Source: Phycisphaerae bacterium
GTDB taxonomy: Bacteria > Planctomycetota > Phycisphaerae > Sedimentisphaerales > Anaerobacaceae
DNA length: 64,000 nt
Assembly: GCA_030615025.1 (NCBI GenBank)
Contig: JAUXAB010000001.1
Coordinates: 62,001-126,000 of the forward strand
Reading direction: 5' to 3'
Positions 1 through 64,000 of this stretch are shown piece by piece. The translations under genes were made by a program, and so were the position numbers. Each line of letters starts with the position of its first letter. The first letter of the stretch is position 1. The notes under the pieces are model-generated. The model was not told the origin of the DNA. It did no database searches and worked only from the letters and a program-made list of their open reading frames with translations.

Positions 1-453
1 GATACTTACGGAGGTAACGTCTGCTGGAATAGTAATCGCCGGCTCTAAGGTGTATCCGGTGGTAGTAACTAACTCACCGTTGGCATTCCTTTGCAGTGAT
101 CCGTCGCGGGTGTACCTTAGATCGCCATTTGGCAAAGTTACCTGAAGGAAGCCCTCGCCCGTAATAGCAATATCAAGAGCTCGGCCGGTATTCTGAAGCT
201 CACCGGCGGTATGCACTTTTATTGTAGATATAGCGCGGACTCCACTGCCTATTTCCAGACCACCGGGAGAATTTATGCCCGATGCCACTTCCGTGCCGGG
301 TTCTTGCAGCGTGATGTAGAGCAAATCACCAAAATTAATTTGGCTTCGCTTGAAACCCGTGGTGTTAATGTTGGCAAGATTATTGGCTATCACATCCACC
401 ATCATTTGTTGGGCTGTCATACCCGTCGCCGCAGTGGAAAATGCTCTTAACAT
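1..453 (-). CDS. flgG: Flagellar basal-body rod protein FlgG (3' end runs off the window)
   Basis: Reverse-strand translation from ATG at 453: MLRAFSTAATGMTAQQMMVDVIANNLANINTTGFKRSQINFGDLLY..., the classic FlgG N-terminus. Absent from the ORF track because it is partial. Confidence 0.92.
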   Translation of the reverse strand, partial: MLRAFSTAATGMTAQQMMVDVIANNLANINTTGFKRSQINFGDLLYITLQEPGTEVASGINSPGGLEIGSGVRAISTIKVHTAGELQNTGRALDIAITGEGFLQVTLPNGDLRYTRDGSLQRNANGELVTTTGYTLEPAITIPADVTSVSI

Positions 454-509
454 AATATTGTTCTCCTTATTTTAATGGTTCATATATTCTAAAGCAGGCT
501 TCGGTGCCC

Positions 510-1259
510 CTAACCCATAGCCACACTTAAAATACTACTGGTGGCTTCCTTTTGAGCTGAGACGAACTTCATGTTCGCTTCGTAGAGTCTGGACACCATC
601 AGCATGTCCACTAATTCTTCGACCATCTTAACGTTGGATGCCTCCTGGTAGCCTTGTTTTACAACTATATGTTCGGCTGCTATATGTTCGGCTGCAACCG
701 GCGTTACATCCTGCTTTGGCATCCGGTAGCAATTCTCACCGGCCGGCACAAGTTTGTTTTCATCGTCTTTGAAATCAACAAATTTGAATTTCCCTATAGC
801 TGTGTCACCGGCACTGATGCTGCCGTCGCTTGAGACATACAGTTGCGAGAGTACCACACCGCCCGGTATTGTGATCGGCCCGGCTTCGCCTGCTACAATC
901 CTTCCCACGGAATCCACTATTTGGCCGTTTTGATTCGTAAGGAATACACCGTTGCGGGTATAAAGCGGACCTTCGGGTGTCTCTATCACAAAGAAACCTT
1001 TGCCATACAGTGCAAAGTCCAGGGGCCGATCTGTCTCTACAATACTGCCCTGAGAAAAATCAAATACCGAATTCAAATCAATGCTGCCGGGAGAATAAGT
1101 TTGCAGCCCCGTTCCCTGTGCCTCGAGGGATTTTGAAAAAGCGTTGCATCTACGCTTGTATCCGACCGTGCTTACATTGGCCAGATTGTGCGCGATTATA
1201 TCAAATTCCCGCGTTAACGCATCAATGGTTGTACTAATTTGGGCTGTAATCTCAGACAT
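510..1259 (-). CDS. flgF: Flagellar hook-basal body protein, FlgF-like
   Basis: MSEITAQISTTIDALTREFDIIAHNLANVSTVGYKRR... and C-terminal VKMVEELVDMLMVSRLYEANMKFVSAQ; internal Met preferred over the 1325 start. Confidence 0.8.
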   Translation of the reverse strand: MSEITAQISTTIDALTREFDIIAHNLANVSTVGYKRRCNAFSKSLEAQGTGLQTYSPGSIDLNSVFDFSQGSIVETDRPLDFALYGKGFFVIETPEGPLYTRNGVFLTNQNGQIVDSVGRIVAGEAGPITIPGGVVLSQLYVSSDGSISAGDTAIGKFKFVDFKDDENKLVPAGENCYRMPKQDVTPVAAEHIAAEHIVVKQGYQEASNVKMVEELVDMLMVSRLYEANMKFVSAQKEATSSILSVAMG

Positions 1260-2586
1260 CTTGAACCCCTTGCACGGCCGCAGACTCCAAAGCGCCTTCC
1301 GCTGCGTTTTCCGAAACCGGAACATCTTGACTTTCAGCCCCGGTTCTTAGCGAAGCTGCATTGGTAGCGCGAATCAGCTCATTAATGTCTGAGTCGCTTA
1401 AGCCTATCAACTCAACCGCTATTGAAAAACCATTTGGTATGACTTTGGTGTGTCTAACCTCGCCGATATCTTCTACTATTTTTGATGTTTCTGTTTCGTC
1501 CTCCTGACTCGCTGGGGCCGAATCTTGGTCCTCTTCTTCATCATCCAGCTTAAGCACTACCAACACTCTGTCGTCTACTTTTACTTCCAGCGGAGCCTCT
1601 ATACGCAACCCGGGACCGGCCAGCTCAGTAACAACCGCAGGTACAAATTCCGGCGGTCCCCAACCGCTCTCAGAAGCGCTTACCGAACTTCGGTATATTC
1701 TGAAGCTCTTCATACTTTTGCGACCACTTGCGGCAGGTGCTCTGGTGAATGGAAAGTGTGCGATAAAGGCTGGTTTGTCTACCGGAACGCGCAAAAAACG
1801 CCGGCGATTAACGAAACGCAGTTCATCACTGTGATTTAAAACCAATACGTCACCGTTGCAGCTGATCACCGAAGTATCAAATTCCCAAACCGAAGCGCCA
1901 AAATAATAACGCGCACACCAAACCTCTCCGAAAATAATTTTTACCGGCTTTATCAATTTAACCACCAGCTCTATATCATTATTCTCTATTACGGTCGACT
2001 CAATACTGTCTGAAACACGGCCCGTTCGGCGTGCCATATGAATTGTCTTACCTATGGGAATTTGCCTGCTGCTCAGTCTCTTCGCCTTCGTTGACAAGCC
2101 TACTGAGTCGAGAGCGCGTTTCTGGAAGCCAAGCTTTTCACGCAGAAAAGACAGCTCGGCTCTCAACTGTTCGGTTTGCGCGGATGTTTGCTGCCTGGCG
2201 ACGCTTTCTGCTATCATTATAGCGGCTCCGTGGTCAAAGGCGCTCCTCATGGTGAAAATCGCCTCGATTTGCTTGAGTCCTGCTTTAGCTGCTATATCAA
2301 GCAGAAACTGACGCTCGCGCTCGCTCAGGCCGCTCTTCTCAGCATACTCAATAAACAGCTGATTACCCATCTTGCGTTGCTGCACGATATAATTACGGTA
2401 AACCACTAAAAGCAGCACGGCTAATATGATTGCCAGAGCCGCTGCGGTTAGAAGAAACCAATGCTCAACTATAAAGCTGGTGTCGAAGCCACCGGTCGCA
2501 GCTTTCCACCGCTGTTCTGGTGTAAGAGCCAGGGACCCCAAAATAATGGCGTTTAACACTGTTGTCATTATTGGTGCTGTTATCAT
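1252..2586 (-). CDS. Membrane-anchored PilZ-like (flagellar brake type) protein
   Basis: N-terminal TM segment, coiled coil, RRRFLRVPVDKPAF PilZ-like motif; located between flgF and flgE. Confidence 0.6.
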   Translation of the reverse strand: MITAPIMTTVLNAIILGSLALTPEQRWKAATGGFDTSFIVEHWFLLTAAALAIILAVLLLVVYRNYIVQQRKMGNQLFIEYAEKSGLSERERQFLLDIAAKAGLKQIEAIFTMRSAFDHGAAIMIAESVARQQTSAQTEQLRAELSFLREKLGFQKRALDSVGLSTKAKRLSSRQIPIGKTIHMARRTGRVSDSIESTVIENNDIELVVKLIKPVKIIFGEVWCARYYFGASVWEFDTSVISCNGDVLVLNHSDELRFVNRRRFLRVPVDKPAFIAHFPFTRAPAASGRKSMKSFRIYRSSVSASESGWGPPEFVPAVVTELAGPGLRIEAPLEVKVDDRVLVVLKLDDEEEDQDSAPASQEDETETSKIVEDIGEVRHTKVIPNGFSIAVELIGLSDSDINELIRATNAASLRTGAESQDVPVSENAAEGALESAAVQGVQDV

Positions 2587-2621
2587 CTTAAACTTACAAA
2601 ATAAGTTCCAGTCAGTAATTA

Positions 2622-4277
2622 CTATCTAATAAGATTGCTCAGTTCTCGTAGTATTTCATTGGCGACTCTGATGGTTCTCGCGTTGGTCTGGAAACCGTTC
2701 TGGGCGCCAAGTATATTAACGAACTCTGTTGCCACATCGGCGTTGGATTTTTCCAGTGCGCCGCCGTGAATGGTGCCGGCACCGCCCGTCATAGCGCCGA
2801 CAGCAGCCGCCTTGCCCGAGTTGGCTGAAGGAATGAAATACCCGCTGCCAATACTTTCCAGCCCCGATGTATTTTGAGGGACCCCGCCGGGCGGGAACCC
2901 AAATAATGCTATCGCCAGGTGCGCGATGTTCTTCTTGATGCCGTTGGAGAAGGCACCGATGATTATACCTTCATTATTAACCGAAACGGTTGAAAGTCTA
3001 CCTGATTCATATCCATCCTGTTCTCTTGCTGCTGCGGTGGAGCTTCCTTTGAATTGTGTCAAGCCATCCAGCTTGCCCGCAGTGCCCATTTGCATCTCGA
3101 TGGTTTGTGGGTGGCGTCTATCATCTGCAAACGTTATTACAAATTGGGGCAAATCCGGGCCGCTTAAACCAGCGTAAGAACCGTCGCTTGCATTAAAACT
3201 TATGTTTTCGATACGCCGATTTGCCATAGTTATCTCACTGACATCGCCGGTGACCGAGCTGAGCACCATATCCCATGTGTTGGGCGAATTGGCTCGAACA
3301 AATGCGCCGGTGAGAACATGTTTACCACCTTGAGAGTCGTAAATCGTGATACTGACGTTTTTGACTTCCTCTCCACCGACGGCCAATATTTCAAAATAGC
3401 CTGGCGTTGTCAGCGAACCGTCACCGGAGTATGACAGCGTGATGTCTGTCCCGCTGTAGCCGCTGGTATCATCTGTTATTCGGATTTTGCCATTGAGCAA
3501 AGAAGCGGCTGCACCGCTCAGAACCTTGGTATTTAGGTGGTTGATAAAATCTCCAAGCGTGGTGGTTGGATTGACGGTAAACGTCAGGCCGCTGCTAAAT
3601 GCAGTACCGTCTGGATTATAACCGCAAATGCCAATTGTTCCTGACTCGCCGGCCGCGAGCTCGCCATCTGTGCCTGAGCCGCCGCTAAATTGGTCAAGCT
3701 GACCAATTTCTGTAGCCGTGGTGGCAAGTGTGCCGCCGTTGGTAGTATAAGCTATATTCGAGGCTATCAGTTGTGTTTGTGGCGCAGAAGGCATCGTTGC
3801 ATCGCCACTTAGATTACCGGATACTTTTATCTCTGTGCTCTTATTTGCCGACATCACAGCATTGTAAGGGACATGAACATTACTATCACCCGGAGTCTGA
3901 AAACCATCACTTTCACCTTCCGAGCCGATACGCTGGACAGTATAGCCCGTGGCAGGGTCAACCAAATTCGAGTTCGCATCAACTGCCAATGCACCTGAGC
4001 GAGTGTAAATGTTTTGTTGCCCGTCACTCAATATGAAATAGCCTTCTCCTTCTATCGCCAGGTCCAGAGGATTGCCCGTATTTATGATATTGCCTTGCGA
4101 CTCATTGGCCGTCGGCTGTGATGCCTTTTTAATCGTCTCGCTCAGCAGCTCCGAGAAGGTTATTCTGCCGGGCTCAGAAGCGCTCGTTTCGACATTGGCC
4201 GGCTTGTTGCCGGCAATATCCGGCGTCTTTTGATGGGCTTGCAACCCGGTAATTCGGGCTGGTAATTCAAAACTCAA
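2622..4277 (-). CDS. flgE: Flagellar hook protein FlgE
   Basis: GNPLDLAIEGEGYFILSDGQQNIYTRSGAL..., C-terminal ALEKSNADVATEFVNILGAQNGFQTNARTIRVANEILRELSNL. Confidence 0.87.
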   Translation of the reverse strand: MSFELPARITGLQAHQKTPDIAGNKPANVETSASEPGRITFSELLSETIKKASQPTANESQGNIINTGNPLDLAIEGEGYFILSDGQQNIYTRSGALAVDANSNLVDPATGYTVQRIGSEGESDGFQTPGDSNVHVPYNAVMSANKSTEIKVSGNLSGDATMPSAPQTQLIASNIAYTTNGGTLATTATEIGQLDQFSGGSGTDGELAAGESGTIGICGYNPDGTAFSSGLTFTVNPTTTLGDFINHLNTKVLSGAAASLLNGKIRITDDTSGYSGTDITLSYSGDGSLTTPGYFEILAVGGEEVKNVSITIYDSQGGKHVLTGAFVRANSPNTWDMVLSSVTGDVSEITMANRRIENISFNASDGSYAGLSGPDLPQFVITFADDRRHPQTIEMQMGTAGKLDGLTQFKGSSTAAAREQDGYESGRLSTVSVNNEGIIIGAFSNGIKKNIAHLAIALFGFPPGGVPQNTSGLESIGSGYFIPSANSGKAAAVGAMTGGAGTIHGGALEKSNADVATEFVNILGAQNGFQTNARTIRVANEILRELSNLIR

Positions 4278-4320
4278 CTTTCTGTCTCCTTATACCTTAT
4301 TCTTGGAATCTCAACTGATT

Positions 4321-4713
4321 TTAGTTTCTTACCAATATTACGGCGTCTAAACTGAGCGTATATTCCTCATCATCTGCAACCATTACCTTCAAAAGACTCT
4401 CTCCTGCATCAAGGTCATTGTAAACTTCATTAACTATGCCTTCTTTCTGAACCAAATCGCCCGTCCCTATATCTCGTGTTAAAAATGTAATCTCCTTACC
4501 TATTAGCGAATTGGCATAGCTGCGGTTGGTAATCGCGAGAACTTCTGCAAAGTTAGAGTTCATTGATTCGAGCTGCTGTAGCTGTGAGAATTGCGCCAGC
4601 TGAGAAGCCATTTCGTTGTTGTTCAACGGTTCCAGTGGGTCCTGGTTTTGCAGTTGCGTTATGAGAAGTTTCATATAATCCATTTGGATGTTAGTTGCTG
4701 ATATCGGATTCAT
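4321..4713 (-). CDS. flgD: Flagellar hook-capping protein FlgD
   Basis: DYMKLLITQLQNQDPLEPLNNNEMASQLAQFSQLQQLESMN is the FlgD signature. Confidence 0.88.
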   Translation of the reverse strand: MNPISATNIQMDYMKLLITQLQNQDPLEPLNNNEMASQLAQFSQLQQLESMNSNFAEVLAITNRSYANSLIGKEITFLTRDIGTGDLVQKEGIVNEVYNDLDAGESLLKVMVADDEEYTLSLDAVILVRN

Positions 4714-4811
4714 AAGTTTTTAACCTTCCCAAAAGACCAAAAATAATCAAAGTTTCGCAGCACAACACTGCTACTCCGTACAATATTGGCACGGGCAGTA
4801 GAACAAACGCG

Positions 4812-4827
4812 AGCAATTGGTATGCCA
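4812..4827 (-). promoter_or_regulatory. Candidate sigma-54 promoter upstream of flgD-flgE
   Basis: Minus strand reads TGGCAT-ACCAA-TTGCT, one mismatch to TGGCAC-N5-TTGCW; about 100 bp upstream of the flgD start. Confidence 0.55.
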
Positions 4828-5100
4828 CATTAAAATCAGACCCGGCCTCCTGATATATAACTTCTTGACACAAAAAAGGTTAGAAAAACTAAGAAAGTTG
4901 GGTACATGTCGAGCTTGGGTTCATTGGGAATTCGCTAAGAGGATAAATTTTCCTACGCCCCGGAAAATTTTGCCGGTTCTCGCGGGCGCGATGTGCCAAA
5001 AGTTTTTATTGTTTGCTATATACTGACAGGCGACACTAAGACGTCCTATAAGAAACAACACCGTCTCGCTATAAGTTTGGCTTTCTGTTTTGCCTTTTTG

Positions 5101-5144
5101 TCCCGCACCTATTGAGCATAGGCTCATGCCTAATAGGTGCGGGA
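5101..5144. repeat. 44-bp inverted-repeat element, copy 1
   Basis: TCCCGCACCTATTGAGCATAGGCTCATGCCTAATAGGTGCGGGA; perfect 13-bp outer stem; homologous to 18554-18597. Confidence 0.85.
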
Positions 5145-5268
5145 TGTCCGATAAGAATGTCGCATAACATCGATGCCTCTTTGGCCTTAACAAATCAGTG
5201 ACATTATTGGCCGGTCCCATAAAAAAATTAAAGTTGTTTTTGGTCATCTGTCGATTTAGTTGTCTGTC

Positions 5269-5310
5269 GGTCTATAGGTATGGGGTATCGGTCTATAGGT
5301 ATGGGGTATC
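5269..5310 (+). repeat. Two direct copies of GGTCTATAGGTATGGGGTATC
   Basis: Exact 21-bp tandem duplication upstream of the sigma-54 activator gene. Confidence 0.9.
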
Positions 5311-5409
5311 CAGTATCTGTGAAGCAGAAGTATCCGTATGGCCTAATGGCCTAAAAACAACACAGAGGGGGGATAAAGCTTATGGTTTTGTAAATGGTTT
5401 TGTAACAAG

Positions 5410-6861
5410 ATGAGCCTACGCAGAATTGTTGTTGTAAGCAAGGAAGCGCAAGTCAGACAACTAGCGCAGCAGGTTGGCCAGGAAATATTTGTGGCTGATG
5501 ACCCGGCCGAGGCTCTCGATATCGTCGAAACGGTCGGTCCGAATTTAATTCTTTTTGACCATCGGTTTAGCCCAGCTCATATCCACGAGTTCCACGATGC
5601 GGCCTATAAAAATTCGATAGATGTCCCTCCCATCGTGGCTGTTGGTAACGACGAAAATGACATCGACCTCTCTGTAGAGTTCAAGCGGACGGGGGCCTAC
5701 GACTATCTGCACGGAAGCCAAGATTACAGCCGGCTGGAGCAAATTGTAAGCCGGGTCAAAAACGAAGCCAAGGCTATTGACTTTGAAGGAAATACGAGTG
5801 ATTTTTTTATTGACGACTGTGCTGCCTCGGTCTCTATGGTCGGCCGGAGCAAAGCATTCATCAAAACGCTTGGCATGATTAGACTCGTTGCCGCCAGCCG
5901 GTGCAATCCGGTTTTGATAGTAGGAGAAACCGGCACCGGAAAAGAGCTGGCGGCCAAGGCAATACATATGCTTAGGCATCCAAAAGACCCTTTTGTAGTT
6001 GTCAATTGTGCTGTGCTGACGGCAAATCTGCTCGAAAGCGAGCTTTTTGGCCATGAAAAGGGCTCTTTCACCGGCGCCGAGCGTGAGAAAACAGGCCTTT
6101 TAGAAGTTGCTGGGGCCGGAACAATGTTACTTGACGAAATAAGTGAAATGCCAATCGACCTGCAGAGTAAATTGCTCCGAGTCCTTCAGGAAAAAACTTT
6201 CCGAAAGGTCGGCGGTGTCAAAACTATCACCTGCAACGCCACGATAATGGCGTCAAGCAATCGCAATCTATATAGGGAGACTAAAGCTAATCGCTTCCGA
6301 CGCGACCTTTATTATCGTCTCAACATCTGTCCTGTTATTATTGCCCCTCTAAAATCGCCTGACCGAAAAAAGGACATTCCACTGCTGGTTAAATATTTCC
6401 TCAAGACATCTACTATTTGTCCGGAAAAAAGCGATAAGATAACCTCTCTGACCAAATTAGCTCTCGAAGCTTTGCTGAAACACGATTGGCCCGGCAATGT
6501 CCGTGAGCTGCGTAATGTTATTGAAAGGGCGATACTGCTGGAAACAACAGACAAAATCGGCCTGAGCGGCATTATAATTAACCCGGACGAGTGCGGTGAG
6601 CCATTTGGCCCGGCAACTAATTACACCAGGGATTTTTCACTGGCAAAGGCCGAGCGTGAGCTGATTGCCCGCGCTCTGCAGGAAACAGGCTGGCAAAAGA
6701 CACGCGCTGCTGCGCTTCTCGGCATAACCAGGGCAACACTCTATGCTAAGGTCAAGCAGTACAATATCGAAAAAGGCTCGTTACTTGCAGGCGACCACGC
6801 AAAAGAAGCGCAGGATGAAGTCTCAGCACCATCCTTACCTCAGCGCGTAACTACTTCATAA
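5410..6861 (+). CDS. Sigma-54-dependent response regulator (REC-AAA+-Fis HTH)
   Basis: Receiver-like N-terminus, GETGTGKE Walker A, GSFTGA loop, LYYRLN, WPGNVREL, C-terminal Fis-type HTH. Confidence 0.92.
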   Translation: MSLRRIVVVSKEAQVRQLAQQVGQEIFVADDPAEALDIVETVGPNLILFDHRFSPAHIHEFHDAAYKNSIDVPPIVAVGNDENDIDLSVEFKRTGAYDYLHGSQDYSRLEQIVSRVKNEAKAIDFEGNTSDFFIDDCAASVSMVGRSKAFIKTLGMIRLVAASRCNPVLIVGETGTGKELAAKAIHMLRHPKDPFVVVNCAVLTANLLESELFGHEKGSFTGAEREKTGLLEVAGAGTMLLDEISEMPIDLQSKLLRVLQEKTFRKVGGVKTITCNATIMASSNRNLYRETKANRFRRDLYYRLNICPVIIAPLKSPDRKKDIPLLVKYFLKTSTICPEKSDKITSLTKLALEALLKHDWPGNVRELRNVIERAILLETTDKIGLSGIIINPDECGEPFGPATNYTRDFSLAKAERELIARALQETGWQKTRAAALLGITRATLYAKVKQYNIEKGSLLAGDHAKEAQDEVSAPSLPQRVTTS

Positions 6862-7147
6862 TTAAGGACTTGGCCTGCTAATCTTTAATCCCGCACCAAT
6901 TGCCCGGTCCGCCATAGGCGCGTGGCAGCCTCGAGCGCAGCTTGGGGATGGCACCCCTTTGAAAGCACGAGCCAATTTCTGTCAGAAAATCTATCGGCAC
7001 GTCTAAAATCCTGACATCCCTTTGCAATATGGACGCCCTCATTTTGGACGGGATTAACAAGATAAAACAAGAGAAATCCTGTAAATCCTGTCTAAAAAAA
7101 GGCAAAAGGCTCCTAAACGCGCTCGAACTGGCATCGGTAGCCAAGTC

Positions 7148-7163
7148 TGGCACAATTATTGCT
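7148..7163 (+). promoter_or_regulatory. Sigma-54 promoter (-24/-12)
   Basis: TGGCAC-AATTA-TTGCT matches consensus exactly; about 95 bp upstream of the TPR gene. Confidence 0.75.
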
Positions 7164-7258
7164 ACTCTATGAATAGGTTATGAGGGACCCCGCTGGGCGG
7201 TGCCCCAAATACGCTCTCACATTCTTTCCTGAGCGGGCCCCGATTCATCGGGACCACA

Positions 7259-9880
7259 TTGAGAGCGAAGCTGGAAGCTATGGCGACAGAATACCAACAA
7301 GATATTCTCGAAGAGAGTTCCGACAACCCGGGACCGGCGGATGCCGAATTATTTGCAGGCCAGGTCCACGAGAAGCTCTCGGAGCGTGAAACATTTGCTG
7401 GGGATGAAGATTTTTACAAACTTCTGGCCCGCCAGGGACAGGCCCAAACTGCTGCGACCCAATCCCAGCACGCCGAGACTGACCAATCCGCCGAAGGCGG
7501 ACCAGAGGTGTCGATTTGGCACAAGTATTTTTCGACCTTCCAGAAAGTCCTCGCTGTCAGCATTGTTGCGATTGCGGCATTGTTGCTGTACAAGTTGTTG
7601 AAATCTCCTTTAGTGCTTGTCGCTAACTGGCACCAACCACCTGCCGCCCAACAAACACCTCCCCCTACGCCGGTTGAGGATTCTACACAGGCAGTGCCGG
7701 AGCAAATACAAAAACCAGTGTCTCTGAAAGTTGCTCGAGACCTCTATTTGCAGAAAGATTACGACAAGGCTTATGCCGCCTATAACCAGCTTCGCCAAAG
7801 CCTCCCGGCAGGTGCCGAAGAGGAATTGCTGAGGGATTTTCTTCAGCTAAAAATGGCTCTGTGTATGAAAGGGACCGCAAACGGCAAAAATCGCGCTTCG
7901 GAACCCGAAGAAGCAGGCGATTTCGACGAGGCCGACCGTTTATTCAGAACTCTTTTACGAAGTCGTTCACCCGTTGTAAGGATGCTGGCCAATTATTACA
8001 TGGGCTTTATGGAACTGCAGAAAAAGCAATACTTAAAAGCACGAACCAGAGCTTATCAGACAATTGCCTTAATTGACGCAGTGGGTTTCGACGAACCTTG
8101 GGCTTCATCGCTGCAGCCGGATTGTCACTTCTTCGTTGCTGAACTGATGACCAGATATGTCCTTTCACTCTGCGATGCTGACAAAGACCTTCCCGACCGG
8201 TTGTGGAGCAGTCCTGCGGACGTTGACCCTTTTACCGGCCTAAACGAGGCACGACTACGTTTGCTTTTGAACTCCGGCTCAGAGCAGTTAAACAAAGGCC
8301 TGCTGGGCCCCCAAATTCAAAAGGTCGAGCACCAGGGCACCTCATCTCGTTGGTTTGTTGTTTGCAACGGGGCAGCGATTGATGAGCTGCTGGCGAGATT
8401 TGCCGCCAATGCAGGCCTTAATATTGCCTGGGACAGCGGCGCACCGGGCTCGGAAGCGGAAAAAGATACCGTCCGCAAAAGACCGGCAACTTTGTATCTG
8501 CACGAAGCAACCACCCAGCAATTTATCACAGTGGCAGCCGGGCACGTTGGATTGTTGGCCCGCCTGGACAGGGGAGGGGGCGTCAATATTTTCAACCCGG
8601 CTGATTACTCCTCGTTATCAGAGCACATATCTTTGCTTAGCGAGGAAGCTATTTCGCTGTGGCAAAGATTTTTATCTGTATTCCACAACGACCAACGTGT
8701 CCCCAATGCTCATTTTGCTCTGGCGCTTTTGCAAGCCCAGAGAGCCAATGTCACCGAGGCCGTTGCAGAATATAAATTGGTGGCTAATCGCTACGCACAG
8801 TCATCTCTGGCACCCTTCGCTTTGTTACATTCGAGCAAACTAAGAACTAATCTTCGTGACTATTCTGGTGCACGGGACGATTTGAAGCAGCTTGTCGAGC
8901 AATATCCTGACATCAAGCTTTCTGGCCAGGCCTGTCTGTATCTTGCTGATGCCACGATGAAGGCCGGACTTTTGCATGAAGCTGGGCGAATCTACAGCAA
9001 AGTTTACCACCTTGGTCTGTCTCTTCAGTCGCAGACTGCCTCTGCCTTCGGGGCGGGCAGATGCTTCTACGAGGAAAAAGACTATGAAGCCGCAGCCAAA
9101 TGGCTGACTCGATACATCAACAACCTCGACAAAGACAGCAAAAGCAGAAACTTGTATTCGGCCTGCTTTCTCCTCGGTAAAAGCAACCTAAGTTTAGGAA
9201 AGAACCAAGAGGCCTGCGATGCCTTTGAAGCCGCCCTCGGCGGACCGGCAGGGCAGCTGACCATGCAAGAATATGTAGAGGCCGTCTCGGCTTTAGTCGA
9301 AGCCAAAATACAGCAGGAGAATTTCATCGAGGCACTTGAACTATTAGAGAACACACGTCTCTGGCAGTTCTCGGCGAAAGAATCTATCGAGATCTTATGC
9401 CTCAAGAGCAAAATCCTTCGCGCTATGGGGCTCGTTGACGAAGCTGTTGCCGCACTTGGTGACAGATCGCAATATATTCTCGACCCAAAGCTAAAAGCCG
9501 GAATATCTTTCGAATTAGCTAAGTGCTACATTGCTAAAGGAAATCTGGAACTTGCCCGCAGGAACTTGGCCGAAGCCCTTATCATCGTTGAACCAGGGCC
9601 TTTGGCGCACGAAATCGCTCTCGAATTGGCTGAGGTTTGTTTCAAACTGCGCCAAAGTTCGCAAACCATCTCGATTTGCTCGCAGCTCTTAGATTTAGGC
9701 CCGGCAGATGCGATAAAGCAAAAGGCCTTAAAAATCCTGGCAGCAGCCTATAATCGGCAGAAAAATTATGACAGGGCGGCATTGGCTCTTTTGGGCAAGT
9801 GGAATGAGGCAAAAGCACCAAACGAAAAAAGAACGGACAGCCCGGCTACCACAAACCAATCGCTTCCGGAAGCCAAATAG
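7259..9880 (+). CDS. Membrane-anchored TPR protein with an internal STN-like segment
   Basis: TM segment VLAVSIVAIAALLLYKLL, many TPR-like repeats; start may be ATG 7280. Confidence 0.75.
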   Translation: MRAKLEAMATEYQQDILEESSDNPGPADAELFAGQVHEKLSERETFAGDEDFYKLLARQGQAQTAATQSQHAETDQSAEGGPEVSIWHKYFSTFQKVLAVSIVAIAALLLYKLLKSPLVLVANWHQPPAAQQTPPPTPVEDSTQAVPEQIQKPVSLKVARDLYLQKDYDKAYAAYNQLRQSLPAGAEEELLRDFLQLKMALCMKGTANGKNRASEPEEAGDFDEADRLFRTLLRSRSPVVRMLANYYMGFMELQKKQYLKARTRAYQTIALIDAVGFDEPWASSLQPDCHFFVAELMTRYVLSLCDADKDLPDRLWSSPADVDPFTGLNEARLRLLLNSGSEQLNKGLLGPQIQKVEHQGTSSRWFVVCNGAAIDELLARFAANAGLNIAWDSGAPGSEAEKDTVRKRPATLYLHEATTQQFITVAAGHVGLLARLDRGGGVNIFNPADYSSLSEHISLLSEEAISLWQRFLSVFHNDQRVPNAHFALALLQAQRANVTEAVAEYKLVANRYAQSSLAPFALLHSSKLRTNLRDYSGARDDLKQLVEQYPDIKLSGQACLYLADATMKAGLLHEAGRIYSKVYHLGLSLQSQTASAFGAGRCFYEEKDYEAAAKWLTRYINNLDKDSKSRNLYSACFLLGKSNLSLGKNQEACDAFEAALGGPAGQLTMQEYVEAVSALVEAKIQQENFIEALELLENTRLWQFSAKESIEILCLKSKILRAMGLVDEAVAALGDRSQYILDPKLKAGISFELAKCYIAKGNLELARRNLAEALIIVEPGPLAHEIALELAEVCFKLRQSSQTISICSQLLDLGPADAIKQKALKILAAAYNRQKNYDRAALALLGKWNEAKAPNEKRTDSPATTNQSLPEAK
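7487..7501. repeat. 15-bp coding palindrome TCCGCCGAAGGCGGA (family A)
   Basis: In-frame S-A-E-G-G; same family at 13049, 14158, 14634, 17606 and 18706. Confidence 0.85.
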
Positions 9881-9908
9881 AATCCTATAGAACAGGACAG
9901 TTAACACA

Positions 9909-11012
9909 ATGAAGGTTAAAACTAAAAACGTAAAGCCAAACTCGAGTATCGAGCATCGAGCATCGAGAATCGAGCATCGAGCATCGAATATCGAGCATCG
10001 AGCATCGAGTATCGAGCATCGAGCATCGAGTATTGAGCATCGAGCATCGAGTATCGAGCATCGAGCATCGAGTAACGCCTTTCGCCTCCTTTGCTTTTCG
10101 TTTTTATCTTTTTATTTCTTAACATCCCTTGTCGGTGCTCAAATACGGTCAGAACAACTTGGCCCAACTGATCTTCTAACGCCCTATTTAGCGCAAACTT
10201 TGCAAGATGTGAATACTCCCACCGTTCAGATGAAGGAGGCTAAGATTCGACCAATCCGGCAAGAGAAGCCACAAACCAGTAACGCCGACAAGGTCGGGGC
10301 TGTAAACTTTGTCGCTGAGGTCAATCAAAAATCGCCGCACAGAGGTTCTGCTATTCCAGGAAACCTAAGTAGTCGCCTCGGACGTCAATTGTGGCGGACC
10401 AGGATTAGTGTTCCTGGAGACGAAAAGGATAACAGAAGCAAAAGTGAGCTCAAGCGATTAATCGAGCAAATTCGCTCTATTGAGTTTAAGCCGCCGAAGC
10501 AAGCTGCCGAACCTGTTATTATCCTCGAGCCGGTGGCCCGCCCAGGGCGGGAACCCAATCCCGACTTGTCGGGATCCGACGTAGAGGCGAAAGAAGAACC
10601 CGAGAAAAAGACAATTGAATCCAGACTGCCATACGAGCCTGTAACCGACCAGACATTGCAGATGCTCGGCAGTATTGCACAACATCTTGACCAGCTGGAC
10701 AGTCCTTTTGAGTTAGGGGAGGTTTTGTTTTTCAGCAGCCGTCTAAAAGAAGCGGCGGTGTTTTATCAGGAAGCCCTTAAGCGCAAGAGCCCGGACAAGA
10801 CAGGGTCCGACCAGGATAGGGCTTGGATTTTATTCCAAATAGGCAACTGCCTGCGAGATGATGATCTGCCAACGGCAAAGAAAATGTACAGACAGCTAAT
10901 TGCAGAATATCCCAATTCGCCGTGGGTGGACCTGGCCAAAGCCCGGGAAGAATTAATTGATTGGTACCAGAAAGACAAACCCCGGATCTTGATTGCCGAA
11001 TGTCAATTGTAG
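9909..11012 (+). CDS. Hypothetical protein with C-terminal TPR-like region
   Basis: Open frame in the flagellar/TPR operon; C-terminal AVFYQEALKRKSPDKTGSDQDRAWILFQIGNCLRDDDLPTAKKMYRQLIAEYPNSPWVDLA. N-terminus contains a heptamer repeat. Confidence 0.6.
   Translation: MKVKTKNVKPNSSIEHRASRIEHRASNIEHRASSIEHRASSIEHRASSIEHRASSNAFRLLCFSFLSFYFLTSLVGAQIRSEQLGPTDLLTPYLAQTLQDVNTPTVQMKEAKIRPIRQEKPQTSNADKVGAVNFVAEVNQKSPHRGSAIPGNLSSRLGRQLWRTRISVPGDEKDNRSKSELKRLIEQIRSIEFKPPKQAAEPVIILEPVARPGREPNPDLSGSDVEAKEEPEKKTIESRLPYEPVTDQTLQMLGSIAQHLDQLDSPFELGEVLFFSSRLKEAAVFYQEALKRKSPDKTGSDQDRAWILFQIGNCLRDDDLPTAKKMYRQLIAEYPNSPWVDLAKAREELIDWYQKDKPRILIAECQL
9942..10074 (+). repeat. Heptanucleotide tandem repeat (variants of ATCGAGC), about 19 units
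   Basis: CGAGTATCGAGCATCGAGCATCGAGAATCGAGC...; translates as (S)IEHRASSIEHRAS. Confidence 0.97.
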
Positions 11013-11085
11013 CCCCCTGCTTTCTTGCGAAAGCAAGAACGGGGGCTGGGACCACTTTCTCAGTGGAAGGTGGAGTATCTTTGAA

Positions 11086-12750
11086 GTGAGTAACAACGCA
11101 GTTATAAAGCAAAGCCGAGACCAACAGAGCCAAGGCGACCCCGAGGATATTGCGAATGTCCTGATAGTTGATAACGACCCCGAGCTGGCTCGATTTATGC
11201 TTGAGATTTTAGCTCGCAAGGGGATTCGAGGGCGTCTGGCCGGTGATAAAAAAGATGCGATGGACTTCCTCGACATGGGCAGTTGTGACCTCGTGTTTAC
11301 CAGCGACAACATAAGCCGGTCTGCCAAGGATGGTTTCGAACTACTTCAGAAAATCAGGGCAAATTCGCCGGAGATGCCGGTGGTTATGATAGCAAAACTC
11401 GATCCTCTACGAGTATCGAGCATCCAGCATCGAGCATCGAGCACCCAACTGATTGAGACGGCAGTCAGGGCCATTCGCATGGGCTGTTATGATTTCCTCA
11501 TCAAGCCGCTCGACCGTGAAAAAATAGAGAGCTTACTGGATACCTTCTTGCCCAACCACGGCGTCTCAACGATAGCTTCTGGCAGCGATGGCACCAATTG
11601 TCTTTATCAGATCGTGGGCAGAGATGCAAAAATGGTTCAGACCGTCGATTTGGCTAAGAGAGTGGCTCCAACCTCAGCGCCGGTTTTAATAAGTGGCGAA
11701 AGTGGAACAGGCAAAGAGCTGCTCTCTTTCCTTATCCACCACAGAAGCAGAAGAGCCCAGGGACCATACATTAAAGTTAATTGTGCGGCCTTAAGTGAAT
11801 CCCTGCTTGAAAGCGAGTTGTTTGGTCATGAGAAGGGCGCCTTCACAGGTGCATATAATCAGCGCAAAGGACGATTCGAAATGGCTCATGGAGGAACCTT
11901 GCTCTTGGACGAAATTGCCGAAACACCCACAAAATTTCAAGCCAAGCTATTGCGGGTACTCGAACAGCAGGATTTTGAGCGCGTCGGCGGAAACGAAAAC
12001 GTTAGGGTCGATGTTCGAATAATAAGTACTACCAATAAGGATTTATTGCAAGAAGTTCAACAGGGCCGCTTCCGTCAGGACCTTTACTATCGGCTAAACG
12101 GGGTAAGATTAGTCATTTGCCCTCTAAGGAGACGCAGCGAGGATTTGCCTGACCTCGTATGGTATTTTGTCAATCTTTATGCCCGCGAAGTGCAGCGTCG
12201 TATCACTAAACTTGACACGGTGATGATGGGCATTTTCGCCAAATACCACTGGCCGGGCAATGTCCGGCAATTGCGGAATGTTGTGCGGACATCCCTCATT
12301 TTAGGGGTCGGCGAAACCCTGTCGTTGGCCGATGTCTCGTGGCTCTTTGATGAATTACAACCACTCCCACAGGAATCCCGACAAGTCGGGGCTGAAATGA
12401 TTAAGGATCCCGATACATCGGGATTGATTAGTGAAAAGACAGGAACAAATAATCATTTATCAATGATCAATCCCGATATACATCGGGATTGCGAAAGCGG
12501 ACTGGGGGGGGTGCCGCTTGCGCAGGTAGAGCGAAGAGCGATTTTGGATACTTTACGCCAGACTGGAGGCAATCAGACGAAAGCCGCAAAGGTATTAGGC
12601 ATTAGCGACCGAACGTTGCGAGGCAAAATACACCGATATCGGCAGCAAGGCTTCGACGGTGAGCTCAGCCGAACCCCGCCCCTCGGAGGGGCCGGGCGAA
12701 CCGGTTGCTTGCAGTCAGCCTTCGGCGTGAGCGCTCAGTCGAACGCTTAA
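11086..12750 (+). CDS. Sigma-54-dependent response regulator (REC-AAA+-Fis HTH)
   Basis: VLIVDNDPELARFMLEIL receiver, GESGTGKELL, GAFTGAYNQRKG, GNVRQLRNVV, Fis HTH. Likely GTG start at 11086 after AAGGTGGAG; the ORF track start is 10993. Confidence 0.9.
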   Translation: MSNNAVIKQSRDQQSQGDPEDIANVLIVDNDPELARFMLEILARKGIRGRLAGDKKDAMDFLDMGSCDLVFTSDNISRSAKDGFELLQKIRANSPEMPVVMIAKLDPLRVSSIQHRASSTQLIETAVRAIRMGCYDFLIKPLDREKIESLLDTFLPNHGVSTIASGSDGTNCLYQIVGRDAKMVQTVDLAKRVAPTSAPVLISGESGTGKELLSFLIHHRSRRAQGPYIKVNCAALSESLLESELFGHEKGAFTGAYNQRKGRFEMAHGGTLLLDEIAETPTKFQAKLLRVLEQQDFERVGGNENVRVDVRIISTTNKDLLQEVQQGRFRQDLYYRLNGVRLVICPLRRRSEDLPDLVWYFVNLYAREVQRRITKLDTVMMGIFAKYHWPGNVRQLRNVVRTSLILGVGETLSLADVSWLFDELQPLPQESRQVGAEMIKDPDTSGLISEKTGTNNHLSMINPDIHRDCESGLGGVPLAQVERRAILDTLRQTGGNQTKAAKVLGISDRTLRGKIHRYRQQGFDGELSRTPPLGGAGRTGCLQSAFGVSAQSNA

Positions 12751-12829
12751 GACCCCACACTTACGTGTGGGGAAATAGAAGGATACCACATCCCGATAAA
12801 TCGGGATGTGGAGGAAAGGAAAGACAAAA

Positions 12830-13447
12830 ATGGCAGATGAAGATGATACAAGAAACCAAGGGCAGGAAGGGCAGAAAGAGCAGGAAGATTTAAAGCCGGA
12901 ACCGACCGATAAGAAGGCCGCAGGCACCCCGTCAGGCACCCCGTTCTTGCAGTGGATAATAATGGCTATTGTTGTAATACTTTGTGCCGGCGTAGGGCTT
13001 GTAATTGGTCGAATATTTGCCGGTTCTGGCACAAACGAGACTGCCCAATCCGCCGAAGGCGGACCGAATCAGGCAGAGGACCAAAAAGCGGTTACCCCGG
13101 ATTTGACCGGCGGAAAATCTCAAGAAATCTGGTACTATGATTTAGCCCCTGTTGTAGCAAATCTTGATGTGCCCGGCGTAACACGCTATGTTCGGCTGAC
13201 TCTGACACTCGAAATAGACTCTCAGGTAGATCAAAAGAAAGGCGTCGCTTTTATTAAGGAGAAAAACCCCCTCCTGACAAACTGGCTTACCATCTACCTT
13301 GCAGGTTTAAGCCTTGAAGATATAAGAGGTGATAAGAACCTAAAGCGCATTCAATCGCAAATAGTCGACGCTTTTAACGAAAAGCTTTTCCCTGATGCCA
13401 AGCCCCAGGTCAAGCGCGTTCTTTTTAAGGAGTTCGCTATACAATGA
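12830..13447 (+). CDS. fliL: Flagellar basal-body-associated protein FliL
   Basis: Single TM segment plus FliL-like domain (YYDLAPVVANLDVPGVTRYVRLTLTLEI...KRVLFKEFAIQ); next to fliM. Confidence 0.8.
   Translation: MADEDDTRNQGQEGQKEQEDLKPEPTDKKAAGTPSGTPFLQWIIMAIVVILCAGVGLVIGRIFAGSGTNETAQSAEGGPNQAEDQKAVTPDLTGGKSQEIWYYDLAPVVANLDVPGVTRYVRLTLTLEIDSQVDQKKGVAFIKEKNPLLTNWLTIYLAGLSLEDIRGDKNLKRIQSQIVDAFNEKLFPDAKPQVKRVLFKEFAIQ
13049..13063. repeat. 15-bp coding palindrome family A copy
   Basis: TCCGCCGAAGGCGGA, in-frame S-A-E-G-G in fliL. Confidence 0.85.
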
Positions 13448-14433
13448 GTACCGCAGCTGCCGACAACCTTGCCCTCGAGCGCAGCGAAGGGTTAAGCAGA
13501 GAAAAGATACAACAGCTCCTCGCTGCTGTCGGTTCCGAGCCAACAGAGGATACCACACAAATAGAGGCTGCTGAGTATGATTGGCAGCGGCCTCATTACT
13601 TCAGTAGCGAGCAGCTCAAGAGACTCGAAGATTTCACAAAAGAAGTAGCCAGGGAGATGGCTGAAAAATTCGCTAAGTTTTGCAACAACGAGTTCGAAGT
13701 AACAGTTGTTTCAACCACCCAGCACTTCGCTGCTGAGCTTCTTAACGAGGCCTCAGAGGGCAAGCAGGATAATTATTACCTGGCTTTCGGCTCCGACCAG
13801 GAGCATCTATGCGGACTTATTTATATACCTACACAAACTGCATTCATCTGGGCAATACAATTGCTTGGTGATTCCGAATCCGAAGAGGATGCAGGAAGGG
13901 ATTTATCGCAATTAGAAGAATCGCTTTTGTTGGATATCGCCTCTGCACTCGTTGAGGCCTTTTCCAGCCCTTGTGAAAATTGCAATTTCCAGCCGGATAA
14001 GAGCATTGTTAAAAAACGGCTGCCTCTTGAGCTGAAAGGAACGGAAGAACTCTGCAAAATTACTTTTCAAGTCAAGAAAACCGACGCAGAGAGGCGCTCT
14101 GAAGCTTACATTTTTATACTCTGCAACAAACTGGAATCTGGGCTGGACAAAACCGTATCCGCCCAAGGCGGATTGGGCGGATTCTCAGCCGAGGATATTT
14201 CAAAAGCAATCCTTGACCGTATGCAGCAAATGCCGGTTTCTGTTACGGCTCAACTGGCCTCTGCAGTGCTTACTTTTGAAGAAATAGTAAATCTTCGCCC
14301 TGATGACATACTGTTACTTAATAAGAGTATTGATGAGCCGATTGAATTGCTCGTAGATGGCCGAGCCGTTTGTCACGGCTGGCCCGCAAAATCAGCCGGC
14401 CACTACGCCGTCGTAATTACAGAAGTGAACTAA
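13444..14433 (+). CDS. fliM: Flagellar motor switch protein FliM
   Basis: Start overlaps the fliL stop; CheC-like middle region and C-terminal SpoA-like domain (LRPDDILLLNKSIDEPIELLVDGRAVCHGWPAKSAGHYAVVITE). Confidence 0.85.
   Translation: MSTAAADNLALERSEGLSREKIQQLLAAVGSEPTEDTTQIEAAEYDWQRPHYFSSEQLKRLEDFTKEVAREMAEKFAKFCNNEFEVTVVSTTQHFAAELLNEASEGKQDNYYLAFGSDQEHLCGLIYIPTQTAFIWAIQLLGDSESEEDAGRDLSQLEESLLLDIASALVEAFSSPCENCNFQPDKSIVKKRLPLELKGTEELCKITFQVKKTDAERRSEAYIFILCNKLESGLDKTVSAQGGLGGFSAEDISKAILDRMQQMPVSVTAQLASAVLTFEEIVNLRPDDILLLNKSIDEPIELLVDGRAVCHGWPAKSAGHYAVVITEVN
14158..14172. repeat. 15-bp coding palindrome family A copy
   Basis: TCCGCCCAAGGCGGA, in-frame S-A-Q-G-G in fliM. Confidence 0.8.
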
Positions 14434-14443
14434 AGTGAGCTAA

Positions 14444-14497
14444 AGTGCCTAAAGTTAAAAAAATCAATATCATCTAACTTTAGACACTTTAGGCACT
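14444..14497. repeat. Inverted repeat between fliM and fliN
   Basis: AGTGCCTAAAGT ... ACTTTAGGCACT, perfect 12-bp arms. Confidence 0.8.
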
Positions 14498-14522
14498 CCG
14501 AAAGTAACGAAAGGAGCATCAT

Positions 14523-14930
14523 ATGGCAGAAACAGCTCAAGATGTTAAAGAAAAGCAGGACCAACAAGAAAATACTGAACAGGCAGACTCAAAAAAGCAG
14601 GCACAATCTGTTGAATTTGCCGAGGCTGCTGAGTCCGCCGAGGGCGGAGCTGGTTCTGGAGGAAGTTTAGATATCTTGCTGGATATGAACACACTTGTTA
14701 CGGTCGCTGTTGGTCAAACAGAGATACCGGTTCGGCGGCTTTTACAGCTTGGACCCGGCTCGGTATTGAAGCTCGATAAACCTATTGATGAACCGGCAGA
14801 CCTGTATTTGAAGGACACTAAGTTTGCCACTGGAAGTATAGTGGTCGTAGACGGGCAGTTCGCCATTAGAATAAAACAGATTCTTGGCGCCGGTGTCGCT
14901 GCCGAGGCTGCCCAGGCTGCCCAGGCGTAA
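14523..14930 (+). CDS. fliN: Flagellar motor switch protein FliN
   Basis: LLDMNTLVTVAVGQTEIPVRRLLQLGPGSVLKLDKPIDEPADLYLKDTKFATGSIVVVDGQFAIRI SpoA domain. Confidence 0.9.
   Translation: MAETAQDVKEKQDQQENTEQADSKKQAQSVEFAEAAESAEGGAGSGGSLDILLDMNTLVTVAVGQTEIPVRRLLQLGPGSVLKLDKPIDEPADLYLKDTKFATGSIVVVDGQFAIRIKQILGAGVAAEAAQAAQA
14634..14648. repeat. 15-bp coding palindrome family A copy
   Basis: TCCGCCGAGGGCGGA, in-frame S-A-E-G-G in fliN. Confidence 0.8.
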
Positions 14931-14946
14931 ATCAGAAGGAATCATA

Positions 14947-17109
14947 ATGGCAGGCTCTGCACAACAAAGTTCATCAGGATTGCTGGGGCCTCATTTGCGC
15001 AAAACAGCGGATGAGGACACCTTCAATACGCCTCTTGCGTCCCACAGCAATATTATTTTGGCTGTTGGCCTGGTGGCGGTTCTTGCCACACTTATAATCC
15101 CTCTGCCAACGCTGGTGTTGGATATGTTTCTGGCTTGTAGTATATCGCTGGCTGTGGCTGTCTTGATAGTTACACTATCGTCAAAAGAGGCACTCGAATT
15201 ATCTACCTTTCCTTCACTGCTGCTTTTTGTAACGCTGTTTCGCCTTTCTCTTAATGTCGCCTCAACCAGATTGATACTTCTACATGCCGACGCCGGCAAG
15301 ATTATCCAGACATTCGGTGATTTCGTTGCCGGAGGCAGTTTCGTCGTCGGGCTGGTAATATTCTTAATCCTCGTTGTCATCCAGTTTGTAGTAATCACAA
15401 GAGGTGCCGAGCGCATAAGCGAAGTTTCTGCACGTTTCACCCTTGATGCTATGCCAGGCAAGCAAATGGCAATTGACGCAGACCTTAACGCAGGAACTAT
15501 CACCGAGGAGCAGGCCAACGAGCGCAGGGCAAAAATTGTCAAGGAAAGTGAGTTCTATGGCGCAATGGACGGTGCCAGTAAATTCATTCGGGGCGATGCC
15601 AAGGCAGGCCTGGTAATCACCGCGGTCAACATAATTGGCGGCATAGCCATGGGGTATTCACGCGCTATGCCGATTGCTGATGCCGTAAGGACTTATTCTA
15701 TCCTCTCCATCGGCGATGGACTCGTTACCCAGATACCATCGGTAATAATCGCCGTAAGTTCAGGCTTTTTGGTAACTAAAATCTCGTCGCGCTACAGCGT
15801 TGGACAGGACCTGTCCAGGCAGTTTCTAAAGGCCAGCCAGCCGCTGATTATAGCGGCTGTTATCATTGGTTCGTTGGCGCTTGTGCCAGGCCTGCCAAAA
15901 ACACCTTTTCTACTCTTGGCTGCCGGCGCCTTTCTGTTCGGACGAGCAGCGGCTCAATCTGAAAAGGGCCGCGTAGCGCGCGCTGCACCTCCACCAAAGG
16001 CTGAGAAGCAGCCGGTTGAAGAGCTGCTGGACGTCGATAGAGTTTCTGTGCAGGTCGGTGTCCGATTGATTAGTATGGTTGACCCTCGTAAAGACAGCGC
16101 TATCTTTGAGCGTATCGGAGCATTGCGGAGAAAATTCGCACAGGAGCTCGGTATCGTTATGCCCCTGGTTCGCCTGCGGGACAATATCAGTATCGAGCCA
16201 ACTGCCTACGAGATTCGACTATTCGACCATGTGGTAACAAAGGGGCGATTGGAGCCCGACATGTTCCTTGCTATGGATTCCGGTGCTGTCCAAAGCAAAG
16301 TCGACGGTATAGAAACTACCGAACCTGTGTATGGCTTGCCCGCCCTCTGGATTACACCGGCCAACAAGGAAAAGGCCGAATTAAACGGATATACCGTCAT
16401 TGACCCTGAATCCGTCTTTATTACACATCTATCCGAAACACTGCGAAAACACGCTGACGAGTTGTTGACGCGTGAAGACGTACAGCTTCTTGTTGATCGC
16501 CTTCGCAAGACTCAACCATCATTGGTGGGAGAAGTCGTTGGCGCTGACAAAGAAGCATCTATTGGACTGCTGCAACGTGTGCTTAAAAACCTCCTGAAGG
16601 ATGGAATACCCATTCGTGATTTAACAGCCATACTTGAATCGCTTGGAGAGCACGCCCCAAAGACCAAAAACCCTGTCGTTTTAACAGAGATGGTTCGAAA
16701 GTCGTTAAGTAGAACCATTACCGACCAGTTACAGGACGAGACCGGTAAAATCTCGGCCATAACGCTTGACCCCGCACTCGAACATCAGATGACCTCAACT
16801 TTGCGACAGGAAGCGGATGGAATAACTCTGGCCCTACCGACCGAGATGGTAATGGATATAAGCCGAAAAATCGCACAAGCCTGGAAGCAAGCGATGGACA
16901 AAGGCAAGGACAAGTTAGTTTTGCTGTGCGATTCGAGACTGCGTGCGCCTTTGTCAGCAATGTTATCCCGAACGGTGCCGCTACTGTCGGTCGTGGCCTA
17001 TGATGAAATCGTGCTCGGAACCGAAGTAGAACCAATAGAAACTATATCCCTCCAGCAGGATGAATCGACACAGCCAAAGGAGCAAGAACTTGCTGCAGTT
17101 TCAAATTGA
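14947..17109 (+). CDS. flhA: Flagellar biosynthesis protein FlhA
   Basis: Multi-TM N-terminus, RFTLDAMPGKQMAIDADLNAGTITEEQANERR signature; ATG 14947 preferred over 14884. Confidence 0.96.
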   Translation: MAGSAQQSSSGLLGPHLRKTADEDTFNTPLASHSNIILAVGLVAVLATLIIPLPTLVLDMFLACSISLAVAVLIVTLSSKEALELSTFPSLLLFVTLFRLSLNVASTRLILLHADAGKIIQTFGDFVAGGSFVVGLVIFLILVVIQFVVITRGAERISEVSARFTLDAMPGKQMAIDADLNAGTITEEQANERRAKIVKESEFYGAMDGASKFIRGDAKAGLVITAVNIIGGIAMGYSRAMPIADAVRTYSILSIGDGLVTQIPSVIIAVSSGFLVTKISSRYSVGQDLSRQFLKASQPLIIAAVIIGSLALVPGLPKTPFLLLAAGAFLFGRAAAQSEKGRVARAAPPPKAEKQPVEELLDVDRVSVQVGVRLISMVDPRKDSAIFERIGALRRKFAQELGIVMPLVRLRDNISIEPTAYEIRLFDHVVTKGRLEPDMFLAMDSGAVQSKVDGIETTEPVYGLPALWITPANKEKAELNGYTVIDPESVFITHLSETLRKHADELLTREDVQLLVDRLRKTQPSLVGEVVGADKEASIGLLQRVLKNLLKDGIPIRDLTAILESLGEHAPKTKNPVVLTEMVRKSLSRTITDQLQDETGKISAITLDPALEHQMTSTLRQEADGITLALPTEMVMDISRKIAQAWKQAMDKGKDKLVLLCDSRLRAPLSAMLSRTVPLLSVVAYDEIVLGTEVEPIETISLQQDESTQPKEQELAAVSN

Positions 17110-17187
17110 TAATCTGATTCGTCGCCCCCGCCGTTTTGCTTCGCAAAAGCGAAGCTGCAGGGGCCACAAAATACGAGGCGCAAAATT

Positions 17188-17433
17188 ATGCCGTTACACG
17201 TTCGGTCAATTGCGGTAAGCATTGCGGTGATATGTTTTTTCAGCATAGCCATTATCGGCTGGACCAGCGGTCTTTCGCCGTTTACCTGCTGTAAGAGGGC
17301 TCTGGCGGGGGCAGCGGCTGCGTATATAGCAGGAGCTTGGGCCGTAAAAGCAATAAACGCTATTTTGATAAACGCGATGATTACAAACCAGATGAAGCAA
17401 CAAGAGGAAAAAGACAATGTCGGTAAAGACTGA
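17188..17433 (+). CDS. Small hypothetical membrane protein in flagellar operon
   Basis: 81 aa, two hydrophobic segments, 3' end overlaps the sigma-28 gene. Confidence 0.55.
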   Translation: MPLHVRSIAVSIAVICFFSIAIIGWTSGLSPFTCCKRALAGAAAAYIAGAWAVKAINAILINAMITNQMKQQEEKDNVGKD

Positions 17434-18316
17434 AAATATTCCTGAACGTCGGTCTATTGGAGAGCACAAGGCTGACTCCGCTTCTTGCTTTCGCAAGCCG
17501 CAGGATGCCTCTCGGCAGAAAGCAGCGGGGGCTTTGGGAACCCTTAAAGATAGCCGCAAGCTCCTAAATACCGCCGCATTACGCGCATACTCCGACCAAA
17601 AAAAATCCGCTCAAGGCGGAGTCGAGAATGACCGGATAGCTGAATTTTTGCCTATGGTTCGTAAGATAGTTCACCGGGTGGTAGTGTATCTGAAACCTCC
17701 GTTATCATTTGAAGATTTGGTCTCCGCCGGAACTGTTGGGCTGGTCAAGGCCGCCCGCAATTTCGACCCGTCTCACAATGCCGAGTTCGAAACATATGCC
17801 TATACTAAGGTCAAAGGAGCTGTTCTCGATGAGCTCAGAGGCTCATCTTTGCTGCCTGCAAACCTCAGCAAGCAGATTCGTAATGCCCTGCAGCTGGCCC
17901 AGAAAATCACCGAGCAGACAGGCTCCGCACCTGCTGACGCCCAGTTAGCTGAAAAACTTGGAATAACGGTTGATAAACTTTATGAGACATTGCAAAGTGC
18001 ACGTGCCCAGCATTTCGTCTCGATCGACGGCTTTGGGGAGGACACGCCTGCACTGTGCGATCTTTTGACGGCAGCCAACACGACTACTCCTGCGCAGCAG
18101 ATCGAGCGGGCCGAGCTTATAGATAAGTTAGCCGAGGCGATACAACAGTTGACCGAGAGGCAGCGACAAATTGTTCTGCTTTATTATCAGCAGCACCTAA
18201 CGATGAAACAGATTGCCGAGGTTTTTGAAATTACCGAGCCGCGCGTCAGTCAACTGCACGCAAGTGCTCTATTTAACCTGTCCGTAGAATTGAGGCAGTG
18301 GAAAGATGGCAGATAA
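17417..18316 (+). CDS. fliA: RNA polymerase sigma-28 (FliA/WhiG family)
   Basis: FEDLVSAGTVGLVKAARNFDPSHNAEFETYAYTKVKGAVLDELR; region 4 LTERQRQIVLLYYQQHLTMKQIAEVFEITEPRVSQLHASAL. Confidence 0.93.
   Translation: MSVKTENIPERRSIGEHKADSASCFRKPQDASRQKAAGALGTLKDSRKLLNTAALRAYSDQKKSAQGGVENDRIAEFLPMVRKIVHRVVVYLKPPLSFEDLVSAGTVGLVKAARNFDPSHNAEFETYAYTKVKGAVLDELRGSSLLPANLSKQIRNALQLAQKITEQTGSAPADAQLAEKLGITVDKLYETLQSARAQHFVSIDGFGEDTPALCDLLTAANTTTPAQQIERAELIDKLAEAIQQLTERQRQIVLLYYQQHLTMKQIAEVFEITEPRVSQLHASALFNLSVELRQWKDGR
17606..17620. repeat. 15-bp coding palindrome family A copy
   Basis: TCCGCTCAAGGCGGA, in-frame S-A-Q-G-G in the sigma factor N-terminal extension. Confidence 0.75.
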
Positions 18317-18539
18317 TGATTCTAATATAATAAAGCCGGTGGAAAATTTGCAAAATATTTTAGCTTTAACTCCCACCAGACGCCGTGAGCACAAAAAGCA
18401 CCGTCAGCAGCTACACAAGGAAGAAAAAGGGCGTTCCGAACAGGAGCAAAACAGCTTGGCCGACGAGCCGCCGGAAAAGCGGACTCCAAAACCGGAAAAT
18501 GACCAGTCCGCCACAGACGCGATCGATTATTGCGCGTGA
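18306..18539 (+). CDS. Small hypothetical protein
   Basis: Start overlaps the fliA stop; charged 77 aa. Confidence 0.5.
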   Translation: MADNDSNIIKPVENLQNILALTPTRRREHKKHRQQLHKEEKGRSEQEQNSLADEPPEKRTPKPENDQSATDAIDYCA

Positions 18540-18553
18540 TTCAATAACTCTTA

Positions 18554-18597
18554 CCCCGCACTAATTGAGCTCAGGCTCACGCCTAATTAGTGCGGGG
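18554..18597. repeat. 44-bp inverted-repeat element, copy 2
   Basis: CCCCGCACTAATTGAGCTCAGGCTCACGCCTAATTAGTGCGGGG; same length and loop as 5101-5144 with compensatory stem changes. Confidence 0.85.
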
Positions 18598-18621
18598 AGG
18601 AATGAAAGGTTGGGATAGTAA

Positions 18622-18927
18622 ATGCCAAAAGCAGCGGGACACATTCTAAAGGGAGACGACGTTAAACTCGAAGGGCAATTCCATCTCGATGTGGCGCAAG
18701 CGCAGTCCCCCACAGGCGGACCAAAAGAGAAAAGTGCGGCCCTGGCCACGCCCCAGGTGCGTATTGTGGAAAACCATCCTGAATCTGCCGTTATAGAAAT
18801 AACGTGCTGCTGCGGTGAAAGAACGTACTTAAAATGTGAATATGCTGGTGCCCAGGCCCCCGAGGGCTCCAAAACGCAAAACGGTCAGGGGGGTGTCCCT
18901 GACCAGGTGCCTGACAAAACAGAATAA
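18622..18927 (+). CDS. Hypothetical protein
   Basis: 101 aa with ITCCCGERTYLKCEY motif, collinear with flagellar operon. Confidence 0.55.
   Translation: MPKAAGHILKGDDVKLEGQFHLDVAQAQSPTGGPKEKSAALATPQVRIVENHPESAVIEITCCCGERTYLKCEYAGAQAPEGSKTQNGQGGVPDQVPDKTE
18706..18720. repeat. Degenerate family A palindrome copy
   Basis: TCCCCCACAGGCGGA, in-frame S-P-T-G-G. Confidence 0.5.
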
Positions 18928-18940
18928 ATGGAGAAAAAAA

Positions 18941-19531
18941 ATGCAAGCTAACCAAAAAATTATGTTTTCACTAATCTCATCACTGCTAATTTCTCTGCCG
19001 TCGGGCTGCACGGTTACTAAAGAACCGGGAAGGTTCTCTGTTCAGCCCGGCTCTATTCAACCACCGCAGCGAAACGTCAAACAGTTGCCGAGCGCCTCTG
19101 TTGCGAAGAGATTCCAGGAATCCACCGCGCAAACCCCAACCGCAGTGGAGTCCGCGATAGAATTGTCGGGGAAATATGCCAAACTCTCCGAAGAGGCGGC
19201 TGTCCTGCGACAAGAAAAACAAGACCTTATCACCAAGAGCCGGCAGCTTAAAGACCAGGTCACCGCTCTTGACGTTCAATTGCAGCAGACGCAAAAGGAA
19301 TTAACTGAGGCAAATGACCTTATGATTGAAATGCGTATTGAGCTGAATAATTGGAAGACCAACATCCTGGGCTTTCGTGGAGAGATGCGGGACGCCGATA
19401 CAGCTCAACTGCAAGCACTGCTCAGGATACTTAATATTCTCGGCGGAGAAATCAAGGTAGAATCGGCCCAGGATGAGAATGCAAGCTCAGCCGCCGTATC
19501 GCAAGGTGAACCCGGTCAGTCTAAACTGTAG
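18941..19531 (+). CDS. Putative lipoprotein with coiled coil
   Basis: MQANQKIMFSLISSLLISLPSGCTVTK lipobox; heptad-rich SEEAAVLRQEKQDLITKSRQLKDQVTALDVQLQQTQKELTEAN. Confidence 0.65.
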   Translation: MQANQKIMFSLISSLLISLPSGCTVTKEPGRFSVQPGSIQPPQRNVKQLPSASVAKRFQESTAQTPTAVESAIELSGKYAKLSEEAAVLRQEKQDLITKSRQLKDQVTALDVQLQQTQKELTEANDLMIEMRIELNNWKTNILGFRGEMRDADTAQLQALLRILNILGGEIKVESAQDENASSAAVSQGEPGQSKL

Positions 19532-19532
19532 T

Positions 19533-19664
19533 TGACTGGTAACTGGTAAATGGTAACTGGTAAATGGTAACTGGTAACTGGTAAATGGTAACTGGTAACT
19601 GGTAACTGGTAACTGGTAACTGGTAACTGGTAACTGGTAACTGGTAACTGGTAAATGGTAAATT
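19533..19664 (+). repeat. Heptanucleotide tandem repeat (CTGGTAA/ATGGTAA), about 19 units
   Basis: GACTGGTAACTGGTAAATGGTAACTGG...; followed by a TAACCAATTACCA repeat at about 19670-19713. Confidence 0.97.
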
Positions 19665-19733
19665 CGGCCTAATAACCAATTACCAATAACCAATTACCAA
19701 TAACCAATCACCAACTTTCTTTAGGTGAAGCAA

Positions 19734-20423
19734 ATGAATAGCTTGAAAACGGTATTATCGATGATTTACAATTTACGATTCACAACATTGTTGTTGCTGC
19801 CGGTTCTTTTATCAGCCTGCCAGTACTATAGAGTTGCTGCACCGATGCCGGAGTACTATTATCTAAATCCGGATAAGGATTTGTCCACCGTTGGCAGGAC
19901 TGCTTTAGTCGAGCTGGGCAACAAATCGAGCTATCCACAAATCTCCACTGATGTAACCGAAGCGCTTTTCCAGGCATTGCAGAAGAAACAGCTTTTCGGA
20001 TTAACTATTGTCCGCCAGAGTGACCCTGCGTGGCGCAGTTTGCAGCTGGACTCGAACTCGGGTTCCCAAACGCAAAATAGTGCGTTTAGGGTCCCGTCAC
20101 CATACACCCTTGACCAATTGACCGCAATCCGCAAGACACTAAAGTGCAATGCGGTATTGATTGGAACTATTACCCAATTCAAGCCTTATCCTCATATGGC
20201 CATTGGTCTTCGTCTGAAGCTTGTGGACCTGGAGGATGGGCAATTACTGTGGGCTCTTGAGCAAATTTGGGACAGCTCCGATAAAACAACTGAGTATCGG
20301 ATAAAAAGCTATTTTCAATATCAGATGCGATCGGGGTTTGCGCCTTTGCGTGAACAGTTAGTAGCTGTTAGTCCGCTTGAGTTTATCAAGTTTGTAACTT
20401 ATGAGGTGGCCGCAACGCTATAG
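19734..20423 (+). CDS. Putative lipoprotein
   Basis: Signal ending LLLLPVLLSAC; conserved-looking C-terminal domain AVLIGTITQFKPYPHMAIGLRLKLVDLEDGQLLWALEQIWDSSD. ORF track start is 19725. Confidence 0.65.
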   Translation: MNSLKTVLSMIYNLRFTTLLLLPVLLSACQYYRVAAPMPEYYYLNPDKDLSTVGRTALVELGNKSSYPQISTDVTEALFQALQKKQLFGLTIVRQSDPAWRSLQLDSNSGSQTQNSAFRVPSPYTLDQLTAIRKTLKCNAVLIGTITQFKPYPHMAIGLRLKLVDLEDGQLLWALEQIWDSSDKTTEYRIKSYFQYQMRSGFAPLREQLVAVSPLEFIKFVTYEVAATL

Positions 20424-20508
20424 CCCAAAAGGAAAGTTCACAAACATATATTCTCGTCTAAAAAGAGCGTTGACTTTAGAAAAAAAATGAATATCCGGCA
20501 AAAAATCC

Positions 20509-20536
20509 TAAAGTTTTATCGAAAATGTGCGAAAAG
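20509..20536 (+). promoter_or_regulatory. Weak sigma-28-like promoter candidate
   Basis: TAAAGTTT -35 is exact; -10 GCGAAAAG is poor at 12-bp spacing. Upstream of the flgM-like gene. Confidence 0.25.
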
Positions 20537-20571
20537 GATAGTGGGTTAAAAATCCGCAAAGAAGTAATGCA

Positions 20572-20883
20572 ATGATAGAGAAAATAAATAACAATCAAAT
20601 TCGCGATCTTTTGGAAGAATTATCTCCCAGGCAGCCCAACTCCGGCAGTGCTGTTCCAGATAATGATACGGCGGTTCCCCGAACGCGAAAAGATGCGTTG
20701 GGGGGCCCCACGGATGTATCCGTGCAGGTTAATTATGCTTCTCTCATTGACCGGGCAATGCAGGCCTCGCAAACAGACGCCGATGTCGTAGGCGCGGCAC
20801 GGAAGCTTTTACTGTCCGGCCAACTTGAAAGTCCGGAAAACAATCGAGCAGCCGCAGAAAACATCATAAAATTTAGTATATAA
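20572..20883 (+). CDS. flgM: FlgM-like anti-sigma-28 factor
   Basis: Small ORF with C-terminal YASLIDRAMQASQTDADVVGAARKLLLSGQLESPENNRAAAENIIKFSI; context downstream of fliA. Confidence 0.6.
   Translation: MIEKINNNQIRDLLEELSPRQPNSGSAVPDNDTAVPRTRKDALGGPTDVSVQVNYASLIDRAMQASQTDADVVGAARKLLLSGQLESPENNRAAAENIIKFSI
20675..20708. repeat. Palindrome family B (GTTCCCC-AACGCGAAAAGATGCGTT-GGGG) inside the flgM-like gene
   Basis: Same core at 20061-20095, 21990-22022 and 29606-29645. Confidence 0.75.
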
Positions 20884-21083
20884 AAGCTTTAACAGAGAAA
20901 GGATTAAATCGCAAGGCCGACCACGGAGGGTCGTTACCACAGCCTGAACGGATTTTGGAAACTCGGCGAGGAAATGTGTAAACTTGGCACCCCAACGGTT
21001 ACTCATCCCTCGCCGTTCTTTTTGGTTACAACCCAGGCTATGAAAGGGATGGGAACCAAAAAATTGCACTGGCTCCCTCAAAT

Positions 21084-21554
21084 ATGGCATTGAATGTCAC
21101 AATTACGGGGAAATTCAAAAAGCTTTGGAAATATTACCTCTTGCAAAGCTTATTGGCTGCCGGTGCCCTCTTTATCCTCATCCTCATCCTGGACAAGGAC
21201 AAAATGGTCGTAATCAGCGCAATGGGCGCCACCAGTTTTATCGTATTCGCGATGCCCACCGCTGTCTCCGCACAAACAAAAAATGTCATTGGCGGTCATC
21301 TGGTTGGCTTAGCTTCTGGAGCTATATTCTACTTCACCGCCCTGCCTTATTTACTTGAGTATCCCTGCGCAGTCGGAATCGCTATCTTTCTTATGGTAGC
21401 TCTGGACGTCGAACACCCCCCAGCCGCAGGCACGGCCTTGGCCGTCGTGATAAATGAGGTCTCACCTGCCGTCTTTGTCACCATAATGACAAGCGCGCTG
21501 ATACTGTCCCAATGCCGCTATTATCTAAGACACCATTTGAAAGATTTGGTATAG
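21084..21554 (+). CDS. HPP family integral membrane protein
   Basis: Four hydrophobic segments; DKDKMVVISAMGATSFIVFAMPTAVSAQTKNVIGGHLVG and VALDVEHPPAAGTALAVV are HPP-type. Confidence 0.8.
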   Translation: MALNVTITGKFKKLWKYYLLQSLLAAGALFILILILDKDKMVVISAMGATSFIVFAMPTAVSAQTKNVIGGHLVGLASGAIFYFTALPYLLEYPCAVGIAIFLMVALDVEHPPAAGTALAVVINEVSPAVFVTIMTSALILSQCRYYLRHHLKDLV

Positions 21555-22126
21555 GCCATCTATTGGGCTCCAGGCCCTTACCCCTAAATTACAAAGCCGG
21601 GCCTCAAACGTAACAATCGAGAATTTGCCCAATCGGACTATCGTCGATAGATACTCCTGCTATGTCCAACCGGCCTGTATAGGTAACCGGAGTGCTATTG
21701 TGCCTGGCATGAATATTCACAGCAGCAGCGTCGCTAATCTTGTGGTGCTCATTACCTGGCTGTCTTACGTGCCGCAATGCGTCACTGCTTTTGCCGAGAG
21801 GCTTAGAACTAACAACTCTACATGAAATTCTCTTTACCATTTCATCACACCCTAACAAAAGCTATGTTAGCACACTCAAACAGCTAAATCAAGGAAAATC
21901 GCATCAGCCTGGGCCGCAGGCCTGAGACTTTTTATACTCACGATGAAACTGCTTGTGATAAAGCGATATTATAGGACAAGGAGAAGGAAGTTCCCCAAAC
22001 GCGAAAAGATGTATTTGGGGGGCAGGAAAATTTATGATGGATGCACATCGGGCCTGCGGCTAAAATACTTTGTGTCTAAGTTGGCCTCGAATTTCAGTAT
22101 CTGGCCCCTGAAAAAGGTCTCTGCCG

Positions 22127-22327
22127 ATGCAGATTATTGCCCAATGCCCGGGATGTGGCAGCGCCTCGTTACTCGACGGCAGCGCCGCCGACCGTCGGAT
22201 AAGATGCCGCAAGTGCCGCAGGCTATTCAAAGTCCCCAAGCTGGACGAGGTGCCGAAAGCGGTTAAGGTGATAAAGCACGCAAAGAGCACTATTTACGTG
22301 GATGAAGCCGGCAAAACCTATGGCTAA
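22127..22327 (+). CDS. Small zinc-ribbon (MJ0042-like) protein
   Basis: MQIIAQCPGCGSASLLDGSAADRRIRCRKCRRLFKVP, CxxC..CxxC pattern. Confidence 0.55.
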   Translation: MQIIAQCPGCGSASLLDGSAADRRIRCRKCRRLFKVPKLDEVPKAVKVIKHAKSTIYVDEAGKTYG

Positions 22328-22502
22328 AGCCGGCCGATACGCGCCGAACCTTCTTGTTACTCATTTATTCGCTCCGCACTCTTCCCTCACTTCATTCTTT
22401 TTGACTTTTCTACCAACTTACCGTAGATATCTCGATACTTATATATATGTAATCTTCACAAATCTCTTGCCTAAGCCACACAGGCAAATTAAACTGTCTG
22501 CC

Positions 22503-23819
22503 ATGGCAACGAGCCAGAAAGAACCGTTCGAGTTGTATGTGCGTGAGGTCGAGACCCTTGTTCAACGGCTAATTAACGACCCGAATTCGCACAGCAAGCG
22601 GTCTTCCATCAAAGCAATTCTCGATGGTCAGCCGGCTGCACGACTTCGCGATGCAATCCCGTTGGCGGCCAGACGCGATGGAGGTACCTTTTTCACCGGA
22701 AGCAGATTAGCCCGGCGACTTGTCAATCAGGGCCTTGGAGAGATTTCTTCAGATACACTGATCGCCGACATCGGATGTGGTGCAGGTGACCTTCTTCTCG
22801 CATCAGCTCGAAAGTTGCCTTTGGCTGCCGATCTCCCTGAGACATTACGTCTCTGGAGTTCGAGACTCATGGGTTTCGACATCCGCCCCGAGTTTGTCCG
22901 CGCGGCCAAGGCCAGGTTAACACTACTGGCCATTGACCGGGGCCATCGGTTCTGGAAGAAGAATGTCACCGCCGCATCCGACTGCTTCAATATGGTGCGC
23001 CAGCATGATTTCCTCTCCTGTCCGGATGCGATCGCAGACGCTTCTCACATAGTAATCAATCCCCCGTATACTCAAATGATGGCACCCGCCAACTGCGCTT
23101 GGGCAAATAGTGGGGTTTCCGCGGCAGCAGTTTTTACAGATGCTTGCGTCTCTCATGCCTCTCCCGGCACACAAGTTGCCGCAATCCTTCCCGATGTCCT
23201 TCGCTCAGGATCCAACTACGAAAAGTGGCGAAACCACATCGAATCCCAATCACAGGACCTGCGAATAACAACATTCGGCCAATTCGACAAGTGGACGGAC
23301 ATCCACGTATTTCTGCTCACATTGTCTAAGTCTAAGACTCCGAATAGCCACAAGACTCACTGGTGGAAATCGATCAAACACCCCAAAGATGGCAAAGTGT
23401 GCGACTATTTCGACGTTCACGTAGGTGCGGTTGTGCCTCATCGGCACGCTCACAAAGGACCGTCTACGGCCTATCTCCGTGCCAAGCCCCTTCCTCGCTG
23501 GACAATGGTCAAACGAATTACCGAACGCCGCAGGTTCGATGGCACTCTGTTTCAGCCACCTTTCGTCGCCGTCCGCAGAACCTCTCGGCCAGGAGACAAG
23601 CGTGCAGTCGCCACAATCATACTTGGAAAACGCCAAGTGGCTGTCGAGAATCATCTTATAGTGCTCTTGTCAAAAAATAATAAGCTTTCGGAATGTAAAA
23701 ACTTGCTCGGAGTCCTCAAATCCCGTAAAACAGACCAGTGGCTCAATAATAGAATAAGGTGCAGACACTTGACCGTCCGCTCATTGAACGAATTACCTTG
23801 GTGGAGTTTCAACAAGTGA
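22503..23819 (+). CDS. N6-adenine DNA methyltransferase
   Basis: ADIGCGAGDLLLASA motif I, HIVINPPYTQM (NPPY motif IV), TRD-like C-terminus. ATG 22503 preferred over 22302. Confidence 0.85.
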   Translation: MATSQKEPFELYVREVETLVQRLINDPNSHSKRSSIKAILDGQPAARLRDAIPLAARRDGGTFFTGSRLARRLVNQGLGEISSDTLIADIGCGAGDLLLASARKLPLAADLPETLRLWSSRLMGFDIRPEFVRAAKARLTLLAIDRGHRFWKKNVTAASDCFNMVRQHDFLSCPDAIADASHIVINPPYTQMMAPANCAWANSGVSAAAVFTDACVSHASPGTQVAAILPDVLRSGSNYEKWRNHIESQSQDLRITTFGQFDKWTDIHVFLLTLSKSKTPNSHKTHWWKSIKHPKDGKVCDYFDVHVGAVVPHRHAHKGPSTAYLRAKPLPRWTMVKRITERRRFDGTLFQPPFVAVRRTSRPGDKRAVATIILGKRQVAVENHLIVLLSKNNKLSECKNLLGVLKSRKTDQWLNNRIRCRHLTVRSLNELPWWSFNK

Positions 23820-26161
23820 AGCAACCAACCACCGAACATGAAGTATCCGTTCCCACAGAGTTGGATTCTGTTTCCTTTTCTGTGGCTGCTCGTGTAGCAA
23901 TGCAACTTGGACGCGAGAGCATTTCCAATTCGATAGTTGCAATAACAGAGTTGGTTAAGAATGCTTATGATGCGGACGCCGAGACCGTAAGAATACTTTT
24001 CTCTGGCCTGCAGAGTAATGATCCCTTTCTTGTCATCGAAGATGATGGCAATGGAATGACTGAAAAGCAGCTGCGCGAACATTGGATGGTCCTCGGAACT
24101 GCAAACAAGCAGAAGATGGGGAAATCGCCCGTCAAACATAGGGTCCTCACAGGCGAAAAAGGTCTGGGCAGATTGGGTTTGGATCGCCTCTGCAAGAAGA
24201 CTATCGCCAGATTCTTCTCAAAGAACAAGACTGATGGAGTTGAACTCGTCATTGACTGGCGAAAATATGAAAGAACAGCCCGGCGTCTTGAAGAAATTGA
24301 ACATAAATGCTACCGCATCTCAAAAACCATTAAAGACCCTATAAACGGTGTCCAAAGACACGTTGCTAAAGGAGCGCAACTGATTCTTCACGGGCTCAAA
24401 GATGCATGGACACCCGAATACTTGATGGACTTGCGAAAAGAACTCATGCTTTTGGTTTCGCCTTTCAAAAAGGTCAAGGATTTCCACATCGAAATTGACT
24501 CCGGCATGAATTGGGAGAGCGTTGACGGCCTCGTTACCTCACCAGAGATGCTCAGCGCGGCAGAGTGGAAGTTGTCCGCTAAGATTGACAGCCGCGATAA
24601 CATCACCTATGTAATGTCATCGCCAAGACATGATAGAACGTTTAAGTCTGGACGAACTCGCTGGAGTGACAAATTCCACAAGATGTGTGAAACACCACGC
24701 TGTGGCCCACTGAAATTTGAGCTCTATTTCTTCTCCAGGGACCCAGTAAATCTGCGAAATTTGGGCCTAAGAAGGCCTCAGTTGATCAAATTCCTGAAAT
24801 TCAACCAGGGCGTTCGAATCTATCGAGACCGTTTCCGGGTGAAGCCTTACGGCGAGCCAAATGGCGAAGGCGACTGGTTGAGGCTCAGCTACAGACGCCA
24901 ACAGAGCCCTGCTGGTGTTACACAAGGTGCAAAAGCAGGAGTTTGGCGGGTTGGCTACAACCAAGTCGTCGGCGCTGTTTTTCTCGAACGAGACAAGAAT
25001 ATTAACTTGATCGACCAGACGAATCGCGAAAGCATTGTTGAGGGGCCGGCTTTTTCCGATCTTAAGGCCTTTGCCGAAGACGCCGTTAGGTTCTTTGAGA
25101 TTAACCGCGAGAAATTCGAGCGTGACAAGAAGGAGACCACGGAATACGAAGAACTCCAAACGCAAGCGGAGGGATCGACTCAAGACTTGGATCATGCGAT
25201 AGATAGGCTTGAAGATGCAGCAGGCCGAATTAAGGGAATGATCGATCATGCCCAGAAGAGCAATGTTCCTCTAAAGGCGGAGGCAGTGAACTCCTTGCTC
25301 ACTGAGGCCGTGGCCAACGTCAAAAGTACGGCCGACAGCGTTAAGGAGACGCAAGAAAAGCTGGCAAAAGCGTCCAACGAAAGGGAAAAGGACTTTGAGA
25401 GACAAAAGGACACGCTTGCAAACCTAGCCTCGTTGGGCATTCTTACCGCCTCGTTCGGTCACGAAACTCTCGCAGCCTCAAATCTCGTGGCAACCAACGC
25501 GAAACAGCTTGATGAGTGCATCAAGGAGGGCCAGTTCATGCTCTTGCCTGATGTTAGTCAGAGGGTCAATGACAACCTCCTTTTCATTATGGAGGGTTCC
25601 CGGAAAATCGAAAGTTTTGCGAAGTTCGCTCTGAAGAATGTCAATCGTGACAAACGCCGACGAAAGCGTCTTTTCCTCAACAAAATAGCAAGAGATGTTT
25701 TTCGTTCATTTGAAAGCTCTCTCAAAGAAAGAAACATCAAGTCGGATCTCCACAGAGTTCCAGAGGAAGTTGCCCCGATTCAGGGTTTTCGTATCGACTG
25801 GGAAAGCATCTTTGTGAATTTCATCACTAATTCGGTCTGGGCGTTAAGAGACACACAGGCCCAAGAAAGGAAAATCAGGGTCGTTATCAAAGAGTCTGGC
25901 AAAAATCTCGTCGTTCGGTTTGCAGACAGCGGATATGGTTTGGAAGAAGGAACGTCCGACAAGATCTTCCTTCCCACGTTTTCCACAAAGAGAAACGATA
26001 AAGGTGAGATTATTGGTACTGGCATGGGCTTGGCGATTGTAAAGAGCTTTGTGGAGGACTATGATGGGGGCTCCGTTAACGTCAGTTCCCCTTGCGATTT
26101 GGGCGGAGCAGAGTTCGAAATTGCCATACCCATCCCTAACCTTTCACGGCGCAATAGATAA
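23816..26161 (+). CDS. Dual-GHKL ATPase (MORC/HSP90-like N-terminal plus histidine-kinase-like C-terminal)
   Basis: N-terminal ELVKNAYDADAETV / IEDDGNGM / GEKGLGRLGL; C-terminal FITNSVWAL / FADSGYGLEEG / FLPTFSTK / GTGMGLAIVKS; SFGHETLAASN H-box-like. GTG start overlaps the MTase TGA. Confidence 0.87.
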   Translation: MKQPTTEHEVSVPTELDSVSFSVAARVAMQLGRESISNSIVAITELVKNAYDADAETVRILFSGLQSNDPFLVIEDDGNGMTEKQLREHWMVLGTANKQKMGKSPVKHRVLTGEKGLGRLGLDRLCKKTIARFFSKNKTDGVELVIDWRKYERTARRLEEIEHKCYRISKTIKDPINGVQRHVAKGAQLILHGLKDAWTPEYLMDLRKELMLLVSPFKKVKDFHIEIDSGMNWESVDGLVTSPEMLSAAEWKLSAKIDSRDNITYVMSSPRHDRTFKSGRTRWSDKFHKMCETPRCGPLKFELYFFSRDPVNLRNLGLRRPQLIKFLKFNQGVRIYRDRFRVKPYGEPNGEGDWLRLSYRRQQSPAGVTQGAKAGVWRVGYNQVVGAVFLERDKNINLIDQTNRESIVEGPAFSDLKAFAEDAVRFFEINREKFERDKKETTEYEELQTQAEGSTQDLDHAIDRLEDAAGRIKGMIDHAQKSNVPLKAEAVNSLLTEAVANVKSTADSVKETQEKLAKASNEREKDFERQKDTLANLASLGILTASFGHETLAASNLVATNAKQLDECIKEGQFMLLPDVSQRVNDNLLFIMEGSRKIESFAKFALKNVNRDKRRRKRLFLNKIARDVFRSFESSLKERNIKSDLHRVPEEVAPIQGFRIDWESIFVNFITNSVWALRDTQAQERKIRVVIKESGKNLVVRFADSGYGLEEGTSDKIFLPTFSTKRNDKGEIIGTGMGLAIVKSFVEDYDGGSVNVSSPCDLGGAEFEIAIPIPNLSRRNR

Positions 26162-26175
26162 GGTAAGCACTTGAC

Positions 26176-26817
26176 ATGGACAAACGGATCCTCTGGTTTA
26201 TTGATGACGACGAGAGCGAATTGAAAACATATCGTCGCGAACTCCAAAGTCTCATGCCCGATGATGTCCATATCAAGGCAATCCTGCCACTTCCTAACAT
26301 GACTGATTGCTCCAGCAAAATCCTTTCCGAAAAAAACACTGCATCCATAATCATCGACGAGAAGCTCAAGAAAAAGGGGCATGCTGCATACTGGGGTATA
26401 GACCTTGCAAAGTTTCTGCGCAGCATTGATTCCAAGGTTCCTATTTACATTCTAACAAATTATGTTGATGACGAAGAATTTGAGGGTAATAAGTGGAGTG
26501 TTGAGTACATAATCGACAAAAAGGATCTCCTAGATACGAAAAAAGCTTGTGTCATCCAAGCTCGCCTTATTAGACACATGAACGTCTATAAGGACATCCT
26601 CGGAGAACGGGAGCAACGGTTCAGCGAGCTCCTCAGAAAAAGCCTCAATGACACTCTCACTTCGGATGAAATGAATGAACTCGACGAACTCGACTTCAAA
26701 CGCCAATCACCCATTCTGGCAAGCGAGCTTGAACAACTCAAGGAATTGGAGGATTTAGTGGAAAAACACAAAGATGTGATGGATCAATTTAATCAGACAT
26801 CGCCAAAGGATGAGTAA
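26176..26817 (+). CDS. Receiver-domain (REC-like) protein with coiled-coil tail
   Basis: ILWFIDDDESE, SIIIDEKL, IYILTNY and YIIDKKDL fit the acidic pair, Asp, Thr and Lys of receiver domains. Confidence 0.75.
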   Translation: MDKRILWFIDDDESELKTYRRELQSLMPDDVHIKAILPLPNMTDCSSKILSEKNTASIIIDEKLKKKGHAAYWGIDLAKFLRSIDSKVPIYILTNYVDDEEFEGNKWSVEYIIDKKDLLDTKKACVIQARLIRHMNVYKDILGEREQRFSELLRKSLNDTLTSDEMNELDELDFKRQSPILASELEQLKELEDLVEKHKDVMDQFNQTSPKDE

Positions 26818-27481
26818 GATGGCCCATGACCCCTTGTCCTTCCCGCCGATTGCTCGCAGACAGAACTACCTTACAACGCAAAGGGGTACATACTACGCCG
26901 ACTACCAGACGTACAGGCAGGAAATTAGGGAAGACTGTTTAGGCCGCTGTGTGTATTGCGACAGCCATGAAAATGAAACCGGTGGGCAAGAGTCGATGCA
27001 ACTCGATCATTTCCGGCCGAAGAAATACCCTGAGTTCGACCACCTCAAAAACGATCCCAACAATCTTGTCTGGGCTTGCTGTGGGTGCAACCGTCTGAAG
27101 TCTTCACATTGGCCAGCCCTCGGCACGCCCGATACTGTCAGCGGGGTTGAAGGATTCATAGACCCGTTTCAAGACAACCGCCGCGCATATTTCGACATAC
27201 TACCCAACGGCGAGCTACAATCTCTCAAACCTCCCGCTGGATACAAAATCAGGCTTCTTGCTCTCAATCGCCCGTTCAAGAGACGAATCCGCGAATTTCG
27301 CCAAATCCAGCAATCATGGCTAAAGCAGCTTGCCTCCGAGGCCCAGAAGATAGAGAACCTCGTAGAACACGATAAGACCCTGTCCTCCGACACCGAGCGT
27401 TCTCTTGAAGATATCGCCCTCCGGTTAAGAAGAATGCACGACAAATTAGCCGCCACTTTCCTCGACTTCAGTTTGCATTAA
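26810..27481 (+). CDS. HNH endonuclease (TIGR02646/PtuB-like style)
   Basis: GRCVYCDSHE...QLDHFRPKKYPEFDHLKNDPNNLVWACCGCNRLKSSHWP; ATG overlaps the preceding TAA. Confidence 0.87.
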   Translation: MSKMAHDPLSFPPIARRQNYLTTQRGTYYADYQTYRQEIREDCLGRCVYCDSHENETGGQESMQLDHFRPKKYPEFDHLKNDPNNLVWACCGCNRLKSSHWPALGTPDTVSGVEGFIDPFQDNRRAYFDILPNGELQSLKPPAGYKIRLLALNRPFKRRIREFRQIQQSWLKQLASEAQKIENLVEHDKTLSSDTERSLEDIALRLRRMHDKLAATFLDFSLH

Positions 27482-27775
27482 ACTATCCCCGCCCTCTGCC
27501 TTCCGCCGCCTGCCCGAATCCTAATCCCTGCATGTCGTAGGCAGGGATCCAGCAGGGATCCAGTTATTTATGACCCAAAAAAAGCACTTTTTTGGTCATT
27601 TTTTGTTGTCTTTTGTGCATTTTGTGCTTTTTCGTGGCTATCTTCTTCGTGATTCTTCGTGCCTTCGTGGTGAATATTTTTATTAAAAAAGTTCGATTTT
27701 TATTGAACATTCCGGGTGAGTTTGGTATAATACAAACAGCCATAGAAATGGCAGGTATTTCGCGGAGAACCGCAA

Positions 27776-28390
27776 GTCGTAAGCCACAGCGTGGCAAGGA
27801 CATAGAGCCAGCAGGCCAAGTCAAATATCAATAATCAGTAAGAAAGGGTTCTATTCATGCACAAGCTTTTTGAGATTCCCTCTATTACTCTGTTTCTTTG
27901 TGAATTTTGTGCATTTTTGTGGCTAAAAAATCCGCGAAATCTGCGTAATCCGCGATTAATAAACGATTTACGTGCCTATAAGGTGCTCTACAATTGTAGA
28001 GAAACATTTACAGATGTCATGAGTCCTCTACAAATCAACCTTTTTATGCAAAACAAAGCCAAATTCCGAAAAAGTCAAATGAACGTAAATAACGTATTAA
28101 CAATGGATTATGAAAAAAAAGACACTTGGTCAACGCGGGAAAAAACAAAGCCAAACAAACCCAATCAAAGCCAATTTCAAAAAGGCTAAAATGAACGTAA
28201 CGTCTTACATAACAAAGGGATATGAAAATAAACCGCCCATTCGGGCCCCGAAAAAACAAACCCAATTTCCGAAACGACAAAAACCAATGCAAACCTCTTT
28301 ACCAAAAGGGATTATGAAAAAAACCGCGCTTTCGGCCCCCGACAAAACAAACCCAAACAAACCCAATTCAAAGCCAAAACAAACTGTTTT
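27776..28390 (+). repeat. Dispersed repeat element, left copy
   Basis: About 410 bp matches in inverted orientation to 32078-32539; continues to about 28390 with extra KTNPI/FxKAKMNV-type units. Confidence 0.85.
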
Positions 28391-28391
28391 C

Positions 28392-28799
28392 TCAGCCGGC
28401 ACGGACCGTTTCTTCACGCCTTATCTGAAGAATATGCGCAATGACATCCGGCCTGCTGAGAATGCCAACTACTTTTCCTTCTTTGGATGTGACCGGGATT
28501 CTTCTGAAATAATTAATCATCATAAAATCACAAATAGTTTTCAAGCTGTCATTTTCGTTATAGTGAACTGCAGGTTGAGTCATAAAATACTGAACTGTTT
28601 TATCTTTTTCCTCTTCATCAGCGTAGAACAACCTCAGACAATCCTTCTCCGAAATAACACCCACCAAAGTCATATCATCATCAACGACAGGCATACCCGT
28701 AATTTCGTTTTTTAGCAGAAGCTCCATGGCCTCGTATATCGGGGCCTCTTTTGTTACGCTGATTACATCTTTTGTCATAACGTCTTTTGCTTTGAGCAT
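28392..28799 (-). CDS. CBS-domain pair protein
   Basis: MLKAKDVMTKDVISVTKEAPIYEAMELLLKNEITGMPVVDDDMTLVGVISEKDCLR... second CBS follows. Confidence 0.9.
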   Translation of the reverse strand: MLKAKDVMTKDVISVTKEAPIYEAMELLLKNEITGMPVVDDDMTLVGVISEKDCLRLFYADEEEKDKTVQYFMTQPAVHYNENDSLKTICDFMMINYFRRIPVTSKEGKVVGILSRPDVIAHILQIRREETVRAG

Positions 28800-28856
28800 C
28801 GTGTTTTCCCCTTTTTTAGCCCGCCGGCAGGCGGGTTTTGTGGATATCAAAATATT

Positions 28857-29264
28857 CTACGAAGACGGTGAAGGTTTCTTATGGGCTTTTTTGTCAAGAG
28901 CTTTGGGCTGGGGTTTTTTCTTGACCGGCGGTTTGGGCTCCCCCGTCCCAAGTGCCTTTTCGATTCTTGCCATTCTTGCGGAAAGCTCGGTTAATTTACG
29001 GTCAATGGAATCTAATTTTCTAACAACACTCCCCAGGTTCGTTTGAATCCTGACTAAATTCCTTTCGGTCAGGTCCATATACCGTTCCATCAGACGCTCA
29101 TAGGCATCTATGGCACGCGCAGCATCGGTCCTGTATTCTGGTATGGTAATTTGGGGGTGGACTTCATAAGTTTTTTGGCCGCCTTGAATTGATTTGGAAA
29201 ACCAAACCACCATTATGCAGGCAGCGAGGCCTGCGGCAACGGCCAATAAATTCTTGCTTCTCAT
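28857..29264 (-). CDS. Hypothetical protein, N-terminal TM plus coiled coil
   Basis: MRSKNLLAVAAGLAACIMVVWFSKSI...; alternative upstream Met at 29312. Confidence 0.6.
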   Translation of the reverse strand: MRSKNLLAVAAGLAACIMVVWFSKSIQGGQKTYEVHPQITIPEYRTDAARAIDAYERLMERYMDLTERNLVRIQTNLGSVVRKLDSIDRKLTELSARMARIEKALGTGEPKPPVKKKPQPKALDKKAHKKPSPSS

Positions 29265-29672
29265 CGGATTATCTCCTTTTTGCCTTTTTGCCCGCCCCGT
29301 TAGAGGCCCCACGGCAAAAAGCTCTAACGGGGCCCACCTTGGACGCCAGGCTATCTCTCTTTATCGGCAGAAGGCAGGCCGAATATCAAAGATTCAAAAA
29401 AAAGCCGAATTTGGAGAAAAAAAGCGTTCGAGATTCAATTAACCGGTCTTTTCACGCATTTGGCACCAAAAGAAATCTAAGTATATGGAAAAAATTCTTA
29501 AAGTACCGCGAAAAGCTATCGAAAATAATAGGGGAGAGTAAGATCGAAGACGATATGTATTGCAGAGGTATCGTTGTTATATATGGAAAATACCAAATAG
29601 TCTTCAGGGACCCCAAACGCGATAAGATGCGTTTGGGAACCCCCAAAGAGGCTAAACAATTAGGCTTGGTAA

Positions 29673-31781
29673 ATGGTGTCTACCCAAACAGAAATCGAAT
29701 CACAAGTTATAGAATTAGCAGGGAAATCATTTAAGACCTTTTGTGACGACATTTCCGGCATGTTCGGCACGGATATGGAGTGTAGCCCGCAGGCAGTGGG
29801 CACCGAAACTCTCAAAGGTCTTCAGGCACATTTTAAGGACTTGGTAGTTGTCTACTCTGTCAAGGCTGAACCCGCCAATCCGCAGGATGCCTTACGGCAA
29901 GGCGGGCTGAACGGCACTTTCCAATTAGTGTTCGACCAGAAGGGACTATTTATTCTGGCCGGTGTCGTTGCTATGCATCCCGAGCAAATGGTTCTGGAAG
30001 ACGCAAAATTCGGCTCACTCGAAAAGGCCGAGAGAGTGAGTGGCGTATTAAAAGAAGTAGGCACTGCACTCGCCGGGGCCTGGGATAGGGTCTTCCGCAA
30101 AGAATTAGATGGCCATGGCCGATTCGAACAGACTAATATTTTTATCGGAAATCCATGGGACAAATCTGAGGAAAAGATAGGCCTGGCCGGTGATGAAGAA
30201 TTGGTGTTTGTTCCATACGAGATGACAATCGGAACCTATCCGACTTTCAAGTGCGGCGTCATTCTCCCAAAAGCAATCTTTGCCGGCACATCTGAGTCGG
30301 GTGCTGAACAGGTCGCCTCTGCTGAGGAAAAAGCGCAAGTAGAAGTCGAGGAGAAAGCTCAAGAAAAAACTGAGGAAAAAGCCCAGGAAGAAACTGAAAG
30401 CAGAGCCCCGAACGTCAGTGAGGGGGTGGAAGCAACTGAACCCGAGGAAGGTGCTGCTACTGCTGAGAAAGCAAAGCCAGCAGATGAGGAAACCGTCGCT
30501 GCAGATAAAGCTGCCGTGGAGGGAGAGCCCGAAGTTGCCGCAGACCAGGAGCAGCCCACAGCTGCCAGAGAGGAGGAACCCGAAGTTGCCGCAGACCAGG
30601 AGCCCGAAGCAGCCGCAGAGCAGGTGCCCGAAGCTGCCGCGGAGGAGAAGCCAGAGGCTGCCGCGGAGGAGAAGCCAGAGGCTGCCGCGGAGCAAAAGCC
30701 CGAAGCTGCCGTAGAGCAAGAACCCAAAGCAGCCGCGGAGGGAGAGCCCGAAGCAGCCGCAGAGCAAAAGCCCGAAGCTGCCGCAGAGCAAGAGCCCAAA
30801 GCAGCCGCAGAGCAGGAGCCCGAAGCAGCCGCAGAGCAGGTGCCCGAAGCAGCCGCAGAGCAGGTGCCCGAAGCTGCCGCAGAGCAAGTGCCCGAAGCTA
30901 CCAAAGAGGAGGAGCCCGAAGCTACCGTAGAGCAAGAGCCCGAAGCAGCCGCAGAGCAGGAGCCCGAAGCTGCCGCGGAGGAGAAGCCAGAGGCTGCCGC
31001 GGAGCAAAAGCCCGAAGCTGCCAAAGAGGAGGAGCCCGGAGCAGCCGCAGAGCAGGTGCCCGAAGCTGCCGTAGAGCAAGAGCCCGAAGCTACCGTAGAG
31101 CAAGAGCCCAAAGCAGCCGCAGAGCAGGAGCCCGAAGTTGCCGCAGACCAGGAGCCCGAAGCAGCCGCAGAGCAAAAGCCCAATGATGTCGAAGAAGAAG
31201 CAACTACGATGGCTGAGACGGACAAGAGTGAAGAGCATCCGGTTTCCGAAACCATTCAAAAAATGGCCCAGTCCCCTGCTGCCCTTCCGGGTGAGCCCGC
31301 TCCATCCACAATGGCGGAAAAACCGGCGATTAGTAGTAAAGACGCATCTTCAACCGTATGCGCAAAAGACATTATGCAAAAAGATGTCATCTGGGGAAAT
31401 CCGGATGATAGCGTACAGCAGGCCCTTACAAAGATTCAGCAGCACGATGCCGGCTATATAATGATAGGCCAGGGACAGGTGCCTGAAGGTGTTGTATCAA
31501 AGTCTGATCTAACAGGAGCGCTTAGTCCCTACTTACGATCCACATTTGCTAAATGGCGTCGACCACTGGATGATGCTACGCTTCAAATCAGGATCAAATG
31601 GATAATGAGCAAACCCTCTTGCGCCATAGGGCCGGAGACGTCACTTACGGCAATAATGGAGAATATGTGCCAGGCCGGCATACGATGTTTACCCGTGGTG
31701 GACGAGCACGGCAGAGTGCAGGGCTTAGTAACGGCACTTGACATCTTTAAGGTCTTACTAAAACATTCCTATCGCAAGTAA
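29673..31781 (+). CDS. CheC/CheX-like domain, (EQEPEAAA)n linker, C-terminal CBS pair
   Basis: N-terminal VSGVLKEVGTALAGAWDRVF resembles CheC/FliM-type helices; C-terminal CAKDIMQKDVIWGNPDDSVQQALTKIQQ... CBS pair. Confidence 0.75.
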   Translation: MVSTQTEIESQVIELAGKSFKTFCDDISGMFGTDMECSPQAVGTETLKGLQAHFKDLVVVYSVKAEPANPQDALRQGGLNGTFQLVFDQKGLFILAGVVAMHPEQMVLEDAKFGSLEKAERVSGVLKEVGTALAGAWDRVFRKELDGHGRFEQTNIFIGNPWDKSEEKIGLAGDEELVFVPYEMTIGTYPTFKCGVILPKAIFAGTSESGAEQVASAEEKAQVEVEEKAQEKTEEKAQEETESRAPNVSEGVEATEPEEGAATAEKAKPADEETVAADKAAVEGEPEVAADQEQPTAAREEEPEVAADQEPEAAAEQVPEAAAEEKPEAAAEEKPEAAAEQKPEAAVEQEPKAAAEGEPEAAAEQKPEAAAEQEPKAAAEQEPEAAAEQVPEAAAEQVPEAAAEQVPEATKEEEPEATVEQEPEAAAEQEPEAAAEEKPEAAAEQKPEAAKEEEPGAAAEQVPEAAVEQEPEATVEQEPKAAAEQEPEVAADQEPEAAAEQKPNDVEEEATTMAETDKSEEHPVSETIQKMAQSPAALPGEPAPSTMAEKPAISSKDASSTVCAKDIMQKDVIWGNPDDSVQQALTKIQQHDAGYIMIGQGQVPEGVVSKSDLTGALSPYLRSTFAKWRRPLDDATLQIRIKWIMSKPSCAIGPETSLTAIMENMCQAGIRCLPVVDEHGRVQGLVTALDIFKVLLKHSYRK
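30402..30426 (+). repeat. RAPNVSEG repeat, copy 1
   Basis: AGAGCCCCGAACGTCAGTGAGGGGG; also at 47276-47300 (minus) and 59396-59419. Confidence 0.9.
30500..31190 (+). repeat. Imperfect 24-bp coding tandem repeat, (EQEPEAAA)-type
   Basis: Units such as GAGCAAGAGCCCGAAGCAGCCGCA repeated across about 0.7 kb. Confidence 0.95.
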
Positions 31782-31931
31782 AGCGTCCTTTCGTGGCTCG
31801 CCGCTTCTCGCTCGTGTTCGGGTCACGAGGCACGGTCCCATAATCGTTGCGACAATAATGAATTATTTGTCTATACTCAGCTTATTTGGTAGACTTCCGC
31901 TTGAAATATCGAAACCTATAAGGAAAATATC

Positions 31932-32027
31932 ATGTTTATAGTTCATGTTTTCGTCCATGTTAAGCCCGACCATGTCGAAGCTTTTCGGGCCGCCACGCTT
32001 GAAAACGCCCGCAGCAGCGTCCGGTAA
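31932..32027 (+). pseudogene. Truncated antibiotic biosynthesis monooxygenase (ABM)-like gene
   Basis: ATG after [36 protein letters not shown] then repeat-element sequence. Confidence 0.65.
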
Positions 32028-32077
32028 CCAAACGACTTACGCCGGGTGTTAATCGTCATACGCAGCAGCATATTTTT

Positions 32078-32539
32078 GCCTCTGAAATTGGCTTTGATTG
32101 GGTTCGTTTTGGGTTCGTTTTGGCTTTGTTTTGGCATTTTATTGGCTTTAATTGGGTTTGTTTGGGTTCGTATTGGGTTCGTTTTGGCTTTGTTTTTCCC
32201 GCGTTCGCTAAGTGTCTCATTTTCATAATCCTTTGTTAAAACCTTATTTACGTTCATTTGACTTTTTCGGAAATTGGGTTTGTTTTGCATAAAAAGGTTG
32301 ATTTGTAGAGACTTCTCTACAAGTGTAAAGATGCCGAAGGCACGTAAGTCGTTTATTAATCGCGGATTGCGCTGATTAAACGGATTTTTTAGCCACAAAA
32401 ATGCACAAAATGCACAAAGAAACAGAGTAAAAGAGGGAATCTCAAAAAGCTTGTGCATGAATAGGGCCCTTTCTTACTGATTATTGATATTTGACTTGGC
32501 CGGCTGGCCCTAAGACCTTGCCACGCTGTGGCTTACGAC
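32078..32539 (-). repeat. Dispersed repeat element, right copy (inverted relative to 27776)
   Basis: Reverse complement gives GTCGTAAGCCACAGCGTGGCAAGG...GTAAGAAAGGGCCCTATTCATGCACAAGCTTTTTGAGATTCCCTC..., nearly identical to the left copy. Confidence 0.85.
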
Positions 32540-32812
32540 ATGCAAACTGAAATGTCATCTTTGCCTGCTGGCGGTTTACGTTTGCCTGCTGGCCCCTAAG
32601 GGACAGGCAAACATGAGGGTATTTTAACAGATTATCAAACAATAGTCAACAAAAAAATAAAAAAATTTGCCACAGAGACACAAAGGCACGAAGAAATATT
32701 TAATCGCGGATTGCGCGAATTTACGCGGATTTTGTATCTACGAACAACCAACTGTGAAAAATTAACTGATTTTGAGGGGAAAATCAGGATGTAATGCCAT
32801 ATCTATCTTTTC

Positions 32813-33283
32813 CTAAAATGTCCAGTTTTCTTTTTCCATAAAACCTTCAAGGTTAATGCAGGGTATCCTAAAATGATCGCAGACATTGGGGATTCTTGCT
32901 GCGTTTTTTATATTTTTTTCTTGAGTTATCACACAGGCACCAGAAATTTTTGCTCTGGCAATAACAAATGGATCAGCAACCGGTTTACCTTTGAGTCTTT
33001 CTTTTTTGTGAATCATCGCCTGAAAATGTCGTACTTGGAAAATCTTGCCTACAAATTTAAGTTCTTCAGTTGTTGACTCCAAGAATAATATTTTTTTCTG
33101 TTCTTTTGCCCAAATCGCTAGCGAATCTTCACTTGATCCAATTTCATTATAAACTTCCCTCACCGAAATAAGCTTTCCTCCAGAGACCAGAGCATCAAAC
33201 TTTTCCCACAGTGTAGGAAACCTTTCTGGGTAATAATGCCTGAATAGGTTAATAAGAGAATCGCTGTCAAAAACATATTTCAT
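32813..33283 (-). CDS. DUF4411 / PIN-like toxin
   Basis: MKYVFDSDSLINLF..., VREVYNEI, KPVADPFVIARAKISGACVITQE. Confidence 0.8.
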   Translation of the reverse strand: MKYVFDSDSLINLFRHYYPERFPTLWEKFDALVSGGKLISVREVYNEIGSSEDSLAIWAKEQKKILFLESTTEELKFVGKIFQVRHFQAMIHKKERLKGKPVADPFVIARAKISGACVITQEKNIKNAARIPNVCDHFRIPCINLEGFMEKENWTF

Positions 33284-34464
33284 GCCGTCGACCCCCCATG
33301 AAGTACATAGCCCTCGAATGTGCTCACATGTGCTTCTTTCATGCCAAGGTAATCGGCAAGCTGTGTTTTCGATATAGCGCCTTGGTAATATTTTCCAAAA
33401 GCGGTCTCAATGTAGTAAGGCCCCAAGTATGCCCCTTTAGTATAATATGGGTTACCGCCCGGACCAGGCTTACCACGCGTAAACCTCTCCTCGTTCCACT
33501 CCTTCACTTTTGCCTCATAAAATGCCTTTGTGATCTTTGTGATGTGGTTAAGATCAAGACACTTTCTTAAGATAACTTCCCGGCTAACGCTATACTTCCT
33601 GGCAAGTCGTGTCAGGAGATTGTCGTCTATGGTGTGATTGCGTATTCGAGGTTTAATATCTTCGGTAGGCACAAGAAATTCACCCGCGAATTTATTGCAG
33701 AATACTTCTACACGCTTGTTGGGGCCTCTCATTCTCTGGACAAAATCATCATGTCTTAAATCGATACCGCCGGTTTTGAAAAGAAGATGCGCCAGTTCAT
33801 GAAAGAGTGTGAATATCTGACGTATTTTTGCCTGGCTGTTATTGATATAGATTACGGGAAACACATCATCATATAGACAGAACCCGGAACATTCATCATC
33901 CTTGAAAGCATCCTTAAAGACAAAAACTCCGTGTTTTTCCAGCACATTGCGCCAATATTTCAATGCCTTATCATTTGTCGTTAGTGCATACTGTTGATTC
34001 AGCCCAACGCCTAAGTATTCCCGAACCGCTTTAGCTACATCGGAAATGGTATCTGAGCTATGTATCGTAATGTCAGAACATACTTGTTTTTTTGCAGGAT
34101 TGACCCCGTCAAATAATTCTCTGAGATTCTCTCGCATTACCTTTGCCTGACGCACCAGATAGAGTAATCTTGGCTCTAAAAGATTAATTTCTTCTTGAGG
34201 CAATGTCCGAAAAGACTCTGCAGGAGTTTCTTCTTCAGGCGGCTCAGGAAAAAAGAACAGTGCCAAAGGCCGCTTATAAATTTCATAAGCAAGCCGTTCC
34301 AGTTGAACATATGTTGGGCTGGCCGCGCCTTTTTCCCAGGATGCAACGGTTTCGGAAGTTATCCTTTTCCGTTTAAGTTTGACAACAACATCATCTATAC
34401 CAAAACCGCCGGTCTCTCTGGCCCAGCGAAGCATATCAGGATTGACGGGTAACTGTTCACTCAT
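33280..34464 (-). CDS. XRE HTH plus ImmA/IrrE metallopeptidase
   Basis: N-terminal HTH; FTLFHELAHLLFKTGG zinc peptidase motif; ATGA overlap with the toxin. Confidence 0.88.
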   Translation of the reverse strand: MSEQLPVNPDMLRWARETGGFGIDDVVVKLKRKRITSETVASWEKGAASPTYVQLERLAYEIYKRPLALFFFPEPPEEETPAESFRTLPQEEINLLEPRLLYLVRQAKVMRENLRELFDGVNPAKKQVCSDITIHSSDTISDVAKAVREYLGVGLNQQYALTTNDKALKYWRNVLEKHGVFVFKDAFKDDECSGFCLYDDVFPVIYINNSQAKIRQIFTLFHELAHLLFKTGGIDLRHDDFVQRMRGPNKRVEVFCNKFAGEFLVPTEDIKPRIRNHTIDDNLLTRLARKYSVSREVILRKCLDLNHITKITKAFYEAKVKEWNEERFTRGKPGPGGNPYYTKGAYLGPYYIETAFGKYYQGAISKTQLADYLGMKEAHVSTFEGYVLHGGSTA

Positions 34465-34775
34465 ATCGTCACCTTGATAATCTTCATCCTTTCGTTACCG
34501 AAGATACCCAGCACCACCATAACAGCATTGCTGGGTTGGCCTTCGGCGGAATACCAACATTTGTCCTGAGTGCAGTCGAAGGAATCAATTATCCTGCCGC
34601 CTTAGTTGAAGGTCTCCGCTGCTGGTCTGTAATTATACTCTTTTGGCCCACAAAAAATCAAGCCCTTTTTCCGCACTAATCGAAATCAGTGTAAATCCGC
34701 GTCTAATAAAAAATCTGCGTTACCCGTGGTTAAAAACATCTGTCCTGGCTTTTGCAACGCGGTATCCTACGTCGA

Positions 34776-36221
34776 TTAGGACTTTGGCTTTGGCAGGGGG
34801 AACACGTCGGATTCGGTCCTGCCGGTCATCATAATCTCAGCCAATCTTCCTGTGATTTTGGGATTCGCGTCAGCTATGTCGTTCTTTTCACCGATATCTT
34901 TATCCAGGTTATAGAGTTGAATCTTTCTATTCGGCCTTGGGCGAACAGCCTTCCACCGCCCCATTCGCACCCCCTGCCGGCCGCGTAATTCCCAGTACAG
35001 ATATTTATGTTTTTTCTGCTTTTCCCGTTGTGCCAAAAAGGTCGGCAGCATCGAAATACCATCTATATCATCCGGAGCATCAACACCTATAAGCTCACAA
35101 CAGGTCGGCAAAAAGTCCCAGAAAGCGCAAATATGGTCGCTTGTGCTGCCCGCCTTGATTTTGCCCGGCCAACGGACGATAAACGGCACACGTATACCAC
35201 CTTCGTAGACTGAACCTTTAAGGCCGCGAAGAGGACGGGCGCTTTCAAAAAATACTGAGTCCGCTCCCCCGTTGAAGGTCGGGCCGTTGTCGCTTGTAAA
35301 CATAACAACGCTATTTCTTTCAAGATTCAGTTCTTTTAGCAAAGACATAATTCGTCCGACGTCTCTGTCCATCCGTGTCACCATCGCTGCATAGCACGCT
35401 CTCGGATTTGGGTGTGGAAAATATCCTTTGTCCCCTGTATATGGCGGGTCCGGCCATTTACCTTTATATTCGGCCAGCGAGTCTTCAGGCACCTGCAGTG
35501 CAACGTGGGGGATAGTGAAGGGAACATACAGAAAGAAGGATCTATCCTTGTTGGCTTTGATAAACTTGAGGGCTTCGTCCGCTATAAGGTCATGTGAATA
35601 GACCCCTTGTTTGCCGTCCTTGTTGGCTTCGAGCCATTGTACCTTGCCGTCCCGCCAAAGGTGGTTGGGATAATACGTATGGGCCTGACGTTGACAGATA
35701 TAGCCGAAGAAATGGTCAAAACCCTGTTTGTTCGGGTCACCTGTGGTGCCGACGCGCCCGAGCCCCCATTTACCAAATGCACCGGTCCTGTAGCCTGCGT
35801 TTTTTAGAATATTCGCCACCGTGACAGTGTCGGCCTTTAGAGGCCATTGTCCTCCTATCGTTGAGCCTAACTTCCATCCTTCAGCACCGCCGACCTGTTT
35901 ATTACCACGGACCTGTGAATGGCCGCTGTGTTTGCCTGTCATCAGCACGCAGCGAGACGGCGCGCACACCGGATTGCCCGAGTAGTGCTGGGTAAACTTC
36001 ATACCTTGAGCTGCCAGCTTATCGATATTGGGCGTCTTAATCTTCTTCTGCCCATAACAGCCCACTTCCGCATAACCGAGGTCGTCTGCTATGATATAAA
36101 CAATATTCGGTTTTTTCCTGTTGGCTCCAAATCCAGTCCGTTGAGTTGCGTTTGCGCATCCTTGCAAAGCCATACTCACAGCCCCAGAACCAACTGCTTT
36201 TAGAAAATCACGCCTTTCCAT
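34776..36221 (-). CDS. Type I sulfatase (arylsulfatase family), Tat-type signal
   Basis: KPNIVYIIADDLGYAEVGCYG; CAPSRCVLMTGKHSGHS (CxPSR). Confidence 0.92.
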   Translation of the reverse strand: MERRDFLKAVGSGAVSMALQGCANATQRTGFGANRKKPNIVYIIADDLGYAEVGCYGQKKIKTPNIDKLAAQGMKFTQHYSGNPVCAPSRCVLMTGKHSGHSQVRGNKQVGGAEGWKLGSTIGGQWPLKADTVTVANILKNAGYRTGAFGKWGLGRVGTTGDPNKQGFDHFFGYICQRQAHTYYPNHLWRDGKVQWLEANKDGKQGVYSHDLIADEALKFIKANKDRSFFLYVPFTIPHVALQVPEDSLAEYKGKWPDPPYTGDKGYFPHPNPRACYAAMVTRMDRDVGRIMSLLKELNLERNSVVMFTSDNGPTFNGGADSVFFESARPLRGLKGSVYEGGIRVPFIVRWPGKIKAGSTSDHICAFWDFLPTCCELIGVDAPDDIDGISMLPTFLAQREKQKKHKYLYWELRGRQGVRMGRWKAVRPRPNRKIQLYNLDKDIGEKNDIADANPKITGRLAEIMMTGRTESDVFPLPKPKS

Positions 36222-36472
36222 TTATACACCTCCATTACAAATTCTCTGTGCTTAAACAAGTGCATATATAAAAAACTATACAGCAATTTACGACATATTG
36301 TATGGGATATTTTACCTTTAGCTGATAATATACTCAAGCTCTGTTTGAGTATTGCGTTGTTTTTCCAGGACAGATTTGGTATAGTAATATTGCCAAAGCT
36401 CATTATTGTAGCTGGGCAGATTGAATATGGATTCCACACATAGGAAAGCCGTAATTCAGGATACTTTCCATC

Positions 36473-37732
36473 ATGGGCCGGATAGAACGACTCGCAAAAG
36501 AGCATACTGATTTCACGCGCCGTTATTTTCTCAAACTCGGCGCAGCGGGAGCCGCCGCTATAACAACCTCACGGCTGTGGGCCCAGGAGGACAAAGCCAA
36601 TAGACTTCTTACCGAAGCTGTTTCAAAACTGGAATATCTGACTCGCGAAGAGAATTTCATCACTTACGGTCGAGGTGATCCACCTCCACACAAGCTGCCG
36701 CTTGAAAAACTTCGTGAAGTCGGACTGGTTCGTGAGAGCTGGCAGCTTGAGGTCCTGCCGGATCCGGATAGTAATGCCAAGGTTGAACGGCCGCTTTCTA
36801 AAGCGCAGGGCACTGCCTTGAACTGGGACGCGTTTATGAAGCTGGCTGAGAAGCACGCCGTACGCTTCATGAGCGTGACGACGTGCACAAACGGCCGGGC
36901 CCCATGTGGGATGGGCCTATGGGAAGGCGTGCCACTGAGAGAAGTCGTTTGGTTAACTCGTCCTGCTGCCAACGTCCGGCGTCTCTTTTATTATGGCTAT
37001 CATAACGAGGACCCAAAACAGAGATTCCAAAGTTCCCTGCCGATAGGCCGCGTGCTTGAAGACCCGCCTGGAGAACATCCTGTTATCCTTTGCTACAAGC
37101 TCAACGGTCAATGGCTTACAATTGACCGGGGCGGGCCCGTTCGTATGCTCGTCCCTGATGCTTATGCCAACAAGTCGGTGAAGTGGCTTCAGCATATCAT
37201 ATTAACTAACAATTATCAGGCAAACGATACTTATGCACTTTGGAATAACGACACTGTCAGTCATCTAAAGACCTGCGCACGTTTTATCCATGTTCCAAAG
37301 AAAATCAAGGCTGGACAGCCGGCGCCGGTTACGGGAGTAGCGCAAGTGGGCATGTCCGGCTTGAGCAGGGTTCAATACTGGCTGCACCCACAGGACGGAC
37401 CCTTACCGAAGAACGACCCCTACTTTACTAAGGCCGAATGGAAAGATGCAGATATGCTCCCGCCTCCGAAGCATTGGGGAGGCGGACTGCCAGATGGGAA
37501 ACTGCCCCCAATCCCGCGCCAGATTGACGCAGATACCGGCAAACCATATAGCTGGCCGATTCGGAACGCGATTGTTCACTGGGCAGCGCTGATTACAGCC
37601 CATCGTCCCGGACAATACGCTCTTCGCTGTCGCACAATCGATGCTAATGGCATTGCCCAGCCTATGCCGCGTCCGTTCGCTAAATCAGGCAATAACAGCA
37701 TTCAAAGTAAGCGGGTTATCATTGAGAAATAA
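36473..37732 (+). CDS. Sulfite-oxidase-family molybdopterin oxidoreductase, Tat signal
   Basis: TRRYFLKLGAAGAAA Tat signal; CTNGRAPCGMGLWEGVPLREVV; HPVILCYKLNGQWLTIDRGGPVRMLVPDAYANKSVKWLQHI. Confidence 0.85.
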   Translation: MGRIERLAKEHTDFTRRYFLKLGAAGAAAITTSRLWAQEDKANRLLTEAVSKLEYLTREENFITYGRGDPPPHKLPLEKLREVGLVRESWQLEVLPDPDSNAKVERPLSKAQGTALNWDAFMKLAEKHAVRFMSVTTCTNGRAPCGMGLWEGVPLREVVWLTRPAANVRRLFYYGYHNEDPKQRFQSSLPIGRVLEDPPGEHPVILCYKLNGQWLTIDRGGPVRMLVPDAYANKSVKWLQHIILTNNYQANDTYALWNNDTVSHLKTCARFIHVPKKIKAGQPAPVTGVAQVGMSGLSRVQYWLHPQDGPLPKNDPYFTKAEWKDADMLPPPKHWGGGLPDGKLPPIPRQIDADTGKPYSWPIRNAIVHWAALITAHRPGQYALRCRTIDANGIAQPMPRPFAKSGNNSIQSKRVIIEK

Positions 37733-37778
37733 GCTCAGGGTCTGTCTCGCTCTTTATCCACTGCATCGCTCGCACTAA

Positions 37779-38585
37779 TTAAGGTGTCGGTGATGGAGTA
37801 TAGCCTAATTCGCCCCACAAGGCCCTCTGGCATCTGTGTATGTCCACATTGCCAACTTGTATTTCATAACGCCAGCCTTGCGGCCCAAGTTGTTCCGCAA
37901 GCTCTATCGTACGAGGGTCCTGCCACTTCCAGTACTCACCATGCGCATCCGCAAAGGACAGGGTTGTACCGTTACCGTGTACTATCGGAGGTGCGTCCCA
38001 CCATGCCGGCTCATCATAAGGAAGAACCCAACTATCAATTGATCTGGTACCTGTATCTATAAAAACGAACCGTTCAACCGGCTTGCGAATCTCTGTACTG
38101 TTTTTGGCCACCGGGCCCGTCGATTCATGACCGCCATTCATAGCACTACTCGTAGCGTATGTCAGCATTTCTTCCGGCCAAAAGGCGGCCGGGCACCTGT
38201 AGATTTTTACGGTCTTGGTATACGGGTACAGCAACCCCTCTTTGAGGGCTTCTATTTGCTGCTGAATGTCCTGATTTTCATCGACCGGGCCTGCCCATGA
38301 ATCCGCGTGACCTGTCCACCCATCAACAAGCGCGCCATCGTTATTATCTGCATACAAAATCCAGGCAAGCGTCAGCTCCCGCAGATGATTAAGGCACAGC
38401 GCACGTATGCCCGCTTCTCTGGCCCGATTCAGTACCGGCATCAATAACGCCATCAGCAGCGCAATAATAGCAATCACCACCAAGAGCTCTACCAACGTAA
38501 ACCCCGTGAGAATTGAACCCGGCAATTCAGGTTTGTCCTCTTTCTTGCGAATTTCTAACGGTGTAAATGCTTTTCGTTCACACAT
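37779..38585 (-). CDS. Prepilin-type N-terminal cleavage/methylation protein
   Basis: [41 protein letters not shown] near C-terminus. Confidence 0.88.
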
Positions 38586-38967
38586 GACCGTTATCCTTTT
38601 CTCTTTGGGAAAATGCTTCTAAACAGACATTTACCCTTATAGATATGTTCACTATAGATATGTTCACTTCCACTGCTGTGTTTGTCTGAATTATTATAAC
38701 CGAATTGCCTGCGCTGATGCAAGGAATTTGCAAAAATTCTTGTATTCCCAACTAATCAAGATGATCCGTGCAACGAGCATACCTGTTTTTAGGATACTTT
38801 TGATTAAGGCAGGGGAAAATCCTGTTAATCCTGTCCACATACTCGCAAACCGGCAGGTATGATAGCATACTTGTATCGCAATTGCGCACAGCCCGGAATC
38901 TGCCAAATGGCAAAAAGAAGCTGCATCGCAACTTCGCGAGCCATTGATACGGCTGTGCTTACGGAAA

Positions 38968-39041
38968 TCGGGGCGACTGGACTTGAACCAGCGACCTCGT
39001 GACCCCCAGTCACGCGCGCTACCAAACTGCGCCACGCCCCG
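38968..39041 (-). tRNA. tRNA-Pro (GGG)
   Basis: CGGGGCGTGGCGCAGTTTGGTAGCGCGCGTGACTGGGGGTCACGAGGTCGCTGGTTCAAGTCCAGTCGCCCCGA; full cloverleaf, anticodon loop CTGGGGG. Confidence 0.96.
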
Positions 39042-39178
39042 TATAGAAAGCGTTATTGTAATATAAAATGGATTCTAAAGCAAAACTTTTATGAGCCGGG
39101 AATTTTGTGAATTTTACACCAACTGCCCTTCTGAAAGATGCTGCGGAGCTTTGACGGCCAGGTTCAGCGCTGTGTTGG

Positions 39179-40195
39179 CTAAGGTAGTGTCCGCTGTGAA
39201 GCGCTTTCTTGTTCAGCAGGACGTACAAAGTATCTTCTCGTGTACAGCAAATACCCCAGGAAGCAAACAAGCGAGAGCCCACAAAACAAGACCATAGTAT
39301 AATCCTGCGATATACTATACTGTTTGATTATATCGAGCTGCTGCTCGGGGAAATTCATCTTTTCATAGAAATCCAGGATGCTTACACGCGAGAACGTAAT
39401 GCCCGTGGATAGAGCCCAGCCAATAATCAGTAAAACGGCACCCCACCACGCCTTAATACTCAATCTGTATGCGCCCCAGGCCACGTAACCAAGCAGCAAC
39501 ATGACAGCGAGTATTACCGCTGCACCTTTCATTCCGCTCAGGATGAATCCAAAAAACGGAATTGTCCATCCGTAAAACCCCATAGACAACATCGAAACGG
39601 CCGAGAATCCAAACATCAAGCTCAAAGCAAGAACAGGCAGAGGACATTTGTCGGTCCAGCGAACCTTGGTGTCCCTGAACTCGCATGTCGCCTTTACATT
39701 CTTATTTCCATAGAAGAGAACAAGCACTGCGGGAATAATCACGTAAAAGACTGTCATAAACCCGGTCATGGCATACCTCATGAAGATGGCCGCCCCTGGT
39801 GGCATCTGCTCGCTCTCCTCCATCTTCTCGTATATATCAGGCATGAGCAGCAGCATAAAAATAAGTCCACTTATCCCGCAGATAAGCCAGAGCCATGAAG
39901 TAACCAATAAAAGTGCTCTTGCCCACCGTCGGGCTTTAATGGAACCGATACCCATCCAGATGAACCAGGCAGCCAGTAGAACATAGAAAAAAACGCCGGG
40001 AATCATCATAGTAGGGCTCATGGGTGGGGCAGAACTATCATCAAGAACGCTCGATGTAATCATACCAAGTATCATGAAAGGCACCATGAGCGCACAAAAC
40101 CCGCCAAAAATAATCTGGAGGATTCCGAACACGATAAGTCCTGTCTTGCGGTCTTTGAAACCTGAACTTTGCAGCGTTTCTTCATAATCGGTCAT
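39179..40195 (-). CDS. Hypothetical multi-TM membrane protein
   Basis: 338 aa, multiple hydrophobic segments. Confidence 0.65.
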   Translation of the reverse strand: MTDYEETLQSSGFKDRKTGLIVFGILQIIFGGFCALMVPFMILGMITSSVLDDSSAPPMSPTMMIPGVFFYVLLAAWFIWMGIGSIKARRWARALLLVTSWLWLICGISGLIFMLLLMPDIYEKMEESEQMPPGAAIFMRYAMTGFMTVFYVIIPAVLVLFYGNKNVKATCEFRDTKVRWTDKCPLPVLALSLMFGFSAVSMLSMGFYGWTIPFFGFILSGMKGAAVILAVMLLLGYVAWGAYRLSIKAWWGAVLLIIGWALSTGITFSRVSILDFYEKMNFPEQQLDIIKQYSISQDYTMVLFCGLSLVCFLGYLLYTRRYFVRPAEQESASQRTLP

Positions 40196-40785
40196 ATTTC
40201 ATTTCTCCTATTCTTACTGTTGCCAACTACTACCATATCCGATTACATAATTTCAAACGACTTTAGGTTAATTATACAGAAAAGTCAATATTGAAGCCCT
40301 GATTGAGGCGAAGAAGGGTGCTGTCGAGTTTGTAGGTAGATTTTTTTGGCCTTTAGCAACACTTTCTCAGCTAATAATGCTCGCTACCCCACTGTCATTC
40401 CCGCGAAAGCGGGAATCCACGCTTTTGAGCAACCACCGGCGTAACCTTACGAGCAAAACAAGCTCGTTTTTACCTACAAAGATGACATACACCCGGCGAA
40501 GAACTTAGACCCTTCAACTCCGCTCGCGAGAAGTTTTTCTTTGACGGACTGGAAAATTCCGGCTAATGTATGGCCGGAAACATTGTGGAATGATGCAAAT
40601 CAACTGTGGAGATAATCAACTGACTTGGTTCACAGCTTAGCGCGAATAAAATTTGACGGGAATTACGGGTTTTGGTCGGGTGTGGCAGAAAATAAAAATA
40701 GTTTGGTGCAAGGCCAACTGTACAGGTGTCGGCAGGCACAATAAGAACCCAGTATTTAATAAAATCAAAAAGAAAGGGGGTAATT

Positions 40786-41706
40786 ATGCCTGAGTCTGAT
40801 GTAACCATCGCGAAAGAACGACAAGCATTAATGAAACTGATGGATGAGGAGCCGTTTGGCATTTCCAAACGCAAGGTAGATGAGAACATCCTCATTGCTA
40901 CGTGGAACATTCGACATTTCTCGAATAAGAAAAGCCAGCGGGCCATCCAGTACATCGCTGATATCTGCGAACGCTTCGACATCATTGCGCTACAGGAGGT
41001 GAAAACGGACCTGCGAGGGCTCACGAGGCTCCAAAAACTCCTGCCGGGTAACTACAAGATTCTCGTGTCGGACCCAACGGGAAATTATGAGCGGTTTGCT
41101 TTTATTTACGATAAGAGAACCGTCATAAGTACAGGCTTAGTCTGCGAAATCGGGTTTAATGTTCCTGCTGAATCCCACCAGGGGTATCAACTACACAGGA
41201 TGCCTTATTGTGCTTCATTCCGGGCCGGTCGTTTCGATTTCGTCATTGCCAATGCTCACATTTTTTGCGGAAGCTCGGCGAAGGAAAAGCTGCAAAGAGA
41301 AGAAGAGATCAAAATGTTGGTGGAGTTCATAGACAAACGAGCAAGGACGGCCAGAACAAAGGTATTTGACAGAGACTTCTTCGTTGTAGGAGATTTTAAT
41401 ATTGAGGAAGCAGAAGACAAATTTTTTGAGGCTTTAGTGTCTAAGGGATTCCAGATGCCTCCGACAATGAACAGCTTGAAGACGAATTTTGGCAGGGATG
41501 GGACTTTTGATAAGATTGCATGGGTAAACCGTAGGTCATTTTCATTCTCCGGAAACGTCAATGTGGTTCCTTTTGGTGAGGTTCTGTTTCAAGACTGCAC
41601 AATTAAGGGCGGCGAGAAACAAATTAGCGACCACCTTCCACTTTGGGCTGAGTTTGAAATCAATAAGTTGACCCAGGAACTCGACCAGATCATCAATAGG
41701 CCTTAG
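40786..41706 (+). CDS. Endonuclease/exonuclease/phosphatase family protein
   Basis: ILIATWNIRHF, DIIALQEVKTD, FVVGDFNIE, KQISDHLPLWAEF; ATG after AAAGGGGG. Confidence 0.9.
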   Translation: MPESDVTIAKERQALMKLMDEEPFGISKRKVDENILIATWNIRHFSNKKSQRAIQYIADICERFDIIALQEVKTDLRGLTRLQKLLPGNYKILVSDPTGNYERFAFIYDKRTVISTGLVCEIGFNVPAESHQGYQLHRMPYCASFRAGRFDFVIANAHIFCGSSAKEKLQREEEIKMLVEFIDKRARTARTKVFDRDFFVVGDFNIEEAEDKFFEALVSKGFQMPPTMNSLKTNFGRDGTFDKIAWVNRRSFSFSGNVNVVPFGEVLFQDCTIKGGEKQISDHLPLWAEFEINKLTQELDQIINRP

Positions 41707-41880
41707 AAGATGATTTGATGGATAATATTGTTAATACAACCATAGACTTTAGTTGACGGCAATCGCGCTTTCTGAACAGATTATCATCGATATTTGATAT
41801 CAGTGTCAACAACTTTGTAGACTCGGAATTGCGGATTTCAGTTATACTAAAGAGTTTCTTTGAATTTGTCGCGGCGCATA

Positions 41881-41902
41881 AAAAACCCCGGCTCCGCCGG
41901 GG
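41881..41902 (-). terminator. Rho-independent terminator of asnA
   Basis: Minus strand GGCCCCGGCGGAGCCGGGGTTTTT. Confidence 0.8.
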
Positions 41903-41939
41903 CCTAATATAAATTCCGTCTCAGGCACGGAATTCCAAT

Positions 41940-43070
41940 TTATTCGATTACGAAGATGTTCTTCTTTTTGCACATGTCCTTGAGGATTTTTGGCCAGACG
42001 GTGGCGCTGACCTCGCCGATGTGGGCCTTTTTCAAAAGCAGCATAAATGTGCGGGACTGGCCGATGCCGCCGCCAATGCTGAGCGGAATCTCGTTGTTTA
42101 TGATGGCCTGATGGTATGGAAACTTCAGGAAATCAAGCTGGCCGGTAAGCTCCAATTGCACTTTCAGCGTTTCGGCGTTAACGCGGATACCCATTGATGT
42201 CAGCTCGTGGCGGCGCTTTGTTACCGGGTTCCAGACAAGGATATCGCCGTTCAGGCCGTGCATCGGTCTTCCGTCCTCGGAAGTTATTTCGGTCACCCAG
42301 TCATCATAATCAGCGGCCCTCATTTCGTGTGGGTAGCCGTCCTTTAACACCCAGCCGATGCCATAGATGAACATCGCGCCGAGTTCCTTCGCAATCTCTG
42401 TCTCGCGCTGCATGCGCGGCAGGCCGGGGAATCTATCGAGGATATCTTCGGCGTGGATAAAAGTGAGCTTGTCGGGCAGGTCTGGGTATTTATCTGTTTT
42501 TAGCTGGGGGAACAGCTTCTGAACGTGGGCCTCGGCGCCCTTGAGGACGTCCCAGAGCTTCTCTACGACTTCTCTGAGGAATTTGAGGTTTCGCTGCTGC
42601 TCGGTTATTGCCAGCTCCCAGTCCCACTGGTCGACGTAGGCGCTGTGGTCGTGGTCGAGGAAGTAGTCCTTGCGTACGGCCCGCATGTCGGTGAGCAGGC
42701 CTTCGCCTATGTTCATTCCGAACTGTTTTAAGGCCATGCGTTTCCACTTGGTAGCGGCCTGGACGACCTGGACGTCTATTGGGTTTTTGTCATTGTCATT
42801 TGAGATGTGGAACTGGATTGGTGTCCGCGAACCGTCGCGGTCGAGCATGTCGTTGACGCCGCTCTCAACGTCCACGATAAGAGGAACGGTAACGCGAATC
42901 AGATTGAGCTGCTTACACATATTTTCCTCGATGTAGTCTTTGGCGGCGTAGGTGGCGAGCTGGGTTTGTTTTGGGGACAGCAGCGAGCTGTAATCCTTCG
43001 GCAGGATTTTCTCTAACTCCGCATAGTCACCGATGCCCGGCCCAGCCAGGTCTGCTTTCTTATCTGCCAT
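41940..43070 (-). CDS. asnA: Aspartate-ammonia ligase
   Basis: NMCKQLNLIRVTVPLIVDVESGVNDMLDRDGSRTPIQFHI; NNEIPLSIGGGIGQSRTFMLLLKKAHIGEVSATVW. Confidence 0.93.
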   Translation of the reverse strand: MADKKADLAGPGIGDYAELEKILPKDYSSLLSPKQTQLATYAAKDYIEENMCKQLNLIRVTVPLIVDVESGVNDMLDRDGSRTPIQFHISNDNDKNPIDVQVVQAATKWKRMALKQFGMNIGEGLLTDMRAVRKDYFLDHDHSAYVDQWDWELAITEQQRNLKFLREVVEKLWDVLKGAEAHVQKLFPQLKTDKYPDLPDKLTFIHAEDILDRFPGLPRMQRETEIAKELGAMFIYGIGWVLKDGYPHEMRAADYDDWVTEITSEDGRPMHGLNGDILVWNPVTKRRHELTSMGIRVNAETLKVQLELTGQLDFLKFPYHQAIINNEIPLSIGGGIGQSRTFMLLLKKAHIGEVSATVWPKILKDMCKKKNIFVIE

Positions 43071-43233
43071 AATGGTTGTCTCCTAAATCTCTTGTAAATA
43101 GCACCTTATAAACACGATAGTTCTTTGTTCCTATTAGGGAACGCCGAATAATAACAGAAACCCTACCCCTTTTTCAAGTTTATTTTTAGATGAAGCCCAA
43201 AGACCGGTATCCGGATCGCAGCCCGGTTTTTAT

Positions 43234-45054
43234 TTACTGTAACTTCCGGAAGGGATTAAAGCCCGGAATTTCGACACTCTGGCCTACGGCAGGGGGGCTG
43301 AAAGATACAAAGCGACCGTTTTTGTATTGCAGCCAGTACAAAGAAGGGTCTTCAAGGCCGACTGAGAAAGTAAATGCTGCCTCAGCAGGCCGGCCGTCAC
43401 TTCTCAATTCTGTAACCTCAACGGTCATACCCGTCAGCTCAATCCTGTCCCCAACGGATAATGCGTGCTGTTCGTTGCGAAACAGCTTGTCAAATACTAA
43501 TACAAGATAGCCGCCTCGCGGACGAACTTTGATAGTCTTGTCGTTGATGCGTCGTACTTCCACGGGTCCAAATTGGCTCGACGCCAGGATTCTCAGATGA
43601 CGAGGAAGCGGCTGGCCTTCGGATGCCCACGCCGGAAGACACGTCAAAGCAACGAAGGCCGATGGTGGATTGACAACCACGAGGTCTTGTTTCTCGATTG
43701 ACCGGTCAAAAGACGTAAGATTCTGAAGACTGTCAAAAAATTCTTTGGGCCCCATAGGAAAAGCTGCTTTGAAGGGCAGGACCAGTGGTGCGATGACAAG
43801 ATGAATTAATATAAATAAGACGGCAAGCAGCATAGCTGGAACCCGCCATAAAAGTAGTTTCGGTCGCCCTTGAATTTTTGTGAAAACAAATGCAACGAAT
43901 TCAGCGATAAGTCCCATTGCCCCAATGCCCACAAATAGCAAAAGACGGTCGGTAGGAAATGTCGCACAAATGGGCAGCACTGATAACAGCATTCCCACCG
44001 CCCAAAACCGGGCAGTCCGGTTTCGCTTTAGTAAAGGAAAAAACAGCAACGCTGTTAACACAAGAAAAACACAAGCGCCGCGCCACACCACAATCCACGC
44101 CTGCGAAGAGAGCAAAATGCAAATATCCGCCGGCGGGACCGCCAGCGAACCCTGCAGCAGAAATGGCCCGTGGTCTATAACCATAGATATATAACGCAAA
44201 GGCTCACCAAGCGGGTCGACATAACACCCAATGTTTGCAAAACCATAGCCGAGGTATGTCCAGAGACAACGCCAGATAAACACGACGGCAACATATGGAA
44301 TCAAAGCTGTAAATCGCCGAACAAATCGGTCTCTATCAATACAGAGAGCATAAGCCGCCAGATACGCGCACGTGGCAATCCCGGCTTCCGCTGATAATAA
44401 ACTCGCAGCAAGAAGCAGGGGTCCAAGAGCTATTCCCAGGCGCCAGCCGTTCCGCCGCCATTGGTCGTGAACCATAAGCACAAGAACGCCAAATAGTGCG
44501 GCCAAAACAGCATTTCGATTTGAAAGCCAGCCAACCGTGGTGCCATGAGCATCATCGATGGCATATAGAATTGCAGCTAAGCCGGCTGCCCAACCGATAG
44601 TTGCGAACCGTCGGTAAAGAAAAGCAACGACCGTCGCAAGAACACCGTACAAAACAATGCTGTGAGCGTGCATTAAAGGAGGAATGTCAGGCCAGAGGAT
44701 GTAGTCGAGCCAGTGGGTGAGGGAGGCCAAAGGTCTCCAGAACGCTCCTTTTATGTGCTCGTAGGTCCACCAGGGAAGGATACCATAGTCTCTCAGCTTG
44801 GCCGTGTGTTCGGGGTCACCATCTAAGAAGTTGAACATGTCCAAAGGCGAATCTAAGAGTTTGACTATACCCTCGTAGTCGGACATCAGGAGCTTGTGGT
44901 GGTAGTCGTCCACAAGCCACCCGGCTTTCAGTGATGGAAGTGTAAGCAGAATGGCCAATACTGCCGCTAAAAATGGAAAACGGCGATGACTTAATAGTGT
45001 GTGTAGGAAATTCCTGAAGCCCTTACCGGTATCCGTCGTTTGCCCTGTTTCCAT
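43234..45054 (-). CDS. Multi-TM glycosyltransferase-like membrane protein
   Basis: 606 aa polytopic with WLVDDYHHK-type loop; in polysaccharide cluster. Confidence 0.6.
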   Translation of the reverse strand: METGQTTDTGKGFRNFLHTLLSHRRFPFLAAVLAILLTLPSLKAGWLVDDYHHKLLMSDYEGIVKLLDSPLDMFNFLDGDPEHTAKLRDYGILPWWTYEHIKGAFWRPLASLTHWLDYILWPDIPPLMHAHSIVLYGVLATVVAFLYRRFATIGWAAGLAAILYAIDDAHGTTVGWLSNRNAVLAALFGVLVLMVHDQWRRNGWRLGIALGPLLLAASLLSAEAGIATCAYLAAYALCIDRDRFVRRFTALIPYVAVVFIWRCLWTYLGYGFANIGCYVDPLGEPLRYISMVIDHGPFLLQGSLAVPPADICILLSSQAWIVVWRGACVFLVLTALLFFPLLKRNRTARFWAVGMLLSVLPICATFPTDRLLLFVGIGAMGLIAEFVAFVFTKIQGRPKLLLWRVPAMLLAVLFILIHLVIAPLVLPFKAAFPMGPKEFFDSLQNLTSFDRSIEKQDLVVVNPPSAFVALTCLPAWASEGQPLPRHLRILASSQFGPVEVRRINDKTIKVRPRGGYLVLVFDKLFRNEQHALSVGDRIELTGMTVEVTELRSDGRPAEAAFTFSVGLEDPSLYWLQYKNGRFVSFSPPAVGQSVEIPGFNPFRKLQ

Positions 45055-45075
45055 TGTGTCAAGTTTCTTCCGGGC

Positions 45076-46014
45076 TTACTCCCTTAGCCAGGTAACAAAT
45101 TTTATGAGACCTTCTTCGATAGTCGTAGAGGGATTATAGCCGAGTTCTCTGACAGCTTTGGTTACATCGGCGTAGGTGCGCTCGACGTCACCGGGCTGAG
45201 GCGGCACGTATTCTTTGATTGCCTTTTTGTCGAGCGCCTTTTCGATTTCAACAATTAAATCATTGACCGTTATTGGGCGTGATTCGCCGAGATTGTAGGT
45301 ATTAAAGCCGTTGCAGTTTTGCATTGCTGCGACTGTGCCGTTGATTATATCGTCAATGTATGTGAAGTCGCGCATCATAGTACCGTCACCATAGACCGAT
45401 ATTGGTTTTCTCTGCTCGATAAGTCTGGCGAATTTGTGGATGGCCAGATCCGGCCTCTGCCGGGGGCCGTAAACCGTGAAAAAACGCAGGCACGTTACCG
45501 AAATTCCGTAAAGGTGGTGATACGCGTGGCAGATAAGCTCGCCCGCCTTTTTAGTTGCCGCATACGGCGAGATGGGAAAATCAACGTTATCGTCCTCAGA
45601 GAACGGGACTTTCTCATTGTTCCCATAGACGCTCGAACTTGAGCCGAAGATAAACTTTCCTATTTTATGCTTTTTTGCAGCTTCGAGTAAGACCACTGTT
45701 CCATTTACATTGACATCGGCATAGAGGAGCGGCCGGGCGATTGACGGCCGCACGCCGGCCCTGGCGGCTAAATGCACAATTATTTCGACACCATCGCCGA
45801 GGGCTTTCTCGCAAGCCGCTCTGTTACGGATATCAGCTTTGATGAGCCGGAAATTTTTGTTTTTAAGGCAGTCGGCGATGTTGCGGCGTTTGATTTGGGG
45901 GTCGTAAAAGTCATCGAAATTGTCAACTCCGAGGACCTGCCAGCCGTCGCCGAGAAGGCGTTCGCTGAGGTGTGAGCCAATGAAACCAGCCGCACCGGTT
46001 ATCAATACTTTCAT
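45076..46014 (-). CDS. NAD-dependent epimerase (UDP-glucuronate 4-epimerase type)
   Basis: MKVLITGAAGFIGSHLSERLL, SSSSVYGNNEKVPFSEDDNVDFPISPYAATKKAGE, RFFTVYGPRQRPDLAIHKF. Confidence 0.88.
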   Translation of the reverse strand: MKVLITGAAGFIGSHLSERLLGDGWQVLGVDNFDDFYDPQIKRRNIADCLKNKNFRLIKADIRNRAACEKALGDGVEIIVHLAARAGVRPSIARPLLYADVNVNGTVVLLEAAKKHKIGKFIFGSSSSVYGNNEKVPFSEDDNVDFPISPYAATKKAGELICHAYHHLYGISVTCLRFFTVYGPRQRPDLAIHKFARLIEQRKPISVYGDGTMMRDFTYIDDIINGTVAAMQNCNGFNTYNLGESRPITVNDLIVEIEKALDKKAIKEYVPPQPGDVERTYADVTKAVRELGYNPSTTIEEGLIKFVTWLRE

Positions 46015-46024
46015 AAAGCAATCC

Positions 46025-46390
46025 TTACGCAGAAATAATAATGACCACTCCGATGGCCAGGACGATTAGAGCCATAGCTCGAAGAAACACAGCCGATTGT
46101 CTTTGCCACCACTCAATTACAGGCCTGAGCTTATTCGGCCCGAGGACGAGAATTAAAATGGCAGATATTAAAAGAAGAATGCCAAAGGCAAATATCACCC
46201 AGAACTGTTTGCATTCGCGGGCACCTAATAGAAATACAACTGCCAGTGCCAGTCGTATGGGGACTGCAAGGTACAGGCGTTTGCCTTTTTTGAAAAATTC
46301 AAACAGTCGATTCATCACGCCGGGCTTTAGTATGTATACGATTGCGATGGCAACGATAACTACGCCGAAAATTTGAATGACGGTGCTCAT
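46025..46390 (-). CDS. Small hypothetical membrane protein
   Basis: MSTVIQIFGVVIVAIAIVYILKPGVM...; internal Met preferred over the 46528 ORF start. Confidence 0.6.
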   Translation of the reverse strand: MSTVIQIFGVVIVAIAIVYILKPGVMNRLFEFFKKGKRLYLAVPIRLALAVVFLLGARECKQFWVIFAFGILLLISAILILVLGPNKLRPVIEWWQRQSAVFLRAMALIVLAIGVVIIISA

Positions 46391-46400
46391 AATTTTTCTC

Positions 46401-47276
46401 CTAAATTCTTTTTGCCAGCTCCTTAATAAACTGGCGCAAATTTTTGGCCATATCCTCTCGCTTGAGTGCAAACTCGATATTGGTTTTAATGAATCCCTCC
46501 TTATTACCGATATCGCAGCGTTTTCCATCCAGCAGTAACGCGTACATCGCCCGTTCTTTTACCATCATGCGCATTGGTTCAGTGAGTTGAATCTCGCCGT
46601 CTTTGTCGGGCTTTGTCCGGCTGATATACTCAAAAATATCAGGTGTCAGCAAATACCGGCCGGCAATCGCGAGGTTGGAAGGCGCCTCCTGTTCGGTTGG
46701 CTTTTCAATAAAATCCTTCACCAGGTAAACCCGTGGTTCGGTTTGCTCAGCATCAATCACACCATATCGGCTGACTTGGCTCCGGTCGACCTGCTCCACA
46801 AGGACGACAGGTCCCTGGTGTTGTTGGAATAGATGCTGTAGTTGCCGGGCAGCGGGCTCGGTGGCGTCTATCAAAGTATCACCCAGCAGGACAACAAACG
46901 GCTCGTCCTGCACATGATGCCGAGCACAGTATATTGCGTCGCCAAGCCCCTTCATTTCTTTCTGCCACACGAAATGAATATTCGCTAATTCTGAAATCCG
47001 GCGGATCGCTGCCAGCTCGGTCTTTTTGCCATTCTGGAGCAGCTGGGTCTCTAACTGAAAGCTGCGGTCGAAATGCTCCTCGATGGCGCGTTTGCCCTTG
47101 CCGATAATCATCAGGATATCGGTAATCCCTGCGTCCACCGCCTCCTCGACGACGTACTGGATTACGGGGGTATCCACAATTGGCAGCATTTCCTTGGGCT
47201 GTGACTTGGTTGCAGGTAGAAAACGGGTCCCGAAACCTGCTGCGGGAATAACGGCCTTGCGAATCATGTCTTCCAC
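46401..47276 (-). CDS. galU: UTP-glucose-1-phosphate uridylyltransferase
   Basis: IRKAVIPAAGFGTRFLPATKSQPKEMLPIVDTPVIQYVVEEA; possible start 47267. Confidence 0.95.
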   Translation of the reverse strand: MEDMIRKAVIPAAGFGTRFLPATKSQPKEMLPIVDTPVIQYVVEEAVDAGITDILMIIGKGKRAIEEHFDRSFQLETQLLQNGKKTELAAIRRISELANIHFVWQKEMKGLGDAIYCARHHVQDEPFVVLLGDTLIDATEPAARQLQHLFQQHQGPVVLVEQVDRSQVSRYGVIDAEQTEPRVYLVKDFIEKPTEQEAPSNLAIAGRYLLTPDIFEYISRTKPDKDGEIQLTEPMRMMVKERAMYALLLDGKRCDIGNKEGFIKTNIEFALKREDMAKNLRQFIKELAKRI

Positions 47277-48304
47277 CCCCTCACTGACGTTCGGGGCTCT
47301 GCTTTAGTTCCGGCTATTTTTGGCTTGAGCACCTTGATATTCAACTTACGAAGTTTCTTCTTGAGCTGGTTGAACATCTGCTCGTTCCGGTATGTCCCCA
47401 CGATTGCTCCGCCCGAGCCCGTGAACTTGGCGCTGGCACCAAGCCGGCGGGCTGTTTCCACCATCTGAATATTCTCTTCACTCATCCGGTATATCTTTCG
47501 CCTTCGGTCGAAATTCGCATTGAGCAGGCCGGCGATTTTCTCTAATTGTCTATTCAAGAGACAGCGTTTGACTTTGTCGGTTAGTCCGGCCCAATAACTC
47601 ATCGCGCCGGTCACCTCTTTATCACCGCGCTCGAAACGGTCGCGAATGTTGTTGTGAAATACCTCTGTCGGCTCGCTCAGGTCAGCACGATAGGCAATGT
47701 ACAGCTTGGGGAGCAGCTCCGGCTCAAGCGCTTCGTAGGTCCCATATCCCTGTTTGGCCATAATCTCTTTGCTGAAATCCATGTAAACCAGGCCTTCATA
47801 CACCTGAATCACCCGGTCCTGCAAGCCTGCTGCAATATGCAATTCGTCCACTTCTGCCGAAAGAATCAAATTCGCTTGTATGTACTTGGCGATGCTAACG
47901 CCGTAAAAATCCATAAGTGCCCGTAAGCACGCTGTGATGATTGCGCTGGAACCGGCCAAACCTACGCCGTGCGGTATGTTCGAGCTGTAGCGGATCGTGA
48001 AATGCTTTTTGTGCAGGTCAATATGGTTTTCTTTGCAGTAGTCGTAGAACCTTTTTAGCGTTGCCTTCAGTAGTCGGATGCCGCCGTAATATCCGTGCAG
48101 TCTTACATCCTTGACCAGGTCTTCAATACTGGCGAACCGCGAATGGTCCTTATAGTTAGGTAAAATCTCCAGCTCCGGCGTCTCGTATAGTATGACCTCT
48201 GCGGAGAAATTGCTGAACGCAAACGATATCGTTTTGCCGAAGTACCCATCTGATGGATTTCCAATCAGTCCCACTCGCGGATAGGCCTTAGTATGGATAA
48301 TCAT
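47264..48304 (-). CDS. GHMP kinase, glucuronokinase-like
   Basis: RVGLIGNPSDGYFGKTISFAFSNF, GYYGGIRLLKA, GLAGSSAIITACLRALMDFY, GLQDRVIQVYEGLVYMDFSKE, SAKFTGSGGAIV. Confidence 0.8.
   Translation of the reverse strand: MIIHTKAYPRVGLIGNPSDGYFGKTISFAFSNFSAEVILYETPELEILPNYKDHSRFASIEDLVKDVRLHGYYGGIRLLKATLKRFYDYCKENHIDLHKKHFTIRYSSNIPHGVGLAGSSAIITACLRALMDFYGVSIAKYIQANLILSAEVDELHIAAGLQDRVIQVYEGLVYMDFSKEIMAKQGYGTYEALEPELLPKLYIAYRADLSEPTEVFHNNIRDRFERGDKEVTGAMSYWAGLTDKVKRCLLNRQLEKIAGLLNANFDRRRKIYRMSEENIQMVETARRLGASAKFTGSGGAIVGTYRNEQMFNQLKKKLRKLNIKVLKPKIAGTKAEPRTSVRGWKT
47276..47300 (-). repeat. RAPNVSEG repeat, copy 2
   Basis: CCCCCTCACTGACGTTCGGGGCTCT on plus; lies in the 3' end of the GHMP kinase ORF and abuts galU. 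Confidence 0.9.
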
Positions 48305-48329
48305 TATATATATCCTCTATACAACGGCA

Positions 48330-49631
48330 TTACGCTCGGCCGACACTGTGATATTCGATCCCCTGTTTCCTGACGTATGAAGGGTCATAGAGGTTTCTGC
48401 CATCGAAGATGACAGGTTTTTTCAGTTTGCTTGCAATGACATCGAAGTCGGGGTTCCGGAATTCCTGCCAGTCGGTGAAGATAACAAGGGCATCAGCGTT
48501 ATCGAGCGCGTCGTATCCGTTTTGAAAGGTCTCGATTTTGCCATCCAGGGCCTCCTGCGCCGATGAGGCTGCTTCAGGGTCGTAGGCTTTTATCTTCATC
48601 CTGGAATCGAGCAGCTTTTTTATGCAGTAAATTGCCGGCGATTCCCTGACATCATCGGTCTTTGCCTTAAATGCCAACCCCCAAACAGCTAATACAGTTT
48701 TGTTCTCTCGGCCGGCAAAATAATCCTTAATACGCTTTGTAAATCGCTCTTGTGCATTTATGTTTACCTGCTGTACCGACTTGGCTATGGCCATTTCAAC
48801 ACCGTGCTCAGAGCCGGTATGAATCAGCGCCCGAACATCCTTCGGGAAGCAGCTTCCGCCGAAGCCGACGCCGGGGAACAGAAAGGCCGGCCCAATCCGC
48901 GAGTCACTGCCAATGCCTCCTCTGACCTGTTCGACGTCTACACCGAGCTTTTCACACAGCGCCGAGACTTCATTCATAAACGAGATTCTCGTTGCCAGCA
49001 TCGTATTCGCCGCGTACTTTGTCATTTCAGCAGAACCGGGGTCCATAAATAATATCCGATTGCGCTTTCGCATAAACGGGCTGTACAACTGTTTCATAAT
49101 CTGTTTAACAGATGGATTAATTGTCCCGATGATTATCCTGTCGGGATACATAAAATCCTCGACGGCGGCACCTTCTTTCAAAAACTCCGGATTGCTGACA
49201 TAATCAAAGGGTATTTCCGTTTTGGATTTTATAATATCCGTTACCTTTTTATATGTACCTACCGGCACGGTGCTTTTTGTTGCAATAATTCGATAGTCGC
49301 TGAGGTTTTCGGCGATATCGGCGGCAACTGCAAGGACGGCTGATATATCGGCTGAGCCGTCGGCGTGAGAAGGTGTGCCGACTGCGAGAAAGATAATGAG
49401 CGAATTGTCCACCCCGAATTTCAATTCAGTTGTGAAGTGCAATCGGCCGAGCTTTTCGTTGTGTTTTATTATTTCGGTCAGACCCGGCTCATGGAAGGGG
49501 ATTACCCCATCTTTTAGACCGGCGATTTTCTCGCTATCATTATCCACGCATACAACATCGTTACCAGCCTCTGCCAAACACCCGGCCGTTACCAATCCGA
49601 CGTAACCAACCCCAACCACACAAATCTTCAT
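48330..49631 (-). CDS. ugd: UDP-glucose 6-dehydrogenase
   Basis: MKICVVGVGYVGLVTAGCLAEAGNDVVCVDND; PGVGFGGSCFPKDVRALI; AVWGLAFKAKTDDVRESPAI. Confidence 0.96.
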   Translation of the reverse strand: MKICVVGVGYVGLVTAGCLAEAGNDVVCVDNDSEKIAGLKDGVIPFHEPGLTEIIKHNEKLGRLHFTTELKFGVDNSLIIFLAVGTPSHADGSADISAVLAVAADIAENLSDYRIIATKSTVPVGTYKKVTDIIKSKTEIPFDYVSNPEFLKEGAAVEDFMYPDRIIIGTINPSVKQIMKQLYSPFMRKRNRILFMDPGSAEMTKYAANTMLATRISFMNEVSALCEKLGVDVEQVRGGIGSDSRIGPAFLFPGVGFGGSCFPKDVRALIHTGSEHGVEMAIAKSVQQVNINAQERFTKRIKDYFAGRENKTVLAVWGLAFKAKTDDVRESPAIYCIKKLLDSRMKIKAYDPEAASSAQEALDGKIETFQNGYDALDNADALVIFTDWQEFRNPDFDVIASKLKKPVIFDGRNLYDPSYVRKQGIEYHSVGRA

Positions 49632-49705
49632 CTACTATCTCCTGTTTTTCAGGTTCCCGTTACAAATGTGTCCTTTTTGTATTCTATTGCCCTGCGCAAG
49701 AGTTT

Positions 49706-50305
49706 CTAAGGGGATTCATCAAGCATCTCTATCATATCAACGTCTATCTCGACGCTTGCTGCCTGTCCAAGCATATCTATCTGTAAGACCAAACGTGTAA
49801 TGTTTTTTGTTTTAACGGGTTCTCCCGGACGCTCTTTTTTGCGTTTGGGGGCCCCGACGACAATGCCCTGTAAATCAGCTAACGGTCCTGCTATAACCCG
49901 GCATCGTTGGCCTACCTTGATGTACTTGTGCGGTGCGAGAGGAGCACCGGCTCGAAGAGCTTGCTCAATTTGCAATAGTTCATCAAGTAATCTCTGCTGG
50001 TCTTTTACTTCGATTATGTTCGCTATGCGATTGGTTCGCCACAGTTCAATCCGCTGGCTCTCGTCGCCACAAAAGAACAAATACCCGCCGAATAAGGGCA
50101 GCAGCGACCGTATCGTTCTGCGGTTTCGGCGCCGGACCCGCCAGCTCATTGGAAGAAAGTAACTAATATGTTTGCGAATCAAATCCTGGGCCAAGGCCTT
50201 TTCGTTTCTGCTTTTGGTGTGAGCAACCCCCCATAGACCGGCAAAATCACGGACCGATTCTACCTCCGGCCAAATGACAGGTGGATTTTCACTTGCTTTC
50301 AGCAA
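49706..50305 (-). CDS. NusG-like (RfaH/UpxY/LoaP-type) antiterminator
   Basis: WGVAHTKSRNEKALAQDLIRKHISYFLPMSWRV NGN domain; KVGQRCRVIAGPLADLQGIVVG KOW domain. Confidence 0.83.
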   Translation of the reverse strand: MLKASENPPVIWPEVESVRDFAGLWGVAHTKSRNEKALAQDLIRKHISYFLPMSWRVRRRNRRTIRSLLPLFGGYLFFCGDESQRIELWRTNRIANIIEVKDQQRLLDELLQIEQALRAGAPLAPHKYIKVGQRCRVIAGPLADLQGIVVGAPKRKKERPGEPVKTKNITRLVLQIDMLGQAASVEIDVDMIEMLDESP

Positions 50306-50558
50306 CTCTGTTCTCCTAATCTAATGGCCATCTTTAATCACGGTAATTAGTTTATCCCCTTAGAAATTCTTGTCAAGTGCGAGACAGATACCTTTGGCGT
50401 TTTATTTCTAACGGGGTTTAGATGTATATTGCCAAAAGGCAGAAGAATTGACTAATTTAGCATCGACTATTTTCGATTGACGAGCGACAATTAATCGGAT
50501 ATTGTATTGTGTGCAAGATATGCTTCACGATTCACGAGATACAAATTAGGAACCAATA

Positions 50559-51545
50559 ATGACTAAATCACAATCTGTAGCGGCTAATTTGGCTGTTTTG
50601 TTCACCTGCATTGGCAGACGGGTCTCCTTGCTCAATAGCTTTCGCCGGGCAGCAAGACAACTGAAAGTAAACGCTTCGTTCTTCGGCACGGACACCACTG
50701 AGCTAAGTCCTGCCCTGCAATTATGTGATAAAGGCTTTTTGGTTAAGCCGGTAGCACATGCTGACTATACAAGTGAGCTGCTGTCTATTGTCAAACGTAA
50801 CCAGATAAAATTGCTTGTCCCCACTGTCGATCTGGACCTGAAAGTTCTGGCCCAGAACAAGCCAAAATTTGCCGCGATGGGCTGTTGTGTTCTCATCTCA
50901 GCTCCGGACGTAGTCGATATTTGTCAGGACAAGAGGAAAACGTATCGTTTTTTACTCAAAAATGGCTTTGATACCCCGGTTACTTTAAGTGTTCGCTCTG
51001 CGCTCTCGCAAAAGAAACTCAATTGGCCTTGCTTTCTAAAACCCTGGGATGGCTATGCCAGCAGAGGAAACGCTGTCGTGAACAATCGCAAAGAGCTGTT
51101 GTTCTTTGCCAAGAGGATACCAAACCCCATCTGTCAGGAATTTATCAAAGGTACCGAGCATACCTGCGATGTATACGTTGACTTTAGTATGAAAGTCCGT
51201 TGTGTCGTGCCGAGAAAGCGCATTGAAGTAAGGGCCGGCGAGGTGAGCAAAGGGCAGGTGGTAAAACACCCGGACATTATGAGCAAAGCTGCAAGATTGG
51301 TTGAAACACTCGGGGCCGGGCCAGGCGTTATAACTTTGCAATTGTTCCTGACACGCGATAATAGGGTCAAATTCATCGAGATAAATCCGCGATTCGGAGG
51401 CGGTGTCCCACTGGCAATAAAAGCAGGTGCCAACTTCCCAAAATGGATATTGCAAGGGGTGCTGGCTTCAAAAACAAACATCCGTTTCGACGGCTTCAAG
51501 GATAATCTAATTATGCTTCGCTACGATGACGAAGTCTGGCTGTAG
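50559..51545 (+). CDS. ATP-grasp (CarB-like) protein
   Basis: CQDKRKTYRFLLKNGFDTPVT, FLKPWDGYASRGN, FIEINPRFGGGVPLAIKAG. Confidence 0.85.
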   Translation: MTKSQSVAANLAVLFTCIGRRVSLLNSFRRAARQLKVNASFFGTDTTELSPALQLCDKGFLVKPVAHADYTSELLSIVKRNQIKLLVPTVDLDLKVLAQNKPKFAAMGCCVLISAPDVVDICQDKRKTYRFLLKNGFDTPVTLSVRSALSQKKLNWPCFLKPWDGYASRGNAVVNNRKELLFFAKRIPNPICQEFIKGTEHTCDVYVDFSMKVRCVVPRKRIEVRAGEVSKGQVVKHPDIMSKAARLVETLGAGPGVITLQLFLTRDNRVKFIEINPRFGGGVPLAIKAGANFPKWILQGVLASKTNIRFDGFKDNLIMLRYDDEVWL

Positions 51546-51572
51546 AATCCTGTAAAAAGTTAGAGTTGAGAA

Positions 51573-52724
51573 ATGGCTTTAAGTCACTTAATTGGGCCGA
51601 ACCGGGACATCACCTGGGTAATTCAGTTTTGGCCGGTGCTGGTCTCGTCGTTTGTGTTCGCACTGGCAGCTACCTGGTTGTGCAAAAAGGTGGCCGTAAA
51701 ATTCAGAATCGTTGACAGGCCGGATGACCTGGTCAAGACACACAAGGAACCTATAGCATATCTCGGCGGAATCGGTATGCTCATCGGCCTGACAGTAGGC
51801 ATTGTGGCGGGCATCTACTGTTTGAGAAACGAAGAGTTTTTCAGCACAATGTTGAAATGGCTGCTCGGAATACTGGCCGGCGGTGCGATAGCATGTTTTG
51901 TGGGACTGACAGACGATATATTCGAGATAACGCCGGCCAAAAAAATCCTTGGCCAGGTTACCGCCGCCGTTATTCTGCTGTTGGTAGGTATCATGCCGGG
52001 ACTGCACTACGTTGCCGGCCCATTGCATTTGCCGATGCCACATAATCTCGAGGTGATTCTGGGCGCTGGGGTTGTGATATTCTTTGTACTTGGTGCAACA
52101 AATTCGTTAAATCTGCTCGACGGGCTTGATGGGCTTTGTGCCGGTGTAACGGCGGTTATAACTGTCGCTATGCTGCTGTTGGCAATTCACCTGGCAACCT
52201 GGGGTTACAGCGACGTAGGTGACCCTGTACGGATTATAATTTGTCTTGGGCTTGTAGGCGGCGTCTGTGGCTTCTTACCTTTCAACCGGCATCCGGCAAA
52301 GATATTTATGGGCGATGCCGGCAGTATGCTCCTGGGTTTTATGGTAGCTGCGCTGATGCTTTTATTTGCCGAGAAAGTCCCGCGATGGTGGATGGCTTCC
52401 ATAGTCGTCTTTGGCTTGCCTATTCTCGATACGGCCGTCGCACTTGTAAGGAGATTGCTCAATCACAGACCTTTGTTCGTTTCCGATCGCGGCCATATTT
52501 ACGACCAGATGATTGACAGAGGAATACCCCTGAAAAGGACCGTTGCTATTTGTTACGTGCTCGCCGGCGCCTATGCTGTGATTGGCCTGGTGATGAGCCA
52601 GATAAGAACATGGTATGCGGCTGGTGTGTATGTTTTTGTCTTTGTGGTCTCGGCTTTTGTTGTGTGGCGGAAAGGCTACTTGAAGATGGAAGGCCTGCGA
52701 GGGGCTATCCGCAGAAAGATTTGA
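51573..52724 (+). CDS. MraY/WecA/TagO-family polyprenyl-phosphate sugar-1-phosphate transferase
   Basis: VDRPDDLVKTHKEPIAYLGGIGMLIG, NSLNLLDGLDGLCAGV, KIFMGDAGSMLLGF. Confidence 0.93.
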   Translation: MALSHLIGPNRDITWVIQFWPVLVSSFVFALAATWLCKKVAVKFRIVDRPDDLVKTHKEPIAYLGGIGMLIGLTVGIVAGIYCLRNEEFFSTMLKWLLGILAGGAIACFVGLTDDIFEITPAKKILGQVTAAVILLLVGIMPGLHYVAGPLHLPMPHNLEVILGAGVVIFFVLGATNSLNLLDGLDGLCAGVTAVITVAMLLLAIHLATWGYSDVGDPVRIIICLGLVGGVCGFLPFNRHPAKIFMGDAGSMLLGFMVAALMLLFAEKVPRWWMASIVVFGLPILDTAVALVRRLLNHRPLFVSDRGHIYDQMIDRGIPLKRTVAICYVLAGAYAVIGLVMSQIRTWYAAGVYVFVFVVSAFVVWRKGYLKMEGLRGAIRRKI

Positions 52725-52744
52725 CAAATTTCACATCAATGAAC

Positions 52745-53521
52745 TTATGTCATCTGTCGTTTCTCAGCCGCGCAAAACAGGTTTGTTGATTCGAATAGCC
52801 TGCTATCAAGACTCTGAAGCTTGGCCAAAGCTCTATGTGCCGGTTTGAGCCATTTAAGAAAGTAACTTATATTTCCAGTCACTCGGCTGAAAAACCCCGT
52901 ACCATCAAAGTCAATTACGCTAAAACCCGTTTCTGTCAGCAACTTTTGCAGCTTGGGCCGACTGAAGTGCTCGTGCCAGCGTCTCCTTGTTGAAATATCT
53001 CCGATTAGGCCGTTCGGATTCGACACATACCGGTATTCATATTCTTCTGGCGAGTGTTTAAGACAGTAATACCACCGATGCAATCTCGGAAATCGAAACT
53101 TGAAATTCCCCATGTCTAAAAACGAGAACAGATGCCGGCCCGGTACCGTGACTATGAGTTTGCCTCCATGCTTAAGTACTCTGTTTAGCTCCGCCAGAAG
53201 CTCGGCCTGCTCATAAACGTGCTCAAGTACGTCCAAAATAGTTATTGAGTCGAACGCAGCATCATCGAATGGTAAGCTGCTCGCCTCGTGTATTTTTATA
53301 ATCTCCAGCTCCGGGAAAAGCTGCTGACCCTGCTTAACAGCTTCCTCAGATACATCAACGCCGACTAATCGTCCGCTCGTTTTGTCCTTTAGCTTATTTA
53401 GAAATACTCCTTTATTACAACCAAAGTCCAGATGTGCAGATGTCTGTGCAGGTACATATTCCCACGCAAAACACCAGCGATTATACCGATAAGGATTGTC
53501 CGGACTTATTTTGGTGTGCAT
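52745..53521 (-). CDS. Class I SAM-dependent methyltransferase
   Basis: HLDFGCNKGVFLNKL, FDSITILDVLEHVYEQAELLAELNRVLKHGGKLIVTVPG. Confidence 0.88.
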   Translation of the reverse strand: MHTKISPDNPYRYNRWCFAWEYVPAQTSAHLDFGCNKGVFLNKLKDKTSGRLVGVDVSEEAVKQGQQLFPELEIIKIHEASSLPFDDAAFDSITILDVLEHVYEQAELLAELNRVLKHGGKLIVTVPGRHLFSFLDMGNFKFRFPRLHRWYYCLKHSPEEYEYRYVSNPNGLIGDISTRRRWHEHFSRPKLQKLLTETGFSVIDFDGTGFFSRVTGNISYFLKWLKPAHRALAKLQSLDSRLFESTNLFCAAEKRQMT

Positions 53522-53636
53522 ATTGGTTTTTTAACCATGGATTTCACGGAGAAATACGAGGGACGAGGGTCGTCCATCCTCCATCGTCTATCCTTTTCTG
53601 CGTAATCCGTGTAATCCTCGGTTTCTTTTATTTTAA

Positions 53637-55151
53637 CTATTCTGTCTGTTTTTCAACTACACGCCAGATGATGCCTGACGGTACAAAGCTGTATCGCTCG
53701 ATTAAAAAGTCCGGGCAATATCCATCAATTGGTGAGACCACATAAACAGCCCTCTCACCCAACAATTTCTCTATAGTCCGCTCATTGAATTCCGGCGAAC
53801 CTTCGCTGCTAATAAGGCCGGATATAATCTTGATGTCCCCGCGTCTTCCCCTAACCTCCTGAAAGTACAACAGTGGAGGCACTGTCGTGGTGTCGGCCCA
53901 GATTACTGCATTATCATCCACTGCGCTGAAGACTTCATTAGCAAATCGTTCCGGACTGCAGCTGCCTGTTCGCCACGGCCGCAAAAACCATATATACTCA
54001 TTGCGGTAGGCAATCTTCCTCTTTGTCGCAAGCCCAAACTGCATTTTTTCCGCTATAACAGGAGCGATGATATAAGTTGGAATCGGCAGCAGAGCAAGAA
54101 TAAAAACCAAGTAAGCCGCAATCTGCTGATTGGGCAGGCTAATAAGCAAATTAAAACCAACACCAATCAGGATAGCAGCCAGGCAATAAAAGGGTATGAA
54201 AAATGCGTATCTGTCCGGCACCGTATATCTAAAAGCAAATATAAAGAAAAGAACTAACAATGCCAGAAGGATATTTTTAAAACCGCGGCCCGGCGATACT
54301 TTCTTCAGCCCGTAGAGACCTGCAAAGAAGAATATGACGTTGGGCGTAGGGAAATTGTATGCCATAAGTATCAGATTCTCTTTGATAAGCTTAGCTGACA
54401 GACCTATGTTAAGAACACTACTTTGCCACCTGTTACCGAAAAGTGCTGAAGCTAAGGTAGCTGTAAAATCACCGGTTTGAACGATATTCTTTATAATGAG
54501 GTATTCGTAGGGGGCTGCACCGATGACCCATAGCCCGGCAATGACCCCGAGGTGCCTTAATCTAATTTGTTTTTGAACTAATAAAGCTGCCAGAAATGCT
54601 AAGTAGCAGACAAAGCCGATAGCAGCCCACATATGGGTGGCGATTGCCAGGCCGTTGAAAAGCCCCAGCAGATATAGCAAGACCACTCGTTTCGTTTTAA
54701 CGTATTGCAGCAGCATTAGCAATTCAGCTAATAGCAGTGCCGTATACAAAGTATAGTCTTCTGCAATTACAGCGTGCCGCCAGAATGTGTGTGAAAGCGC
54801 CAATGTAATAGCGGCGATTATCGCAGGCAAATTCTTCTTCAGCCACAATCGCAGCAGCAAAAATAGATTTGCAATAGTAAATGCTGCCGCAATCGCTGAA
54901 ATCAGATTTATCCTGTATGCAAATTCACCGACTGGTATATATTTTACGCCGATGCCGATGATATGATAGAGCGGATGTGAAAGGGCCAGGCCGAGTTTGC
55001 CCTCAATATCGTTGTGCCAGATTCGATATTGATACACTCCGCTGTCCTGCCAGAGCGGCCCCGGCGCGCAGGTCGCTACATAAAGCACAGCCGCCGCTAA
55101 AAGCACCGTAGTGTAACCGACTTTGATATTGCCAAAAATTGACGATTGCAT
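53637..55151 (-). CDS. DUF2723-like polytopic membrane protein
   Basis: GPLWQDSGVYQYRIWHNDIEGKLGLALSHPLYHIIGIGVKYIPVGEFAYRINLISA, multi-TM. Confidence 0.7.
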   Translation of the reverse strand: MQSSIFGNIKVGYTTVLLAAAVLYVATCAPGPLWQDSGVYQYRIWHNDIEGKLGLALSHPLYHIIGIGVKYIPVGEFAYRINLISAIAAAFTIANLFLLLRLWLKKNLPAIIAAITLALSHTFWRHAVIAEDYTLYTALLLAELLMLLQYVKTKRVVLLYLLGLFNGLAIATHMWAAIGFVCYLAFLAALLVQKQIRLRHLGVIAGLWVIGAAPYEYLIIKNIVQTGDFTATLASALFGNRWQSSVLNIGLSAKLIKENLILMAYNFPTPNVIFFFAGLYGLKKVSPGRGFKNILLALLVLFFIFAFRYTVPDRYAFFIPFYCLAAILIGVGFNLLISLPNQQIAAYLVFILALLPIPTYIIAPVIAEKMQFGLATKRKIAYRNEYIWFLRPWRTGSCSPERFANEVFSAVDDNAVIWADTTTVPPLLYFQEVRGRRGDIKIISGLISSEGSPEFNERTIEKLLGERAVYVVSPIDGYCPDFLIERYSFVPSGIIWRVVEKQTE

Positions 55152-55169
55152 ATTTGATTTTACGATTGA

Positions 55170-56114
55170 TTAAATGGTTACTGTCAGGTACTGGGCATCA
55201 GCAGCGAACCGTATCGCTCCTTCGTAAGCAGCAGGGACAAGTAAAGTATCACCCGCCTTGAATTCGACGGGATTTCCTTGGGCTGACAGAATTGTTCCAA
55301 AACCGGTGAGAACAATCAGCGTTTTCATTTTGCCCGGCCAAAGTTGCAGCTCGCAGCCTTTCTGCTGCGTGCCTTTATCTACCTTGAAGTATTCACAATC
55401 TACCAGCCGGCCTGCCGTTGTTACCGAAAGCTCATCGCCGGACGCATCGAAGTGAATGCTTTCCAGTGCTTCTTCGATGTGCAGCTCTCTTGGTTTGCCG
55501 TTATCGTCAACTCTATTGAAGTCAAAGACCCGGTAGGTGGTATCTGATGGTGTTTGAATCTCAGCTATCAACAAACCTGCTCCGATACTGTGGGCGGTGC
55601 CGGCTGGAAGAAAATGGCACTGGCCGGCCTCAACAGCTACTTTTGCTAACAGCTCCGCAACGTCGCCTTTTTTTATAGCTTCGGCAAATTTATCTTTGCT
55701 TACGCCTTTTCTTAGCCCTTTATAAATTACCGCTCCCGGCGCAGCAGAAATAATATACCAGCACTCGGTTTTTGGTTCTCCTTTTCCTAATCGCTCGCAG
55801 GTCTGCTCATCGGGGTGGACCTGCACGCTCAGGATGTCCTCGGCGTCGAGGAGCTTAATTAGCAGCGGAAAAGGGCGCCAGACTTTTTCATCACCTGTTA
55901 TTTCTTTCGGGTGATTTTGAATTACCGAGCCAAGAGTTTGCCCGGCCAATTCGCCGTTTGAGATTACGGATTTGTCATCCGGCAAATCGGCCAACTCCCA
56001 GCTTTCGCCGATTTTCTTGCCGGCGGGTATGTCCTTACCGAATTCTCGCAGCTTCTGCCCGCCCCATATTCGCTGCTTGAATATCGGGCGAAATTTTAGC
56101 GGGTATGGTTTCAT
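55170..56114 (-). CDS. manA: Class I mannose-6-phosphate isomerase
   Basis: LKFRPIFKQRIWGGQKLREFGKDIP, FPLLIKLLDAEDILSVQVHPDE, CWYIISAAPGAVIYKGL. Confidence 0.92.
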   Translation of the reverse strand: MKPYPLKFRPIFKQRIWGGQKLREFGKDIPAGKKIGESWELADLPDDKSVISNGELAGQTLGSVIQNHPKEITGDEKVWRPFPLLIKLLDAEDILSVQVHPDEQTCERLGKGEPKTECWYIISAAPGAVIYKGLRKGVSKDKFAEAIKKGDVAELLAKVAVEAGQCHFLPAGTAHSIGAGLLIAEIQTPSDTTYRVFDFNRVDDNGKPRELHIEEALESIHFDASGDELSVTTAGRLVDCEYFKVDKGTQQKGCELQLWPGKMKTLIVLTGFGTILSAQGNPVEFKAGDTLLVPAAYEGAIRFAADAQYLTVTI

Positions 56115-56189
56115 TGCGGATATCTTATCTTACCGCCGAGTGCTTGTCCACAAGCTGACTCGTGTTTTTGATGTGGGCTAAAATTTTGG

Positions 56190-56816
56190 TCAATGGTGCG
56201 AGTGCAACACATGCTCGCCCCTGACGAACAGAAGCGGAAATACTATGTCACTAACGCAGCAGGGCAGCCAGACGGCGATGAACAAAAAGATAAAAATCAC
56301 AATGCCCATAAGAACGGATATGCTGCTGTCCAAAGCCATAAGGATATGGAATGACGAAGCCCAGGTGCTCAGTAAAACGTGGCCTGCGTGGGGAAATTTT
56401 GTTTTCGGCCAGAACCAGGCAATCAAAACACCTAATATTGCAGCAGGATTGACTACGTACCAGCCCTCAATGAAACCTATATGAGAGTGGGCCTCAAGAC
56501 CCAACAAAATCTCGCCAACGTATGGAATCAGTGAATCGCTAACAGTGGCGATGCCGATTGAGCCGATATAACCGATTACCAAAACTACAAGGAAATTGGT
56601 CTTTCCGGCGTACAACTTGAACATTGAAGCGGTTACCATCGCACTTAATATCACGTGAGCGGGGTGAAATACGTAGAATAGCCCTTCGCTTGTCTGGTGC
56701 TCGATATTCCTAAACAGCACCATCAAAATGATGCCTGTCAAGGCGCCGAACAATGTAAACGGTGCATGGCTTTTCAGCTCCGCTGCTATATCTTTAATCT
56801 TTTCTCTCGATGACAT
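56190..56816 (-). CDS. Hypothetical multi-TM membrane protein
   Basis: 208 aa, polytopic. Confidence 0.65.
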   Translation of the reverse strand: MSSREKIKDIAAELKSHAPFTLFGALTGIILMVLFRNIEHQTSEGLFYVFHPAHVILSAMVTASMFKLYAGKTNFLVVLVIGYIGSIGIATVSDSLIPYVGEILLGLEAHSHIGFIEGWYVVNPAAILGVLIAWFWPKTKFPHAGHVLLSTWASSFHILMALDSSISVLMGIVIFIFLFIAVWLPCCVSDIVFPLLFVRGEHVLHSHH

Positions 56817-57054
56817 TGTCAGCTTTACTTCTAAAAATTTATTACTAAGCCAGGGCTGTATCGATTGACCACTATATAATTTATAGGATTCGCGGGCGCA
56901 ATTATATATAAAGCTCCGCGCCTTGCAAAGGTTTTCTCTGCGGCGTATGCAAAAGCCGTTGCAGATTTTAGCTCAAGTGGGTAAATTAGGGCCTTTATTG
57001 AAGACAGCAGGCTTTTTGTCGGGAACGAACATTATGACTATAAAGGAGCAGACA

Positions 57055-57849
57055 ATGAAGAAGATAGTTGTGTTACTGTGCTTGGTGATTCTCACGGCTT
57101 GTGTGGGTTGCCAGAGCACTTCTGGTCCAAGTCGGCCGCTCATCGGAATTACGAGTGTTTATAAGGTAGATAAGGAAAACGATTCGGCTTCGACTTTGGT
57201 AAATTTCGCTTATGTAAAAGCAGTGGCCGAGAATGGCGGTGTCCCGGTGGTTCTGCCAAGCATCTCCGGCGAAAAGATTTTGCACCGATATGTGGAGGAG
57301 CTGGACGGTTTGGTGCTGGTGGGCGGTGCGGATATTCCGCCTTTGGCCTACGGCCGGCAGCCCCATGAAACAGTTAAAGTAATGCCCATGCAGCGGTACA
57401 ATTTTGAAAGAAGGTTGATCTCGTTATGGCTGGCCAGCGGCAAACCACTGTTGGGAGTCTGTCTGGGGATGCAGTTTACAAATGTGGTTGCAGGCGGCAC
57501 GCTCATCCAGGACATTCCTTCGCAAGTAGGTACGAAAGTAGTGCATCGCGGGAATAATGTATACCATTGGGTGGAGATTGAGCAGGACAGCTCCTTAGCA
57601 AAAATCCTGGGTGCCGGCGAGGCGTTTGTTTACTCGAATCATCACCAGGCGGTTAAGGACGTAGGTAAGGGTTTGAAAATTGTCGCCCGCAGCGACGACG
57701 GTGTTGTTGAGGCCCTGGAACGGGTCGATGGGAAGTTCGGCTTGTTTGTCCAGTGGCATCCGGAGGCGGGCAGCGACGTCCGGCAGCGAAATGCAATCTA
57801 CGGCGCCTTGGTTCGAGCGTGCGCTGTGCGAAATGAGAATTCTCCATAA
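57055..57849 (+). CDS. Peptidase C26 (gamma-glutamyl-GABA hydrolase-like) with lipoprotein signal
   Basis: MKKIVVLLCLVILTACVGCQ lipobox; LLGVCLGMQFTNV nucleophile elbow; VQWHPEAG. Confidence 0.87.
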   Translation: MKKIVVLLCLVILTACVGCQSTSGPSRPLIGITSVYKVDKENDSASTLVNFAYVKAVAENGGVPVVLPSISGEKILHRYVEELDGLVLVGGADIPPLAYGRQPHETVKVMPMQRYNFERRLISLWLASGKPLLGVCLGMQFTNVVAGGTLIQDIPSQVGTKVVHRGNNVYHWVEIEQDSSLAKILGAGEAFVYSNHHQAVKDVGKGLKIVARSDDGVVEALERVDGKFGLFVQWHPEAGSDVRQRNAIYGALVRACAVRNENSP

Positions 57850-57869
57850 TAAGGATGTGTAAAACGGAA

Positions 57870-58880
57870 ATGAAGATTGTGGAAGCAACGTCAGGTCTTG
57901 CCGAATTGGCGAGAGTGGAAAAAGGCTGTGTGCTGACTATTGGAAATTTCGACGGCGTCCACATCGGCCATCAGGAAATTTTAACCGCCGCCAGACAAAC
58001 CGCAGCGAAGAGGGCAGCGCAACTTATGGTGATGACTTTCGAGCCGCATCCGCTTGTTATCTTACATCCGCAGGAAAAGCCCGGCATTCTAACATCCCTG
58101 GCGCTGAAAAAGCATCTTCTTGCTGAAGCCGGGGTGGATTGCCTTGTCGTTGTAAAAAGCACTCGCCGGCTTCTACGCCTTTCGCCGCAGGATTTTGTGG
58201 AGCAATTTATTGTTAAAAATATTCAGCCTAACGTAGTCGTTGAGGGTGAGAGCTTTAACTTCGGAGCTGGCCGAGGCGGAACTGTCCATACGCTGCAGGA
58301 GCTGGGGCCCGAGAAGGGCTTTGAGGTTATTGTAATCGAAGCCAAAGAGGTTAAACTCTCGACCGGCCAAACTGTCAAAGTCTCAAGTACGCTCATTCGC
58401 AATATGCTCAAAAACGGCAGAGTGGCCGACGCCGCCGTTGGATTAGGCAGAGCTTACCGGCTGCTCGGTCAGGTCGTTCCGGGCCGGGGCAAAGGAAAAC
58501 AGCTTGGTTTTCCGACAGCGAATATGGAACCGGCCGAGCAGCTTGTCCCCGCCGAGGGTGTATATGCCGGCTTTGTCCAAATCGCCGACAGCGAAGAAGA
58601 AGTCTGTGCGGCAAAAGAGAAAATCCCCGCCGCCTTGAGTATCGGCAGGTCGGAGACTCTTGGCAGTGACAATCCCCTGGCGATAGAGGCCCACATACTA
58701 ACTGATAACATCAGCGACTTACACGGCAAATGGCTCGCTATGGATTTCATCCAGCGAATCCGCAGCCAGATAAAATTTGACAATGAAACAGCCTTGGCCA
58801 CCCAAATCGCAAAGGACTGCGAAAAGGCAAAGGAAATTTTAGCCAGAGAGGTCACAGAGAAAGGCAAGTTAGAGTTATAA
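57870..58880 (+). CDS. ribF: Bifunctional riboflavin kinase/FAD synthetase
   Basis: LTIGNFDGVHIGHQEIL; GQVVPGRGKGKQLGFPTANM. ORF track start is 57855. Confidence 0.93.
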   Translation: MKIVEATSGLAELARVEKGCVLTIGNFDGVHIGHQEILTAARQTAAKRAAQLMVMTFEPHPLVILHPQEKPGILTSLALKKHLLAEAGVDCLVVVKSTRRLLRLSPQDFVEQFIVKNIQPNVVVEGESFNFGAGRGGTVHTLQELGPEKGFEVIVIEAKEVKLSTGQTVKVSSTLIRNMLKNGRVADAAVGLGRAYRLLGQVVPGRGKGKQLGFPTANMEPAEQLVPAEGVYAGFVQIADSEEEVCAAKEKIPAALSIGRSETLGSDNPLAIEAHILTDNISDLHGKWLAMDFIQRIRSQIKFDNETALATQIAKDCEKAKEILAREVTEKGKLEL

Positions 58881-58888
58881 AAAACGGA

Positions 58889-59431
58889 ATGGAATATCCT
58901 ATTGCTTATCTTATCACTTTCTCGACTTAGGGAACATGGCTGCACGGAGATAAAAGAGGCAGTGTTAACAAGGAACATAATCAGTACGGCAGTGCTTTTG
59001 CAGCTCCAGGCCCGGTTCTGCATAGAAAGGAACAAAGCGCCCTTAAAAATCCGCCGTTCATATTAGGGCAGAGCCAGCGACAGGCGGTCGTGGAGGCGAT
59101 TCTGCAGGTGTGCAGATTTCGTGGCTGGTTTGCACATGTGGTTCACGTTAGAAGCAACCATGTTCATATTGTAGTGAGTGGTAAGGAAAAGCCGGAAAAG
59201 ATGATGATGGATTTTAAGGCTTATGCTACGAGGGCGATTAAGAGAGACCATAGCAGGCGAACGATAATCAAGAAATACTGGACGAGGCACGGCAGCACAA
59301 AATACCTCTGGACGAAAGAAAGCCTTGTCTCTGCGATAGGATATGTTAAAAATGAACAGGGGCAAATGATGGAATTTGGTTCAACAAATATTAACAGAGC
59401 CCCGAACGTCAGTGAGGGGTTAAAAAAGTAA
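58889..59431 (+). pseudogene. REP-associated tyrosine transposase (RAYT, Y1_Tnp) with in-frame amber codon
   Basis: Single frame MEYPIAYLITFST*GTWLHGDKRGSVNKEHNQYG...NPPFILGQSQRQAVVEAILQ...HVRSNHVHIVVSG...; TAG at 58928-58930. Confidence 0.85.
59396..59419 (+). repeat. RAPNVSEG repeat, copy 3
   Basis: AGAGCCCCGAACGTCAGTGAGGGG forms the C-terminal codons of the RAYT ORF. Confidence 0.9.
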
Positions 59432-59581
59432 AAGTATAAATATTACCCGGCGCTTACGCTTAGGGCTCGGTAGTGGTTGTTTGTTTGATATAAGGAGACA
59501 AATGGTAAGCAGCGACGATTTTCAAAAAGCGATTGAGCCAAAAATCAATTTGACGAGTGTATATAACTATTATATACTTAT

Positions 59582-59890
59582 ATGGGCATGGATGATATAG
59601 AGAAATTATCGAATTGTACAGGATTTGACTGGGACAAGGACAACATTGAAAAGAACTGGCTAAAGCATAAGGTCAGTCCCGTTGAATGCGAACAGGTATT
59701 TTTTAATCAGGCTCTGGTCGCTGAGGACTTGAAACATTCTCAACGCGAGAAAAGATACTACGCTCTTGGGCTGACAGATGACAAAAGGTTCCTTTTTGTG
59801 GCTTTTACAATTCGAAAGAACCTGATACGCGTTATCTCAGCACGGGATATGAGTAAAAAAGAAAGGAAAATCTATGAAGACCAAACTTAA
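59582..59890 (+). CDS. brnT: BrnT family toxin
   Basis: GFDWDKDNIEKNWLKHKVSPVECEQVFFN...VFFTIRKN-type LFVAFTIRKNLIRVISARDMSKKERKIYE. Confidence 0.9.
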   Translation: MGMDDIEKLSNCTGFDWDKDNIEKNWLKHKVSPVECEQVFFNQALVAEDLKHSQREKRYYALGLTDDKRFLFVAFTIRKNLIRVISARDMSKKERKIYEDQT

Positions 59891-60161
59891 GCGGATACCT
59901 AAATTTAAGAATGAAGACGAGGAGCGTGAATTCTGGAGCAAACACGATTCGACAGATTATTTAGACTTCAAAAGAGCTAAAAAAGTCACGCTGCCAAACC
60001 TAAAGCCATCGGTCAAGACAATTTCAATTAGACTGCCGGAGATGATGTTGGAAGAGCTCAAACTTCTTGCCAACAAAAGGGACGTACCCTATCAGTCCCT
60101 CTTGAAGATGTTTTTAGCTGAGAGAATAGAAGCGGAGCTGGAGCATTCAACAAGGGCCTGA
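59874..60161 (+). CDS. brnA: BrnA/CopG-like antitoxin
   Basis: FKNEDEEREFWSKHDSTDYLDF; VKTISIRLPEMMLEELKLLANKRDVPYQSLLKMFLAERI RHH. Confidence 0.87.
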   Translation: MKTKLKRIPKFKNEDEEREFWSKHDSTDYLDFKRAKKVTLPNLKPSVKTISIRLPEMMLEELKLLANKRDVPYQSLLKMFLAERIEAELEHSTRA

Positions 60162-60224
60162 GAACTGCGTATCTATGATACGTCGAGCCTGCAAATCAGA
60201 AACCCATGATTGAAAAGGATTAGG

Positions 60225-61241
60225 ATGGTAAACAGCGACGATTTTCAAAAAGCGGTTGAGTTGATTGATAAATCGAAGAATGTTTTGGTAACGACCCATA
60301 CTCGTCCGGATGGCGATGCGTGCGGCTGCATGGCGGCGATGGATGATGTGCTTACAGCTCTCGGCAAAAAGGTAAAGCTGATATTGCTGTCGCCGCTGCC
60401 CGAATGGTATGAATTTCTCTTTGCCGAAAAGGTCCCTGTCCTCGGCAAGGACGTCAGCCTCGAACAGCTAAAGCAAGGCCAATTCGCTGAGCCTGATTTG
60501 ATTATGATTATCGACACCAACAGCTACAGCCAGCTGCCTCAATTTGACAAGTATCTAAAGCAGGTGGACAAGCCCGTCCTGGTAATCGACCACCACGTAA
60601 CCGCCGATGGCCTCGGCGATGTCGAGCTTGTTGAACGAGATGCAGCGGCCACGGGCCTGATTATTTTTGATTTCCTCAAACACGCCAACTGGCCGGTGAC
60701 CCGAAAAATCGCCCGGTCGCTCTTTGTCGCGGCGGCAACTGATACGGGCTGGTTTCAGTTCAACAATACGGACAGCAGGGTTTATCGCTGCTGCGCCGAG
60801 CTGGTTGATGCCGGTGCAAATCCTTCGGAAATATATCACAATTTGTACCAGAATTTCTCACATCAGCGGTTCAAATTGATGGCGGCGATGTTCAACACGC
60901 TCGAACTGCATCTTGGCGGACGTTTCGCAACGCAGCACCTTTTGCTGCGGGATTTCGAGCAATCCGGTGCTGCACACAAGGACACGGAAAATCTAATCGA
61001 CGAATGTCGGCGGATAAGCACGGTCGAGGCGGCAGCCTTATTCGTGGAATTGAAGGATGGCCGGCTCAGATGCTCCTTGCGAAGCAGAGGTGCTGTCGAT
61101 GTCGGAAAAATCGCACAAAAGTTCGGCGGCGGAGGCCACAAAATGGCCGCCGGTCTTTATCTATCTCCGCCTTTGGAAAACGCAAAAGAGCTTATTCTAA
61201 CCGAAATAACGCAACAATTCGAGCAGTCCGACAGTAAATGA
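60225..61241 (+). CDS. nrnA: DHH/DHHA1 phosphoesterase (NrnA type)
   Basis: TTHTRPDGDACGCMAAM, LIMIIDTNSYSQLPQFDKYL, VIDHHVTADG, KFGGGGHKMAAGL. Confidence 0.9.
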   Translation: MVNSDDFQKAVELIDKSKNVLVTTHTRPDGDACGCMAAMDDVLTALGKKVKLILLSPLPEWYEFLFAEKVPVLGKDVSLEQLKQGQFAEPDLIMIIDTNSYSQLPQFDKYLKQVDKPVLVIDHHVTADGLGDVELVERDAAATGLIIFDFLKHANWPVTRKIARSLFVAAATDTGWFQFNNTDSRVYRCCAELVDAGANPSEIYHNLYQNFSHQRFKLMAAMFNTLELHLGGRFATQHLLLRDFEQSGAAHKDTENLIDECRRISTVEAAALFVELKDGRLRCSLRSRGAVDVGKIAQKFGGGGHKMAAGLYLSPPLENAKELILTEITQQFEQSDSK

Positions 61242-61244
61242 TTC

Positions 61245-61856
61245 CTATTGGGGTGGACAATAACGGGCATGCTCGCCGTTTTCATTTGGAAGGAAGGCCT
61301 CTTCTATAATAGTCCGTCCCTCATCGCTGTTTGCTGCAAACCACTGCTCATCTTCAACCCTGCGAACAAGTCTGCCCTCTCCCCACTGTTTGATTAATTC
61401 TGCAGCGCTATCGTCTTTGGACTTCGCAGACTTCGATTTGTTCTTTTTTGCCTCAGGGGTAAACGTTTCTAAAAAGCCGATGAAGCGTTCGGATTCGTTT
61501 GGTTCATACGTGTAACTGAATACATATGCTTTAACGCCGGCCGGCTTCCCGTTGCCAAGCGGCCCCGAAGGCGCCTCGATAGGTGGAATCAGCTTACTTT
61601 TTGCGACGAATAGCTTGCTGGTATTAAGGTCATAGAACCACGCCTTTTTGTACTCTTTAATCTCAGGAGCTTTGGGCCCGGAAAGCAGTCCTATGACAAT
61701 CGTCAGCAGTACAAGTACGGTAACGACGGTTATCCCGATGATTATCCTGGGATTTTGCCGGTTAAGCCATCTCCTTACATCCAACAGCTTTGCAGCCAGC
61801 CGTTCCCATTTCTCTCGGATTTCATAGCGTAGCCAGTCAGGAATCCTAAAAGGCAT
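61245..61856 (-). CDS. Hypothetical protein with one TM segment
   Basis: 203 aa, TM IIIGITVVTVLVLLTIVIGLL. Confidence 0.65.
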   Translation of the reverse strand: MPFRIPDWLRYEIREKWERLAAKLLDVRRWLNRQNPRIIIGITVVTVLVLLTIVIGLLSGPKAPEIKEYKKAWFYDLNTSKLFVAKSKLIPPIEAPSGPLGNGKPAGVKAYVFSYTYEPNESERFIGFLETFTPEAKKNKSKSAKSKDDSAAELIKQWGEGRLVRRVEDEQWFAANSDEGRTIIEEAFLPNENGEHARYCPPQ

Positions 61857-61925
61857 CTTAGTGCTCTCCAGCAGTTCTGCGCCAATACGAATCCGCTCTA
61901 CACAGAGATAGTTTTAAGTCACCCC

Positions 61926-62738
61926 CTATTGACCGAGCCCTCTAAGCAATCCGACCATGCGCTCCAGATCAACGTTACCAGGCGAAGCTTCAGCCGGGTC
62001 TATTTCCCAGTTAGCCAGCTTGACTGTCCGCCGGTCTCTCCATTTCCAGTATTCACAGTGAAGATCTGCAAGAGATATATTGCACCCCTCACCATGCCTT
62101 GCTGTTATATTGTGAGAGGCTTTAGTTAAAGGCCACTCTGGCACTTCTGCTTCTATATCTCTTATAGGGCTAAAGGATCCATCTATCCATCTGTCCTGGC
62201 TGCTTGCATCGATAATAACCAGCTTTTCAGCAGGTCTCGAAATCTGGCCCAGCGTCTTGAAGGGATTTATATTGTCATGTTCGCAATTACAGGTCTTTCC
62301 ATTCATCGTTCGCGATATAGAATAGCTGCGAAGAAGTTCGCTGCCGTCGGTCTTGCACTTGTAAAGCTCTGTACTGCGCCCGGTATAAGACCGCCACAAC
62401 ACACCACTTTTGATAGCTTCTTTTGTACCACCTATAGGATTGCCTGGCGGTAACAGGGTCCCATCGCCAACCCAATGGTTGGCCCCCTTATCATTCCATT
62501 TCGTGTCCGCTGAACAGAGATTGTCTTCATTATCAGTAGCATACATATACCACGCTATGGTTAGCTGCCTCATGTTGGATCTGCAGACCACACGCTGGCC
62601 CGCTTCTCGGGCACGATTCAGAGACGGAAGAAGCATAGACATGAGAGTGGCCATGATGGATATCGTCACAAGCAGCTCAATTAACGTAAAACCGGTTTGT
62701 CCAATCTGCCGACCTGTATTTTGTTGCTGTTTGCTCAT
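61926..62738 (-). CDS. Prepilin-type N-terminal cleavage/methylation protein
   Basis: [39 protein letters not shown]; similar to 37779-38585. Confidence 0.88.
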   Translation of the reverse strand: MSKQQQNTGRQIGQTGFTLIELLVTISIMATLMSMLLPSLNRAREAGQRVVCRSNMRQLTIAWYMYATDNEDNLCSADTKWNDKGANHWVGDGTLLPPGNPIGGTKEAIKSGVLWRSYTGRSTELYKCKTDGSELLRSYSISRTMNGKTCNCEHDNINPFKTLGQISRPAEKLVIIDASSQDRWIDGSFSPIRDIEAEVPEWPLTKASHNITARHGEGCNISLADLHCEYWKWRDRRTVKLANWEIDPAEASPGNVDLERMVGLLRGLGQ

Positions 62739-62901
62739 CTGGCTCCCCTTGTTTTTCAAAGAATGAAATGGCTGCGAAAAAGCTATTTTATCACATCTTT
62801 TATTATACCCTTAATCTCATATTTCTGCAACACAAATTCCCACGACTTGGGCGTTTTACCAATAAAATCCAAAATCTCCGCCAACGCTGGGCTCGCCGGC
62901 G

Positions 62902-63951
62902 TCAATCCTTTGCGCCCCGTGCAGCAGCCTCTTGGACAGCAGATTTCCCGGGCCAATCCCAGTCCTTCAAATCATCACTCCATGCAATCCCCAAAGAGCA
63001 ATTGGCGTCCACGTTCTCCTGCGTCTTGTTCTTGCCCGGCCCCCCGCCATGAAAAAACATCACGTACCTTCCAATGCGTCTCTCTTCTCGCAAATCCAGC
63101 ACAACACCCGCAGTGATCCTGTTCTCCGCCCACCGCCACTGCTTCTGACCGAGCGTAATCAGACCGTCAACATCGCGCCATTTTCTCAAATCCTTCGAAC
63201 GCTTCACTCCGATCCCGTTGCCCGGAGAATGAAAGAGCACATATTCATCACCGTCAACGAGAACGCACACATTTTCACCACTGTCGGCCCGCCCGAAATA
63301 GATCCAGTTCTTAAGATCATAAGACCATGATAAACTCACCCCGCTCTGCTTATAAAAGCACCACCACTTACCGGGCTTGTCCTTGTCTTCAATAAGGTAC
63401 GGGTCAATCATTCGCCCCATCTTCTCCACCGCTACCCCAGGCCCTTTGACACGCAGCACTTCCGGCTTGCTCCAGCGCGCCAAATCCTTACTCCGCATGA
63501 TAAACAAACGGGCGCTCCCGTCCGCCCACCGCAGCCGCTCACCCCGTCTATATTTCAACCGTGGGTACGTCTGCAAACACAAAATCCACTCCTCTCCGAA
63601 ACGCACCACATTCCCCGGACTTGAGAAGTTCAGATGCTGTCCCTTCGGCGTGATAATGCTCGGCGCCGACCAATGCTGCAAATCGCGTGATGTGCTGACC
63701 GCCGTGTACGAATAAATCAGGCCATCGGCCTCCGTTCGCACAAGAGTAAAAAACAGATAAAACTTCCCGGCATGATAAAGCGCCGCCGGATCACGATACG
63801 CAACTTTCGAATCCCCCCGCAGAACGATAGCAGACTTCAGCCTGGAAAACTCAATCGCCGAACCGACCTCCTCATTTGAACCCAACACCGCATGAGTAAC
63901 AAACAGCCCAAGAAATAACACTATAAAGAATACTTTGTTACCAAGCGTCAT
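62902..63951 (-). CDS. Secreted glycosidase-like five-bladed beta-propeller protein
   Basis: Signal peptide; YRDPAALYHAGKFYLFFTLVRTE, STSRDLQHWSAP, SKDLARWSKPEVL, SYDLKNWIYFGRA, SDDLKDWDWPGK. Confidence 0.75.
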   Translation of the reverse strand: MTLGNKVFFIVLFLGLFVTHAVLGSNEEVGSAIEFSRLKSAIVLRGDSKVAYRDPAALYHAGKFYLFFTLVRTEADGLIYSYTAVSTSRDLQHWSAPSIITPKGQHLNFSSPGNVVRFGEEWILCLQTYPRLKYRRGERLRWADGSARLFIMRSKDLARWSKPEVLRVKGPGVAVEKMGRMIDPYLIEDKDKPGKWWCFYKQSGVSLSWSYDLKNWIYFGRADSGENVCVLVDGDEYVLFHSPGNGIGVKRSKDLRKWRDVDGLITLGQKQWRWAENRITAGVVLDLREERRIGRYVMFFHGGGPGKNKTQENVDANCSLGIAWSDDLKDWDWPGKSAVQEAAARGAKD

Positions 63952-64000
63952 TCTCTCAAACTCATATCTTCTCCCCGGTTTGCTTAATCGACTAATCAGC

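Follow-up and report, generated by a model that had tools for sequence, protein, structure and literature searches.

A four-gene cassette of adenine methyltransferase, dual-GHKL kinase, receiver and PtuB-like HNH nuclease in a Phycisphaerae bacterium: a candidate restriction-like defence system controlled by phosphotransfer

Four plus-strand open reading frames encoding an N6-adenine DNA methyltransferase (MTase), a dual-GHKL kinase, a receiver and a PtuB-like HNH nuclease were confirmed within positions 22503-27481 of the window, that is, of the whole 64,000-nucleotide stretch of Phycisphaerae bacterium DNA that was analyzed. The features of the locus are as follows:

22332..28383, no strand assigned: segment absent from the syntenic position of same-genus genomes (flank alignment)
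22503..23819, + strand: N6-adenine DNA methyltransferase, 438 aa (Pfam, NCBIfam and profile matches)
23816..26161, + strand: dual-GHKL protein, 781 aa (Pfam, structure model, invariant residues)
26176..26817, + strand: stand-alone receiver, 213 aa (NF052378 match, structure model)
26810..27481, + strand: HNH endonuclease of the PtuB/TIGR02646 type, 223 aa (Pfam, PADLOC, NCBIfam, profile alignment)

The gene layout given by a sequence-only reading of this DNA was reproduced at each junction. The GTG start of the kinase at 23816 overlaps the MTase stop by 4 bp, the receiver begins 14 bp past the kinase stop, and the first 8 bp of the HNH gene lie within the end of the receiver gene. These overlaps and the short spacing, together with the recurrence of the same order in divergent loci, support the earlier view of the four genes as a single unit. 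The flanks (20000-22328 and 28384-30293) align at 79-81% to the same-genus genome G003 (L126), and in same-genus relatives the cassette is missing and the syntenic site is empty. The window copy is surrounded by housekeeping genes and lies outside any defence island.

The MTase carries the NPPY motif (codons 23058-23069) and the TRD-like tail that had been read from its sequence, and also a motif I of the form DIGCGAGD. Motif I precedes NPPY and the TRD-like region is C-terminal, which is the layout of the gamma class. The protein matches Pfam N6_Mtase (E=9.2e-5) and the Alw26I/Eco31I family (2.2e-7), and its profile matches the solved structures of M.BseCI (4.3e-9) and EcoKI M (2.6e-7). Across 17 loci D89, G93 and NPP are invariant, and Y189 is either Y or F.

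The kinase combines a MORC/MutL-type GHKL ATPase with a histidine kinase, as had been proposed; both its Pfam domains (HATPase_c_3 at residues 40-163, E=1.3e-18; HATPase_c at 663-774, E=2.7e-18) and the structural matches of its model point to this composition. The MORC/Hsp90-type ATPase and transducer make up the N-terminal half (about residues 1-430); a coiled coil follows, then a DHp helix with the predicted phospho-His H549 (codon 25460-25462), and the C-terminal histidine-kinase ATP domain spans residues 617-772. The structure model (m4932f2eb4953; pLDDT 78, pTM 0.61, hence of moderate confidence only) matches HK853/ZraS as well as MORC3, MORC2, SMCHD1 and GRP94. The ATPase motifs E45/N49/D76/K115, which with the transducer and the structural likeness to the ATPase modules of MORC3, MORC2 and SMCHD1 characterize a MORC-type GHKL protein, are invariant in all 21 loci compared, as are H549, E550, N668, N672, D704 and the GxGxG residues.

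The third protein is detected only weakly by Pfam (Response_reg, 0.067, its sole Pfam match) and more clearly by the NCBIfam response regulator NF052378 (3.9e-11), and as a profile it matches PhoP-type receivers. Its model (m9d2ca24f32e4, pLDDT 86.5) has a (beta-alpha)5 fold that matches receiver structures, extended at the C-terminus by two helices (121-157 and 163-208). The predicted phospho-Asp is D61 (codon 26356-26358), accompanied by T94 and K115; D61 and K115 are kept in 21/21 loci, D10 in 20 (E in one) and T94 in 19 (S in two). The pair thus has the residues of a two-component system, namely the DHp histidine with an acidic neighbour and the N, G1 and G2 boxes in the kinase, and Asp, Thr/Ser and Lys in the receiver. 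Neither Pfam nor the structure model revealed a DNA-binding or other known output domain in the receiver, and receiver-HNH or kinase-receiver fusions were not found among the fetched relatives.

The assignment of the last protein to PtuB-like effectors is upheld by its matches to PtuB1 (1.2e-13), retron HNH_I-A (4.2e-10) and TIGR02646 (3.1e-6), besides Pfam HNH (E=9.4e-7), and by a profile alignment to the solved Septu PtuB 8ee7 that extends past the HNH core. Its key residues are C47, C50, H67 (codon 27008-27010), N85, C90, C93 and N94, and the catalytic and zinc residues are unchanged in 21/21 loci. No DNA-recognition domain is visible in this protein.

Co-conservation of the four genes, a test set beforehand, was borne out by 21 divergent representative loci in which a full-length kinase of the cassette branch is followed directly by the receiver and the HNH gene. 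This arrangement holds for all full-length dual-GHKL proteins that belong to the branch (family score at least 333) and for none of the remaining full-length ones (at most 305). The HNH-linked kinases form a single clade (support 99/94) with subtypes A (100/99) and B (100/100). Distance matrices for the 21 loci agree between kinase and receiver (r=0.95), kinase and HNH (0.93) and receiver and HNH (0.86), as do those of MTase and kinase for 16 loci (0.88); these correlations were reached in 0 of 2000 permutations, and simple co-inheritance would also give such agreement. Across the loci, neighbouring genes mostly overlap or are separated by no more than about 25 bp, and two almost identical prophage copies show a dN of about 0.06-0.2 of dS for all four genes. 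One Klebsiella plasmid carries a degraded copy, with its kinase in three annotated pieces, which would suit a reading of the cassette as a decayed remnant or a chance neighbourhood of unrelated genes, but the gene order shared by 21 divergent loci, their intact catalytic residues and the signs of purifying selection make this explanation negligible, and chance adjacency in particular is ruled out by the recurring order, the clade and the matrix agreement.

The cassette is found in Planctomycetota, Chloroflexota, Verrucomicrobiota and Gammaproteobacteria and on many contigs of P2-like and other prophages. It is nevertheless rare, being present in 1/393 sampled Planctomycetota, 1/301 Chloroflexota-phylum and 4/296 Enterobacterales-order genomes. 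No DNA match to it was found in 5,426 E. coli genomes, and no phage record covered 80% of the kinase. A scan of viral contigs with the receiver profile gave no match, being probably weak as it relied on a single degenerate pattern; a kinase-profile search found prophage copies missed by the receiver scan. The P2-like prophage copies adjoin integrase, portal, terminase and tail genes, the degraded plasmid copy is near the anti-phage gene ppl, and the L013 copy is adjoined by a homologue of DruE (Druantia). Carriage thus includes chromosomes, prophages and plasmids, with some copies in defence islands. A kinase and a receiver are typical of signalling, and the module could in principle regulate the MTase or other genes as an epigenetic switch, leaving the HNH protein to repair or mobility. 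This is very unlikely given the lack of a DNA-binding or other known output domain in the receiver, the presence of the HNH gene after it in every complete locus, and the prophage carriage and ppl and DruE neighbours, which point to conflict.

The type and position of the MTase vary around the constant trio of kinase, receiver and HNH. The usual arrangement is an MTase of the standard family upstream; in L014 it is of this family but convergent to the trio, L013 has an Eco57I-like enzyme of 668 aa upstream, L070 an M.Eco57I-like enzyme downstream, and L131 another MTase upstream. As the trio stays constant while the MTase switches family and position, the trio itself probably carries no sequence specificity, and the MTase probably takes part in site recognition. 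The proposal that the MTase marks self is therefore retained in amended form, with this second role added. The same evidence bears on a rather unlikely abortive-infection or non-specific-nuclease scheme, in which the kinase would sense a phage protein or a physiological perturbation and the HNH protein would destroy host DNA or nucleic acid, while the MTase would be accessory or would supply a modification watched by the sensor. Such a scheme would suit an HNH protein of the PtuB/retron I-A effector type, known to be driven by a partner ATPase, that shows no DNA-recognition domain. However, the complete copies that were checked for an adenine MTase keep one, even if it is of another family, which fits self-marking better.

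On the basis of gene content, conserved residues and carriage, we consider it probable that the locus is a restriction-like, horizontally spread cassette that defends against phages or other mobile DNA and is governed by two-component phosphotransfer. In this model the MTase would methylate adenine in a target site, marking self DNA, and probably double as the site-recognition module. The MORC-like half of the kinase would engage or sense unprotected or invading DNA, thereby altering the state of the C-terminal histidine kinase, which would autophosphorylate at H549. The phosphate would pass from H549 to D61, and the phosphorylated receiver, via its helical tail, would activate or release the adjoining HNH nuclease, which would then cut DNA. 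We infer that DNA is the signal, that phosphate moves in this direction, that receiver and HNH protein touch, and that the benefit is defence. Receivers that stand alone and lack an output domain frequently act as sinks or phosphatase partners, and this one could alternatively be a phosphate sink or a transcription regulator. The sink or phosphatase-partner role would fit a restriction-like system in which phosphorylation acts as a brake or timer, with the receiver and a kinase/phosphatase keeping the nuclease off in normal growth or delaying it until the MTase has protected a new host's chromosome. Prophages and plasmids must establish in unmethylated hosts, and the tight linkage of kinase, receiver and HNH is consistent with this version too. 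Strict conservation of both ATP sites and H549 is needed by either model; we regard the brake as rather unlikely.

A class of dual-GHKL kinases with response regulators beside restriction-modification genes was predicted in 2021 (Bellieny-Rabelo et al., PMC8011034), and the neighbours of these HEF_HK/Response_reg_2 pairs include HNH and N6/N4 MTases (PMC8011034). Both they and the cassette have a soluble HATPase_c_3 / DHp + HATPase_c protein, an adjacent response-regulator gene and a nearby MTase. They differ in i) the regulator (213 aa in the cassette, 340-450 aa in HEF_HK/Response_reg_2 systems), ii) the nuclease, a PtuB-like HNH at a fixed third position in the cassette, and iii) the MTase (N6-adenine against mainly C5 with Vsr). 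The longer-regulator systems are placed outside the HNH clade. Filing the cassette directly under HEF_HK/Response_reg_2 was rejected on the Pfam models: the kinase does not match HEF_HK (PF19191) at E<=1, with none over the cut-off genome-wide, nor the receiver Response_reg_2 (PF19192). Since the distant longer-regulator systems also mostly fail the PF19191/PF19192 models, the likeness is to be read as architectural. GHKL proteins in restriction-modification operons (paraMORC) were reported in 2008 (Iyer et al., PMC2292703), paraMORC1 possibly co-occurring with HNH genes (PMC2292703). Both place an N-terminal MORC-like GHKL + S5-type ATPase in the same operon as an MTase and a nuclease, whereas in the cassette this ATPase shares its polypeptide with an entire histidine kinase that has a paired receiver, and a helicase gene is absent.

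The HNH protein is homologous over most of its length to those of Septu PtuB and retron I-A (TIGR02646), with the core DHFRP...NL...C..CN..K. Septu was rejected as the PtuA ABC-type ATPase is absent and the HNH partners are the kinase, receiver and MTase; for retron I-A, the reverse transcriptase, ncRNA and ATPase are not among the four genes or flanking ORFs. Detocs is a defence system likewise built on a histidine kinase and a receiver, its output being a receiver-fused enzyme acting on ATP; to our knowledge it has neither MTase nor HNH. The cassette proteins matched no Detocs-named model in a 2023 PADLOC copy, which may omit Detocs. Restriction enzymes of the BbrUII/HgiDII family have an N-terminal GHKL domain homologous to the kinase (NF050001, 7.1e-20), but the match is limited to residues 21-228 and reaches 71 bits against a family cut-off of 550. 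VcSduA (paraMORC3-Shedu) also couples a MORC-like GHKL ATPase with a nuclease, and phage defence needs both activities (PMC12137116); unlike the cassette, it is a single protein with a PD-(D/E)XK nuclease, without kinase, receiver or MTase. The Mad1-8 set of MADS is absent, only the MTase resembling Mad2 (PADLOC 3.2e-13; NCBIfam 15 against a cut-off of 720 bits). As in Type II and Type I restriction-modification, a DNA MTase is encoded together with a nuclease.

Consistent with the original suggestion, the cassette matches no named PADLOC system. The claim that the combination is not a named system holds for the HNH subfamily, for which no description was found, but the wider class had already been predicted. 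No account of the gene combination turned up in searches of open-licence PMC papers; a subscription-only article or a preprint may describe it. HATPase and REC domains are mentioned among the unvalidated predictions of DefensePredictor (PMC13092281). Novelty is thus confined to the HNH/adenine-MTase subfamily, which appears undescribed.

Restriction-modification enzymes are usually thought to decide cutting through direct recognition. If the proposed model is true, the cassette interposes an entire two-component phosphorelay between the sensing of DNA and the nuclease, joining signalling to restriction. It is conceivable, if somewhat short of probable, that this is the first restriction system to have its nuclease under the control of His-to-Asp phosphotransfer, with a MORC-like ATPase reading DNA methylation or topology, a phospho-receiver relaying to a specificity-free HNH, and exchangeable MTases giving the target. 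Under the proposed model the cassette would also be a concrete setting in which to probe why MORC/paraMORC ATPases, with their unexplained role, are found next to DNA methyltransferases, and, as Enterobacterial prophage versions exist, it would offer a compact four-gene model for the reading of DNA state by MORC-type ATPases.

The sequence-only reading had described a four-gene cassette at 22503-27481, and inspection of the window verified these genes as contiguous on one strand:

22503-23819, + strand, N6-adenine MTase
23816-26161, + strand, dual-GHKL kinase
26176-26817, + strand, receiver protein
26810-27481, + strand, HNH nuclease

Sequence and profile searches identified motif I and NPPY in the MTase, whose profile relatives include M.BseCI and EcoKI M. 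The kinase contains two GHKL domains (HATPase_c_3, 1.3e-18; HATPase_c, 2.7e-18), and its predicted structure (mean pLDDT 78) falls into two parts, an N-terminal half that matches the ATPase-transducer modules of MORC3, MORC2, SMCHD1 and Hsp90-type proteins and a C-terminal half that resembles HK853, ZraS and CpxA, with DHp helices and a catalytic ATP domain. Judging by sequence, the N-terminal half has a glutamate (E45) four residues ahead of N49, like hydrolysing GHKL ATPases, and the C-terminal half has an asparagine (N668) at the equivalent position, like kinases. The third protein is predicted to adopt a receiver fold extended by two helices that form a long tail (pLDDT 86.5). PADLOC, NCBIfam and profile comparisons assign the fourth to the HNH nucleases of the PtuB/TIGR02646 type.

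The kinase was used as a query against 85,462 species genomes, and the fetched loci were screened with HMMs. The four genes proved to be co-conserved, with the MTase-kinase-receiver-HNH order recurring in Planctomycetota (Sedimentisphaerales, Phycisphaerales and a MAG labelled Kuenenia), Chloroflexota, Verrucomicrobiota (Opitutia), Pantoea agglomerans and an unclassified bacterium; a Kluyvera copy is broken off by a contig end. Eight further full cassettes, three of them near-identical, were found on IMG/VR contigs (L062-L069). A second subtype (L070, L071, L079 and L103 from IMG/VR, plus L130-L132) combines kinase, receiver and HNH with a different MTase, mostly downstream of this trio in contigs extending far enough. 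Wherever in the fetched loci a full-length dual-GHKL protein has a family-profile score of at least 333, receiver and HNH genes lie directly downstream; full-length ones scoring 305 or less lack them at that position. A well-supported split (99/94) separates the HNH branch from the rest of the tree, and a Chloroflexota member is nested among planctomycete ones, as expected under horizontal transfer. The distance matrices of the four proteins are concordant (r 0.70-0.95; 0/2000 permutations), which is compatible with joint inheritance and is no proof of contact between the proteins.

Across 21 representative loci, the kinase residues E45, N49, D76, G78, G80 and K115 are invariant in the N-terminal half, as are H549-E550, N668/N672, D704 and GxGxG in the C-terminal half; G706 is alanine in one representative. 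Receiver residues D61 and K115 do not change, D10 is replaced by E once, and T94 is kept in 19 representatives and replaced by S in two. HNH residues C47, C50, H67, N85, C90, C93 and N94 are unchanged in all 21, and the MTase NPP, compared in 17 loci, is invariant and followed by Y or F. Comparison of close cassette copies indicates purifying selection on all four genes.

MORC/paraMORC ATPases were placed in R-M operons by Iyer et al. 2008 (PMC2292703). Bellieny-Rabelo et al. 2021 predicted that kinases of the HATPase_c_3 + DHp + HATPase_c layout pair with response regulators in two-component-like fashion next to R-M genes (PMC8011034). Those genes are chiefly C5 MTases and Vsr; HNH and N6/N4 MTases also occur nearby. 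By its sequence-predicted architecture the cassette belongs to this kind. Its proteins, however, do not match the Pfam families that define it (HEF_HK, PF19191; Response_reg_2, PF19192); they make up a clade of their own, in which the receiver is short and the HNH is of PtuB type. Many other dual-GHKL kinases (L020-L035, L072-L112 and others) have longer regulators (340-450 aa, up to 639 aa); genes for C5 MTases, Vsr-like proteins or N6 MTases accompany them, and several of these kinases come from phage contigs. The sequence-only reading did not recognise the combination as a named system; PADLOC models do not recognise the cassette as a system, only its HNH (PtuB-like), MTase and GHKL domain (REase_II-like). 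Septu, retron and MADS are ruled out by gene content. We did not find the combination described in open-licence literature, and a preprint or subscription paper may exist.

The cassette is mobile cargo. Prophage copies neighbour integrase, excisionase, CII-like regulator, gpA-type replication protein, portal, terminase and tail genes; a DruE homologue adjoins one cassette (L013); and a fragmented copy occurs on Klebsiella variicola plasmid pBM374-1 (L120, record 127930-132799) with the anti-phage gene ppl nearby. The kinase of this plasmid copy is annotated in three pieces, and the copy is apparently decaying or frameshifted. The sequences flanking the cassette in the window, 20000-22328 and 28384-30293, can be aligned (79-81%) with a genome of the same genus (L126) that has a GLUG-repeat-type surface protein gene and no cassette between them; large genes of this type adjoin the left flank in three same-genus genomes (L125-L127). 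In this comparison the site is a variable locus downstream of a flagellar gene cluster. The receiver family is scarce in the sampled genomes (1/393 Planctomycetota, 1/301 Chloroflexota, 4/296 Enterobacterales).

Several other features lie near the cassette. Related non-coding or pseudo-coding sequence occurs at 27560-28380, immediately adjoining the cassette on its right, and on the opposite strand at 31943-32458 (in translation, 'MHKLFEIPS.TLFLC.FCAFLWLKNP' and 'QTNPIKAN'). Its two occurrences and the partial matches in contigs of the same genus (L126, L127) suggest an interspersed repeat. Five kb from the cassette lies a probable toxin-antitoxin or defence-related pair:

32813-34464, - strand, overlapping genes for a PIN-like protein and an HTH plus ImmA/IrrE-type peptidase

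The latter product matches PADLOC RmrA (2e-24) and capP (6e-22). A short tandem array ('TSYQLPVTSYQLPFTSYQLP' on the - strand) lies between two predicted genes at 19487-19693, and a CBS-domain protein (29673-31781, + strand) has a long low-complexity EPEAAAEQ/EKPEAAAE repeat region and differs in length from its L126 copy.

What differs among the fetched loci is the MTase; the trio is constant.

MTase type and position relative to the trio (A8, the standard cassette family)
Usual arrangement: A8 family MTase, upstream
L014: A8 family MTase, downstream, convergent
L013: Eco57I-like MTase of 668 residues, upstream
L070: M.Eco57I-like MTase, downstream
L131 mobile element: another MTase, upstream

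Because a nuclease with its own specificity would leave host sites exposed after MTase exchange, the MTase is the more likely supplier of site recognition, by analogy with Type I or BREX-like systems, and kinase, receiver and HNH more likely constitute a specificity-free restriction arm. The MORC-like half of the kinase may clamp or sense DNA, as MORC/MutL biology suggests (PMC2292703, PMC12137116), and phosphate would pass from H549 to D61, a chemically plausible route judging by these residues. Coupling between receiver and HNH is suggested by their genes, which overlap or abut in most loci. In our judgement, gating of the HNH by the receiver is somewhat favoured, phosphotransfer within the cassette is likely, and a function of the cassette in defence is, by a small step, the most probable of these predictions.
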